Below are positions 1-43,858 of a stretch of DNA of 43,858 nucleotides, piece after piece. The notes beneath the pieces are model-generated. The model did not search any database and was not told where the DNA came from. It worked only from the letters and a program-made list of their open reading frames with translations. The stretch is taken from assembly GCA_021732785.1 (NCBI GenBank), contig JAKFUG010000063.1, forward strand, positions 1-43,858, read 5' to 3'. The position numbers and the translations under genes were made by a program. Position 1 is the first letter of the stretch. Every line of letters starts with the position of its first letter. Source of the stretch: Planctomycetaceae bacterium. GTDB lineage: Bacteria > Planctomycetota > Planctomycetia > Planctomycetales > Planctomycetaceae.

Positions 1-441
1 CTGATCGACACGAACGTGCTGGTGCGGCTCGCGAATTCGGCGGATGTGAGCCATGCCGTGGCGATTCATGCTGTGCTGGAATTGCATCGTCGCGGTGAGG
101 AACTGCGTCTCACTCCACAGGTGTTGATCGAGTTTCGTAACGTTGCCACGCGACCGACGGCCGCCAATGGTCTGGGACTATCAACGACCGACACCGAGAC
201 GCTTTCGACGGGATTCGCGGCAACATTCCCATTGCTGGAAGAGACTTCGTCGATTTACACGGCATGGAAGGGGCTTGTCGAAACGTTGGATGTCGTCGGC
301 AAACAGGTTCATGATGCCCGTCTCGTTGCTGTCTGCCATGCTGACGGCGTGACGCATCTCCTCTCGTTCAATGTGAACCACTTCGCCCGGTTGGCCAATC
401 ATAGTCCGGGAGTGGTTGTCGTTGATCCAGCATCTGTTTAG
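1..441 (+). CDS. PIN-domain protein (5' end cut by window edge)
   Basis: The frame is open from the first base and begins within LIDTNVLVRLA, which is the typical first strand of a PIN domain and carries its first acidic metal ligand (Asp3 of the visible part). Only a few N-terminal residues should be missing. Other acidic candidates are the Glu in LIEFRNVATRP and the Asp in QVHDARLVAVC, followed by a C-terminal strand with LLSFNVNHF, where PIN enzymes often have TxNxxDF; here an Asn/His version is seen. PIN proteins are Mg/Mn-dependent RNases, commonly VapC-type toxins. About 147 residues are visible, close to the usual length. Any antitoxin would lie upstream, outside the window, so a toxin role is only inferred. 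The nitrilase gene starts 9 bases downstream, suggesting co-transcription. Confidence 0.8.
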   Translation: MIDTNVLVRLANSADVSHAVAIHAVLELHRRGEELRLTPQVLIEFRNVATRPTAANGLGLSTTDTETLSTGFAATFPLLEETSSIYTAWKGLVETLDVVGKQVHDARLVAVCHADGVTHLLSFNVNHFARLANHSPGVVVVDPASV

Positions 442-450
442 GTCGTTACA

Positions 451-1197
451 ATGTCCGGCTTCAAAATTGCGGCGGCGCAGTTGGCTTCGGTTCGAGGGGA
501 TATCGCTCGGAACATCATCACGCATGCGGACGCGATGGAAGTCGCGGCGATACACGGCGTGTCGGTGCTGGTGTTCCCGGAGTTGTCATTAACGGGATAT
601 GAACCCGATCTGGCCGCCGAATTGGCAATGACACCCGCGGACAGTCGGCTGGCTTCTTTGCAGACACTGGCCCAACGGCATCAGATGGAGATCGTCGTCG
701 GCACGCCGCTGCAAAACGGGACCGCCAAACCGCGGCTTGGGGCGATGGTGATCGGTCCTCAAGGGGCGACGCGAACCTACGGCAAGATGCATCTCGGTGG
801 GGATGAACCCGATTTCTTCACACCGGGCCATGAGCCATTGATGATCGCCACAAATGGACACACGACGGGCATTGCCATTTGTGCGGATGCCTCGAGATCG
901 ACGCATCCGCAGACGTATGCCGAGGCCGGGGCGAACATCTATGCGGCCGGAGTGTTTCTGACCGCCGAATGGTATGCGACCGATGCACCGCGGCTGGCGT
1001 CCTATGCGTCGCGCTATCGCATGCTGGTTGTCATGGCCAGCCATGCGGCGTCGGTCGGAACCTTTCCATCCGTCGGACGGAGTGCGATCTGGGCTCCGGA
1101 CGGAAGGTTGCTCGCCCAGACGGAGGGCGCGGAGAATGCGCTCGTGATCGCCACGAAGACCGGCACGGCGTGGAGCGCTGAGATCGTCAAGATGTGA
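451..1197 (+). CDS. Carbon-nitrogen hydrolase (nitrilase superfamily)
   Basis: The 248-residue protein shows the nitrilase-fold catalytic triad in order: Glu44 in FPELSLTGY, Lys112 in YGKMHL and Cys144 in GIAICADASR. The length matches single-domain amidases of the superfamily, which hydrolyse C-N bonds in amides or carbamoyl compounds. Known families include omega-amidase, N-carbamoyl amidohydrolase and the glutaminase domain of NAD synthetase. The substrate cannot be told from sequence. There is no signal peptide, so the enzyme is cytoplasmic. The ATG lies 9 bases after the PIN gene stop, with no strong Shine-Dalgarno sequence, which suggests coupling to that gene. The downstream neighbour is convergent (minus strand), separated by a palindromic repeat. 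Confidence 0.88.
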   Translation: MSGFKIAAAQLASVRGDIARNIITHADAMEVAAIHGVSVLVFPELSLTGYEPDLAAELAMTPADSRLASLQTLAQRHQMEIVVGTPLQNGTAKPRLGAMVIGPQGATRTYGKMHLGGDEPDFFTPGHEPLMIATNGHTTGIAICADASRSTHPQTYAEAGANIYAAGVFLTAEWYATDAPRLASYASRYRMLVVMASHAASVGTFPSVGRSAIWAPDGRLLAQTEGAENALVIATKTGTAWSAEIVKM

Positions 1198-1221
1198 ACG
1201 AGGGGGTGTCGAGAGGTGTCC

Positions 1222-1250
1222 GTGTGCCACTGGCAGAGCCAGTGGCACAC
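1222..1250. repeat. REP-like palindrome (family A, single unit)
   Basis: Thirteen-base arms, GTGTGCCACTGGC and its exact complement, surround the 3-base centre AGA. The same unit occurs in paired, inverted form at 5354-5437 and 14229-14302. It lies between two convergent genes and could fold as a hairpin in either transcript. No T-tract follows, so terminator function is possible but not shown. Confidence 0.85.
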
Positions 1251-1260
1251 TTGGCGGACT

Positions 1261-1650
1261 CTACACCCGCACCAGCTTCATTGAAATCAGCGATTTCGCC
1301 AGCGTCACCAGCGACTGCATGCTGAACGGCTTGGGCACCACGGCTTGCACGTGGAATTCATCGGCCCGCAATTGATTCTGGACCAGGTCATCGGCATCGT
1401 GCGTCATCACAATGCACGCGGTGTCGAACGTTTCCGGCGTGCTCCGCAGCCGTTCGATCAGATCCCAGCCGCTGGTGCCGGAGAGTTTATCTTCCGTGAT
1501 CACCAGCGAAGGTTGTGTCCGTTCGATCAGGTCCCAGGCGGTCTCGGCGTCGGACGCCGTGTGGACTTCAAATCCGGCGCGATCGAGTTTCAGGGCGATC
1601 ACGCGGGTGATGTGGGCTTCATCATCGCAAACGACAACGTGGGGAGACAT
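1261..1650 (-). CDS. Single-domain response regulator receiver, Glu at phospho-acceptor position
   Basis: This is a 129-residue CheY-like protein with no output domain. The acidic pocket (Asp9, Asp10 in VVCDDEAH), the conserved Thr83 in IVMTHDAD and the Lys107-Pro pair in VVPKPFS are all present. The strand that normally ends in the phosphorylated Asp reads LVITEDKLSG. Alignment with the usual D-x-x-x-P/S-x-x-x-G spacing puts Glu53, not Asp, at the acceptor site, with Asp54 next to it. Glu in this position often mimics the phosphorylated state, although Asp54 might serve if the strand is shifted by one. No histidine kinase gene is adjacent. The protein is probably cytoplasmic and acts by protein-protein contact. 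Confidence 0.85.
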   Translation of the reverse strand: MSPHVVVCDDEAHITRVIALKLDRAGFEVHTASDAETAWDLIERTQPSLVITEDKLSGTSGWDLIERLRSTPETFDTACIVMTHDADDLVQNQLRADEFHVQAVVPKPFSMQSLVTLAKSLISMKLVRV

Positions 1651-1937
1651 GGGGGGGCCCTTTCGGAGCAGGAAGAGGGGAATCGCGAAGGTGTGACGTC
1701 TTTCTGCAACGCTAGGTCACGCTTTCCGTCGTGTCCAATTGAATGCGTCCTTCGTCGCGCGACCCGGCGAACGGTTGCGCGGGCCGTGACGAATGTGCCA
1801 GTCCCATGAAGTTCTTACGTGGTCCGGTGCCGATTCGCGCGACTCCTTTGCGTTTCCTTACCACATCGGCAAGAATCAACGCTTGTTGACGTGTCTTCCG
1901 GGAATTGTCGCCGAATGGGTCAGGAGCCTGCTGCGAA

Positions 1938-4900
1938 ATGATGATGGGGATGAATTTGCGGACGGTCCGTCTTGCGGCCGTATTGTTGTTAACCGCGTTG
2001 ACCCGTGGCGAGGTTCTCGCCGGGGAAACCTTCACGCAGGCGGTGAAAGTGGCCGGGACGATTCACGACGCGGGCCCGTCGGCGGAACCGACGGCGCTGC
2101 CAGAAGGCGTCATGCCGGAATGGATTTGGGGAGCCGATAACAACAAGGCCTATGTCGTGAAGACGACATTCCAGGGCAACGCCAAGTCGGCGAAACTCAA
2201 AGCCGCCGCGGACAATCACGCGGTTCTCTTCGTCAACGGGCAGAAAGTCGGCAGCAACGACAGTTGGAACGACGTCACCGAAATCGATGTGCAGAAATTC
2301 CTGAAAGACGGCGCGAACGAACTCTCGGCCGAGATTCGCAACGAAGGCGGCCCGGCGGCGTTCCTCGCCGTTTTGACGCTGACGCGTGCGGACGGCAAGA
2401 CCGAAGCGGTCGTCACCAACAAAACCTGGAAAGTCGCGGAGTCGCGCACGGCCATCGAATGGGTTGCCGCCCGCACCATTGCCAAGCTGGGGGATCAACC
2501 CTGGGGCGATGTCCTGACAGCCACCGCGGGGGCCGATCGTGGCCTGTTCCATGTCCCGGCGGGTTTCAAGGTGGAAAAACTCTTCACGGTTCCGAAGGAG
2601 CAACTCGGCTCGTGGGTCTGCATCACGACGGATGACAAAGGCCGATTCATCGTTTCCGATCAGGGCGACAAAGGTCTCTGCCGTGTCACACCTGCCCCGA
2701 TCGGGTCCAACGCCGAAACCAAAGTCGAACGCCTTGACGTGAAGATGTCCGCCGCGCAGGGAATGCTCTACGCCTTCGGTAGCCTCTATGTCTCTGTTAA
2801 CGGCGGACAAGGCAGCGGGCTCTATCGACTGCGGGATACCAACAACGACGATCAATATGACGAAGTCACCAGGCTGAAAGAATTCAAAGGCGGCGGCGAA
2901 CACGGACCGCACTCGTTACGGCTCACCCCCGACGGCAAATCGATCATCGTCGTTTGCGGCAATCACACGTTGCCACCATTCAATGCGGGTGAAGAGAAAA
3001 CGAACTCGGCGTTCAGCAGCCGCATTCCCACCAACTGGAACGAAGACCAATTGCTCCCGCGGCATTGGGATCCGAGTGGTCACGCCCGCGGCGTGATGGC
3101 CCCCGGTGGCTGGATCGCGAAGACCGACCCCGATGGCAAAACGTGGGAAATTCTCAGCATCGGCTACCGCAATGAATTCGACATGGCGTACAACGCCGAC
3201 GGCGAACTCTTTGTCTACGACGCCGATATGGAGTACGACTTTGGTTCGCCGTGGTATCGCCCCACCCGCGTCAATCATGCGAGCAGCGGCAGCGAATACG
3301 GCTGGCGCAGCGGCACCGGCAAATGGGCGAACTACTACGTCGACAGTCTCCCCGAAGTCGTCAATATCGGCCCCGGTTCGCCCGTCGGTGTGACCTTTGG
3401 TTACGGCACGAAGTTCCCCGCGAAGTACCAGAAGGCACTCTTCATCTGCGACTGGACCTTCGGCACGATGTACGCCATTCACATCAAACCGAACGGTTCA
3501 TCGTACACGGCGACAAAAGAAGAATTTGTCGCGCGGACCCCGCTGCCACTCACCGATAACTGCGTCGGCCCCGACGGGGCGTTGTACTTCACCGTCGGCG
3601 GCCGTGGCACGCAATCCGAACTCTTCCGAGTGACGTATGCGGGAACGGAATCAACCGCGCCGGTTAGTGCGCATGATGCCGAAGGTGCTGATCTCCGCGC
3701 GCTGCGGCAGCAGATCGAAACATATCACCACCGGGTTGATAATCCGGCGGAAGCCGCGGCGTATTTGATTCCGCTGCTGGGACACAAGGATCGCTTCATC
3801 CGGTACGCGGCCCGCATTGGTCTGGAAAACCAACCGCTGTCGGCCTGGCAGGACACCATGCTGAAATCGAACGATCCGCAGATTCTGATTACCGGCATCG
3901 CGGGACTGGCACGACAAAGCAGCGATGCCGCAGTTCAACCGGCGCTGCTCATGGCGCTGGGCAAACTCGATTGGACGAAGCTCTCCGTCGAACAGCAACT
4001 GGATGCCGCGCGGACATACCAACTGGTCTTCACTCGGACGGGCGAGCCGACGGAAGTGGATCGCGAACGTCTGGCCGCGCAGTTCGACAAGCTCTTTCCC
4101 GCCCCGGCAGAACTGGTTAACCGCGAACTCTGCAGCCTCTTAGTTTATCTGCAATCGCCCACTGTCGTGACCAAAACCTTGGCATTGCTCGCGGCTCCGG
4201 ACAAAGGCAACGCGGAAGACTATGGAGCGTTGCTGGATCGCAACAAAGGGTACGGCGGTCCGCTGGTGGCGATGGCAAAGAACAAGCCCGACACACAAAA
4301 AATGCACTACGCTTTCGTGCTGCGGAACATGAAGACCGGTTGGACGCTCGAACAACGCAAAGCTTATTTCCAGTTTCTGCAACGTGCTTCTCAGGAATGG
4401 AATGGCGGTGCGAGTTTCAAAGGCTTCCTGAAGTATGCCGATCAGGACGCCTTCGCGAACGCCACGGATGCAGAACGCCTGGCGATTGAAGCGACCGGAG
4501 CCCGCCAGCCGTACAAAATCCCGGAGTTACCGAAGGCGCAAGGCCCCGGTCGCGACTGGACGTTGGACGGCGTGCTGGCTTCGGCTCAAGAGGGTTTGAA
4601 AAAAGGGCGCGATTTCAAGAACGGCGAGAAGATGTTTGCCGCCGCGCGGTGTGTATTGTGTCATCGCTTCGCCGGTGATGGCGGGGCCACCGGTCCCGAT
4701 TTGACACAACTCGCCGGGCGGTTCAACCCGAAGGATTTGACGGAGGCGGTCGTCGATCCCAACAAGGTGATCTCCGATCAATACAAGGCGTCGATCATTA
4801 TCACCGACAGCGGCAAGTCCTACACCGGGAAGATCGTCAATGAGACGAAAGACACGCTGTTAATCGTCACCAACCCGGAAGATGCGACCGCGGTCGTCGA

Positions 4901-5054
4901 AGTGAAGAAGGCGGACATCGAAGAATTGAAGGTCTCGCCGATATCGTTGATGCCGAAGGATTTGCTCAAGACCCTGAACGAAGCGGAAGTTCTCGATCTG
5001 CTGGCGTACTTGCTATCCCGCGGCAACCCGCAGGACGCGATGTTCCGCAAGTAA
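1938..5054 (+). CDS. Secreted PVC-type heme-binding protein (beta-sandwich, beta-propeller, HEAT region, cytochrome c)
   Basis: The chosen ATG is preceded by AGGAG at 1922-1926 and starts a clear signal peptide (LRTVRLAAVLLLTALTRGEVLAG). An open TTG-started extension of 11 codons has no such support. Of about 1038 residues, roughly 50-165 form a galactose-binding-like sandwich (AVLFVNGQKVG). Residues 180-570 form a glucose/sorbosone dehydrogenase-like propeller with repeated DxxGxLFV/Y patterns. A helical HEAT-like region follows, then CVLCH (Cys905, Cys908, His909) followed by GPDLTQLAGRF, the Pirellula/Verrucomicrobium-type heme-binding domain. The architecture is typical of Planctomycetota and Verrucomicrobia, where such proteins are thought to be periplasmic or surface dehydrogenases; the substrate is unknown. 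The DUF1549/DUF1553 and DUF1501 genes follow on the same strand. Confidence 0.9.
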   Translation: MMMGMNLRTVRLAAVLLLTALTRGEVLAGETFTQAVKVAGTIHDAGPSAEPTALPEGVMPEWIWGADNNKAYVVKTTFQGNAKSAKLKAAADNHAVLFVNGQKVGSNDSWNDVTEIDVQKFLKDGANELSAEIRNEGGPAAFLAVLTLTRADGKTEAVVTNKTWKVAESRTAIEWVAARTIAKLGDQPWGDVLTATAGADRGLFHVPAGFKVEKLFTVPKEQLGSWVCITTDDKGRFIVSDQGDKGLCRVTPAPIGSNAETKVERLDVKMSAAQGMLYAFGSLYVSVNGGQGSGLYRLRDTNNDDQYDEVTRLKEFKGGGEHGPHSLRLTPDGKSIIVVCGNHTLPPFNAGEEKTNSAFSSRIPTNWNEDQLLPRHWDPSGHARGVMAPGGWIAKTDPDGKTWEILSIGYRNEFDMAYNADGELFVYDADMEYDFGSPWYRPTRVNHASSGSEYGWRSGTGKWANYYVDSLPEVVNIGPGSPVGVTFGYGTKFPAKYQKALFICDWTFGTMYAIHIKPNGSSYTATKEEFVARTPLPLTDNCVGPDGALYFTVGGRGTQSELFRVTYAGTESTAPVSAHDAEGADLRALRQQIETYHHRVDNPAEAAAYLIPLLGHKDRFIRYAARIGLENQPLSAWQDTMLKSNDPQILITGIAGLARQSSDAAVQPALLMALGKLDWTKLSVEQQLDAARTYQLVFTRTGEPTEVDRERLAAQFDKLFPAPAELVNRELCSLLVYLQSPTVVTKTLALLAAPDKGNAEDYGALLDRNKGYGGPLVAMAKNKPDTQKMHYAFVLRNMKTGWTLEQRKAYFQFLQRASQEWNGGASFKGFLKYADQDAFANATDAERLAIEATGARQPYKIPELPKAQGPGRDWTLDGVLASAQEGLKKGRDFKNGEKMFAAARCVLCHRFAGDGGATGPDLTQLAGRFNPKDLTEAVVDPNKVISDQYKASIIITDSGKSYTGKIVNETKDTLLIVTNPEDATAVVEVKKADIEELKVSPISLMPKDLLKTLNEAEVLDLLAYLLSRGNPQDAMFRK

Positions 5055-5060
5055 CAAGTC

Positions 5061-5288
5061 GCCCTGTCGCTCCGCGACGGGTAAGCCGGTTGCAAGGAAC
5101 GCGTGATCGGATATCGGCTACAGAGGGTCAGGCGGATGATTTCGTGGAACGGATGGCATGTTTGTGAGCGGCACGGCGCTAGCCGCCGGTGTCTCTGCCG
5201 AAACCGGCGGCTAGCGCCGTGCCGCTCAGAATGGCCTATCCGAAAACCTTAATTTGATTCTCTGTACCCTGTTGCGGAGCGACAGGGC
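5061..5288. repeat. Distant inverted repeat flanking an intergenic palindrome
   Basis: A 15-base segment at 5061-5075 (GCCCTGTCGCTCCGC) recurs as its exact complement at 5274-5288. The 198 bases between them contain the 25-bp-arm palindrome at 5166-5227. The whole block fills the gap between the heme protein gene and the DUF1549 gene, and I see no gene in it. It may be a nested or composite miniature element, since both parts look like dispersed REP-type sequence. Confidence 0.65.
5166..5227. repeat. Long perfect palindrome (family C)
   Basis: Arms of 25 bases at 5166-5190 and 5203-5227 are exact complements with a 12-base loop. The core is CGGCGCTAGCCGCCGG. It lies between two co-directional genes. 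No second copy was noticed in this window. It could act as a transcript stabiliser or attenuator between the heme-protein gene and the next gene. Confidence 0.85.
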
Positions 5289-5325
5289 TACATTCGGGAC
5301 GCGCCCGCTCGGAGAGATCGCAATC

Positions 5326-8300
5326 ATGTCGCAAGGATGGCATCAGTTGCCGCGTGCCACTGGCTCTGCCAGTGTCTTTGACCGGCGTTACGCGACGCTG
5401 CAATCTCATCCGAAGACACTGGCAGAGCCAGTGGCACACCTGCTCGCAATCCTGCTGTATTGCACAGCATCATCGGTCCATGCCGCGGACGACATCCACT
5501 TCGAACGTGACATCCGACCGATTCTGTCCGAGAACTGCTTCCAATGTCACGGCCCCGATGCCGCCGCACGGCAGGGGGATTTGCGGCTCGATGTTCGTGA
5601 CGCGGCGGTCAAGGCGATGGACGGCCATCACGCGATTCTGCCGGGCAATGCGGCCGAGAGCGAGATCATCAAGCGGCTGCGGTCGACCGATCCCGACGTG
5701 GTGATGCCCCCGCCGAAATCCAACCGGAAGGTGAGCGACGTCGAGAAGGCCAAGCTCGAAGCCTGGATCAATGCCGGGGCCGCGTACGCCGAGCACTGGG
5801 CGTTCGTCGCACCGAAGCGAGCGGCAGTTCCGATTGTTGATGGACTGGTGCGCACACCCGTCGATGCGTTCATTCTGCAGCGTTTACAGCACGAAAAGTT
5901 AACGGCGTCGCCGGAAGCCGACCGCGGGCGACTCTTACGGCGTGTCACGATGGACCTCACCGGTCTGCCGCCGACATCTGCGGATGTCGAGACGTTTCTC
6001 GCGGACACAACGCCGGGAGCCTACGAGCGCGTGGTGGATCGCTTGCTGTCATCCCCGCGCTATGGCGAGCGGATGGTATGGGAATGGCTCGATGCGGCCC
6101 GCTATGCGGACACAAACGGTTATCAGGGGGACCCGACCCGCGCGATGTGGTACTGGCGGGATTGGGCCATTGCGGCGCTGAATGCGAATCAACCGTTTGA
6201 CCGGTTCACCGTCGAGCAACTCGCGGGGGACATGTTGCCGCAGCCATCGCAGGAGCAACTGATCGCGACCGGCTTCCATCGCAATCACATGATCAACGGC
6301 GAAGGGGGGCGCATCGCCGAGGAATCGCGGATCGATTATGTGCAGGACCGCGTTGAAACTACCGGCACCGTCTGGTTGGGACTGACGTTCAATTGCTGTC
6401 GCTGCCACGATCACAAGTACGACCCGCTCGCGCAGAAAGAGTATTACCAACTCGCGGCGTTCTTTAATTCCATTGAAGAATCGGGCGGCAACGATGCGGG
6501 GGGGCTGGCCAATCCGATCATCAGTCTGTCGACAGAGAAGCAACAACAAACGCTGGCCGCTTTGCAGACGACAGAGCAGGAAGCGAACAAGAACCGCGAC
6601 TCCGTCGAGAAACAAATCCTCGCCGGTCAGCCCGATTGGGAAAAAACGATCGCAGCATCCACCGGCGGCGAAAAGCCCGCGGAGATCAAGTGGCAGCCAC
6701 TGCTTCCCAACGAGATGACCGTCGAAAACGGAACCAGGCTGCGGCATCTTGGTGAAGGGATCATCGTCGCCGAGGGACCGAACCCGGCCAAAGACACGCT
6801 GACGGTGATGTACGCGGCTCCCACATCCGCAGTCACGGGATTAAAGATCGAAGCGTTGCCCGACCCGCTGCTCCCCGGCATGGGGCCCGGTCGCGCGGAG
6901 AATGGCAATTTTGTCCTCTCCGAAGTGATCGTTGAGGTTTATGGCCGTCGCATTGATCTCGAACCGTTGCGGGTCGATTTCGCGCAGGGCGGGTTCAATG
7001 CTGCTGCCGTTGCTGACGGCAAGAACGACACCGGTTGGGCGGTGCTTCCGGAGTTCGGCAAGCCGCACGAATTGCTGATTGCGCTGAAGGAAACGCTCGC
7101 CGTGCCCGTGGAACGCCCGCTGGTGATTCGGCTCGCGTTCCAGTCGCCGCATGCGCAACATACCTTTGGAAAATTCCGCATCGCGGCGACGTCCGAACGG
7201 CACGAGCTTCTGAAGGGCCTGCCCGACGACATCCGTGCGACGATCGCCAAGCCCGATGCTGAACGAACCGACGAACAGAAAAAGGCGCTGGCAAAATACT
7301 ACGTCGACACGCAGCCGATGGTCCTCGCCGCGCGCGATGCCGCCAACAAAGCGAAAGCAACACGCGAGGGATTTGAACGCGGCCAGCCGCGCACGATGGT
7401 CATGAAAGAACGGGCGCAGCCGCGCGAAACGTTTATTTTGTACCGCGGGGCATACGACAAGCCGCTCGACAAAGTGGAACGCGGTACCCCACAGGCTTTG
7501 CCAAAGCTCGTTACAGATGTTCCGAACACGCGGCTTGCATTGGCAGAGTGGTTGGTCCATCCGCAACATCCCCTCACCGCCCGTGTCGTGGTGAACCGAA
7601 TGTGGCAGCAATTCTTCGGCATCGGTCTCGTCAAAACGACAGAAGACTTCGGCTCGCAGGGGGAACTGCCGAGTCATCCGGAACTGCTCGACTGGCTGGC
7701 CCGCGAATTCATCGACAGCGGTTGGGACGTGAAGCACATGCACCGCCTCATCGTCACCAGCGCAACGTACCGACAGACATCGAAAGTGACCGCGGCGCTG
7801 GTCGAGCGCGATCCGGCGAACCGGTTGCTCGCGCGGGGACCACGGTATCGTTGGCCGAGTTGGATGCTCCGCGATCAAGCCCTCGCCGCGGCCGATTTGC
7901 TCGTCGAAAACGTGGGCGGCCCGCCGGTGAAGGGCTATCAACCCACGGGCATCTGGGAAGAAGCGACATTCGGCCAGATCCGTTACCAGCCAGACACCGG
8001 CGCGGCGTTATACCGACGGAGCATGTACCAGTTCTGGCGGCGCATCGTCGGCCCCACCATGTTCTTCGATGTCTCCAGCCGCCAAAGCTGCACGGTGCAA
8101 GTCGCCCGCACCAACACCCCGCTGCACGCCCTCGCCACGCTGAACGACATCACCTACGTGGAAGCCGCCCGCGTCCTCGCCGAGCGCGTGTTGCAATCCG
8201 CCCCGGATGACACCGACCGCTTGACAGCGTTGTATTGCCGTTGTGTCGGCCGCGAACCGACGGCCCTCGAACGGGACCGCTCGGTCGCCCGGCTCGCCCG

Positions 8301-8460
8301 ACTGAAGACGACCTATACGAACGATCCCGCGGCCGCGCAATCGCTATTGAAAGTTGGCTCCACAACCTCCGATGCGAACATAAACGCCACCGATCTCGCC
8401 GCGTGGACATCGATCTGTGCGATCGTGTTGAACCTGGATGAGATGTTGTCGAAAGAGTAA
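5326..8460 (+). CDS. Planctomycete cytochrome c / DUF1549 / DUF1553 protein
   Basis: The mature part begins near ADDIHFERDIRPIL and has a planctomycete cytochrome c domain with CFQCH (Cys71, Cys74, His75) and the VMPPPKS loop. DUF1549 follows (LDAARYADTNGYQGD; CRCHDHKYDPL), then a divergent middle region, then DUF1553 (VVVNRMWQQFFG, LDWLAREF, SATYRQ). The length of about 1044 residues fits the family. These proteins are exported and usually encoded next to a DUF1501 protein, as here; their biochemical role is unproven. The start is uncertain. ATG 5326 has GGAGAG at 5311-5316, but the region between it and the hydrophobic core is formed by an inserted repeat (5354-5437). GTG 5431 at the end of that repeat would give a short leader without a positive charge. 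Confidence 0.9.
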   Translation: MSQGWHQLPRATGSASVFDRRYATLQSHPKTLAEPVAHLLAILLYCTASSVHAADDIHFERDIRPILSENCFQCHGPDAAARQGDLRLDVRDAAVKAMDGHHAILPGNAAESEIIKRLRSTDPDVVMPPPKSNRKVSDVEKAKLEAWINAGAAYAEHWAFVAPKRAAVPIVDGLVRTPVDAFILQRLQHEKLTASPEADRGRLLRRVTMDLTGLPPTSADVETFLADTTPGAYERVVDRLLSSPRYGERMVWEWLDAARYADTNGYQGDPTRAMWYWRDWAIAALNANQPFDRFTVEQLAGDMLPQPSQEQLIATGFHRNHMINGEGGRIAEESRIDYVQDRVETTGTVWLGLTFNCCRCHDHKYDPLAQKEYYQLAAFFNSIEESGGNDAGGLANPIISLSTEKQQQTLAALQTTEQEANKNRDSVEKQILAGQPDWEKTIAASTGGEKPAEIKWQPLLPNEMTVENGTRLRHLGEGIIVAEGPNPAKDTLTVMYAAPTSAVTGLKIEALPDPLLPGMGPGRAENGNFVLSEVIVEVYGRRIDLEPLRVDFAQGGFNAAAVADGKNDTGWAVLPEFGKPHELLIALKETLAVPVERPLVIRLAFQSPHAQHTFGKFRIAATSERHELLKGLPDDIRATIAKPDAERTDEQKKALAKYYVDTQPMVLAARDAANKAKATREGFERGQPRTMVMKERAQPRETFILYRGAYDKPLDKVERGTPQALPKLVTDVPNTRLALAEWLVHPQHPLTARVVVNRMWQQFFGIGLVKTTEDFGSQGELPSHPELLDWLAREFIDSGWDVKHMHRLIVTSATYRQTSKVTAALVERDPANRLLARGPRYRWPSWMLRDQALAAADLLVENVGGPPVKGYQPTGIWEEATFGQIRYQPDTGAALYRRSMYQFWRRIVGPTMFFDVSSRQSCTVQVARTNTPLHALATLNDITYVEAARVLAERVLQSAPDDTDRLTALYCRCVGREPTALERDRSVARLARLKTTYTNDPAAAQSLLKVGSTTSDANINATDLAAWTSICAIVLNLDEMLSKE
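5354..5437. repeat. Paired inverted REP-like units (family A) inside a coding region
   Basis: Two 25-base units, 5354-5378 and 5413-5437, are exact inverse complements; each contains the small hairpin CACTGGCTCTGCCAGTG. The 34-base centre has loose similarity to the centre of the copy at 14229-14302. The element is 84 bases long, a multiple of three, and is open in the frame of the DUF1549/DUF1553 gene, where it encodes part of the segment just before the signal-peptide core. Confidence 0.85.
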
Positions 8461-8464
8461 CCCC

Positions 8465-9904
8465 ATGAACCCGTTCGAACATCATCAGCGCGACATCACC
8501 CGCCGCGAGTTCTTTTCGCGTTCGGCGGCGGGGATTGGTACGGCGGCGTTGGCTTCCTTGCTGACGAAATCGGGGCATGCGGCGGGGGGGCTCGCGGGGT
8601 TGCCGCATCATCCGGCGAAGGCGAAGCGGGTGATTTATCTGTTCATGAACGGGGCGCCGCCGCATGTCGATACGTTCGACTACAAGCCGCAGATGGAAGC
8701 GTACCGCGGGAAGCCGATCCCAGACTCGATCCATCAGGGACAACGCACGTCGACGATGACGCAGGGGAAGGAAAAACTGTGTCTGCCGGCGCTGCCGACG
8801 TTCAGTCAGCACGGCAAGTCGGGAACGTGGATCAGCGATTTTCTGCCGCACACCGCGACCATCGCGGACGACATTTGCCTCGTCAAATCGATGCACAGTT
8901 CCGCGGTCAACCATTCGCCGGGCATCTGCTTTTTTCTCACCGGAGCGGAGATTCCTGGCCGCCCGAGTTTGGGGTCGTGGCTCAGCTACGGTCTCGGCAG
9001 TGACGCGGAAGAACTCCCGGCGTTCTGTGTGATGACCTCGCGCGACAAGGAAGCTTCGTGCGGACAAATCTTCTACGACTACTATTGGGGCAGCGGCTTT
9101 CTGCCGTCGAAGTATCAGGGCGTGAAGTTCCGCGGCAGCGGCGAACCGGTGTTGTATCTGTCGAACCCCGATGGTGTCAGTCGGCCGGTGCGGCGGGAAC
9201 TGCTGGATGATCTCGCGGTTCTCAACGAAGCGCACCATCAGGAGTTCGGCGATCCGGAAATTCTCACGCGCATCGCCCAGTACGAAATGGCGTACAAGAT
9301 GCAGGCGAGTGTGCCGGAACTCACGGACTTCACCACCGAACCGCAGCACATCCTCGATTCCTACGGCCCCGATGTCCACCGGCAGGGTTCGTTCGCCTAC
9401 AACTGCCTCATGGCCCGGCGGCTCATCGAACGGGGCGTGCGGTATGTGCAACTGATGCACGCGGGGTGGGACCATCACCGCAACCTCACCACGCAGTTCG
9501 CCATTCAGTGCAAGGACACCGATCAACCGTCAGCGGCGCTCGTGAAAGACCTGCAACAGCGCGGGTTACTCGATGACACGCTCGTCATCTGGGGCGGTGA
9601 GTTCGGCCGCACGCCCTTCTTACAGGGGAACTTCGCGGATACGAAAAACTGGGGCCGCGATCATCACCCGTATGCGTTTACCATCTGGATGGCCGGCGGC
9701 GGCGTCAAAGGCGGGATGAGTTACGGCGAGAGTGATGACTTCGCCTACAATGCGGTGAAGGATAAGGTCCACGTCCACGATTTCCAGGCGACCGTGCTGC
9801 ACCTGCTGGGCATCGACCACGAACGTCTGACGTTCAAATTTCAGGGGCGACAGTTCCGTTTGACGGACGTGCATGGGAACGTCGTCACGCCGATTTTGAC
9901 GTGA
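8465..9904 (+). CDS. DUF1501 protein with Tat signal
   Basis: The 479-residue protein begins MNPFEHHQRDITRREFFSRS; the twin-arginine motif RREFF followed by a hydrophobic Ala/Gly/Leu stretch is a clear Tat signal. DUF1501 proteins belong to the alkaline phosphatase/sulfatase-like fold. Visible family motifs include NGAPPHVDTFDYKP, VKSMHSSAVNHSPG, GWDHHRNL, IWGGEFGRTP and GRDHHPYAFTIWMAGGG, which carry the likely metal-binding His and Asp residues. The start 4 bases after the previous stop marks an operon with the DUF1549/DUF1553 gene. Tat export implies that the protein folds, probably with bound metal, before export. The substrate is not known. Confidence 0.92.
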   Translation: MNPFEHHQRDITRREFFSRSAAGIGTAALASLLTKSGHAAGGLAGLPHHPAKAKRVIYLFMNGAPPHVDTFDYKPQMEAYRGKPIPDSIHQGQRTSTMTQGKEKLCLPALPTFSQHGKSGTWISDFLPHTATIADDICLVKSMHSSAVNHSPGICFFLTGAEIPGRPSLGSWLSYGLGSDAEELPAFCVMTSRDKEASCGQIFYDYYWGSGFLPSKYQGVKFRGSGEPVLYLSNPDGVSRPVRRELLDDLAVLNEAHHQEFGDPEILTRIAQYEMAYKMQASVPELTDFTTEPQHILDSYGPDVHRQGSFAYNCLMARRLIERGVRYVQLMHAGWDHHRNLTTQFAIQCKDTDQPSAALVKDLQQRGLLDDTLVIWGGEFGRTPFLQGNFADTKNWGRDHHPYAFTIWMAGGGVKGGMSYGESDDFAYNAVKDKVHVHDFQATVLHLLGIDHERLTFKFQGRQFRLTDVHGNVVTPILT

Positions 9905-9906
9905 TT

Positions 9907-9973
9907 TACGAGCCCGAAGCGCGAGCGCCGGGTGCATTCAAGAAGAACCCGGCGATTGGGCTTCGGGCTCGTA
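9907..9973. terminator. Palindrome between convergent genes (family B), possible bidirectional terminator
   Basis: Arms TACGAGCCCGAAGC (9907-9920) and the exact complement (9960-9973) enclose a partly paired centre with CGCCGGGT and AACCCGGCG. It lies 2 bases after the DUF1501 stop and 9 bases before the stop of the minus-strand oxidase gene. The same sequence family, in perfect form, is at 23830-23896. The T-tract is minimal, so this may be a REP-like element acting as a transcript end. Confidence 0.65.
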
Positions 9974-9982
9974 GAGATGTGT

Positions 9983-10567
9983 TCACGCGGTGATCGCGAT
10001 CACGGCCAACACGGCGCACCACACGATGCTGAGCGCATGCCAGAACCACGCGCACACCGTCACACCGAAGTAGTATTCGTGGTCATACCGATCCGCGAGT
10101 GCCCACACCGTAATGAAGATCAGAAACCAAACGGCGACGACGAAGTGCATCGCGTGCAGACCGGCGGCCACGATCACGAACGCCCCGGCCCCGGTCGCGG
10201 CTTCGTCCGGCAATTGGCGATGAATCAGCCAATTCAGCGCGGAAATCTGCACGGCTACGAATGCCGTACCCGCCAATACGGCGTGAATGAGATGCCGACG
10301 AAAGACTGTTTGCCGTTCGCGTCGTACGGCGGCAATCGCGCGGGACAGCGAATAGCTGCCGAAGAGCAATAACAGCGTGCTCAAGCCAAACAGCGGTGGA
10401 AACCGGAGCGCCGGAAACGTTGATGCGGGGAACCAGCGCATCAATCCCCAGGCCATCACGCCGGCCATCAAGGCGACGGAAACGGCGGCTCCCGCGAACC
10501 GCAAGGCGATATCGCTGCGGGTCACGCGCGTGGTCAAGAATTCTTCCGCGGACGATTGCGGAAGCAT
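9983..10567 (-). CDS. Heme-copper oxidase subunit III-like membrane protein
   Basis: About 194 residues with five predicted membrane segments, matching the short five-helix subunit III of bacterial cytochrome c and quinol oxidases. The segment AAGLHAMHFVVAVW matches the conserved GLHxxH helix, and CAWFWHALSIVW matches the WHFVDxVW motif near the C-terminus. ATG 10567 is chosen because GAAGGG lies 8 bases upstream; a GTG at 10576 would overlap the previous stop with no ribosome site. No subunit I or II is encoded nearby. The gene follows the DtxR-type regulator by 5 bases, so the two are probably co-transcribed. Subunit III normally assists proton uptake and stability of subunit I. Confidence 0.8.
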   Translation of the reverse strand: MLPQSSAEEFLTTRVTRSDIALRFAGAAVSVALMAGVMAWGLMRWFPASTFPALRFPPLFGLSTLLLLFGSYSLSRAIAAVRRERQTVFRRHLIHAVLAGTAFVAVQISALNWLIHRQLPDEAATGAGAFVIVAAGLHAMHFVVAVWFLIFITVWALADRYDHEYYFGVTVCAWFWHALSIVWCAVLAVIAITA

Positions 10568-10572
10568 CGCTG

Positions 10573-11262
10573 TCACCCTTCGTTTGCGACACCGTCAGAA
10601 AGAACTTCTACCAGAATCTGCTGCGCTGCGGGCAATCCAATCGCGATCGGTTTCCCAGCGAACTCGGTGATGACGATGCCAGCTTCCGGATTATTCTGTC
10701 GTACGACGCCTTCGATTCCCAACTCCATTCCCGCATCGGTGAGGAACCGCAGGAAATCGCGCCCCTGATTGGTCACGCGCGTCATGCGCACGGGCGTACC
10801 GGCCTCGACCGAAGACAGCGGCAACGCGTTCGACGTGTCGCCGCGCATGCTGCCGTCGGAAGAGGGAATCGGGTCGCCGTGCGGATCGTGCGAGGGCCGG
10901 CCGAGATACTCGTCGATGCGATCGACCAGAAAATCGCTGACCGCGTGCTCCATGTGCTCGGCTTCTTCGTGGACTTCGTCCCAATTGAGTTGCAGCGTAC
11001 GTGCCAGGAAGAGTTCGATCAGCCGATGACGCCGCAACATTCGCAGCGCTAAGGCTTTGCCCTGCGACGTCAACGAAACACCTTCATACGGCCGGTATTC
11101 GGCCAATCCCGATTCCGCCAGCGTTTTCAACATGCTGGTGACGGTGCCGGGCGAGACGTGCAGCGCGGTGGCCAACTGGCCGGTCGTCACCCATTCCGTT
11201 TCCTGCCGGGCGGCGATCTGCCATGCCGTTTTCAAATAGTTTTCCACCGTGAGACTGGTCAT
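10573..11262 (-). CDS. DtxR/MntR-type metal-dependent regulator with C-terminal FeoA/SH3-like domain
   Basis: The 229-residue protein has an N-terminal winged helix (TTGQLATALHVSPGTVTSML), then a dimerisation and metal-binding domain (RRHRLIELFL; HEEAEHMEH; DPHGDPIP). A C-terminal FeoA/SH3-like domain follows at about residues 150-225. In DtxR numbering the ligands His79, Glu83, His98, Glu102, Glu105 and His106 are all present. Glu at 102, where iron regulators have Cys, is the manganese-type pattern of MntR. The position of MntR Asp8 is Asn. Start ATG 11262 is set by the family N-terminus; longer open sequence upstream has no family similarity. It probably represses the metal importer at 14484-19512, about 3 kb away. 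Confidence 0.9.
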   Translation of the reverse strand: MTSLTVENYLKTAWQIAARQETEWVTTGQLATALHVSPGTVTSMLKTLAESGLAEYRPYEGVSLTSQGKALALRMLRRHRLIELFLARTLQLNWDEVHEEAEHMEHAVSDFLVDRIDEYLGRPSHDPHGDPIPSSDGSMRGDTSNALPLSSVEAGTPVRMTRVTNQGRDFLRFLTDAGMELGIEGVVRQNNPEAGIVITEFAGKPIAIGLPAAQQILVEVLSDGVANEG

Positions 11263-11591
11263 ATCGGAGTCTTGCACACGGGGAAGCGGCTGAAGTCTAA
11301 ACGAGGGAGTCCACCAACAGTCATGATGATATCCGGTTGGGTTCCGGCTGTCTTGGCGACTCGAACCGGAAAGTTTTGCCGGTCTGCATGGCTTCCTGCT
11401 CCCGGGGGGATGACGTCTTTCACAGATTGCGTTAGTCGCTCTCGTCAAAGGTGTTACGCGCGGGGATGATCGCGCGGCAGGCAACCCGGCGGCCATTTGC
11501 TGAACCGCCGTGGGGGAATCTGTCGATAGTAGCGATTATGCGACTTTGTCTGTAGATCCCGTTACGCCCGCATTTCTGGGGAGCCGAGAGC
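11263..11591. other. Divergent intergenic region
   Basis: These 329 bases separate the start of the DtxR-type regulator (minus) from the start of the SLBB-like gene (plus). I see no gene, no strong palindrome and no copy of the 16-base palindrome found at 14425-14440. It must hold promoters for both transcripts, but none stands out well enough to call. Confidence 0.5.
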
Positions 11592-13259
11592 ATGAACCGA
11601 CAGACGAGACTGCCGCTCGGTTGCGCCCTCGTCTGGCTGGCGGCGGTCACCGGTCACGTCTTCGCCCAAGGACCCGTTCCGCGACCGAAATTCGGAAGCT
11701 ATATTCCCCCCGCGGCGAGTGCAACGGGCCACTACGGTATCTTAGGTGAGGTTGCCAAGCCCGGCGTCTATTCCGCCGAGGGACCGGAAGTCACACTGCA
11801 GGAATTAATTCAACAGGCGGGAGGAATGTCCGCCAACGGCAGCCCGGCGATCCGCCTGGTCCGACAGAACCGGATCGCGCAAGGCCGGTACTTCAATCCC
11901 GCAGGACGTGATCCCTTGCTCCCCGGCGACATCGTCCTTGTGGAAAATCTCTATCCGCAAGCCGCTGGGGCTCAGGCGGTTTCCATTGGTTTGATCGGGG
12001 TCATGGATCGCCCCGTGGTTGTTCCCATGCGGGCCGATAATGCGCAAATCGGCACCGTGATGCTCGCCTTGGGGCAATCGTCGGAACTCGCACGCTCCGT
12101 GCAGTTGATTGTCCCCTCGCGGCAGCGACCGCCAACGTCGGCCTCCGCACCATTGGCGAATGGGACCGTTCTGATTTTGGATCCCAAACTGCTGGTCGCC
12201 GGCAACCTGCCCTCGTTTCCCGAAGCGATTCCGATGACACGGGTCGCGGAGCCGTCGATGACACAGGCGGCGACTCCCGCCCCGATCGGAGTTCCGCAGC
12301 CCGCGCTGTCGCAATTGCCTCCATCCATTCCGGACAATCGGCTGCCGGTCACCAACGCAGCGCGCAACAACGGCGAGGTCGAAGCGACCATGTTGCCTTT
12401 CTCGAATGGGAGTCAACGTCCGCAAGCGAACACGGCCAGTTTGCCGGCACCGGGATCGCGACTCCAACCCGTACCGGCGAAACCCGTGGAAAAGCCGAAG
12501 AAATCGACCGTCCCGCTGTTGAATGCCGATTCCGAGATCGTTTCCAGCGTGGATGATTTGGACCTCGGGACGGAAGACGAACCGGCGATCGAGGCGGCCG
12601 CTCCGGCGGGCTTCAGTTTCTGGCAGATGCTCGGGATCGGGGGAACCGTCGCCTCGCTGGTCGGGCTGGCCGTTCTCTCTCGAAACGTGATCGGCAAGGA
12701 TTCCCCGAGCATTCGCACCACGATGATGGATGATGATGTCGTCCCGGAATCGATCCGGAAACGATCGGCGATGCCCGCGCCGCAAATGCTTCAAAAACAT
12801 CGCCGGTTCGATCTGCCGGAACCCACGCTGTCGGCAAAACGACCTCGAATCCAGCCGAAACCGATTGCGGAAACGCAACGCGCCGAAGTGGCTTCGGCAC
12901 AACAAACAGAGCCACACGACCTCGCTGAACTATTGGCGATGCGCGGCCCGATTGAAACCGAAAGCGTGGTCCTGCCTCACGGTTTGAAGCTTCGCCGGGC
13001 ACCGCTGTCATCGACGCCGTTCTATCGGATCGATGACGCGGCGGAACTTCCGGGAGCGCCGCACGAACGGCCGACGACCGCCGCAACGCCGCAGCGATCA
13101 CTCGATGATGCCGCGACGATGAAAGTGCCGGCCCCTCATTTTTCGACCGCGATCGCTGCTGCGGACGGCCCCGCCATGGAATCCGCGATCCCCGAAATGA
13201 CCGGCGGGAAAGCGATCGAACGGGCCCTCCATCAATTGCTACGGGGGAAACTGTCGTGA
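11592..13259 (+). CDS. SLBB-like secreted protein with one membrane anchor and cytoplasmic tail
   Basis: The 555-residue protein has a signal peptide (LPLGCALVWLAAVTGHVFAQ). Residues about 46-118 form an SLBB/beta-grasp unit (GILGEVAKPGVYS, QELIQQAGGM, LLPGDIVLVEN) as in polysaccharide-export outer-membrane proteins. A weaker second unit starts at GLIGVMDRPVVVPM. A Pro/Ala-rich linker leads to a hydrophobic segment at about 341-364 (GIGGTVASLVGLAVLSRNVIG). The remaining 190 residues are predicted cytoplasmic, rich in Arg and Pro, and end in a short helix with ALHQLLRGKLS. I do not recognise the full architecture. The downstream gene overlaps its stop by 4 bases and encodes an actin-fold ATPase that could bind the tail. 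A role in envelope assembly or export is inference. Confidence 0.75.
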   Translation: MNRQTRLPLGCALVWLAAVTGHVFAQGPVPRPKFGSYIPPAASATGHYGILGEVAKPGVYSAEGPEVTLQELIQQAGGMSANGSPAIRLVRQNRIAQGRYFNPAGRDPLLPGDIVLVENLYPQAAGAQAVSIGLIGVMDRPVVVPMRADNAQIGTVMLALGQSSELARSVQLIVPSRQRPPTSASAPLANGTVLILDPKLLVAGNLPSFPEAIPMTRVAEPSMTQAATPAPIGVPQPALSQLPPSIPDNRLPVTNAARNNGEVEATMLPFSNGSQRPQANTASLPAPGSRLQPVPAKPVEKPKKSTVPLLNADSEIVSSVDDLDLGTEDEPAIEAAAPAGFSFWQMLGIGGTVASLVGLAVLSRNVIGKDSPSIRTTMMDDDVVPESIRKRSAMPAPQMLQKHRRFDLPEPTLSAKRPRIQPKPIAETQRAEVASAQQTEPHDLAELLAMRGPIETESVVLPHGLKLRRAPLSSTPFYRIDDAAELPGAPHERPTTAATPQRSLDDAATMKVPAPHFSTAIAAADGPAMESAIPEMTGGKAIERALHQLLRGKLS

Positions 13260-14167
13260 GTATTGGACTCGATTTGGGTTCGACGCAGTTTCGCTCCCTT
13301 CGTCGCCACGGTCAGCGGCTGGTGGGACGAAACTGCCCCTGCGCTTTCGCGATGATTGCGGATACGGCGACGAACCGTCGCATGATTGAACGCGACGATC
13401 TGCCGTTCCTGGAACTCGATCGCGAGTTGGTCCTCATCGGTGACGCGGCGATTGCCTGGTCCGATCACGCGCCGGTGGCCGTTCGCGCACTCCTGCCCGA
13501 TGGCAAGCTCCCGGCCGATGACGGTCTCGCGCGGGAATTGCTTGCGTTTCTGATCGATGCGGTGTTACCGCCGGCGACATTTCCCCGCGAAACATGCGCC
13601 ATGACCATTCCGGGCGAACTCTTTTCCGACGATTCCGGGATCGAGCGCGACTATTTCACGCAACTGGTAAAACAGCGCGGTTACGAACCCGTGATCATCG
13701 GGCAGGGCATGGCCGCCGTGCTCGCCGAATTGGGGGACGCGGGATTTTCCGGGATCGGCATCAGTCTCGGAGCCAGTCAATGCGAGTTCGCGCTCGTCCA
13801 TTGCGGTGCCGAACAAGCCCGCTGCAGCATTCCGTGGGGTGCCTCCGACATCGCGGACCACGACACGGCCGAGAATGACCAAATCATCACCGACTTTCTG
13901 GTCGAACTGCTCATTGAAGCCGGCATGCGCATCAGCCTGCATGACGGTTTCCGCGTGGTCAGCCGTCCGGTGTCCATCGTGTGCAGCGGCGGACTGGCGC
14001 AGCGGGCCGATTTCGAGCAACATTTGCAAATGGCGTGGCAGCGGGCGGCCTGGCCGATTCCCGTGCGAGCGCTCCGCGTAGCTCCGGACGCGATGTATAC
14101 CATTGCCCGCGGGTGTCTCATTCAGGCGAAGCTGGAACTGCAGGCGACGGCCCTCCGCGCGGCGTAA
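13256..14167 (+). CDS. Actin/Hsp70-fold ATPase (PilM/ParM/MreB-like), function unknown
   Basis: The 303-residue cytoplasmic protein has the ASKHA motifs in order. Phosphate-1 is GLDLGSTQF near the N-terminus, AMTIPGELF is the strand before the hinge, and connect-1-like IGQGMAAVLAELG follows. Phosphate-2 is GIGISLGASQCEFAL and the adenosine motif is IVCSGGLAQR. The length suits MreB, PilM or ParM relatives, and no single subfamily can be assigned. The GTG start overlaps the TGA stop of the SLBB-like gene (GTGA), so translation is coupled and a physical complex is likely. The phosphate-2 loop keeps Gly but lacks the usual Asp-Gly start (SLGAS in place of DxGGG/S), which may alter hydrolysis. 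Confidence 0.78.
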   Translation: MSIGLDLGSTQFRSLRRHGQRLVGRNCPCAFAMIADTATNRRMIERDDLPFLELDRELVLIGDAAIAWSDHAPVAVRALLPDGKLPADDGLARELLAFLIDAVLPPATFPRETCAMTIPGELFSDDSGIERDYFTQLVKQRGYEPVIIGQGMAAVLAELGDAGFSGIGISLGASQCEFALVHCGAEQARCSIPWGASDIADHDTAENDQIITDFLVELLIEAGMRISLHDGFRVVSRPVSIVCSGGLAQRADFEQHLQMAWQRAAWPIPVRALRVAPDAMYTIARGCLIQAKLELQATALRAA

Positions 14168-14228
14168 TAATCGCCGATCTGCCCTTCAGCCGGAACCCGC
14201 TCGTGGATTGTCACGGCTCGATTTGCAT

Positions 14229-14302
14229 GTGCCACTGGCTCTGCCAGTGCATTGAACGGTGTGCGTTCCATCGAAAAAAGACACTGGCGGAGCCAGTGGC
14301 AC
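14229..14302. repeat. Paired inverted REP-like units (family A)
   Basis: Units at 14229-14249 and 14282-14302 are inverse copies with one mismatch, separated by 32 bases. They match the units at 1222-1250 and 5354-5437. The element lies between the actin-like ATPase stop and the promoter of the metal importer, so it may end the upstream transcript. Confidence 0.85.
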
Positions 14303-14397
14303 ACGACCCGAATACCTGAACGTGACGGAACGCTCCCGTCCGGTTTCTTCAAGAACCGGGTGCGAGCGCATTTCCGAGAATCAGAACGCACCTGGAC

Positions 14398-14440
14398 TTG
14401 CCAATGGTTCCGCGTCGACGTATATTTTGATTGATCAAAA
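14398..14440 (+). promoter_or_regulatory. Sigma-70-type promoter with overlapping 16-bp palindrome (candidate MntR/DtxR operator)
   Basis: A -35 element TTGCCA (14398-14403) is followed after 17 bases by a -10 element TATATT (14421-14426). The near-perfect palindrome TTTTGATTGATCAAAA (14425-14440, seven of eight pairs) overlaps the -10 and the expected start site, the classic place for a repressor. The next gene is the manganese-type binding lipoprotein, 43 bases further on. Assignment to the DtxR/MntR-type regulator is inference. Confidence 0.6.
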
Positions 14441-14483
14441 CCGATCTTTCATCGACTCGTTCTCATTGACAGGAAATGACTTG

Positions 14484-15482
14484 ATGCTCTGGAACGGTTG
14501 GCGATTCCTGAGTGGGCTGTTCGCCTTAGTGGCTTTGATCGGTTGTGACAGCCCGTCCTCGGCAACCGTCGCCCAGCGTCGGGCATCCGGTAAGAAGCTG
14601 CAGATTGTGACCACCACCGGAATGGTGACCGATCTCGTGCGGGCCGTGGCCGGTGACCACGCGGAAGTCATCCCGTTGATGGGACCGGGCATTGACCCGC
14701 ACCTCTTCAAGCCGACGCGGAACGATGTCAAAAAACTGTACGAAGCGGATATCGTCTTCTATTCCGGCCTGATGCTGGAACACCGCATGGAAGAAGCGCT
14801 GGAGCAGTTGGCCGGATCGGGCCGGCCCGTCTATGCGGTGACCGAAAAGCTTGGTCGACAGCGATTGCGCTCGCCCCCCGATTTTGCCGGGCAGTGGGAT
14901 CCGCACGTATGGATGAACGTGCAACTCTGGAGCGAATGTCTCCCGTGGGTGGCCACGAATCTGGGGACGCTCGATCCCGAACACGCTGCCGAATACCGGC
15001 AACGCGCTATCGCCTCCCAGGCCGAGTTGAAAGAACTGAACGACTACGTGCATCGGGTCGTGCAATCGATTCCTGAAGCGAACCGCGTGCTGGTCACAGC
15101 CCACGATGCGTTCGGCTATTTCGGTGAAATCTATGGAATCGAAGTTCGTTCGGTGCAAGGCGTGACGACGGAATCGGAAGCCGGCATTCAGGACGTCAAC
15201 GCGCTCGTCGATTTCCTCGTCGAGAAAAAACTCCCCGCGATTTTTGTCGAATCGAGCGTGAACTCGAAGAACATCCAAGCCGTGATTGAAGGTTGCCAAT
15301 CGCGCGGCGTAACGGTGAAAATTGGGGGCGAATTGTACTCCGATGCGATGGGAGCCGCGGGGACATACGAAGGCACCTACATCGGCATGCTCGACGCCAA
15401 CGCCACCCGCATCGCCCACGCCCTCGGCGGCAGCCCCCCGGAGCGCGGCTTTCGCGACAAACTCGCCCCATTCAAAGATTAG
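14484..15482 (+). CDS. Manganese/metal ABC transporter substrate-binding lipoprotein (MntC/TroA-like)
   Basis: About 332 residues, start ATG preceded by AGGAA (14471-14475). The leader ends in ALIGC, a lipobox, so the protein is membrane-tethered on the periplasmic face. The metal ligands of cluster A-I binding proteins are visible: His in GIDPHLFKPT, His in WDPHVWMN, Glu in IFVESSVNSKN and Asp in LYSDAMGAAG. Glu as third ligand, rather than the His of zinc-binding ZnuA, is the manganese/iron pattern. There is no His-rich loop, which also argues against zinc. The protein would deliver metal to the permeases at 16718-19512. A large repeat of about 230 bases separates it from the ATPase gene. 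Confidence 0.9.
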   Translation: MLWNGWRFLSGLFALVALIGCDSPSSATVAQRRASGKKLQIVTTTGMVTDLVRAVAGDHAEVIPLMGPGIDPHLFKPTRNDVKKLYEADIVFYSGLMLEHRMEEALEQLAGSGRPVYAVTEKLGRQRLRSPPDFAGQWDPHVWMNVQLWSECLPWVATNLGTLDPEHAAEYRQRAIASQAELKELNDYVHRVVQSIPEANRVLVTAHDAFGYFGEIYGIEVRSVQGVTTESEAGIQDVNALVDFLVEKKLPAIFVESSVNSKNIQAVIEGCQSRGVTVKIGGELYSDAMGAAGTYEGTYIGMLDANATRIAHALGGSPPERGFRDKLAPFKD

Positions 15483-15529
15483 ACGTGATCGCCACGACCA
15501 GCCACAAAAGAGCAGACGGGAGAATTCTT

Positions 15530-15760
15530 TCGCCACAAGAGGCACAAAAGTCACAAAAGGGTTTCACATAAGCCAAGGCCAGCGTGGATGCGGTCCCTTC
15601 TCCCCCGTCCGCGGGGGAGAAGGTGGCCGATAGGCCGGATGAGGGGGCCGTGTGCTTCACTCAGCCCCCTCACCCTGGCCCTCTCCCCCGAGTACAGGGG
15701 CGAGGGGACCGGAGGGATGGCCTTTCCCCTTTTGTGTTTTCTGTGCCTCTTGTGGCAAAA
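15530..15760. repeat. Nested inverted-repeat element inside the metal-importer operon (family H)
   Basis: Outer imperfect arms lie at 15530-15561 (starting TCGCCACAAGAGGCACAAAA) and 15727-15760. Inside are a GC-rich hairpin around 15598-15621 (CTTCTCCCCCG with its complement) and a second one with arms TGAGGGGGC at 15640-15648 and its complement at 15664-15672. Together these account for most of the 324-base gap between the binding-protein and ATPase genes. No open frame of note is seen. It resembles a miniature element inserted into, or enclosing, another GC-rich repeat, and could reduce read-through into the ATPase and permease genes. Confidence 0.75.
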
Positions 15761-15806
15761 TCTCTTCACTATTTTTTGCGGCTAATCTGCTAACAGATTG
15801 AACTCC

Positions 15807-16580
15807 ATGTCCGATCCGTCTTCGCCGCTGAGTGTGCATGACCTGACGGTGGCGTATCAACGGCAACCGGTGTTGTGGAACATCGATTACGAAGCTCCCG
15901 CGGCGCGGCTGGTGGCGATTGTTGGTCCTAACGGGGCTGGGAAGAGCACGCTGATCAAAGCACTGCTCGATCTCATTCCCCGCGCGACGGGTGAAGTGCA
16001 ATTCTTCAGCCAGACGTATCAGCAGTCGCGACAGCGCGTGGCGTATGTGCCGCAGCGGACCACCGTCGACTGGGACTTTCCCGTCACCGCGCATGATGTG
16101 GTGACGATGGGGTTGTACGGCCGCCTCGGCTGGTTCCGCCCCGTCACCCGTGCGGCGAAACGGGAATCCCTCGAAGCGCTGGAGCGGGTGGGACTCGCGG
16201 ACTTTGCGAAACGCCAGATCAGCCAGCTTTCCGGCGGACAACAGCAGCGTGTCTTCCTGGCTCGCGCGCTGGTGCAACAGGCCGATTTGTATCTGATGGA
16301 CGAACCATTCGCCGGGGTGGATGCTGCGACCGAACGGACGATCGTGGGGTTGTTACAAGGACTGCGGGGCGAAGGGAAGACCGCACTGGTCGTGCATCAC
16401 GATCTGCAAACGGTCAACGAATACTTCGACGACGTGCTGCTGCTCAACATGCGGGTCATTGCCGCGGGACCGGTGGCGACCGTGTTCAACGCGGAGAATC
16501 TCAAGCGGACGTATGGCGGAAAGCTGGCGCTGCTCGACCAGGTGGGCCATCAAATGGTTCTCGCAGGACGGCCGCAATGA
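15807..16580 (+). CDS. Manganese/metal ABC transporter ATP-binding protein
   Basis: About 257 residues with all ABC ATPase motifs: Walker [11 protein letters not shown]-loop near [13 protein letters not shown], signature LSGGQQQR, Walker B LYLMDEPF and H-loop VVHHD. The Q-loop sequence with VDWDFP is typical of the zinc/manganese importer ATPases (ZnuC/MntB/TroB group). ATG 15807 is preferred over an in-frame TTG 9 bases upstream. The protein powers the permeases encoded next; a 20-bp-arm palindrome sits in the 137-base gap between them. It is cytoplasmic, bound to the permease dimer. Confidence 0.93.
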
Positions 16581-16630
16581 TGCACAAACCTTGAGATGAA
16601 CGAGATGAACGGGGTTTGCCCGTTCCGTTT

Positions 16631-16679
16631 ATCACGCGGAGCGTGATGGCCACATTGTAGCCATCACGCTCCGCGTGAT
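16631..16679. repeat. Perfect palindrome between ATPase and permease genes (family F)
   Basis: Twenty-base arms at 16631-16650 and 16660-16679 with a 9-base loop; each arm is itself nearly palindromic (ATCACGCGGAGCGTGAT). It lies between two genes of one operon and could stabilise the upstream transcript or attenuate downstream expression. No second copy was noticed here. Confidence 0.85.
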
Positions 16680-16717
16680 GAGCGGATAGACATGCAGCGC
16701 TGGTTTTCGGAAAGCGA

Positions 16718-18127
16718 ATGGATCCGTTCTTGTTCCTCGAATCACTCACGCTCGCCGAGACGGAATGGGCCCGCGTTCTGTTGCTGCGGGATTACAATAC
16801 GCGGATCGTCCTCTGCGGCACGATGATTCTCGGTGTCGCCAGTGGTGTCGTCGGGGCATTGATGCTGCTCCGCAAGCGCGCGCTCGTCGCGGATGTCGCC
16901 AGTCACGCCGCACTCCCCGGCATCGGGGCAGCGTATCTCATCATGGAAGCCATCCGTCCCGATTCCGGCCGATGGTTGCCGGGATTGTTACTCGGCGCGA
17001 CGGTCAGTGCGTCATGTGGATTATTGTTCGCGCAGGGGATGCGGCACATCCGACGCATCAAGGAGGACGCCGCACTGGCGATCACGCTCAGCCTGTTCTT
17101 CGGCATGGGTGTCGTGCTGTTGACGTGGATTCAATCGCTGCCGACGGGACACGCGGCGGGGTTAAATGAGTTCATCTTCGGGAAAGCGGCGGCACTGCTG
17201 GCGAGTGATATTACCGGCATCGCCATCGCGGCCGTGATTGCGGTCAGCGTGGTGGCACTCTTGCGAAAAGAGTTCTGTCTGCTTTGTTTCGATGCGGAAT
17301 ACGCCCACGCCGGGGGTTGGCCGGTGACGGGACTCGATCTGTTGCTGACCGCTCTCGTCATCGTGATCACCGTGGTCGGCATGCAAAGCGTCGGCTTGCT
17401 GCTGGTCGTCGCGTTGATGGTCCTCCCGCCCACCGCGGCCCGGTTCTGGACCGATCGGTTTGACCCGCTGGTCTGGTTCTCGGGCGGCTTTGGCGGGGCG
17501 GCGGCGGCCCTCGGCGTGTTGCTGAGCGCGCTCGTCCCGAAGTTCGCCGCGGGAGCCGTCATCGTGCTCAGCGGGACATTTTTGTTCGCGCTGAGTTTTC
17601 TGTTCGGTTCGCAACGCGGTTTGTGGTGGCGATATCGCGCGATGTCCGCCGCCCAGCGACAAATTGCGATCGATGATCTGTTGCGGGCGTGTTATGAAAT
17701 CCTCGAACCGCAACTCGGATCGATAGAAGAACTGACGGAAAAGCCACTGACGCAAGCCGCGCTGCTCGAAACGCACCGCTGGTCACCAAAACGCTTGCGG
17801 CCGTTGCTGCATCGCGCGGAATTGGCCGATTTGCTGCGGCGCGATTCGCAAGGAAACTGGCGGTTGACGGCCGATGGCCGCCGCGCGGCGATTCAAGCCG
17901 TTCGTTACCACCGCCTGTGCGAACTCTATCTGATTCATTACGCCGACGTGCCGTTGCTCGGTGCGGACCGGACCGCGGATGCCTTTGAACACTCGCTACG
18001 GCCGGAGATTCTCGAGCAGTTGGAGGCCATGCTCGAAGCCCAATCGCCCCGGTTTTCAGTCCCCGCGAACCCGCATGCCGCGACGGAAACGGTCGCGCGG
18101 ACGCCTCGCCCGGAGGCCGTGTCATGA
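16718..18127 (+). CDS. Metal ABC transporter permease fused to a C-terminal DtxR-like domain (first)
   Basis: Residues 1-300 form an ABC-3 family permease with about eight or nine membrane segments (VADVASHAALPGIGAAYLI; VALMVLPPTAARFW). The remaining 165 residues are soluble and resemble a DtxR regulator: winged helix (LLETHRWSPKRLRPLLHRAELADLL, LTADGRRAAIQAVRYHRL), then the metal-binding helix region. Residues equivalent to DtxR 79, 83, 98, 102, 105 and 106 are His398, Glu402, Asp417, Asp421, Glu424 and His425, with identical spacing. A plain ABC-3 permease is about 280-300 residues. The tail should be cytoplasmic. The stop overlaps the next start (ATGA), so the two permeases are translationally coupled and likely form a heterodimer. 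Confidence 0.88.
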   Translation: MDPFLFLESLTLAETEWARVLLLRDYNTRIVLCGTMILGVASGVVGALMLLRKRALVADVASHAALPGIGAAYLIMEAIRPDSGRWLPGLLLGATVSASCGLLFAQGMRHIRRIKEDAALAITLSLFFGMGVVLLTWIQSLPTGHAAGLNEFIFGKAAALLASDITGIAIAAVIAVSVVALLRKEFCLLCFDAEYAHAGGWPVTGLDLLLTALVIVITVVGMQSVGLLLVVALMVLPPTAARFWTDRFDPLVWFSGGFGGAAAALGVLLSALVPKFAAGAVIVLSGTFLFALSFLFGSQRGLWWRYRAMSAAQRQIAIDDLLRACYEILEPQLGSIEELTEKPLTQAALLETHRWSPKRLRPLLHRAELADLLRRDSQGNWRLTADGRRAAIQAVRYHRLCELYLIHYADVPLLGADRTADAFEHSLRPEILEQLEAMLEAQSPRFSVPANPHAATETVARTPRPEAVS

Positions 18128-19512
18128 ACGTCTTCTGGTCCGACTGGAGTGCGATCGACACGTGGATTGTCATCACCGCGGCGCTGGCGGCGATGGCGTG
18201 TGCGCTGCCGGGCACGTTTCTGCTACTCCGTCGTGAAAGCCTGATGGGGGACGCGCTGAGTCATGCGACGCTGCCGGGGATGGTGCTGGCGTTTCTCGTG
18301 CTGAATGCCGCGACGCAAGCGGGTTGGCTCACTCCCGCGGGGATGACGGCGTGGCGACACCCGGCATTGTTCGTTGGCGCGGCCATCAGCGGCGTGTTGT
18401 GCGGTTTGCTCGCAGAATTGTTACAGCGCTGGGGACGCATGGAACCGAGTGCGGCGCTCGGTGTGGTTTTCACGTCGCTGTTTGCTTTGGGGCTGTTGTT
18501 GATCCGCACGTGGGCCGATCAGGCGCACATCGACCCCGGTTGCGTCCTCTACGGCAACCTCGAAATGGTGATCGCGGACCCGTTCGGCCAGTCGGGCATT
18601 CCCCGCGCCGTCGTGATCAACGGAGCAATGCTCGCTGTGAATGCGACGTTGTTGTTGCTGTTCTACAAAGAGATCAAGCTCTGCACGTTTGATCGCGATC
18701 TCGCCCGCTCGCTGGGAATTCCCGCGGATCGTGTCCATCTGATGTTGCTGGCGATGACCGGCGCGACCGTCGTCGCGGCGTTCGAAAGCGTCGGCAGCAT
18801 TCTGGTGATTGCGATGCTGGTGGCTCCGCCGGCGACCGCGCTGCTGTTGAGTGACCGTCTCGGCGGCGTCCTCATTGGAGCACTCATTGTCGCTGTGGTG
18901 ACCGCGTTCGGGGGGCATCTTGCGGCGCTCGCGCTTCCCGTGATGCTGCACCGTTGGGCCGGAGCGGCGGAAGCGTCATCGGTGAGTACGGCCGGGATGA
19001 TGGCCGTGGTTGCCGGGGGATTGTTCCTCACAACGTGGTTCTTGTCACCCCGCTACGGACTGCTGCGGCAAAGACTCGACCAAGCCCGTTTGCGGCGACG
19101 GATTCTCTCTGAAGACATTCTCGGCGTGCTCTATCGTCTCGAAGAATTGCGACCGGCCGCAGTCCCCGGGGCCGACAACGCCAGTCTCGCGGCAACGCTT
19201 TCGGTGGCCCCGTGGCGGTTATGGCGGGCGCTGTCACGACTCACTCAACGCGGCTGGATCGTCGCCGGCGGGCAGGGCGTGATCCTCACACCGGAGGGTC
19301 GCAAGGCCGCACGCGATCTCGTGCGGTCACACCGCTTGTGGGAATCGTACCTCGCGAAACATTTCGTCATTCCGGACCGGCGGCTGCACACGCTCGCCGA
19401 AGCCGCCGAGCACTTCGTGGGGCCGAAGATTCAGGAAGCGCTGGCGGAAGAGCTCGAACAACCCGTCCGCGATCCCCATGGGGCAACGATCCCGCCGTCA
19501 ACCGCTTCGTAA
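18124..19512 (+). CDS. Metal ABC transporter permease fused to a C-terminal DtxR-like domain (second)
   Basis: The 462-residue protein has an ABC-3 permease of about 310 residues (MGDALSHATLPGMVLAFLVL; LVIAMLVAPPATALLLSDR), followed by a near-complete DtxR-like domain. This has a winged helix (SLAATLSVAPWRLWRALSRL, VILTPEGRKAARDLV) and then a metal-binding region ending in VRDPHGATIPPS. The residues equivalent to DtxR 79, 83, 98, 102, 105 and 106 are His403, Glu407, His422, Glu426, Glu429 and His430: the complete set, in Mn-type form. An Asp in ILSEDILGVLY sits where MntR has Asp8. The domain lacks the SH3-like part found in the free regulator. It starts within the stop of the first permease gene. 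Direct metal feedback on transport, or DNA binding from the membrane, is inference. Confidence 0.9.
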   Translation: MNVFWSDWSAIDTWIVITAALAAMACALPGTFLLLRRESLMGDALSHATLPGMVLAFLVLNAATQAGWLTPAGMTAWRHPALFVGAAISGVLCGLLAELLQRWGRMEPSAALGVVFTSLFALGLLLIRTWADQAHIDPGCVLYGNLEMVIADPFGQSGIPRAVVINGAMLAVNATLLLLFYKEIKLCTFDRDLARSLGIPADRVHLMLLAMTGATVVAAFESVGSILVIAMLVAPPATALLLSDRLGGVLIGALIVAVVTAFGGHLAALALPVMLHRWAGAAEASSVSTAGMMAVVAGGLFLTTWFLSPRYGLLRQRLDQARLRRRILSEDILGVLYRLEELRPAAVPGADNASLAATLSVAPWRLWRALSRLTQRGWIVAGGQGVILTPEGRKAARDLVRSHRLWESYLAKHFVIPDRRLHTLAEAAEHFVGPKIQEALAEELEQPVRDPHGATIPPSTAS

Positions 19513-19530
19513 CACACTCCCACGCCGCTG

Positions 19531-19544
19531 TGCGGTTTCGCGCC
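19531..19544. repeat. Half unit of family E repeat
   Basis: TGCGGTTTCGCGCC matches the left arm of the repeats at 24829-24921 and 26918-27005, but no inverse partner follows. It is a solo or decayed half in the gap after the second permease gene. Confidence 0.5.
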
Positions 19545-19583
19545 TCGCGCACAAAACACACCGTGTCTACAGTCCGGAAGAGA

Positions 19584-19605
19584 CCCAGGGATCGGAATCC
19601 CTGGG
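19584..19605. terminator. Hairpin between convergent genes (family D)
   Basis: CCCAGGGA and TCCCTGGG (8-base arms, 6-base loop) lie between the end of the second permease gene and the end of guaA. The same 27-base sequence including flanks recurs at 35347-35373, also between convergent genes. That suggests a repeated terminator-like element. There is no strong T-tract. Confidence 0.6.
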
Positions 19606-19616
19606 CTTCCGGGGAA

Positions 19617-21227
19617 TCATTCCCACTCGATGGTGCTGGGCGGTTTTGAGCTGATGTCGTACACCACGCGGTTCACGCCGCGGACTTCGTTGATGATCCG
19701 CGTCGACATCTTCTGCAGCACGGGATACGGCATCGGATACCAGTCCGCGGTCATGAAATCGTCAGTGGTCACGGCCCGAACGGCGATGGCGTCTTCATAG
19801 GTGCGGCCGTCGCCCATCACGCCGACGGACTGCACCGGCAACAGGACCGCGAACGCCTGTTGAATCTCGCGATACAACCCGGCCTTGCGCAGTTCTTCGA
19901 GCACAATCGCATCGGCTTCGCGCAGGGCGGTCAACCGTTCGGGTGAGATCGCCCCCAGACACCGCACGGCGAGACCGGGGCCGGGGAATGGATGCCGCCA
20001 GATCAGTTCTTCGGTGAGACCGAGTTCCAAACCCATGCGGCGGACTTCGTCTTTGAAGAGGTCCCGCAACGGTTCGATCAACTCGAAGCCGAGTTCCGCG
20101 GGCAGACCGCCGACATTGTGATGCGATTTGATCGTCGCCGCGGGGCCATCGGCGCTGCCGCCGGATTCGATCACATCCGGGTACAACGTTCCTTGTGCCA
20201 GGAACCGGGCATCCTGAATCGATTCGGCTTCCTTGCGGAAGACTTCAATGAAGACCCGGCCGATGATCTTCCGCTTCTGCTGCGGATCGGAAACGCCTTT
20301 GAGTTCACTCAGGAATCGTTCGCTGGCATCGACGACATGCAAATCGGTGCGGAAGTGATTGAGGAACCGCGAGCGCACCTTTTCGAGTTCGCCTTTTCGC
20401 AACATGCCATTGTCGACAAAGATGCACGACAACTGCGAGCCGATCGCCTTGTACAAAATCGCCGCGGTGACCGAGGAATCGACACCGCCGGACAGACCGC
20501 AGATCACGCGGGAGTTGCCCACGCGGGTCCGCAGGGCGGTGACTTCTTTCTCGATCAGCGACGAAATCTGCCACGTTCCACGGCAACCGCAAACGTTCTT
20601 CACGAAGTTTTCGAGCAGTTGTGTGCCGAACGCCGTGTGAGTCACTTCGGGATGAAATTGCAGACCGTAGATCGTTTGCGTCTTGTGTTTCACGGCGGCG
20701 AACCGACAGGTATCGGTCCCGGCCAGTTCAACATAATCCGCGGAAATGTTCTCGACCTGATCGCCGTGGCTCATCCAGACCGTGGACGTCTCGGGAACGC
20801 CGTCGAACAACAGATTTTGCTGGATCACCCGCAGTTCTTTGCGACCAAACTCGCGCGCATGACCGGGGCGCACCGCGCCTCCCTGGGCCTGACACGCCAA
20901 CTGCATCCCATAACAGATGCCGAGCACCGGGATGCCGAGATCGAGAATCTTCGGATCGATTTGTGGCGAGTGTTCGCCGTACACGCTCGCCGGGCCGCCG
21001 GAGAGAATCAGGCCTTTCGGGGCGAGCTCTCGAATCCGTTCGGCCGACAGATCGTGCCGCACCAACTGAGCCAGAACGTTGCGGTCACGGACGCGGCGGG
21101 CGATGAGCTGCGCGGTTTGCCCGCCGAAGTCGAGGACGAGAATCAACTCTTCCTGCTTCGGATCCACCACCTTCAAATCGACCCGCTTGGGGGTCACCAC
21201 GGCGTTGCCGCCCGTACCTTCAGTCAT
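19617..21227 (-). CDS. guaA: GMP synthase (glutamine-hydrolysing)
   Basis: The 536-residue protein converts XMP to GMP using glutamine and ATP, the last step of guanine nucleotide synthesis. The N-terminal class I glutamine amidotransferase domain has Cys105 in [10 protein letters not shown] and the His/Glu of FHPEVTHT. The ATP-pyrophosphatase domain has the P-loop SGGVDSS, and the C-terminal dimerisation domain ends in the expected KPPSTIEWE. Length and order match the usual single-chain enzyme. ATG 21227 is chosen because family similarity starts soon after it; 32 further open codons upstream look non-coding. No other purine gene is adjacent. Confidence 0.97.
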
Positions 21228-21474
21228 TTCAGCGTCCAAACATCCAGGACCGCCGATGCCATCGCACTCGACGGGAATCCTGAAGTTTACCGCGGTTCGG
21301 TTCGCAACGCCAATCGGGAACATCGCCGAAGAATTCTCTCGTGATGTGACAACAGGAACAATTGATTGACTTCTCGCATGATGTGACCGATACTCTGACT
21401 GGAGGCTCGGCTGCGGAACGGCTCCTTGTGGGTGGTTCCAAAAGCATTGCCTCTTTTTTTATTTATGGTCGTAT

Positions 21475-22359
21475 TTACATGCGGCCGGGAGCGTAGGGAT
21501 TCGGAACATAGACGATTCCCCAGCATCGAAAGACGCTCCCATTCTTTTCTCCTTGTCCTGCAAATTGAAGTTGATTCAGCCAAGGGCCGAACTCGTCTCC
21601 AATCTCGTCTCGTTTCGGCGCATCCATGCCCTGACTTGGAAGACGAAAGCCCCAGTTTAAGCAGTAAATACAGAGATCGGCGGCTTGAACCGGGTACGTC
21701 ATGTCGGACGAAACAAAGAACGGTGTCGGGACGATCCATGCCGTCCGGTACCGCCCCGTTGCGGTCTTCATGAAGTACGCTTCCAATTGTCGAACGAACT
21801 TCCGGTCGGCAGATTTTTCGACTTCGTCCATCACCAGCAAGCCGTGCTGGCGTTCCGTTTCCAGAAAGTAGAAAAACCGTTCCAGCAGGAATACGTGATC
21901 CTTGCGGAGCAGTTCGTGGATGTGGGCCTGTTGTGGCTTCTGCGCACGGCAGGGAATCACCGAAGCGAACAGCACCGCTCGATGATCCCGCAGCAGTTGG
22001 AAAGTTCCGCGGGCCATCTCCAAACACGCCTGCCCGTATGCCGTGAATTCTTCACGAATCGGCGGCTTGTGTTCCAGGCCTTTGGTCAGGAATCCCCGAC
22101 AATACTTGCGTCTGGCATCGGGTTCCAACGGCTCAGCCTGCCTGGCAAATTTGAACCGCTTTCTATCGAGGAGTGTGCTTCCCTTGATCTCCAGTTTATA
22201 TTGATGAACCTGGGCACCGAAGCAATCCAGTTCGAGCCGTTGCATCGCTTGCACGAACGGCCAGAGTTGCGAATCCTGCAAAGCGATCCCGCCGCGAACT
22301 TCGTAGGGCATCTGTTTGTGATCGTGCCCGCTTTCATCCAAAAAGAGAAGCCAACTTAT
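21475..22359 (-). CDS. DUF3800 protein, apparent AUA start codon
   Basis: The protein of about 294 residues begins SWLLFLDESGHDHKQMPYEV after the proposed initiator. The N-terminal strand and the LDESG motif are the hallmark of DUF3800, a nuclease-like fold related to RNase H. Further acidic candidates are the Asp and Glu of LLVMDEVEKSAD and the Asp of VQAADLCIYCLNWG. No ATG, GTG or TTG in frame lies at the expected place. ATA at 22359-22357 sits exactly 8 bases after GAGGAG (22373-22368), while the only standard start, TTG at 22341, would remove the first strand. Either AUA is used or the ATG has mutated and the gene is impaired. The gene begins 53 bases after the COG3014-like gene, possibly in the same transcript. 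DUF3800 is found in some defence settings; no partner is seen here. Confidence 0.75.
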   Translation of the reverse strand: MSWLLFLDESGHDHKQMPYEVRGGIALQDSQLWPFVQAMQRLELDCFGAQVHQYKLEIKGSTLLDRKRFKFARQAEPLEPDARRKYCRGFLTKGLEHKPPIREEFTAYGQACLEMARGTFQLLRDHRAVLFASVIPCRAQKPQQAHIHELLRKDHVFLLERFFYFLETERQHGLLVMDEVEKSADRKFVRQLEAYFMKTATGRYRTAWIVPTPFFVSSDMTYPVQAADLCIYCLNWGFRLPSQGMDAPKRDEIGDEFGPWLNQLQFAGQGEKNGSVFRCWGIVYVPNPYAPGRM

Positions 22360-22412
22360 CGCGCAGTCTCCTCGATGATGGCCGCTTCGCCGCTCTGCAC
22401 CGACTCGTGATT

Positions 22413-23804
22413 CTATTCCACGACGACGGGAGCGCCCGCGCTGATGTTGGTCAGAAGTTCGCCGACCAGATGATCTTCGGGGAAATTGCCCAGCAGATAC
22501 GTGTTACGCCCGGCTTGAATTTCCACGCGGGTCGGGGCGGCGAGACCGATGTCGCCACCGGTTCGTGAAGCCGGTTGTAGCACCACTTGGTGATCCCCCG
22601 CGGGGAGCGTCACCCGCAGCACCTGAATGCGGCCCGGCAACAGCCCCCAGCAGCGCAGGTCGGCTTGTTCAGACGCTTCCCATGCGATGCCGACGACGTT
22701 GAGAGCGAGACTCGGCAGCGAGTTCGGATCGGAATCGGTGACTTCTTTCACGGCGTAAATCGCGCCTTTCTTTAAGACGCGGCGGGCGACGGCGCGGCCG
22801 AGGATTTCCGGGTACCGGGCTTCCTGCTGCATGCTGGCCATCAGGCTGACATCCACCAGCGTCGCCGTTTTGCCCAGGGGGCGACCTTCCACTTCCACCT
22901 TGATCGTTTCCGTGGGACTCGATGGCGTGATCACCTTGGGAATCGGCACGGGGGCCAGCGTCGGCGGCAAGCCGCGGGGTGACACGGCCGAGACGATGCG
23001 ATCCGCGATCAGCAACGAGGCTTGCGTCGCCTCGGCGTTGACTTGTTCCTTGATAGGTCCCCGTCCCACCAGCGCGAAGACGTACAGCACGCCATGTCCG
23101 GGCGGGATGGGGACTTCGTGTTGAGCCCGTTGGAGATCGGATTTCGCGGCGGGGAAATCCGGGGCAAAGCTGGCGACCTGCACCCGCGCCCGGATGGCAT
23201 CGTCGAGTGTCAGCGGCGATTCTTCCGCAATCATCGCGCGAATGTAAGGGCCGAGCGCAACCTGTTTGTACGCTTCCGAACGGAGTTGAACATCGATGTC
23301 CTTATCCGCCAGTTTCTCGGCGATTTGGCCCTGTTTCTCGGTCACTTGCAGTGCATACGCCGAGGCGTCCACGCCGTCGGTCATCAGATTCGAGAGGGCG
23401 AGCATCGCCCGGATCAGAACCTTTTCGTAGTCTTCCCCGGCGTAGGCCACCTGCCGGTCATCGGTCACCATGGATGCGGCCGATTCCGCGACGCTTTTCT
23501 GTTCGAAGTCGTCGAAATGGTCGCGGACTTCACGCAACAATCGCTCGGCTTGTTGAGGGCGACCGGACGCCAGCTCGACCATGGCGAGATCGAGCTTCAG
23601 CACATCCTTTTCACCGCGGCGTTTTTTCGTCTGTTCGGTGAGCGCCGTGCGGGCGTTTTCCAACCGGCCAGCGAAGTAATCCTGTCGCACGGGCTGAATG
23701 CGATCGTAGTGCGTCGCGCACCCCGCGGTAATGCCGAGCCATACCGCGATCATCACGAGGAAACGTGAGCCGTCAGTGCGCCGCAGGTGGAAGAAATCGC
23801 ACAT
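22413..23804 (-). CDS. COG3014-like lipoprotein with TPR-like helical region
   Basis: About 463 residues. The leader (RFLVMIAVWLGITAGC) ends in a lipobox Cys. The next 200 residues are helical and TPR-like (FAGRLENARTALTEQ, ASGRPQQAERLLREV). The C-terminal half contains beta-rich segments (GHGVLYVFALVGRGP; LPAGDHQVVLQPASR). This arrangement resembles the COG3014 lipoproteins encoded near LpoB/FlgO-like lipoproteins in other bacteria. Here the upstream gene is LpoB-like, which supports the assignment. ATG 23804 is preferred over GTG 23828, which lies next to a repeat. Function is not established; an envelope role is inferred. Confidence 0.75.
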   Translation of the reverse strand: MCDFFHLRRTDGSRFLVMIAVWLGITAGCATHYDRIQPVRQDYFAGRLENARTALTEQTKKRRGEKDVLKLDLAMVELASGRPQQAERLLREVRDHFDDFEQKSVAESAASMVTDDRQVAYAGEDYEKVLIRAMLALSNLMTDGVDASAYALQVTEKQGQIAEKLADKDIDVQLRSEAYKQVALGPYIRAMIAEESPLTLDDAIRARVQVASFAPDFPAAKSDLQRAQHEVPIPPGHGVLYVFALVGRGPIKEQVNAEATQASLLIADRIVSAVSPRGLPPTLAPVPIPKVITPSSPTETIKVEVEGRPLGKTATLVDVSLMASMQQEARYPEILGRAVARRVLKKGAIYAVKEVTDSDPNSLPSLALNVVGIAWEASEQADLRCWGLLPGRIQVLRVTLPAGDHQVVLQPASRTGGDIGLAAPTRVEIQAGRNTYLLGNFPEDHLVGELLTNISAGAPVVVE

Positions 23805-23829
23805 GGAAATCCCGCTGAGGGCATGCACA

Positions 23830-23896
23830 ACGAGCCCGAAGCGCCAGCGCCGGGTTCAACTCCGCATGGAACCCGGCGCTGGCGCTTCGGGCTCGT
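23830..23896. repeat. Long perfect palindrome (family B)
   Basis: Arms of 28 bases at 23830-23857 and 23869-23896 with an 11-base loop; the arm contains GAGCCCGAAGCGCCAGCGCC. It occupies nearly all of the gap between the two lipoprotein genes. A related, less perfect copy is at 9907-9973. It could separate expression of the two genes. Confidence 0.88.
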
Positions 23897-23904
23897 GGAA
23901 GACA

Positions 23905-24570
23905 TCACACACCGTAGTGCTTGAGTTTCCCGAGGCGCGACTTGTGATAGCCCTTGCGGAGCTCCTCCGATTCTTTCTCGGAGGTCCCCGTCTGGATGTT
24001 GACCAGTTCCAGCGTGAGCAGATAGTCGCGCTGGTAATCTTTGTTGTTGCTGCGCGTTGTGCCCGAGGTCACCGTGGCGTAGAGCAGATACTCGAATGGC
24101 TGTTCGAGTTTTTCCATGATCGCGGCGAAGGTCCGCTGATTGTTCGGGACCATCAGGTCATCGGGCCGCAAGCCGCATTGTTTCAGACCCGATTCGACCC
24201 ACCGCCGCGTGATCGGCACAAAGACGTCGGATTCGGTGATGCACGTGTCGATCTTCTGATAAATCTGCTCTTTGAAGTCGCCCAGTTCTTCGGCGCTTTT
24301 GTTCTCGACGCCGAGGAAGCAGATCTTCTTTTTGCCCGCGGGCAGGCCTTCCATCGCGGCGGTTTGCAGGACGACCGATTGCCGTCCGAGCAGTTTGCCG
24401 ACCGTCTCGGCGATGAGCGGTTCCCAGGTTTCGGCCCCGGCAGAGTGGCTGCCGACCATGTCTTCGTCTTTGTCTTTCAGGACATGGGCCGTTTGACGAC
24501 CCCGGCACCCGGAAAGAAGCAGCCCACTGGCGAGTCCGCCGACGCTTGCAAGAAACTGACGCCGCTGCAT
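23905..24570 (-). CDS. LpoB/FlgO-like lipoprotein
   Basis: The 221-residue protein begins MQRRQFLASVGGLASGLLLSGC, a leader with both a twin-arginine-like pair and a lipobox. The rest resembles the LpoB/FlgO family (CsgG-like alpha/beta fold): KKICFLGVENKSAEELGDFKEQIYQKIDTCI matches the strand-loop-helix pattern of penicillin-binding protein activators. FEYLLYATVTSGTTRSNNKDYQRDYLLTLEL matches the later strands that report 'lipoprotein with ... novel tests'. ATG 24570 is chosen for AAGG 6 bases upstream and the leader. It is probably the first gene of a set with the COG3014-like and perhaps DUF3800 genes. Activation of a cell-wall synthase is suggested only by family name. Confidence 0.75.
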   Translation of the reverse strand: MQRRQFLASVGGLASGLLLSGCRGRQTAHVLKDKDEDMVGSHSAGAETWEPLIAETVGKLLGRQSVVLQTAAMEGLPAGKKKICFLGVENKSAEELGDFKEQIYQKIDTCITESDVFVPITRRWVESGLKQCGLRPDDLMVPNNQRTFAAIMEKLEQPFEYLLYATVTSGTTRSNNKDYQRDYLLTLELVNIQTGTSEKESEELRKGYHKSRLGKLKHYGV

Positions 24571-25128
24571 GGTACGCCTTCCCTGACGCTGACCGGTGGT
24601 TAGCCCAAACTGCCTGGTCTCGCCAGATTGCACCATCGGTATGCGCGGCACAATCGGTCGATCAGGCATAGAGTTCGGCATGGCGGCGGATAAATCTTCA
24701 GCCCGCTTTCCCTCCGGCGAACGGACCGCGGGTTGTAGCAATCGATGTTACTGGTGGCTAGATCAGCTTGGGAGGGAATTGGGGGGTGTCCGTGGTCAGT
24801 TGTCAGTTGCGAAGGTTCGCTCAATTCGTCCGCTTGCGGTTTCGCGCCCCGCGTGGAGGTTGTCGGAGTGGCATCGATCACACTTGATGGTCTCCGCGCG
24901 AGGCGCGAAACCGCAAGCGGAGAACCAATCCGCTTTGTAATCTCTTATCCTCTAATGACTAATGGAAAACGGCCCGCTCTCTTTCTTCCAACCTTCAACG
25001 GAATTCAGGAAACATTTCGCGGATTCACCCGGACTTCAGGTGTTCAACCTTAGAGTCCCCCCACGCGTGTCGCTTCTGTTCGGCGTTCGACGGACCACGC
25101 AGTCGATGGGCACACTGGAGATGGAATC
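24571..25128. other. Divergent intergenic region with a family E repeat
   Basis: These 558 bases separate the LpoB-like gene (minus) and the EF-hand protein gene (plus). The repeat at 24829-24921 fills part of it; the rest shows no convincing gene. The last 200 bases before 25129 are less GC-rich and likely hold the EF-hand gene promoter, but no clear -35/-10 pair is called. Confidence 0.5.
24829..24921. repeat. Long-loop inverted repeat (family E)
   Basis: Twenty-base arms TCCGCTTGCGGTTTCGCGCC (24829-24848) and its exact complement (24902-24921) enclose 53 bases. A second copy with the same arms and a 52-base but different centre is at 26918-27005, so both flank the EF-hand protein gene. 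The constant arms with changing centre suggest a mobile or recombining miniature element. Confidence 0.85.
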
Positions 25129-26811
25129 ATGGGTTGGAAATGGACAGCAGCGATCGGCCTCCTCGGCGTGATCGCCACGGCGGCCGCCGCACCACGCGAC
25201 TGGCAGCGCGGCGGGGAACGCGATCGCCCGCAGGGACGATGGGAACAGGACGACGAATACGCGCAAGCCGACGGGGGCGACGACCGTTGGGATGACCGCG
25301 ACGAATACTACGCACAGCGTGGTCCCGGTCGTGGTTCCGATTTTGATCGCGGTCCCGGTCCGGATTATCGTTCGGATCGGGGACGCCGTGATGACCGTGG
25401 TCCGGGCGGTCCTCCCCCGCGCGGTCCGCGACCCGAAATGGGACGTCATGACGACCGTGGCCCTGGCGGTCCGCCGCCGAATGGTCCTCGCGGCCCGCGT
25501 CCGGAAATGGGCGGGCGTGGTGACCGTGGTCCCGGCGGCCCGCCTCCGGGTGGTCCGCGTGGCCCGCATGGCGACTTCGGTCCGCCGCGAGGCGATCATT
25601 TTGCACACGCTCGCGATGACCGTGGTCCGCGTCATGACGATCATCGTTTTGCTGACCATCGGGGTAACGATCGTCGGGGTGACCATCGTGGTCCTCCCCC
25701 TCCGCCACACTTTGGACACGATCGCAACCAGGGACCGCGCCATCCGGGATTCGGTCCCGATCATGGTCCGCAACACGCCGACCGTGGTCCGCATGGCGAT
25801 GGTCCTCATGGTGGGCCCGGTCAGAACTTCCGCGGCGGGATGGGACGCGATGATCAATGGGGTCACCGGGGGCCGCCGCCATTCGTTCGCGAACGGATGG
25901 CTCACCGATTTGGCGGTCCATCTTTCGGTCCCCCACGATTTGCCGCGGCACACCGTCAGCAATTCCGCGGTGGAATGGGACCGGGCGGACAGCGCGGTTC
26001 CTTCGGTCGGCCCCCCTTCGCGGGCGGTCACATGATGGGCCACATGCCCTTCGGTCCCGGCGGACACCCCGGCATGGGACCGCACGCATTCGGACCGCCG
26101 GCCGATGGTCCCAATCCGATGGCGATGCTCGATGCCGATCACGACGGCAAGATCAGCAAGGAAGAAGTGTTGAAACATTTTGCCGAAGTCGATGCCAATC
26201 ATGATGACTCGGTGACGATGGACGAACTTCAGGCACACATGAAAAAAACGCACCCGATGCCGGGGCACGGACCGCAAGCCGGACCGCAGCACGGCGATCA
26301 TCATCCGGGACAACCAGGCCGTCCGGAAGCGGCACCCGGCAATCCCGGTCCGCGTCCGGGTCAACCTGGCCCCGGCGGTCCCGATGCCCGTGGCCCAGGT
26401 CGCGGTGGCCCTGGCTTTGGTCCCGGCGGCCCCGGTTTCGGTGGACCGGGACGGGGCGGTTTTGGCGGACCCGGCTTTGGCGGTGGTCCCGGGCGCGGCG
26501 GTCCTCCGTCACCCACGGCGATGATGGAGCACCTCGATAAAAATAAAGACGGCAAGCTCTCGAAAGACGAAGTCCCCGCGCCGATGTGGGAGCATTTGTC
26601 GAAAGCCGATACGGACGGTGACGGCAGTGTGAGCGCGGCGGAATTGGAAGCGCACGCCAAAACCATGCGTCCCGGTCGCCCCGGTCCGGATGCCCCCAAG
26701 GCCCCGGAAACGAAACCCGGCGATGCACCGGAAAAACCAGCGGAACCTCCGAAGCAAGCCGAAGTCGATTTCGCCCCGGCAGACGCCATCTCGGTGCTGC
26801 CGTCGGCGTAA
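25129..26811 (+). CDS. Secreted Gly/Pro/Arg/His-rich protein with four EF-hand motifs
   Basis: The 560-residue protein has a signal peptide (WTAAIGLLGVIATAAAA) and GGAG a suitable distance before the ATG. Residues 40-330 are low complexity: repeats of RGPGGPPPxGPRGPRPEMG and many Asp-Arg-Gly and His-Asp units. Two EF-hand loops follow (DADHDGKISKEE; DANHDDSVTMDE), then a second Gly/Pro-rich block with repeated GGPGFGGPG, then two more loops (DKNKDGKLSKDE; DTDGDGSVSAAE). It probably binds calcium or other divalent metals outside the cell. The two-component system directly downstream has a sensor with a similar Pro/Gly/Arg-rich segment, so the protein may be its target or signal. The repetitive sequence also makes the opposite strand open by chance. 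Confidence 0.85.
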   Translation: MGWKWTAAIGLLGVIATAAAAPRDWQRGGERDRPQGRWEQDDEYAQADGGDDRWDDRDEYYAQRGPGRGSDFDRGPGPDYRSDRGRRDDRGPGGPPPRGPRPEMGRHDDRGPGGPPPNGPRGPRPEMGGRGDRGPGGPPPGGPRGPHGDFGPPRGDHFAHARDDRGPRHDDHRFADHRGNDRRGDHRGPPPPPHFGHDRNQGPRHPGFGPDHGPQHADRGPHGDGPHGGPGQNFRGGMGRDDQWGHRGPPPFVRERMAHRFGGPSFGPPRFAAAHRQQFRGGMGPGGQRGSFGRPPFAGGHMMGHMPFGPGGHPGMGPHAFGPPADGPNPMAMLDADHDGKISKEEVLKHFAEVDANHDDSVTMDELQAHMKKTHPMPGHGPQAGPQHGDHHPGQPGRPEAAPGNPGPRPGQPGPGGPDARGPGRGGPGFGPGGPGFGGPGRGGFGGPGFGGGPGRGGPPSPTAMMEHLDKNKDGKLSKDEVPAPMWEHLSKADTDGDGSVSAAELEAHAKTMRPGRPGPDAPKAPETKPGDAPEKPAEPPKQAEVDFAPADAISVLPSA

Positions 26812-26917
26812 AGAACGGTGGCCGTTCACCAATTTCCTGCACCCCGGTCGCCACTTCTGCGCGGCCGGGGTGTTAGGGTTTGTCAGTGGTTCGTTGTGGT
26901 AAGACGTTTTCGATCTA

Positions 26918-27005
26918 CGCTTGCGGTTTCGCGCCCCGTGCAGAGACCACAGCGTGTGATCCGATGACTCCGAGACACTCACAACGAGGCGCGAAACCGC
27001 AAGCG
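26918..27005. repeat. Long-loop inverted repeat (family E)
   Basis: Arms CGCTTGCGGTTTCGCGCC (26918-26935) and its exact complement (26988-27005) enclose 52 bases that differ from the centre of the copy at 24829-24921. It lies between the EF-hand protein gene and the response regulator gene and may separate their transcription. Confidence 0.85.
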
Positions 27006-27040
27006 ATGTCAGGTACAACGAACAACGGATCACGATCCTC

Positions 27041-27694
27041 ATGCGAGTTTTAGTTGTCGAAGATGAACCCGATCTGCAACGCGTCGTAGCGATGGCTTTG
27101 CGGGAAGAAGACTATGCGGTGGATACCGCCGACGATGGCGAAGACGGTCTGTATAAATCGCAGACGTGGGACTACGACGCGATTGTTCTCGATGTGATGT
27201 TGCCGAAACGGGATGGGTGGTCGTTGCTCGAGACCTTGCGGAAGACCAAGCCGACCCCCGTGTTGATGTTGACCGCCCGCGACGCCGTCCCGGATCGGGT
27301 CCGCGGGCTGGATCTCGGGGCCGACGATTATCTGGTCAAGCCGTTCGAACTGGCGGAACTGTCCGCGCGGCTAAGGGCTTTGATTCGACGCTCCAAAGGA
27401 CAACCGCGGCCGGTGTTGGATATCGGTGAGATCCGCATCGATACCGCGTCGAAGCAGGTGACCAATGGCGGCCGGGCCGTAGCCCTCACGGCGAAGGAAT
27501 ACAGCCTGCTCGAAATTCTGGCGCTCCATCGCGGGACGCTGGTCACCCGGACGATGATTTACGACCATCTCTTCGACGAAAACGACGACAGTCTTTCCAA
27601 TCTGGTCGATGTGTACGTTTCCAACATTCGCCGTAAACTGGGGCATGACTTGATCACCACGCGTCGCGGACAAGGCTACATCATCGAAGAATGA
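27041..27694 (+). CDS. OmpR/PhoB-type response regulator
   Basis: The 217-residue protein has an N-terminal receiver domain with acidic pocket VVEDEP, phospho-acceptor Asp51 in IVLDVMLP, Thr78 in LMLTARD and Lys100 in YLVKPFE. A C-terminal winged-helix domain follows (LTAKEYSLLEILALHRG; VDVYVSNIRRKLG; TTRRGQGYIIEE). All functional residues are present. The histidine kinase gene begins 39 bases downstream. The upstream EF-hand protein gene is a likely target, though no binding site is recognised. It is a DNA-binding transcription factor. Confidence 0.95.
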   Translation: MRVLVVEDEPDLQRVVAMALREEDYAVDTADDGEDGLYKSQTWDYDAIVLDVMLPKRDGWSLLETLRKTKPTPVLMLTARDAVPDRVRGLDLGADDYLVKPFELAELSARLRALIRRSKGQPRPVLDIGEIRIDTASKQVTNGGRAVALTAKEYSLLEILALHRGTLVTRTMIYDHLFDENDDSLSNLVDVYVSNIRRKLGHDLITTRRGQGYIIEE

Positions 27695-27733
27695 CCGATT
27701 CCTCTCCGAGTCTCCTTGGATTGATCCCGCTGC

Positions 27734-29440
27734 ATGATTCGTTCGTTACGCTGGCGATTACAGGTCTGGCACGCACTGGTGCTGTGGGCGGTGCTCACGG
27801 TCTTCGGTGTGGCCGTCTATGTTCTGCAATGGCAGACGCGGTTGCAGCAGATTGATGCGGAACTCGATCGAACCGCTGAAGTGCTGGCGTCCCGTGTGCG
27901 CCGATTGATGCCGCCGCCTCCGTTTGGTCGCCCGCCGTTTGATGGAGCGCCGCGGTTTGGCCCGCCGGGGGAAGGACCGTCACCGCGCAACAACGGCGGT
28001 GGGCCGGATGGCAACGGGCGACCCGCTCGTCCGCGCGATGGGGATCGGGGTCCGCCGCGCGATCGACCGGGACCGCCGGGTCAACCCCGCCCCGAAGAGC
28101 CGCGCGGACCCAATCCGCGACCGTCCGACCCCAATCGTCCACCGGGTCGTCCCGGCGAGAGCCCCCCCTGGGAAATCTCGCGGTGGGTCGAGGACCTGCT
28201 GCATCGATTCCGCGACGGCGGCAACCGCCCCGATCCGCCCGGGCTCGGTTTGCCGGAAGAGTTCGCCCATCTCTTTGAAGGACCCGCAGACGGGCGGATG
28301 CACTTTGTGATCTGGAATCGGGACGGGAAGATGCTGGAAAAATCGGCGTCCGCCCCCGAGTTACCGTTCCCCGGACTGCATGTCGGTGAGAACGATCTGC
28401 CCGCGCGCCTGGTTCGGCAACGAGCCCATTTTCGCGAAGTGATCTACGCCGGGCGGTTCGAAACCAACATTCTCGTGGGACGATCGTTGCAGCACGACAT
28501 CCTGCTGCTGCATCGCTTCGGCGGCATGCTGTTTCTCTCGGCGATCAGTGTCCTCGGCGTGGGATTGGTCGGCGGTTGGTGGTTCACCGGGCGAGCCATG
28601 CGTCCGCTGGCCTCCATGACAACGGCCGCGGAATCGATCTCCGAGCAGAATCTCTCGCAACGGATTGACGTCTCCGAAACCGATAGCGAACTCGGTCAAC
28701 TGGCCGAGGTGTTGAATCGCACATTTGATCGTTTGCAGGCGGCCTTCGAGCGGCAGGTGCGTTTCACGGCCGATGCTTCGCACGAACTGCGCACGCCGGT
28801 GGCCGTCATTCTGGCGCAGATCGAATTGTCTCTCGCACGACAGAGATCGGAGCAGGATTATCGCGAGGCTCTCGGAACCTGCATGCGGGCGTCGCAGCGG
28901 ATGAAAGCGTTGATCGAAAGCCTGCTGGTGTTGGCCCGGCTGGATGCCGGGGCGACGGAACTTGTGCTGGAACCGGTCGCGCTCGATTCTCTGATCGTTG
29001 ATGCGGTGGAACTCATCGCACCGCTGGCCGACCAACGTCGCATCGCCATTGTGTGCGACGTTCTGCCTCTCCGCGTGACCGGCGACCGACACCGGTTGGC
29101 CCAGGTTTTTGTCAATCTGCTGACGAATGCCGTCCGGTATAACCGCGATGATGGCCGCATTGAAGTCTCCGTTCGTGAGGCCGGTGACATCGCTGTCGTC
29201 ACCATTCGGGACACCGGAATCGGCATTGCGCCCGAGCACTTGCCGCACATTTTTGACCGGTTTTACCGTGTCGACCCGGCCCGTTCGCGGTCGGAAGGAA
29301 GCAGCGGCCTCGGTCTCGCCATCTGCCAGGGCTTCGTGGCCGCTCATCAGGGAACGCTCTCCGCCACCAGCACCCTTGGCGAAGGAACCACGATGGAATT
29401 GCGGCTCCCGATCGCGTCGTCGATTGCGATGCCGAACTGA
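27734..29440 (+). CDS. Sensor histidine kinase with Pro/Gly-rich extracytoplasmic domain
   Basis: The 568-residue protein has a first membrane segment at about residues 12-32 and a second at about 263-285 (AISVLGVGLVGGWWF). A HAMP domain, phospho-acceptor His350 in ASHELRTP, the N box NLLTNAVRYN, DTGIGI, FDRFYR and the G2 box SSGLGLAI follow. The extracytoplasmic loop is about 230 residues, unusually long. Its first half (about 58-150) is rich in Pro, Gly, Arg and Asp (for example RDGDRGPPRDRPGPPG), much like the EF-hand protein two genes upstream. The second half (FVIWNRDGKMLEKSA) looks like a small folded sensor domain. It pairs with the adjacent regulator. Direct sensing of metal or of the EF-hand protein is inference. 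Confidence 0.94.
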   Translation: MIRSLRWRLQVWHALVLWAVLTVFGVAVYVLQWQTRLQQIDAELDRTAEVLASRVRRLMPPPPFGRPPFDGAPRFGPPGEGPSPRNNGGGPDGNGRPARPRDGDRGPPRDRPGPPGQPRPEEPRGPNPRPSDPNRPPGRPGESPPWEISRWVEDLLHRFRDGGNRPDPPGLGLPEEFAHLFEGPADGRMHFVIWNRDGKMLEKSASAPELPFPGLHVGENDLPARLVRQRAHFREVIYAGRFETNILVGRSLQHDILLLHRFGGMLFLSAISVLGVGLVGGWWFTGRAMRPLASMTTAAESISEQNLSQRIDVSETDSELGQLAEVLNRTFDRLQAAFERQVRFTADASHELRTPVAVILAQIELSLARQRSEQDYREALGTCMRASQRMKALIESLLVLARLDAGATELVLEPVALDSLIVDAVELIAPLADQRRIAIVCDVLPLRVTGDRHRLAQVFVNLLTNAVRYNRDDGRIEVSVREAGDIAVVTIRDTGIGIAPEHLPHIFDRFYRVDPARSRSEGSSGLGLAICQGFVAAHQGTLSATSTLGEGTTMELRLPIASSIAMPN

Positions 29441-29530
29441 CTTCGAGCGTTTTCCGAAGCATCAGAATCATCACTGGGATTCGGTCGCGGGTCCGTTTGA
29501 GTGGAAAGGCGTCGGGCTGAATAGAGAGGC

Positions 29531-29601
29531 GTCGGGGCGGGGGCCCCGACCTAAATTGTTGGTTAATTTTTACATTCATAGGTCGGAGCCCCTGCCCCGA
29601 C
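29531..29601. repeat. Inverted repeat after kinase gene (family G)
   Basis: Arms at 29531-29553 (GTCGGGGCGGGGGCCCCGAC followed by CTA) and 29579-29601 pair with two mismatches. They are separated by an AT-rich 25-base loop. It lies in the 271-base gap after the kinase gene and may be a terminator-like or REP-like element. Confidence 0.75.
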
Positions 29602-29711
29602 TCTTCAAACTGTCCCGCAACACGCTCTAGCCAAGTCTTTTCAGGCGGACTAGGCTATTATCGTTCGGCGACGGTTGTTGTCGCCGCTGGTTTTATCGTG
29701 GGAGCCTGTTC

Positions 29712-30929
29712 ATGTCAGATCTCGCCTGCCGGAAGCCCGGTCGGTTGGTGTCGTTCCGGGTGCTGTTGTCGGTGGCGTCGATCGTGGCCCTGTCGAGCAT
29801 CGGTTTCCTCCGCGCGGCAGACGAACCGGCTAAGAAACCCGTTGTAAAAGCTCCCGCCGCTCCCACGGAAAAAGAAGACGCCGCGGCGGATCTCTTCGCG
29901 ATTCCCGACGGCAAACCGGCGGAGATTCTCAAATGGACGGACGAATTGCAACGGAAGCGGATGAATTTCAAGAGCCGCAAAGAGGCCGTGGATTTCGCAA
30001 TTCGCGTGCAATGGGCACTGATTGATGCCGGCGACAAAGTGCTCGCCCAAACGACGGCGTCCGATGACGAAGCCCTCGCCGCGGCGGAAATGAAACTCCA
30101 GGCGTTGTCGCTGCTGACCGAAGCCGGCATTGACGGGGCACTCGAAAAGGCGATGAAAGCCGCCGAGGTGCTGCAAAAAGATAAACGGCCGGACATCGCC
30201 GAGCAGGCCACCGAAACGTGGGGCCGATTGCGACTCCTCAGCGTCACCAAAATGGAAGCAAAAGAACGGGCGGCGTTCATCAAGGAAACCCTCGACGCGA
30301 TTCCGTTGTCCAAGTATTCCGCGGAAGCTGTCAACAAAGCGGGACAACTGGGTGAAATCCTTCAGTCGCTCGAAGAAGAAACGCTCGCGGCCGACTATTA
30401 CGAACAACTCGCGAAGTCGCTGGCCAAGTCGGACAAGCCGCGGTTGAAGCAAATGGCCGAGATGCTGGCGGCCGAAGTTCGCCGGATGAAGCTCCCCGGC
30501 AACCCCATGGTCGTGACCGGCAAAACACTGGAAGGCAAAGATTTCCAGTGGGACCGCTACAAAGGCAAAGTCGTCCTGGTCGACTTCTGGGCCACCTGGT
30601 GCGGTCCCTGTGTGCAGGAAATGCCCAACGTCAAGGAAAACTACGAAAAGTACCACGAAAAGGGCTTTGAAGTTGTCGGCATCAGTCTCGATGACGACCG
30701 CGCAAAACTCGAAGGCTTCATTGCGAAGAATGAAATTCCGTGGACCAACCTCTTCGCCGAACCCAAGTCCGAAGGGGAACCGGGCGATCAACCGACTGCC
30801 GTTCATTACGCCGTCAGCAGCATTCCCACGGCCATTCTGGTGGGCAAAGATGGCAAGGTGATTACGTTGAACGCCCGTGGTGAAATTTTGACCGAACTGT
30901 TGGGAAAACTGCTCGGCGACAAGAAGTGA
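29712..30929 (+). CDS. TlpA/ResA-like thioredoxin-fold protein with helical N-terminal region
   Basis: The 405-residue protein has a leader with a hydrophobic segment (VLLSVASIVALSSIGFL) and is exported or anchored. Residues 40-265 are mainly helical and charged and not recognised. From about 266 there is a peroxiredoxin/TlpA-type thioredoxin domain with WCGPC at 296-300 (Cys297, Cys300), the strand VVGISLDDD, and a cis-Pro segment SSIPTAILVG. TlpA-like proteins reduce disulfides in the periplasm, often for cytochrome c maturation, which fits an organism with many exported c-type cytochromes. The next gene, a lipase-like hydrolase, follows on the same strand. Confidence 0.9.
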   Translation: MSDLACRKPGRLVSFRVLLSVASIVALSSIGFLRAADEPAKKPVVKAPAAPTEKEDAAADLFAIPDGKPAEILKWTDELQRKRMNFKSRKEAVDFAIRVQWALIDAGDKVLAQTTASDDEALAAAEMKLQALSLLTEAGIDGALEKAMKAAEVLQKDKRPDIAEQATETWGRLRLLSVTKMEAKERAAFIKETLDAIPLSKYSAEAVNKAGQLGEILQSLEEETLAADYYEQLAKSLAKSDKPRLKQMAEMLAAEVRRMKLPGNPMVVTGKTLEGKDFQWDRYKGKVVLVDFWATWCGPCVQEMPNVKENYEKYHEKGFEVVGISLDDDRAKLEGFIAKNEIPWTNLFAEPKSEGEPGDQPTAVHYAVSSIPTAILVGKDGKVITLNARGEILTELLGKLLGDKK

Positions 30930-30991
30930 GTCGGTGAATGGAGTGCCTTCGGGTTCGCCGGTGGCACTCGAACTCGATTGAGGCAGCCCCC

Positions 30992-31975
30992 ATGGTGCGC
31001 GGAGGCTCGGTGAGTCTGTTGATGGTGATGTTGTGGCCGATGAGCATCATCTCGGCGCAACCGATCTCCACACAGTCGTTGCCTCCGAGCGTGCAAGCCC
31101 TGGTGTTACATGAGGTCGAGATGCAAACGCTCGGCGGTCGGCAATTCTGGAGTGATCTCCAGTTCTTTGGTGAATACCGCATTCAACGGAATGTCTTCAC
31201 CGGCCATTACCGATTGCTCGACGGGCGCGACTGGCGACATCAATGGGGCACGCTCGAAGAGTGCCAGGCCAAACTCACGCAAATCCGCGAGAAGAAAAAG
31301 TTGCCGGCGATGTCCGGCCGCGCGGTGATTTTGCTGCACGGGATTTTGCGTTCCAACAAGTCGATGCACGTGCTCGCACAAGCCTTGCGAGACGAGGGAT
31401 ACACGGTCTTTCCGTTTGAGTATCCGAGCACGCAAGTCAGCATTCCCGACGCCGCGGAATCGCTCGACAGTGTGATTCAGCATCTCGATGGGATCGAAGA
31501 GTTGCATCTCGTCGGTCACAGCATGGGCGGGTTGGTGATTCGGGCCTATTTTGCCGAACACCACGACCCGCGAATTCGACGCGTCGTGATGCTCGGGACG
31601 CCCAATCAGGGTGCCGAATTAGCCGATCGACTCCAACCGGTGTTGCTGGCGCGGGTTCTTTCCGGACCGGGAGGAAGGCAACTGGTGACCGAAGGGTTCG
31701 TGAAAGAGTTACCCGTCCCGCCGGTGGAATTTGCCGTCATCGCGGGAGCGCGAGGCAACGATTCCGGTTGGAACCCGCTCATTCCGGGCGACGACGATGG
31801 CACGGTGACCGTGGCGAGTACGCGGTTGATCGGTGCCGCGGATTTTGCCACCGTCCCGGCGTTACATCACGGTCTCACATCGCTACCGTCCGCGGTCGAA
31901 CAAGTGAGTCACTTTCTTGCCACCGGCCGCCTGCGCGCGGAAGGCGAACGCCAGCCGATTCTGCCCGCCGAGTAA
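30992..31975 (+). CDS. Exported alpha/beta hydrolase (lipase-like)
   Basis: About 327 residues. The ATG at 30992 gives a leader with SVSLLMVMLWPMSIISAQ; an ATG at 30938 would only lengthen it. The hydrolase fold is visible from AVILLHGILRSNKS (oxyanion region). It continues with the nucleophile elbow GHSMGG (Ser177) and VMLGTPNQGAELA, then the Asp candidate in PGDDDGTV and the His in ALHHGL. LGTPNQG is typical of the PGAP1/triacylglycerol lipase group. The substrate is unknown. It is convergent with the next gene, only 37 bases apart. Confidence 0.87.
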   Translation: MVRGGSVSLLMVMLWPMSIISAQPISTQSLPPSVQALVLHEVEMQTLGGRQFWSDLQFFGEYRIQRNVFTGHYRLLDGRDWRHQWGTLEECQAKLTQIREKKKLPAMSGRAVILLHGILRSNKSMHVLAQALRDEGYTVFPFEYPSTQVSIPDAAESLDSVIQHLDGIEELHLVGHSMGGLVIRAYFAEHHDPRIRRVVMLGTPNQGAELADRLQPVLLARVLSGPGGRQLVTEGFVKELPVPPVEFAVIAGARGNDSGWNPLIPGDDDGTVTVASTRLIGAADFATVPALHHGLTSLPSAVEQVSHFLATGRLRAEGERQPILPAE

Positions 31976-32012
31976 TTCCGCGCGATTGTCGGGTGGGCAA
32001 TCAGCGGTGACA

Positions 32013-33521
32013 TCATTGCGCCGCGAGTTGTTGCAACCGGTTATAAATCCAGACGTGGGCCATCGCGCACGTGAAAAATGACGCAAAGACTGCCACGGTA
32101 CCGGCGACACGTTCGTGCATTCCGGGTTGTCCGATCACCATCATCATCGCAAACGAAAGCCATACCACACCGGCACCGAGCGGAACCGCGCCCCAGCGGA
32201 CATACAGCGAAAAGACCGCCGCAAGGTGCGCACACGCGATAAACATTCCCACGATCCCCCAGAACATGGCGTCATCCAGAATGTCGACAAAATTGCGGAT
32301 TCCCTGCCGCGAGGAAACGATCGCCACGAAGTCGAAAAACACCACGGGAATCAGGCCGACATACACAGCGGCCCATTTCACGACGATCAATTCCCCCATC
32401 GAAAGCGGGGTGAGATACAGCGTCGACCACGTCTGCTGACGGATTTCATCCGAAAACACGCGGCTCGCCAGCAGCGCCCCTTCAAACGCCATCGCCAGAC
32501 TGAAGCAGATGACGCAGACTTCCTGCGCGTGCCGCAGCCGATCGGAACCACGTTCCAGAATCAGCCAGAACGCGAAGACGAGCACCATCAATGCGGCATA
32601 ACCGGCGGCCTTCATCGCCAATTGTTGCCAGCCACCCAGCGTGAAGAACAGTTCCTTCCACGCGATTGCCATCGGCCAGACGCGGCCGGGTGAGACGAGG
32701 CGGTATTTCGGACTCCGTAGCAACCACCAGGCCCGCGTCACGGGAGCGGTATCCGGTTGACGCACGGCCCAGCCGAACAGCGCCCAACTCAGCACGAAGC
32801 AAGCGCTCCCCATGACAAAGAACGCGATTTCGCAGGGCGAGATTACGTTCGGCGAACCACTGGATTGAAAGAGAAACGCGATCCGGCGAAAGCAGAATGA
32901 TTCGCAGAGTGTTCGCCAAAATGGTGCGACTCGCCCGAAACGCGTCCATTGCCGATAGATTACTTCGCACAGTCCGGCCGTCAGTCCGTATGTGACGGCG
33001 GTGACAATCATGGCCATCGATGCCGCCCGCGTGGTCCGACATAACACCGACCACAGCACAGCGACATTGCCAACGCAGAACAGCAGCGCGATCAGCGTGA
33101 CCACCGACGCATAAACCTGTTGCAGCGTGATGCCGCCGAGGGTGATGGCCAGCAGCGCCAGCGGGATCTGCAAGAGGATCAGGATCGCAGCCTGGATGAA
33201 CCGTCCGCCCCCTTTACCAATCAGCAAGCCCAGCGGACTGAGCCCCGTCATCAGCATCAGACCGAGCGTGTTTTCTTCTTTTTCCTCACTGATGGTTGAC
33301 GAAAAATATCCCATCCCGGCGATGAAAATCAGCCAGGCATTCAGGACGACGAGCATCTCGAAAAAGCGGAGTCCCGGCGCACCGTACCATCGCATCTGCG
33401 ATTGGGCATTCCACAACGCCCAGTAACCGATGAGCAAGGTGGCCAGGCGCAACCCGTGCGTCCAGCGATCCCGTGCATCGAGACGCAATGATCGCGTGAA
33501 GAGTGCCCACACGCCCCCCAT
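32013..33521 (-). CDS. ABC-2-type transporter membrane protein
   Basis: The 502-residue protein has about 10-12 hydrophobic segments. The motif STISEEKEENTLGLMLMTGLSPLGLLIGKGGG near residue 80 is the conserved cytoplasmic segment of ABC-2 type permeases (the 'EKExxTLxxLLxTPLS' pattern). A second copy, SDEIRQQTWSTLYLTPLSMGELIVVKW, is in the C-terminal half. Two halves with the same motif suggest internal duplication or a fused dimer. No ATPase gene is adjacent, so the energising subunit must be elsewhere. The divergent gene is the RuBisCO-like protein; the region between, 33522-33763, shows no further gene. Confidence 0.8.
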   Translation of the reverse strand: MGGVWALFTRSLRLDARDRWTHGLRLATLLIGYWALWNAQSQMRWYGAPGLRFFEMLVVLNAWLIFIAGMGYFSSTISEEKEENTLGLMLMTGLSPLGLLIGKGGGRFIQAAILILLQIPLALLAITLGGITLQQVYASVVTLIALLFCVGNVAVLWSVLCRTTRAASMAMIVTAVTYGLTAGLCEVIYRQWTRFGRVAPFWRTLCESFCFRRIAFLFQSSGSPNVISPCEIAFFVMGSACFVLSWALFGWAVRQPDTAPVTRAWWLLRSPKYRLVSPGRVWPMAIAWKELFFTLGGWQQLAMKAAGYAALMVLVFAFWLILERGSDRLRHAQEVCVICFSLAMAFEGALLASRVFSDEIRQQTWSTLYLTPLSMGELIVVKWAAVYVGLIPVVFFDFVAIVSSRQGIRNFVDILDDAMFWGIVGMFIACAHLAAVFSLYVRWGAVPLGAGVVWLSFAMMMVIGQPGMHERVAGTVAVFASFFTCAMAHVWIYNRLQQLAAQ

Positions 33522-33763
33522 TGGCCTGCTCTCCGTGTCATCCCGTAATACCGATCAATGTTCATTTACCCTATCAGATTCGCGGAACGCTGTCGCGAGT
33601 TGGCGACTGGCTGGCCTGCACGCGTCCCTTTACAATGGCAAACGTCCGGGCCTGCGAGAGGGACGCATGACGTGATGTCGGCTTCCCGATTGCAAAGGGA
33701 ATTCACAGCCATCCGTTGCCCCACTGGGTAACGTGGGAATCATCGTCAGGAATTGTTCGTTTC

Positions 33764-35344
33764 ATGGAATTTGTGTCGGCCACGTATCGCCTGCGGTGTG
33801 CGGAACAGGATGCGGAAACGATTGCCCGCGAGATTGCGCTCGAGCAAACCGTCGAAGTTCCAGAAGAATTAATCCGATCGGCAGCGATCAGCGACGATGT
33901 TGTCGGTCGCGTCCGATCCGTTCTTCCGGTGTCGGGAACCAGCGGTGCCTTCGCCGCCGTCATTGATTATCCCGCCGATCTGGCCGGAACCCACGTCGGA
34001 CAGATGTGGAATCTGCTGTACGGCAACATTTCGCTCAAACGGCACGTGCGATTGACGTCGGTGTCGCTCCCGGCGGAAGTCCGTCGCCGCTTACCCGGAC
34101 CGCGCTACGGTGTCGATGGTCTGCGGGACATGCTCGGTGTTTACGACCGACCGTTGCTTGCGACGGCGCTGAAGCCGCGCGGCTCTTCGCCGGAGCAACT
34201 CGCGGCGCTCGCCGGTGCGTTCGCGGCCGGCGGCGGCGATGTCGTGAAGGACGATCACAATCTGGTGGATGCGACATTCGCGGAATTTCGCGAGCGCGTG
34301 GATCGCGCGTTTGATGCCGTCGAAGAAGTCAATGTGCGAACGGGTCGCCGCACGCTTTACGCGCCGAACTTATCGCCACCGATTCAGGAACTGGATCGCT
34401 ATGCGGAGTACCTCGTGCAGCGCGGCGTGCGGGCGGCGCTAATCGCCCCCATGCTGCTGGGTTTCGATACCGTCGCCCAGTTGACGCGGCGATATCCTCT
34501 GGTGTGGCTCGGGCACCCGACATTCACCGGCTCCTTTTTTCATGATCCCGACCACGGTGTTGCCCCGGGATTGATGCTGGGGACATGGTTCCGCTGGCTG
34601 GGCTGCGATGCGACCATTTTCCCGAATTACGGCGGGCGTTTCTCGTTCAGCCGTGAAGAATGCGTGTCGATTGCGGACGGAGCGCGATCGCCGGACACCG
34701 ACTTCAAACCGTGCTGGCCCGCGCCGGCGGGGGGCATGTCGTTCGATCGTTTGTCCGAAATGGCGACCGATTACGGAGCCGATACGCAATTTCTCATCGG
34801 CGGGGCCTTGCTGAGCGATTCGGCGAATCTCGAAGGCAGTACGCGCCGATTTCTCGAAGCCATCCTCGCGCAGTTTCCGCAGGCAAACCAGCGCGAACCG
34901 GCGGCGGCATGGGCGTCCGCGTGTGAATTGCCGATGACGACCGAGGCGCGGAAGATCCTCGAACATCTTTCTTTCCGCAGCGATTTCACCTGGCGCGGCC
35001 GCGCAGCGACGGCATACAAACCCGACGATCGGTTGCCGTTCCGTGATGTTTCCCGCACGGAGTTAGTGGGGGCGTTCGGGGAGTCGACCGCGTTCGATGT
35101 CCGGTACTTTGAAATCGCTCCCGGTGGTTATTCCAGCCGGGAAAGACACGTTCACGCGCATGTCGTGATGGGCGTGCGTGGTAAGGGAATGCTCGACACC
35201 GGCGATGTCTCCCAGACGATTTCGCCTTGGGATCTTGCCTACGTGCCGTCGTTACGGCCGCACCAACTGCGGAACACGGGCCGCGAACCGTTCGGGTTTT
35301 TGTGCATCGTCGATCACAATCGCGACCGTCCGCAACCGGCGTGA
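33764..35344 (+). CDS. RuBisCO-like protein (form IV type) fused to a C-terminal cupin
   Basis: The 526-residue protein starts at ATG 33764 with AGGAA (33748-33752) upstream. Residues 1-400 form a RuBisCO large-subunit fold. Lys137 in ATALKPRG and Lys162/Asp164 in GGGDVVKDDHN correspond to RuBisCO Lys175, Lys201 and Asp203. His165 replaces metal-binding Glu204, His251 lies in WLGHPTF, and the loop-6 lysine is absent (FPNYGGRFSF), so CO2 fixation is not expected. KDDH-type relatives are known among RuBisCO-like proteins. Residues about 440-520 form a cupin with metal-ligand candidates His462, His464, His466 and His500. In Rhodospirillum rubrum a RuBisCO-like isomerase and a separate cupin act in succession in methylthioadenosine salvage; other RuBisCO-like enzymes act in apiose breakdown. 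The function here is open. Confidence 0.87.
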   Translation: MEFVSATYRLRCAEQDAETIAREIALEQTVEVPEELIRSAAISDDVVGRVRSVLPVSGTSGAFAAVIDYPADLAGTHVGQMWNLLYGNISLKRHVRLTSVSLPAEVRRRLPGPRYGVDGLRDMLGVYDRPLLATALKPRGSSPEQLAALAGAFAAGGGDVVKDDHNLVDATFAEFRERVDRAFDAVEEVNVRTGRRTLYAPNLSPPIQELDRYAEYLVQRGVRAALIAPMLLGFDTVAQLTRRYPLVWLGHPTFTGSFFHDPDHGVAPGLMLGTWFRWLGCDATIFPNYGGRFSFSREECVSIADGARSPDTDFKPCWPAPAGGMSFDRLSEMATDYGADTQFLIGGALLSDSANLEGSTRRFLEAILAQFPQANQREPAAAWASACELPMTTEARKILEHLSFRSDFTWRGRAATAYKPDDRLPFRDVSRTELVGAFGESTAFDVRYFEIAPGGYSSRERHVHAHVVMGVRGKGMLDTGDVSQTISPWDLAYVPSLRPHQLRNTGREPFGFLCIVDHNRDRPQPA

Positions 35345-35347
35345 TAA

Positions 35348-35369
35348 CCCAGGGATCGGAATCCCTGGG
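35348..35369. terminator. Hairpin between convergent genes (family D)
   Basis: CCCAGGGA and TCCCTGGG with a 6-base loop, identical to 19584-19605 including flanks. It lies 3 bases after the stop of the RuBisCO-like gene and just before the end of the minus-strand signal peptidase gene. Confidence 0.6.
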
Positions 35370-35382
35370 CTTCTGAAAGCCA

Positions 35383-37200
35383 TCAACGGATGCGGTGCAG
35401 CCAACGGCCGAATTGCGGGTAGAACGGGGCCGTGAACGCCGGATAGTTCTCGACGTTTTGACCCGGCGGGACCGTGTGATTCATCACCGGATAACCTTTG
35501 CCGTCGTTCATGAACGGAATGCCGTGCGGCCAGTAGATCATGAAGGCCTTGCCGACGAACGCATGTCGCGGCACGGCGTGGCGGTTGTCGGCCTTGCGAC
35601 GATTCGACCACAAACGGCTGTCCTGGCTGCGCGGGCTGTTGTCGCCCATCACGAAGAATTCGTCGTCGTAGAGCGGGGCGAATTCGATCGGTCGCGCTTT
35701 CTCTTCGTAAATCCGGGCGTATTCCTTCGGGTTCGTCAACGCATCGCGCAATTGCGGCCGCACGAAGCCGTCGAACGCTTCGCCGCTGCTGTCGCGCTCG
35801 CTGAACCGGTCATCATCGGACACGCGCTCGGCACGGTAGTAGATGTCCCGCCGCAACAGCAGTTCGGAGACGTTCGCTTTTGCTCCGCGCACGGCAATTC
35901 CCACGGGCGACAAATCCGCCGGGTGCGGTCCTTCCAATTGCGGTGGCGGATATTCCGCCGCGTCGCCAAACGGCACGACCGCATCGTCGATCCACAGCAC
36001 CAGGCGGTCATCGACGTTGGCAAACTTGAACTGGTGCGATCCCGCCCCGCGTAAATTCGTTTTGGCTTTTGCCATCTCGATCAGCGGGCCGTCGAGATTC
36101 AGATCGTCCGTGCGGCTCAGCTTCGCTTCGCCCGTGGCGAGTTCAATTTCACAACGGTAATGCCGAAAGCCTTCCACGAGTTCCAAGACGACCGCGGCTT
36201 GCGGCGTGAGATCCTTCTCGATGTGGACCGCGCCGCTGACCGTCAGGTCCCCCACCCAGAGGATGTCTTCTTCGGGAGCTTCGCGCGGGTGGAATTTGAA
36301 CGTGTTGTAGCCGCAGTAATCGGTGACGAGTTGCGGCTTGGGATTGGCCGCGGGGGCCAGATTCTCGGCGACGTTTTTCCAATCGAACTCTTGCGGCACG
36401 ATGTGACAATAGCGGAGCCAACGGAAGTCTTCATCAGCGGCGGACAGAGCATGCACGCGGGCCTTGGCATCGGTTTTCCAGGAATCGTCGTTTGTGGCCC
36501 AACCCCCGAAGTCCGTGTCCGTGGATGAAGAATCCATGCCGCTCCAGCGTTCCGGCCACCCTGTTTTGAGAAGCGTTTGCGGGGCATGCTGATCGTCATA
36601 GACGATGATCTGCAGGATGTCCTGCTTGTACGGATCGGCCTTGCGTTGAATGCGGAACTCGGCTTCGTCTTTTTTCCGTGCATAGACATCGCCGCGGCGG
36701 ATGCGAATCGCTTCGCCGGGAAGGCCGATCATCCGCTTGATGTAGTTTCGCTCGGGGTTCTCCGGAAACTTGAAAACGCAGACATCCCAGCGAGCCGGGT
36801 CGTCAATTTCGTAGGGGAACTTGTTGACGAGAATCCGATCCCCTTTGAACGCGGGCAGTTCTTTGATGTTCGATTCAAAGCGGCAGTTGGGGCAGGTCGC
36901 CAGGGTGATCCGCCGGAGCAGGTAGACCCCTTCTTCGTGATCGAGTTCTTCACTCGCGCCGACTTCGTAATGATAGTGGCATTCTGGACAGACAATATCT
37001 TTATGCCGGCCGAACAGCGTCGGGGCCATCGACCCGGTCGGAATCACGAACGCTTCGGCAATAAACGTGCGGAAGAGAAACGCCAGCACAAACGCCACGA
37101 CGATCGATTCAAAAGTTTCCCGCGCGCTCTCCTGCTTTCCGGGGGGCTTGGCAGCCGTCTCGGTGGCTTCGGGAACTTTCGTTTTCGCCTTCGACATCAC
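35383..37200 (-). CDS. lepB: Signal peptidase I with zinc-ribbon and large beta-rich insert
   Basis: The 605-residue protein is about twice the usual length. Near the N-terminus a membrane segment (SIVVAFVLAFLFRTFIAEAF) precedes the catalytic Ser57 in IPTGSMAPTL; Lys155 in NYIKRMIGLPGE is the general base. Box E (FFVMGDNSPRSQDSRLW) lies only near residue 530. Between Ser57 and Lys155 are two CxxC pairs (Cys71/74 and Cys103/106), which would make a zinc ribbon. Between Lys155 and box E about 330 residues are inserted, including a beta-rich part (HYRCEIELATGEAKL; HQFKFANVDDRLVLWIDDAVVPF) resembling LamG/concanavalin-like sandwiches. It cleaves signal peptides on the outer face of the inner membrane. 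It is divergent from manA. Confidence 0.92.
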   Translation of the reverse strand: MMSKAKTKVPEATETAAKPPGKQESARETFESIVVAFVLAFLFRTFIAEAFVIPTGSMAPTLFGRHKDIVCPECHYHYEVGASEELDHEEGVYLLRRITLATCPNCRFESNIKELPAFKGDRILVNKFPYEIDDPARWDVCVFKFPENPERNYIKRMIGLPGEAIRIRRGDVYARKKDEAEFRIQRKADPYKQDILQIIVYDDQHAPQTLLKTGWPERWSGMDSSSTDTDFGGWATNDDSWKTDAKARVHALSAADEDFRWLRYCHIVPQEFDWKNVAENLAPAANPKPQLVTDYCGYNTFKFHPREAPEEDILWVGDLTVSGAVHIEKDLTPQAAVVLELVEGFRHYRCEIELATGEAKLSRTDDLNLDGPLIEMAKAKTNLRGAGSHQFKFANVDDRLVLWIDDAVVPFGDAAEYPPPQLEGPHPADLSPVGIAVRGAKANVSELLLRRDIYYRAERVSDDDRFSERDSSGEAFDGFVRPQLRDALTNPKEYARIYEEKARPIEFAPLYDDEFFVMGDNSPRSQDSRLWSNRRKADNRHAVPRHAFVGKAFMIYWPHGIPFMNDGKGYPVMNHTVPPGQNVENYPAFTAPFYPQFGRWLHRIR

Positions 37201-37421
37201 ACCAACTCCTGAATTCGCAGCCCGTTACGGCGAACCCCGATGATACTGGCGGTCGGCATTCGCTGCCACCCGGATTCCCTGACGGCTTACCCCCGGAAAT
37301 CGTGTCGCGGTTCCGTGAAAAGCGAGAATCCGTAGCCAGACCGCGAATTTCGAGGCTGGTCGGTCCCCCTCGATCTTCCGACAATGAACGAAGACGATGG
37401 TTCATGCTCATGAGGATTCTC

Positions 37422-38426
37422 ATGTCGCCGCTGGTTTTGGAGCCGTTTTTGCGGCCACAGGTCTGGGGAGGAGCACGGCTGCGGCAGGACTTCGGCAAGC
37501 ACGCGCCAGCCGAGGCGAAAATCGGCGAGAGCTGGGAAATCAGCGGACATCCGTTGCACGTGAGCCGTGTCGCCGAAGGACCACTGGCGGGCGTTTCTCT
37601 CAATGACTTGTGGCTCCAGCATCGACACGAATGGTGCCCCGATGCCGCACTGGCCGCAGCGCTCCGGTTTCCACTACTGGCCAAATTGCTCGATTGCGGC
37701 GCAGCGTCGTCATTGCAGATTCATCCGAATAATGAACAGGCCACCCGGCTTTTCCCCGGTGAAACGGGCAAGACGGAAGCCTGGTATGTCCTTGATGCCG
37801 CACCTGACAGCCGACTTTATACCGGGCTGTTGCCGGGAGTCACGGAGACCGAACTGCGAGGCCGTCTCGCCGAGGGGACCGTCGTCGATATCTTGCACGC
37901 CGTTGCGCCGCGCATCGGCGATGCCTTCCTGATTCCCGCCGGTGTCCCGCACGCCATTAGCGCGGGATTGGTGCTCTTTGAAATCGAACAATGCAGCGAC
38001 ATCACACTGCGGCTGTTCGACTGGAACCGTGTCGGCAACGATGGCCGCCCGCGACAACTGCATGTCGACGAAGCCTTACGTTGTCTCGATTGGCAACACC
38101 CCGCGGTGACTCGGGCGACTCCGCGCGACTTACCCGGCGGCGTCGCGGGAGTTCACAGCGAACGATTGCTTGCCGGCGAATGGTTCGTCATGGACCGCAT
38201 CACGGTCACAATCGCATGGACGACGCCCGCGGACTCGTTGGCGATCTGGTTTGTGGTCAACGGTTCCGGCCTGCTGGAAACCACGGATCACAAGGGGTCG
38301 CGATTGTGCCAACGCGGACAAACTGTGCTGACACCGCCCGATTCACACTCGCTCCAATGGTCGCCGCAGTCTGTTACAGGACTAGAACTTCTGCGGTGTT
38401 CGTGGGGGGATCGGTCGCAAACGTAA
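37422..38426 (+). CDS. manA: Mannose-6-phosphate isomerase, class I
   Basis: The 334-residue protein interconverts mannose 6-phosphate and fructose 6-phosphate, feeding GDP-mannose and polysaccharide synthesis. The cupin-type zinc site is visible: Gln and His in SSLQIHPNNEQ, Glu in GKTEAWYVL and His in AGVPHAISAG. The N-terminus PLVLEPFLRPQVWGG is the standard family start. ATG 37422 has GAGGA 5 bases upstream; in-frame ATGs at 37404 and 37410 are less likely. It matches the short bacterial class I enzymes of about 320 residues. A strong hairpin directly follows the stop. Confidence 0.93.
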   Translation: MSPLVLEPFLRPQVWGGARLRQDFGKHAPAEAKIGESWEISGHPLHVSRVAEGPLAGVSLNDLWLQHRHEWCPDAALAAALRFPLLAKLLDCGAASSLQIHPNNEQATRLFPGETGKTEAWYVLDAAPDSRLYTGLLPGVTETELRGRLAEGTVVDILHAVAPRIGDAFLIPAGVPHAISAGLVLFEIEQCSDITLRLFDWNRVGNDGRPRQLHVDEALRCLDWQHPAVTRATPRDLPGGVAGVHSERLLAGEWFVMDRITVTIAWTTPADSLAIWFVVNGSGLLETTDHKGSRLCQRGQTVLTPPDSHSLQWSPQSVTGLELLRCSWGDRSQT

Positions 38427-38460
38427 AGCACCCCGGCTGCTCAGAAGCAGCCGGGGTGCT
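38427..38460. terminator. Strong bidirectional terminator hairpin
   Basis: Fifteen-base perfect arms (AGCACCCCGGCTGCT and complement) with a 4-base loop lie one base past the manA stop and 21 bases before the end of the minus-strand gene. This is the most stable short hairpin in the window. The flanking A/T tracts are weak, so it may stop transcription from both sides imperfectly. Confidence 0.75.
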
Positions 38461-38481
38461 GGCGATGTCTGACGGCGCGCA

Positions 38482-41400
38482 TTACCGCGGCGATAACACG
38501 ATGTAATCCAGGCCCACCATATATCCTTTTGCGGCTTTCGGGTTCGCGCCGATGATCTCGAAGGTGAGCTTGTGCTTGCCCGGTTCGAGATTGTGCTCGC
38601 CAAGCGAAATCGGTGGTGTGTTGACGACGCCATTGTTGAACATATCGAGCGGTTCGGAAGACGGCAGGTCGTCCAGCGTCAGCTTCACAATGCCATAGTC
38701 GATCGCCTTGGTCAGCGCCACGTAGATTTCATACCGACCGGCCTGCTTCACTTCGACATCCACGACGAGTTGATCGCCCGGCTTCGCGCCGGTCCACCAC
38801 AAGTGCGATTCGCCGCTCCATTTCCCGAGACTGAATGCCGCCATGTTCTGCGCCCCGGCACCACCGCCGGTGATCTTCGCCGGTTTGAGCGATTCGCCTT
38901 CGATTGCCCCAGCGACGCGTTTCGTCTGCGGATCAATCCACGGCCCTTCCCCCGGCAACGGGACTTGCGCCCCGGTTTGCAGGTACGCCACAAGGTCCCG
39001 CACGTCATTCGCCGATAGCGGCTTCAGTTGCCCCTCCGGCATGAGTGAGAGATCGGACAGCTTGCGGGCTTCGACATCCGCTGTGGGGATTGTCACCAGA
39101 TCGGTCGGCGTTTGTAAGGTGATGGCCGAAGCCGTTTCCTGCTTGACGATGCCATTGATCGTCCGGCCGTCATCGGTGACGACGGTCGTCATCTGATAAT
39201 CCTTCCCGACGACGGCGCTCGGGTCGAGCATGTTGTCGAGCAGATACTCCAGATTGCGGCGGTTCGATCCCGTCAAATCGGGACCGATTTGTTTGCCCGC
39301 GCCGAAGAGTTGGTGGCACGATGCGCACGTCTTCGTAAAAAGTTCGCGACCGCGGGGCAGGTCGGCCAGACTCAGCACCGCAGGCGATAATTGCTTCTTG
39401 TAACGTTCCATATCGGCGAGCTTGTCCGCGGGAGTGTTGCGAACCGCCCCCCAGACTTCAGTGAGCCGCTTGTTGACCGCGGCGTTATCCAGTCGGGCAA
39501 GTTGCCGCACGGTGAACGCCGACAGATCGTTGCGGGGGACTTTCTTCGCTTCAATAGCATCGAGCAATGCCAGCACATATGCCGGGCGAGCCGTCAATGT
39601 GGCGATGGTGGCCTGCTGATCGGCGAGCGGGAGTCCTGCATACACCGCCAGCAGTGCTTCCGGAGTCTTGGCATCTTCGACACTGGCCAACGCATTGATC
39701 GCCGCCGTCCGCAGGTCATCTTTGTCCTTGACGATGGTCTGCAACAACCGCGGCAGTTCCTGATCTTTCCCTGCAAGCAGCGAATCGAGCGCGAGCTTGC
39801 GGCGCTCCGTCGGCAATTCGCGGTTCATCACGGTCGTCCGCAATTGCGGGAAGACTCGTTGGTCGCCGAACTTCACGGCGATGTATTCCGCCTGTTGACG
39901 AAACGCGAGATTGGGCGACTGCATCAACAGGTCAAACGTCTTGTTCCATGCCGCGGGGGCTTTGACATTCGCCCGGACGCGCAGGCTCGCCACGATTTCT
40001 TCCAGCATCCAGCCCCGCGCGGCGTCATCCACTTTTTGCAGATGCGCCAGCAGCGGTTCCATCCCCATGTCTTCCGCCGCCAACCGTCGCACAATGAACC
40101 GCGACAACAGTGGAATCTTGCTCTTGTCCGCCAGTTGCAACGCCCGTGGCGGATCAAGCATCACCAGCGGTTCCACACCGTACCATGTGAGCAACGGCAG
40201 ATTGTGATCGTCCGCGTCTTCCGCATGCGATACCAATCCGTCCGCGATGGCCCAGCGTTGTTCCAGCGGTAGCCGTTGCATCGCCGACGAGGCGTACAAC
40301 CGCACGGTCGGTGAAGCATCGGCGGCCGCCAGTTTGGCGACGGTGGCGGCGATTTTGTCACTCACGCCGCGCTGCCGGTTCGTGGTCTCTGTCACCAACT
40401 GCATCGTCCACGCGCGAACGTCAGCATCGGTGTGACGCAACAGTATCTCGACGAGATTTGCATCCAACGGACCAGTGGCATGCAACGCCCATAGTGCCCG
40501 CAACCGTTTCGGGGTTGAGTCAACGGACGCTAGCAATTCTTGCAAGGACTTTCGCGTCCCGTCAACGAGTTTCCCGGCCGCGGCGCGTTCTTGAAGTTGC
40601 CGGCGCGCGTGACGGACATACCAATCATTACTCGAGCCGAGATACTTCACTAACTCAGCATCATTGCTCTTTGTTAAATCCACGCTGACGGATTTTTCTT
40701 CTCCATACACGATCTTAAAAATGCGCCCGTTGGTTCTGTCGTGACCCTCATCGCGTTTATGGTGACATTGGTTCTTGTCGTACCAGTCGATCATCACCGC
40801 CTGTCCGTCTGGACCATACGTGAGATAGATCCACTGTGACCAGACGTCATTGGCAAAACAGAAATCCGGCGCGGCATCGCCGACGTATCCCGAACCGGCC
40901 GCGGTAAGCTTGTCCTGATTGAGTCGCGCGCCGTGAATGTTGTTCATGAACAATTGGTCGCGATAACGCTCGGGCCAAACGCCGCCGAGGTAAATCATCG
41001 CCCCGGCGTGCGCATGACCGCCGCCGATGGACAGCGAAGCCTCGCGGTCGGCAGCGGTCCACTGTCCGCCGGTAAAGTGACGATGCTTGGCGATCGTCTT
41101 GATGTCATCAAAGGCAAACGGATTGAAATGCTGTCCGGCTTGCCGCTGATATTTCGCCCCCTGAATGATGTGATACAAGTGGGGAATGACGCATGCCGTA
41201 GCAAACGCCTGGCCACGATCGTTGAAATCGACACCCCACGGATTGCTGGTCCCTTCCGCGAAGACTTCGAATTGATGCCGCGTAGGATGATAACGCCAAA
41301 TCCCCGCGTTGATTTTCGTACGTTCGCTATCCGAGGCCCCCGGCTTACCGACATTAGAAAACGTGAACACACCGTGACAGCCGTATAACCAGCCGTCCGG

Positions 41401-43098
41401 TCCCCAGATAAACGAATTCAGCGTTTCGTGCGTATCCTGCTGACCCCACCCATCTAATAAGACTTCCGGCGGTCCGTCCGGCTGGTCATCATGATTTTTA
41501 TCCGGAATGAACAGCAGGTAAGGTGCGGCACCGACATACACGCCGCCGAAGCCGAGTTCCATGCCGCTGACGAGATTCAACTTGTCCGCGAAGACCGTCC
41601 GTTTGTCGAACTTCGCGTCACCATTGGTGTCCTCAAAGATCAAAATGCGGTCGCGGGCTTTGTCGTCGGCGACCCGTTCCGGATACGAATACGCTTCCGC
41701 GACCCACAACCGGCCGCGGTCATCGAAAGCCATTGCAATTGGTTGCACGACATTCGGTTCACCGGCGACCAACCGGGCATGAAACCCCGGCGGCAACGTC
41801 ATTGCCAATGCAGCTTCTTCGGGGGAAAGCCCCTGCGCCATCGGTGCCCGCTTTCGCGGTTGCTGCTTCTCCCATTCTTCTTTGGTGACCTTCTTCACCA
41901 CTTGCGTGTGAACGAACAATCCTTGCTTGTTGCCAACCACGACATCCGGATTGCCATCGCCCGAAATATCTCCTGCGACCACCTGCACACCAACGCCGGA
42001 ATTGTCGTCGATGAGGTGCGGAATCCAGTCGACCGTTCCGTCTTTGCCGCGAGAAAGTTCAAACCAATAGAGCACCGCCGGGGCATCCGGTTCGACATCC
42101 CCCTTGGGACCATGCGCCCAATAACGCTTCCCGGTGATGATGTCCTTCAGACCATCGCCGTTCATGTCGACGAGATCGATCGCATGAATTTGTGCGAACT
42201 TCACGCCATACGGGCTGTCTTCGGGCTTGCTTCCGGTGATGGTGTGGGCTTCAAACTTAGGTTCGCCATCACCCTTGAGTTGCTTGTACCACACGAGTCC
42301 AAAATTGTGGGCCGCGAGGCTGGTGATGACGTCGTTCAAGCCATCGCCATCGATGTCGTACGCATACATGTGCGCGCCGCCCGGACCGGCAAACGGGAAC
42401 GCATGCTTCTTCCAGACCGGGTCGCCTTCGAGCGCAGCGGGTTGTTCCCACCAGCCGTTTTTTTCGAGGAGGTCCAGTCGGCCATCGCCGTTGACGTCGC
42501 CGTAACCGAGGCCGTGTGTGAAGCGCCCCCCCGCGGATTGATCGGAGATCCGATGAAACGCCCACGGTTGATCGGGCTGCTTCCAATCCGGACTCGCATA
42601 CCCGAAGTAACCATCGGTCGAGCAAATGATTTCCGGTTTGCCGTCGCCGGTGAGATCGCCCCACGTCGGCGACTCGTTATCGACAACGTTCATCACCTTG
42701 TGACGGACCCACATGCCGTCTTTGCCCTGCGGATTCTCGAACCACGACGCATCCTGACCGGGAAAACCGTAGATCAGAATGTCGGTCCAGCCGTCGCCAT
42801 TCAGATCGTGTGTGAAGGCAAAAAAATTGTCCGAGTAACCCTGTGGATCAAACGGCTTGGGTGGCGCGTAGACATGCTGCTTCTCAAACGTCGGTCCGGC
42901 GTACCAGAAGGGTCCGCCGACGACATCCATGTGGCCGTCTTTGTTGAAGTCGCCGAACGAAGCGCCTTCCGAGAAGAATTCTTTGTAGAGGTGCTGTTTC
43001 TGGAAGGTCCGGAGTTCGTGCGTCTTTTCCTGGGCCATCACGGCCGTAGGAACCGCCACCATGCACCATGCGAACAACATCCTGGCGTTATGAATCAC
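38482..43098 (-). CDS. Very large secreted FG-GAP / propeller / HEAT / cytochrome c protein (PVC type)
   Basis: About 1538 residues. The start is uncertain: GTG 43098 has GGAG 8 bases upstream and gives the leader ending in VPTAVMA; GTG 43107 and ATG 43080 are alternatives. Residues 40-400 hold FG-GAP/VCBS-type repeats with calcium-like loops (DFNKDGHMD, DLNGDGWTD, DVNGDGRLD, DIDGDGLND, DMNGDGLKD, DISGDGNPD). A dehydrogenase-type propeller (about 440-830) follows, then a long HEAT-like region, then CASCH (Cys1258, His1262) with IGPDLTGSNRRN, the Pirellula/Verrucomicrobium-type heme domain. The C-terminus is a beta-sandwich resembling carbohydrate-binding modules (GRYEIYVALTKAIDYG). It is a paralogue of the protein at 1938-5054, which lacks the FG-GAP part. 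It is probably surface-exposed; the substrate is unknown. Confidence 0.88.
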   Translation of the reverse strand: MIHNARMLFAWCMVAVPTAVMAQEKTHELRTFQKQHLYKEFFSEGASFGDFNKDGHMDVVGGPFWYAGPTFEKQHVYAPPKPFDPQGYSDNFFAFTHDLNGDGWTDILIYGFPGQDASWFENPQGKDGMWVRHKVMNVVDNESPTWGDLTGDGKPEIICSTDGYFGYASPDWKQPDQPWAFHRISDQSAGGRFTHGLGYGDVNGDGRLDLLEKNGWWEQPAALEGDPVWKKHAFPFAGPGGAHMYAYDIDGDGLNDVITSLAAHNFGLVWYKQLKGDGEPKFEAHTITGSKPEDSPYGVKFAQIHAIDLVDMNGDGLKDIITGKRYWAHGPKGDVEPDAPAVLYWFELSRGKDGTVDWIPHLIDDNSGVGVQVVAGDISGDGNPDVVVGNKQGLFVHTQVVKKVTKEEWEKQQPRKRAPMAQGLSPEEAALAMTLPPGFHARLVAGEPNVVQPIAMAFDDRGRLWVAEAYSYPERVADDKARDRILIFEDTNGDAKFDKRTVFADKLNLVSGMELGFGGVYVGAAPYLLFIPDKNHDDQPDGPPEVLLDGWGQQDTHETLNSFIWGPDGWLYGCHGVFTFSNVGKPGASDSERTKINAGIWRYHPTRHQFEVFAEGTSNPWGVDFNDRGQAFATACVIPHLYHIIQGAKYQRQAGQHFNPFAFDDIKTIAKHRHFTGGQWTAADREASLSIGGGHAHAGAMIYLGGVWPERYRDQLFMNNIHGARLNQDKLTAAGSGYVGDAAPDFCFANDVWSQWIYLTYGPDGQAVMIDWYDKNQCHHKRDEGHDRTNGRIFKIVYGEEKSVSVDLTKSNDAELVKYLGSSNDWYVRHARRQLQERAAAGKLVDGTRKSLQELLASVDSTPKRLRALWALHATGPLDANLVEILLRHTDADVRAWTMQLVTETTNRQRGVSDKIAATVAKLAAADASPTVRLYASSAMQRLPLEQRWAIADGLVSHAEDADDHNLPLLTWYGVEPLVMLDPPRALQLADKSKIPLLSRFIVRRLAAEDMGMEPLLAHLQKVDDAARGWMLEEIVASLRVRANVKAPAAWNKTFDLLMQSPNLAFRQQAEYIAVKFGDQRVFPQLRTTVMNRELPTERRKLALDSLLAGKDQELPRLLQTIVKDKDDLRTAAINALASVEDAKTPEALLAVYAGLPLADQQATIATLTARPAYVLALLDAIEAKKVPRNDLSAFTVRQLARLDNAAVNKRLTEVWGAVRNTPADKLADMERYKKQLSPAVLSLADLPRGRELFTKTCASCHQLFGAGKQIGPDLTGSNRRNLEYLLDNMLDPSAVVGKDYQMTTVVTDDGRTINGIVKQETASAITLQTPTDLVTIPTADVEARKLSDLSLMPEGQLKPLSANDVRDLVAYLQTGAQVPLPGEGPWIDPQTKRVAGAIEGESLKPAKITGGGAGAQNMAAFSLGKWSGESHLWWTGAKPGDQLVVDVEVKQAGRYEIYVALTKAIDYGIVKLTLDDLPSSEPLDMFNNGVVNTPPISLGEHNLEPGKHKLTFEIIGANPKAAKGYMVGLDYIVLSPR

Positions 43099-43107
43099 GG
43101 CGAGCAC

Positions 43108-43616
43108 TCCGAGAACCGCGCGGTCAACAGCATCCCGGAAGCGATTAGGATTGCTTCAGAGCAGGAAGCCATCGTGAGAATTGGGTGGCGCTAGAATAGC
43201 GATTCGGTGAGACGCATAAAAGCGAGCCGATTCAGAGGCAAGGGGAATTGCGGCGCGCCTTGCCCCAGGCAGGAGTCGTCGTGAAAATGGTGATAAGTGG
43301 ATTTGTACGTGTCGGTAACCTGTGGGTATGTGGTCGTAAGGTGTTTTCGTGAAATAAGTTGTAGAGAATTCGCGACGGGATAGTCTTCAGGTTCCGGTTC
43401 ATGAAAACGTCATTTTTACCGAAAACCAAGTGTCTTCTTGGTGGGGCTGTCTGCATTATGGACTCGCAGCGCATTGTGGGGCTGGTGCGGTGGAGAGGTG
43501 CCTGCGTGATGCAGCATTGCCTTATTCGGTCGTGGCTTGCGCCTTCTTTGTCTGCCTGGTACGTAGGCCGTACGAGATTCCCTCCGCGAGAATCTCAAAA
43601 ACTTGGCCACAGTGAC
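43108..43616. other. Long intergenic region, no gene seen
   Basis: This stretch upstream of the large minus-strand gene has only short open frames with no recognisable protein. It should hold the promoter of the large gene. No clear palindrome or repeat of the families seen elsewhere was found. Confidence 0.5.
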
Positions 43617-43858
43617 TTGATTCTCCCGGCGGGCTCGTTATCCTTTGCCTTTGCCCAACGGCACTCGCCGCTGGCCACACGATGTCTCTCCGCAAGTGAT
43701 TGCGAGGCAAGATGATCGGGCTGGCGGCACCTGTTCTTTGACAATCTGGTTGGTGGATTTTGAGGATCAGCTTTGCACGGTATTGTGCGGTTGCTGGACG
43801 TACGGGGCACTTGTCTTCGGACATTCGAGTCAAGCTTTATGTTTGACTCAACCAACGT
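43617..43858 (+). promoter_or_regulatory. Probable rRNA operon promoter and leader (boxA-like element)
   Basis: TTGATT (43617-43622), a 16-base spacer and TATCCT (43639-43644) form a plausible promoter. About 90 bases later TGTTCTTTGACAAT (43732-43745) closely matches boxA, the NusB/S10 antitermination site of rRNA leaders. A small hairpin with arms GAGTCAA (43827-43833) and TTGACTC (43843-43849) lies close to the window end. There is no open frame across this part. A 16S rRNA gene would be expected within about 50-100 bases past the window; this cannot be seen here. Confidence 0.5.

Follow-up and report, generated by a model that had tools for sequence, protein, structure and literature searches.

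In Rhodospirillum rubrum, the isomerase Rru_A1998, a RuBisCO-like protein (RLP), is followed by the methylthioxylulose-5-phosphate sulfurylase Rru_A2000, as described in PMC4958253. Bacteria with such separate enzymes use them to recover sulfur from an S-adenosylmethionine by-product. The account in PMC4334135 names glutathione as the coenzyme of this sulfurylase and reports a glutathione-methylthiol adduct. In Rhodopseudomonas palustris, methanethiol is reported to fall 4-5 fold when either gene is lost, and 1-methylthioxylulose 5-phosphate to accumulate when the cupin is missing (PMC5893883). Rlp1 is described as a separate protein (PMC5893883, PMC4958253), and so is the glutathione-using Rru_A2000 (PMC4334135). 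In contrast, the planctomycete RLP analysed here carries a C-terminal cupin, and this cupin follows a linker with a conserved cysteine. Fusion of methionine salvage steps is likewise described for Tetrahymena MtnBD (PMC3698126), which, however, joins other enzymes of another pathway branch.

The gene lies in the window, that is, the whole stretch of DNA analysed (43,858 nucleotides, contig JAKFUG010000063.1 of the Planctomycetaceae bacterium assembly GCA_021732785.1). The source genome (G000; 6.69 Mb, 96 contigs, 99.6% complete) contains one RuBisCO_large match, the fusion gene itself.

A RuBisCO-like protein and a cupin in a single frame

The fusion gene is a single frame of 526 aa, and its translation contains no internal stops (Table 1). 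Both domains were recognised by Pfam above the curated cut-offs, RuBisCO_large at residues 117-282 (E 2.5e-17) and Cupin_2 at residues 448-516 (E 3.8e-10). An earlier note, made from the DNA letters, had described a RuBisCO-like protein and a cupin in one chain, and this description holds. The residues it named (K137, K162, D164, H165, H462/H464/H466 and H500) were all verified. Since the same two-domain frame was found in 18 further genomes, an assembly artefact could be ruled out for the fusion. AlphaFold2, run on the window protein together with that of L002, gave a poor model (mean pLDDT 43.2).

Table 1. Features of the fusion gene in window coordinates.
Feature	Position	Strand	Basis
Complete fusion gene (526 aa and stop codon)	33764..35344	+	Two-domain frame also present in 18 other genomes
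RLP domain, residues 1-375, KDDH-type; predicted DeepYkr	33764..34888	+	Pfam, PDB match, motif, tree
Lys137	34172..34174	+	RLP alignment
K162-D163-D164-H165 motif	34247..34258	+	His in 42/42 clade rows, Glu in 8/8 others
Arg292, loop-6 region	34637..34639	+	Arg in 42/42 clade rows; OiaX row has Lys at same column
Interdomain linker, residues 376-400	34889..34963	+	Conservation low outside motif
Linker motif S-A-C-E-L-P, residues 385-390, incl. Cys387	34916..34933	+	Cys in 18/19, Glu in 19/19 fused proteins
Cupin domain, residues 401-526, methylsulfurylase-like	34964..35341	+	Pfam, PDB match, cupin tree
Putative metal ligands H462-x-H464-x-H466	35147..35161	+	His at each in 19/19 fused proteins
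Putative metal ligand His500	35261..35263	+	19/19 fused proteins
Cys514, proposed sulfurylase nucleophile	35303..35305	+	19/19 fused proteins; also in 3jzv, 3kgz, 3ibm

The RLP domain belongs to the KDDH clade

A PDB sequence search returned 3qfw as the best match, over residues 5-367 (E 2e-74), followed by MtnW enolases at 6e-47 and weaker. Identity to 3qfw, which we take to be Rlp1 (DeepYkr) of R. palustris, is 38% over 363 aa. The NCBIfam models for MtnW, OiaX and RuBisCO III all scored far under their cut-offs.

The RLP tree comprised 50 rows. Of these, 42 form the KDDH clade (19 fused proteins, 19 unfused planctomycete proteins, two rhizobial proteins, the Terrarubrum protein and 3qfw), and eight lie outside it (two MtnW, OiaX and five other RuBisCO relatives); R. 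rubrum Rru_A1998 is not among the rows. Of twelve weaker RLP-like matches, the tree includes five (L031, L110-L113) and omits seven (G211, G233, G192, G386, G260, G306 and G377). L013_G063, in whose matched stretch one TGA is flagged, was excluded from the alignment and the tree, and the second RLP place in G202 was not used. The fusion RLP fell within the 42-row clade including 3qfw with a support of 100/100, apart from MtnW and OiaX. Constraining the window and G216 rows to group with the two MtnW rows was rejected by the AU test (p-AU 6.4e-7). Placement among the form IV RLPs, suggested earlier as a check, groups the domain with 3qfw and the KDDH clade and with no clade of known different function. 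The likeness to Rlp1 of R. rubrum and R. palustris extends to the 3qfw clade, the KDDH motif and the identity given above.

The earlier note had pointed to His165 in place of Glu204. The exchange is present, but its emphasis has to be shifted, since all clade rows have His and all rows outside have Glu; it is a mark of the family and not an oddity of the fusion protein. The loop-6 lysine is indeed absent, with no Lys in residues 284-300 and Arg292 sitting there. Lys137 is presumably the equivalent of RuBisCO Lys175. By clade and motif we infer a DeepYkr-type domain, with predicted methylthioribulose-1-phosphate isomerase activity.

The cupin domain resembles the methylsulfurylase

With the cupin part (about residues 403-524), the PDB search retrieved 3ibm, 3jzv and 3kgz at E 1e-26 to 7e-23, and the next solved cupins followed at 3e-8. 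Identity is 46% to 3ibm, 42% to 3kgz and 41% over 121 aa to Rru_A2000 (3jzv, E 4.7e-26). The HxHxH cluster, the further His and the Cys of the fused cupins are likewise present in all three structures. Absence of a metal site had been named beforehand as an observation that would speak against the proposal; the putative ligands are all present in the sequence. In the cupin tree, fused and proteobacterial cupins lie on one side of a branch with weak support (78/92). A DMSP-lyase-type cupin was rejected as a far weaker match (E 4e-8 vs about 1e-26). In the work of Warlick et al. 2012, an active-site Cys of the sulfurylase is reported to accept the methylthio group first, in the form of a methyl disulfide.

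A conserved cysteine motif in the linker

The S-A-C-E-L-P motif of the linker is a new feature found in the present analysis. In the alignment of the 19 fused proteins, the most frequent residue at a position has an average share of 0.64 in residues 1-362, 0.44 in 363-384, 0.88 in the motif (385-390), 0.32 in 391-400 and 0.71 in 401-526. Within the motif, Glu388 is found in all 19 proteins, Ser385 and Cys387 in 18 each, Ala386 and Pro390 in 16 each and Leu389 in 13. The linker varies widely in length and the motif is kept, and unfused RLPs terminate upstream of the motif position in the alignment. The other conserved cysteines lie in the folded domains (Cys300 and Cys514 in 19/19, Cys12 and Cys281 in 16/19). 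One fused protein has Gln instead of Cys387. It comes from G277, the sole genome of the 19 with bshC; this coincidence represents a single event in related genomes, which gives no statistical proof.

The fused genomes were searched for genes of the first enzymes of glutathione and bacillithiol synthesis. Glu_cys_ligase was found in none of the 19 with the profile model, GCS2 in one of the seven searched (G231) and BshC in one of the 19. With the models tried, GCS2 being run on seven genomes, 17 of the 19 have no first-enzyme gene for either thiol. For the source genome, two models (GCS2 and Glu_cys_ligase) found no first-enzyme gene for glutathione. GSH-S_ATP gave weak matches in 6/7 fused genomes and is not decisive, because 9/14 controls, including B. 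subtilis and archaea, match too. Among the genomes with unfused RLPs, bshC was found in nine of the 11 searched, and the two without it (G051 and G037) are both of the transketolase type described below.

Based on the motif and the thiol genes, linker Cys387 may act as an on-board resolving thiol in place of glutathione. In the boldest reading, the methylthio group would move onto Cys514, forming a methyl disulfide that would be resolved by Cys387, not by glutathione. Methanethiol would be freed, and the Cys387-Cys514 disulfide left behind would be reduced by thioredoxin. The protein would then be a thiol-independent methylsulfurylase, and the linker a catalytic arm, which would explain why bacteria that have neither glutathione nor bacillithiol keep the two domains together. 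We put this forward tentatively, as a possibility that we hold to be rather unlikely.

Stand-alone cupin relatives of other planctomycetes have a C-terminal CxxC in six of nine cases (L101, L102, L103, L105, L106 and L109), which is perhaps another built-in thiol. A link between bshC and the built-in Cys of these cupins was rejected as inconsistent, bshC being present in one of the six with CxxC and in one of the three others. The window also encodes a protein with a C-terminal thioredoxin-like (redoxin) domain at 29712-30929, about 3 kb upstream of the fusion gene on the same strand and probably unrelated to it.

Spread and origin of the fusion

A close RLP (best E 2.9e-76 or lower) was found in 27 of 392 genomes taken from the phylum Planctomycetota; it is fused in seven of them and not in one frame with the cupin in 20. 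Within the order to which the window belongs, the RLP occurs in 18 of 170 genomes. Seventeen of these are fused; the match in the remaining one (G452) stops at a contig end and was not counted as fused. Together with G277 and G231 from other families, this gives the 19 fused genomes. The G277 frame is without a start because the contig ends there. L002, whose match values equal those of L078 (G503), enters the counts a single time, as G503. Near-copies occur among the fused genomes (G283/G321/G464, G451/G453 and G508/G510), and the 19 therefore stand for fewer independent lineages. The search for fused and separate homologues, proposed earlier as a check, thus yielded both kinds, with unfused RLPs and stand-alone cupins found beside the fused proteins.

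The 19 fused cupins form one clade in the cupin tree (support 98/95), which fits a single fusion event for the planctomycete proteins. Secondary loss of the cupin was considered as a possibility: the fused rows are not one clade in the RLP tree (3 changes), but a one-clade constraint was not rejected (p-AU 0.145). Other phyla were covered by a single one-protein scan, which picks up close relatives. Matches came from 364 plasmid records; only one of these spans 80% of the query, and it encodes RLP and cupin as two neighbouring genes. Literature searches confined to open-licence papers found no description of an RLP-cupin fusion.

Related loci

On the Terrarubrum flagellatum plasmid NZ_CP091853.1, RLP and cupin are adjacent on one strand, as in the fusion. 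In contrast to the one planctomycete frame, they are two genes 36 bases apart, without the linker motif. RLP, cupin and cysE stand in a row on this plasmid (L033, 8001-10548), and the row would fit a link to sulfur assimilation.

Rhizobial RLPs found with mtnK, mtnA and a split transketolase belong to the same KDDH clade. The four rhizobial-type operons inspected contain transketolase genes and no cupin adjoining the RLP, whereas the planctomycete fusion has the cupin. An RLP of the KDDH type or related to it lies directly behind a split transketolase in L034, L035, L115 and L116 (rhizobial and Devosiaceae plasmids) and in the planctomycete loci L049 and L051. At four transketolase-type loci, the RLP also lies behind mtnK, mtnA and a divergent sugar ABC transporter; in L117 (Vibrio), where a split transketolase likewise precedes the RLP, the stretch shown contains neither mtnK nor mtnA. 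Judged from this gene order, the transketolase-type loci probably represent a second pathway, in which the RLP product would be cleaved by transketolase and not by a cupin. A literature search for RLP, transketolase and methylthioribose found no paper. Ten unfused RLPs have no match to the cupin in their flanks of up to about 8 kb (L042, L044, L046-L048, L050 and L052-L055).

Proposed function and alternatives

Very probably, the fusion protein is a bifunctional methylthioribulose-1-phosphate isomerase and methylthioxylulose-5-phosphate methylsulfurylase of the MTA-isoprenoid shunt. This assignment builds on the single chain, the clade membership, the conserved residues and the conservation of the fusion, and both reactions are taken over from characterised relatives. 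The RLP domain would convert 5-methylthioribulose 1-phosphate to 1-methylthioxylulose 5-phosphate, which would pass from the RLP part to the cupin. The cupin would then remove the methylthio group via Cys514, so that DXP is formed together with methanethiol or, alternatively, with the methyl disulfide of a thiol.

The genomic context was compared with this proposal. The source genome has mtnA (439.6 bits, cut-off 279), which lies far from the fusion, as in G216 and G373; the distance is about 12 kb in G283 and in G321 and about 21 kb in G231. Presence of mtnA says little, since all 42 genomes searched have a match (41 above cut-off), 21 of them being family members without an RLP. No MTA phosphorylase (MtnP) scored above cut-off in the source genome, where its two matches class as purine nucleoside phosphorylases, and two of the 42 genomes have one above cut-off (G058 and G231). 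As dxs was found in all seven fused genomes searched, DXP supply does not depend on the shunt. Next to the fusion lie genes for an ABC-2 permease, a phosphomannose isomerase and, on the opposite strand, a signal peptidase I; thus no pathway gene adjoins it. When 21 window proteins were compared with seven fused loci, only two distant window genes matched besides the fusion.

The missing MTA phosphorylase match in the source genome would also suit the same chemistry on another substrate, e.g. 5-deoxyribulose 1-phosphate from 5'-deoxyadenosine, with a cupin that has drifted to another role. Elsewhere in the clade, RLPs are found together with mtnK, mtnA and split transketolase and without such a cupin, and because of these members the KDDH clade appears to serve more than one pathway. 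However, the metal ligands and Cys514, which a deoxy substrate would not need, are kept in 19/19 fused proteins, and we regard this alternative as improbable.

An MtnW-MtnD-like fusion of ordinary methionine salvage would combine a diketo-methylthiopentyl-phosphate enolase with an acireductone dioxygenase. The MtnW models do give the best NCBIfam name for the RLP domain, and MtnD is described as having a cupin fold (PMC3698126). Yet the two scores are far under the cut-offs (193.6 vs 409 and 143.5 vs 513.6 bits), the motif is KDDH and not KDDE, the tree keeps MtnW separate and the AU test rejects its union with the fusion. For the cupin, Cupin_2 is the only Pfam cupin above cut-off, and no acireductone dioxygenase family appeared at E up to 1. 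We therefore rejected this identity as highly improbable. Also rejected, as scarcely credible, was a fusion of an OiaX-like decarboxylase with a sugar-metabolism cupin: OiaX is a RuBisCO relative with 26% identity to the fusion RLP over 391 aa, but the score is 91.6 bits against a cut-off of 700, and OiaX has Glu, not His, in its KDD motif and lies on another branch. Of the two routes considered in the earlier note, sulfur salvage is thereby supported and sugar-acid breakdown is not.

If the assignment to the MTA-isoprenoid shunt is right, this route reaches Planctomycetota as one bifunctional protein, which would lend itself to experiments on whether a RuBisCO relative and its partner channel their substrate. 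Through the linker cysteine, one could ask directly and at low cost how a sulfurylase needing glutathione in R. rubrum may work in bacteria seemingly without that thiol.
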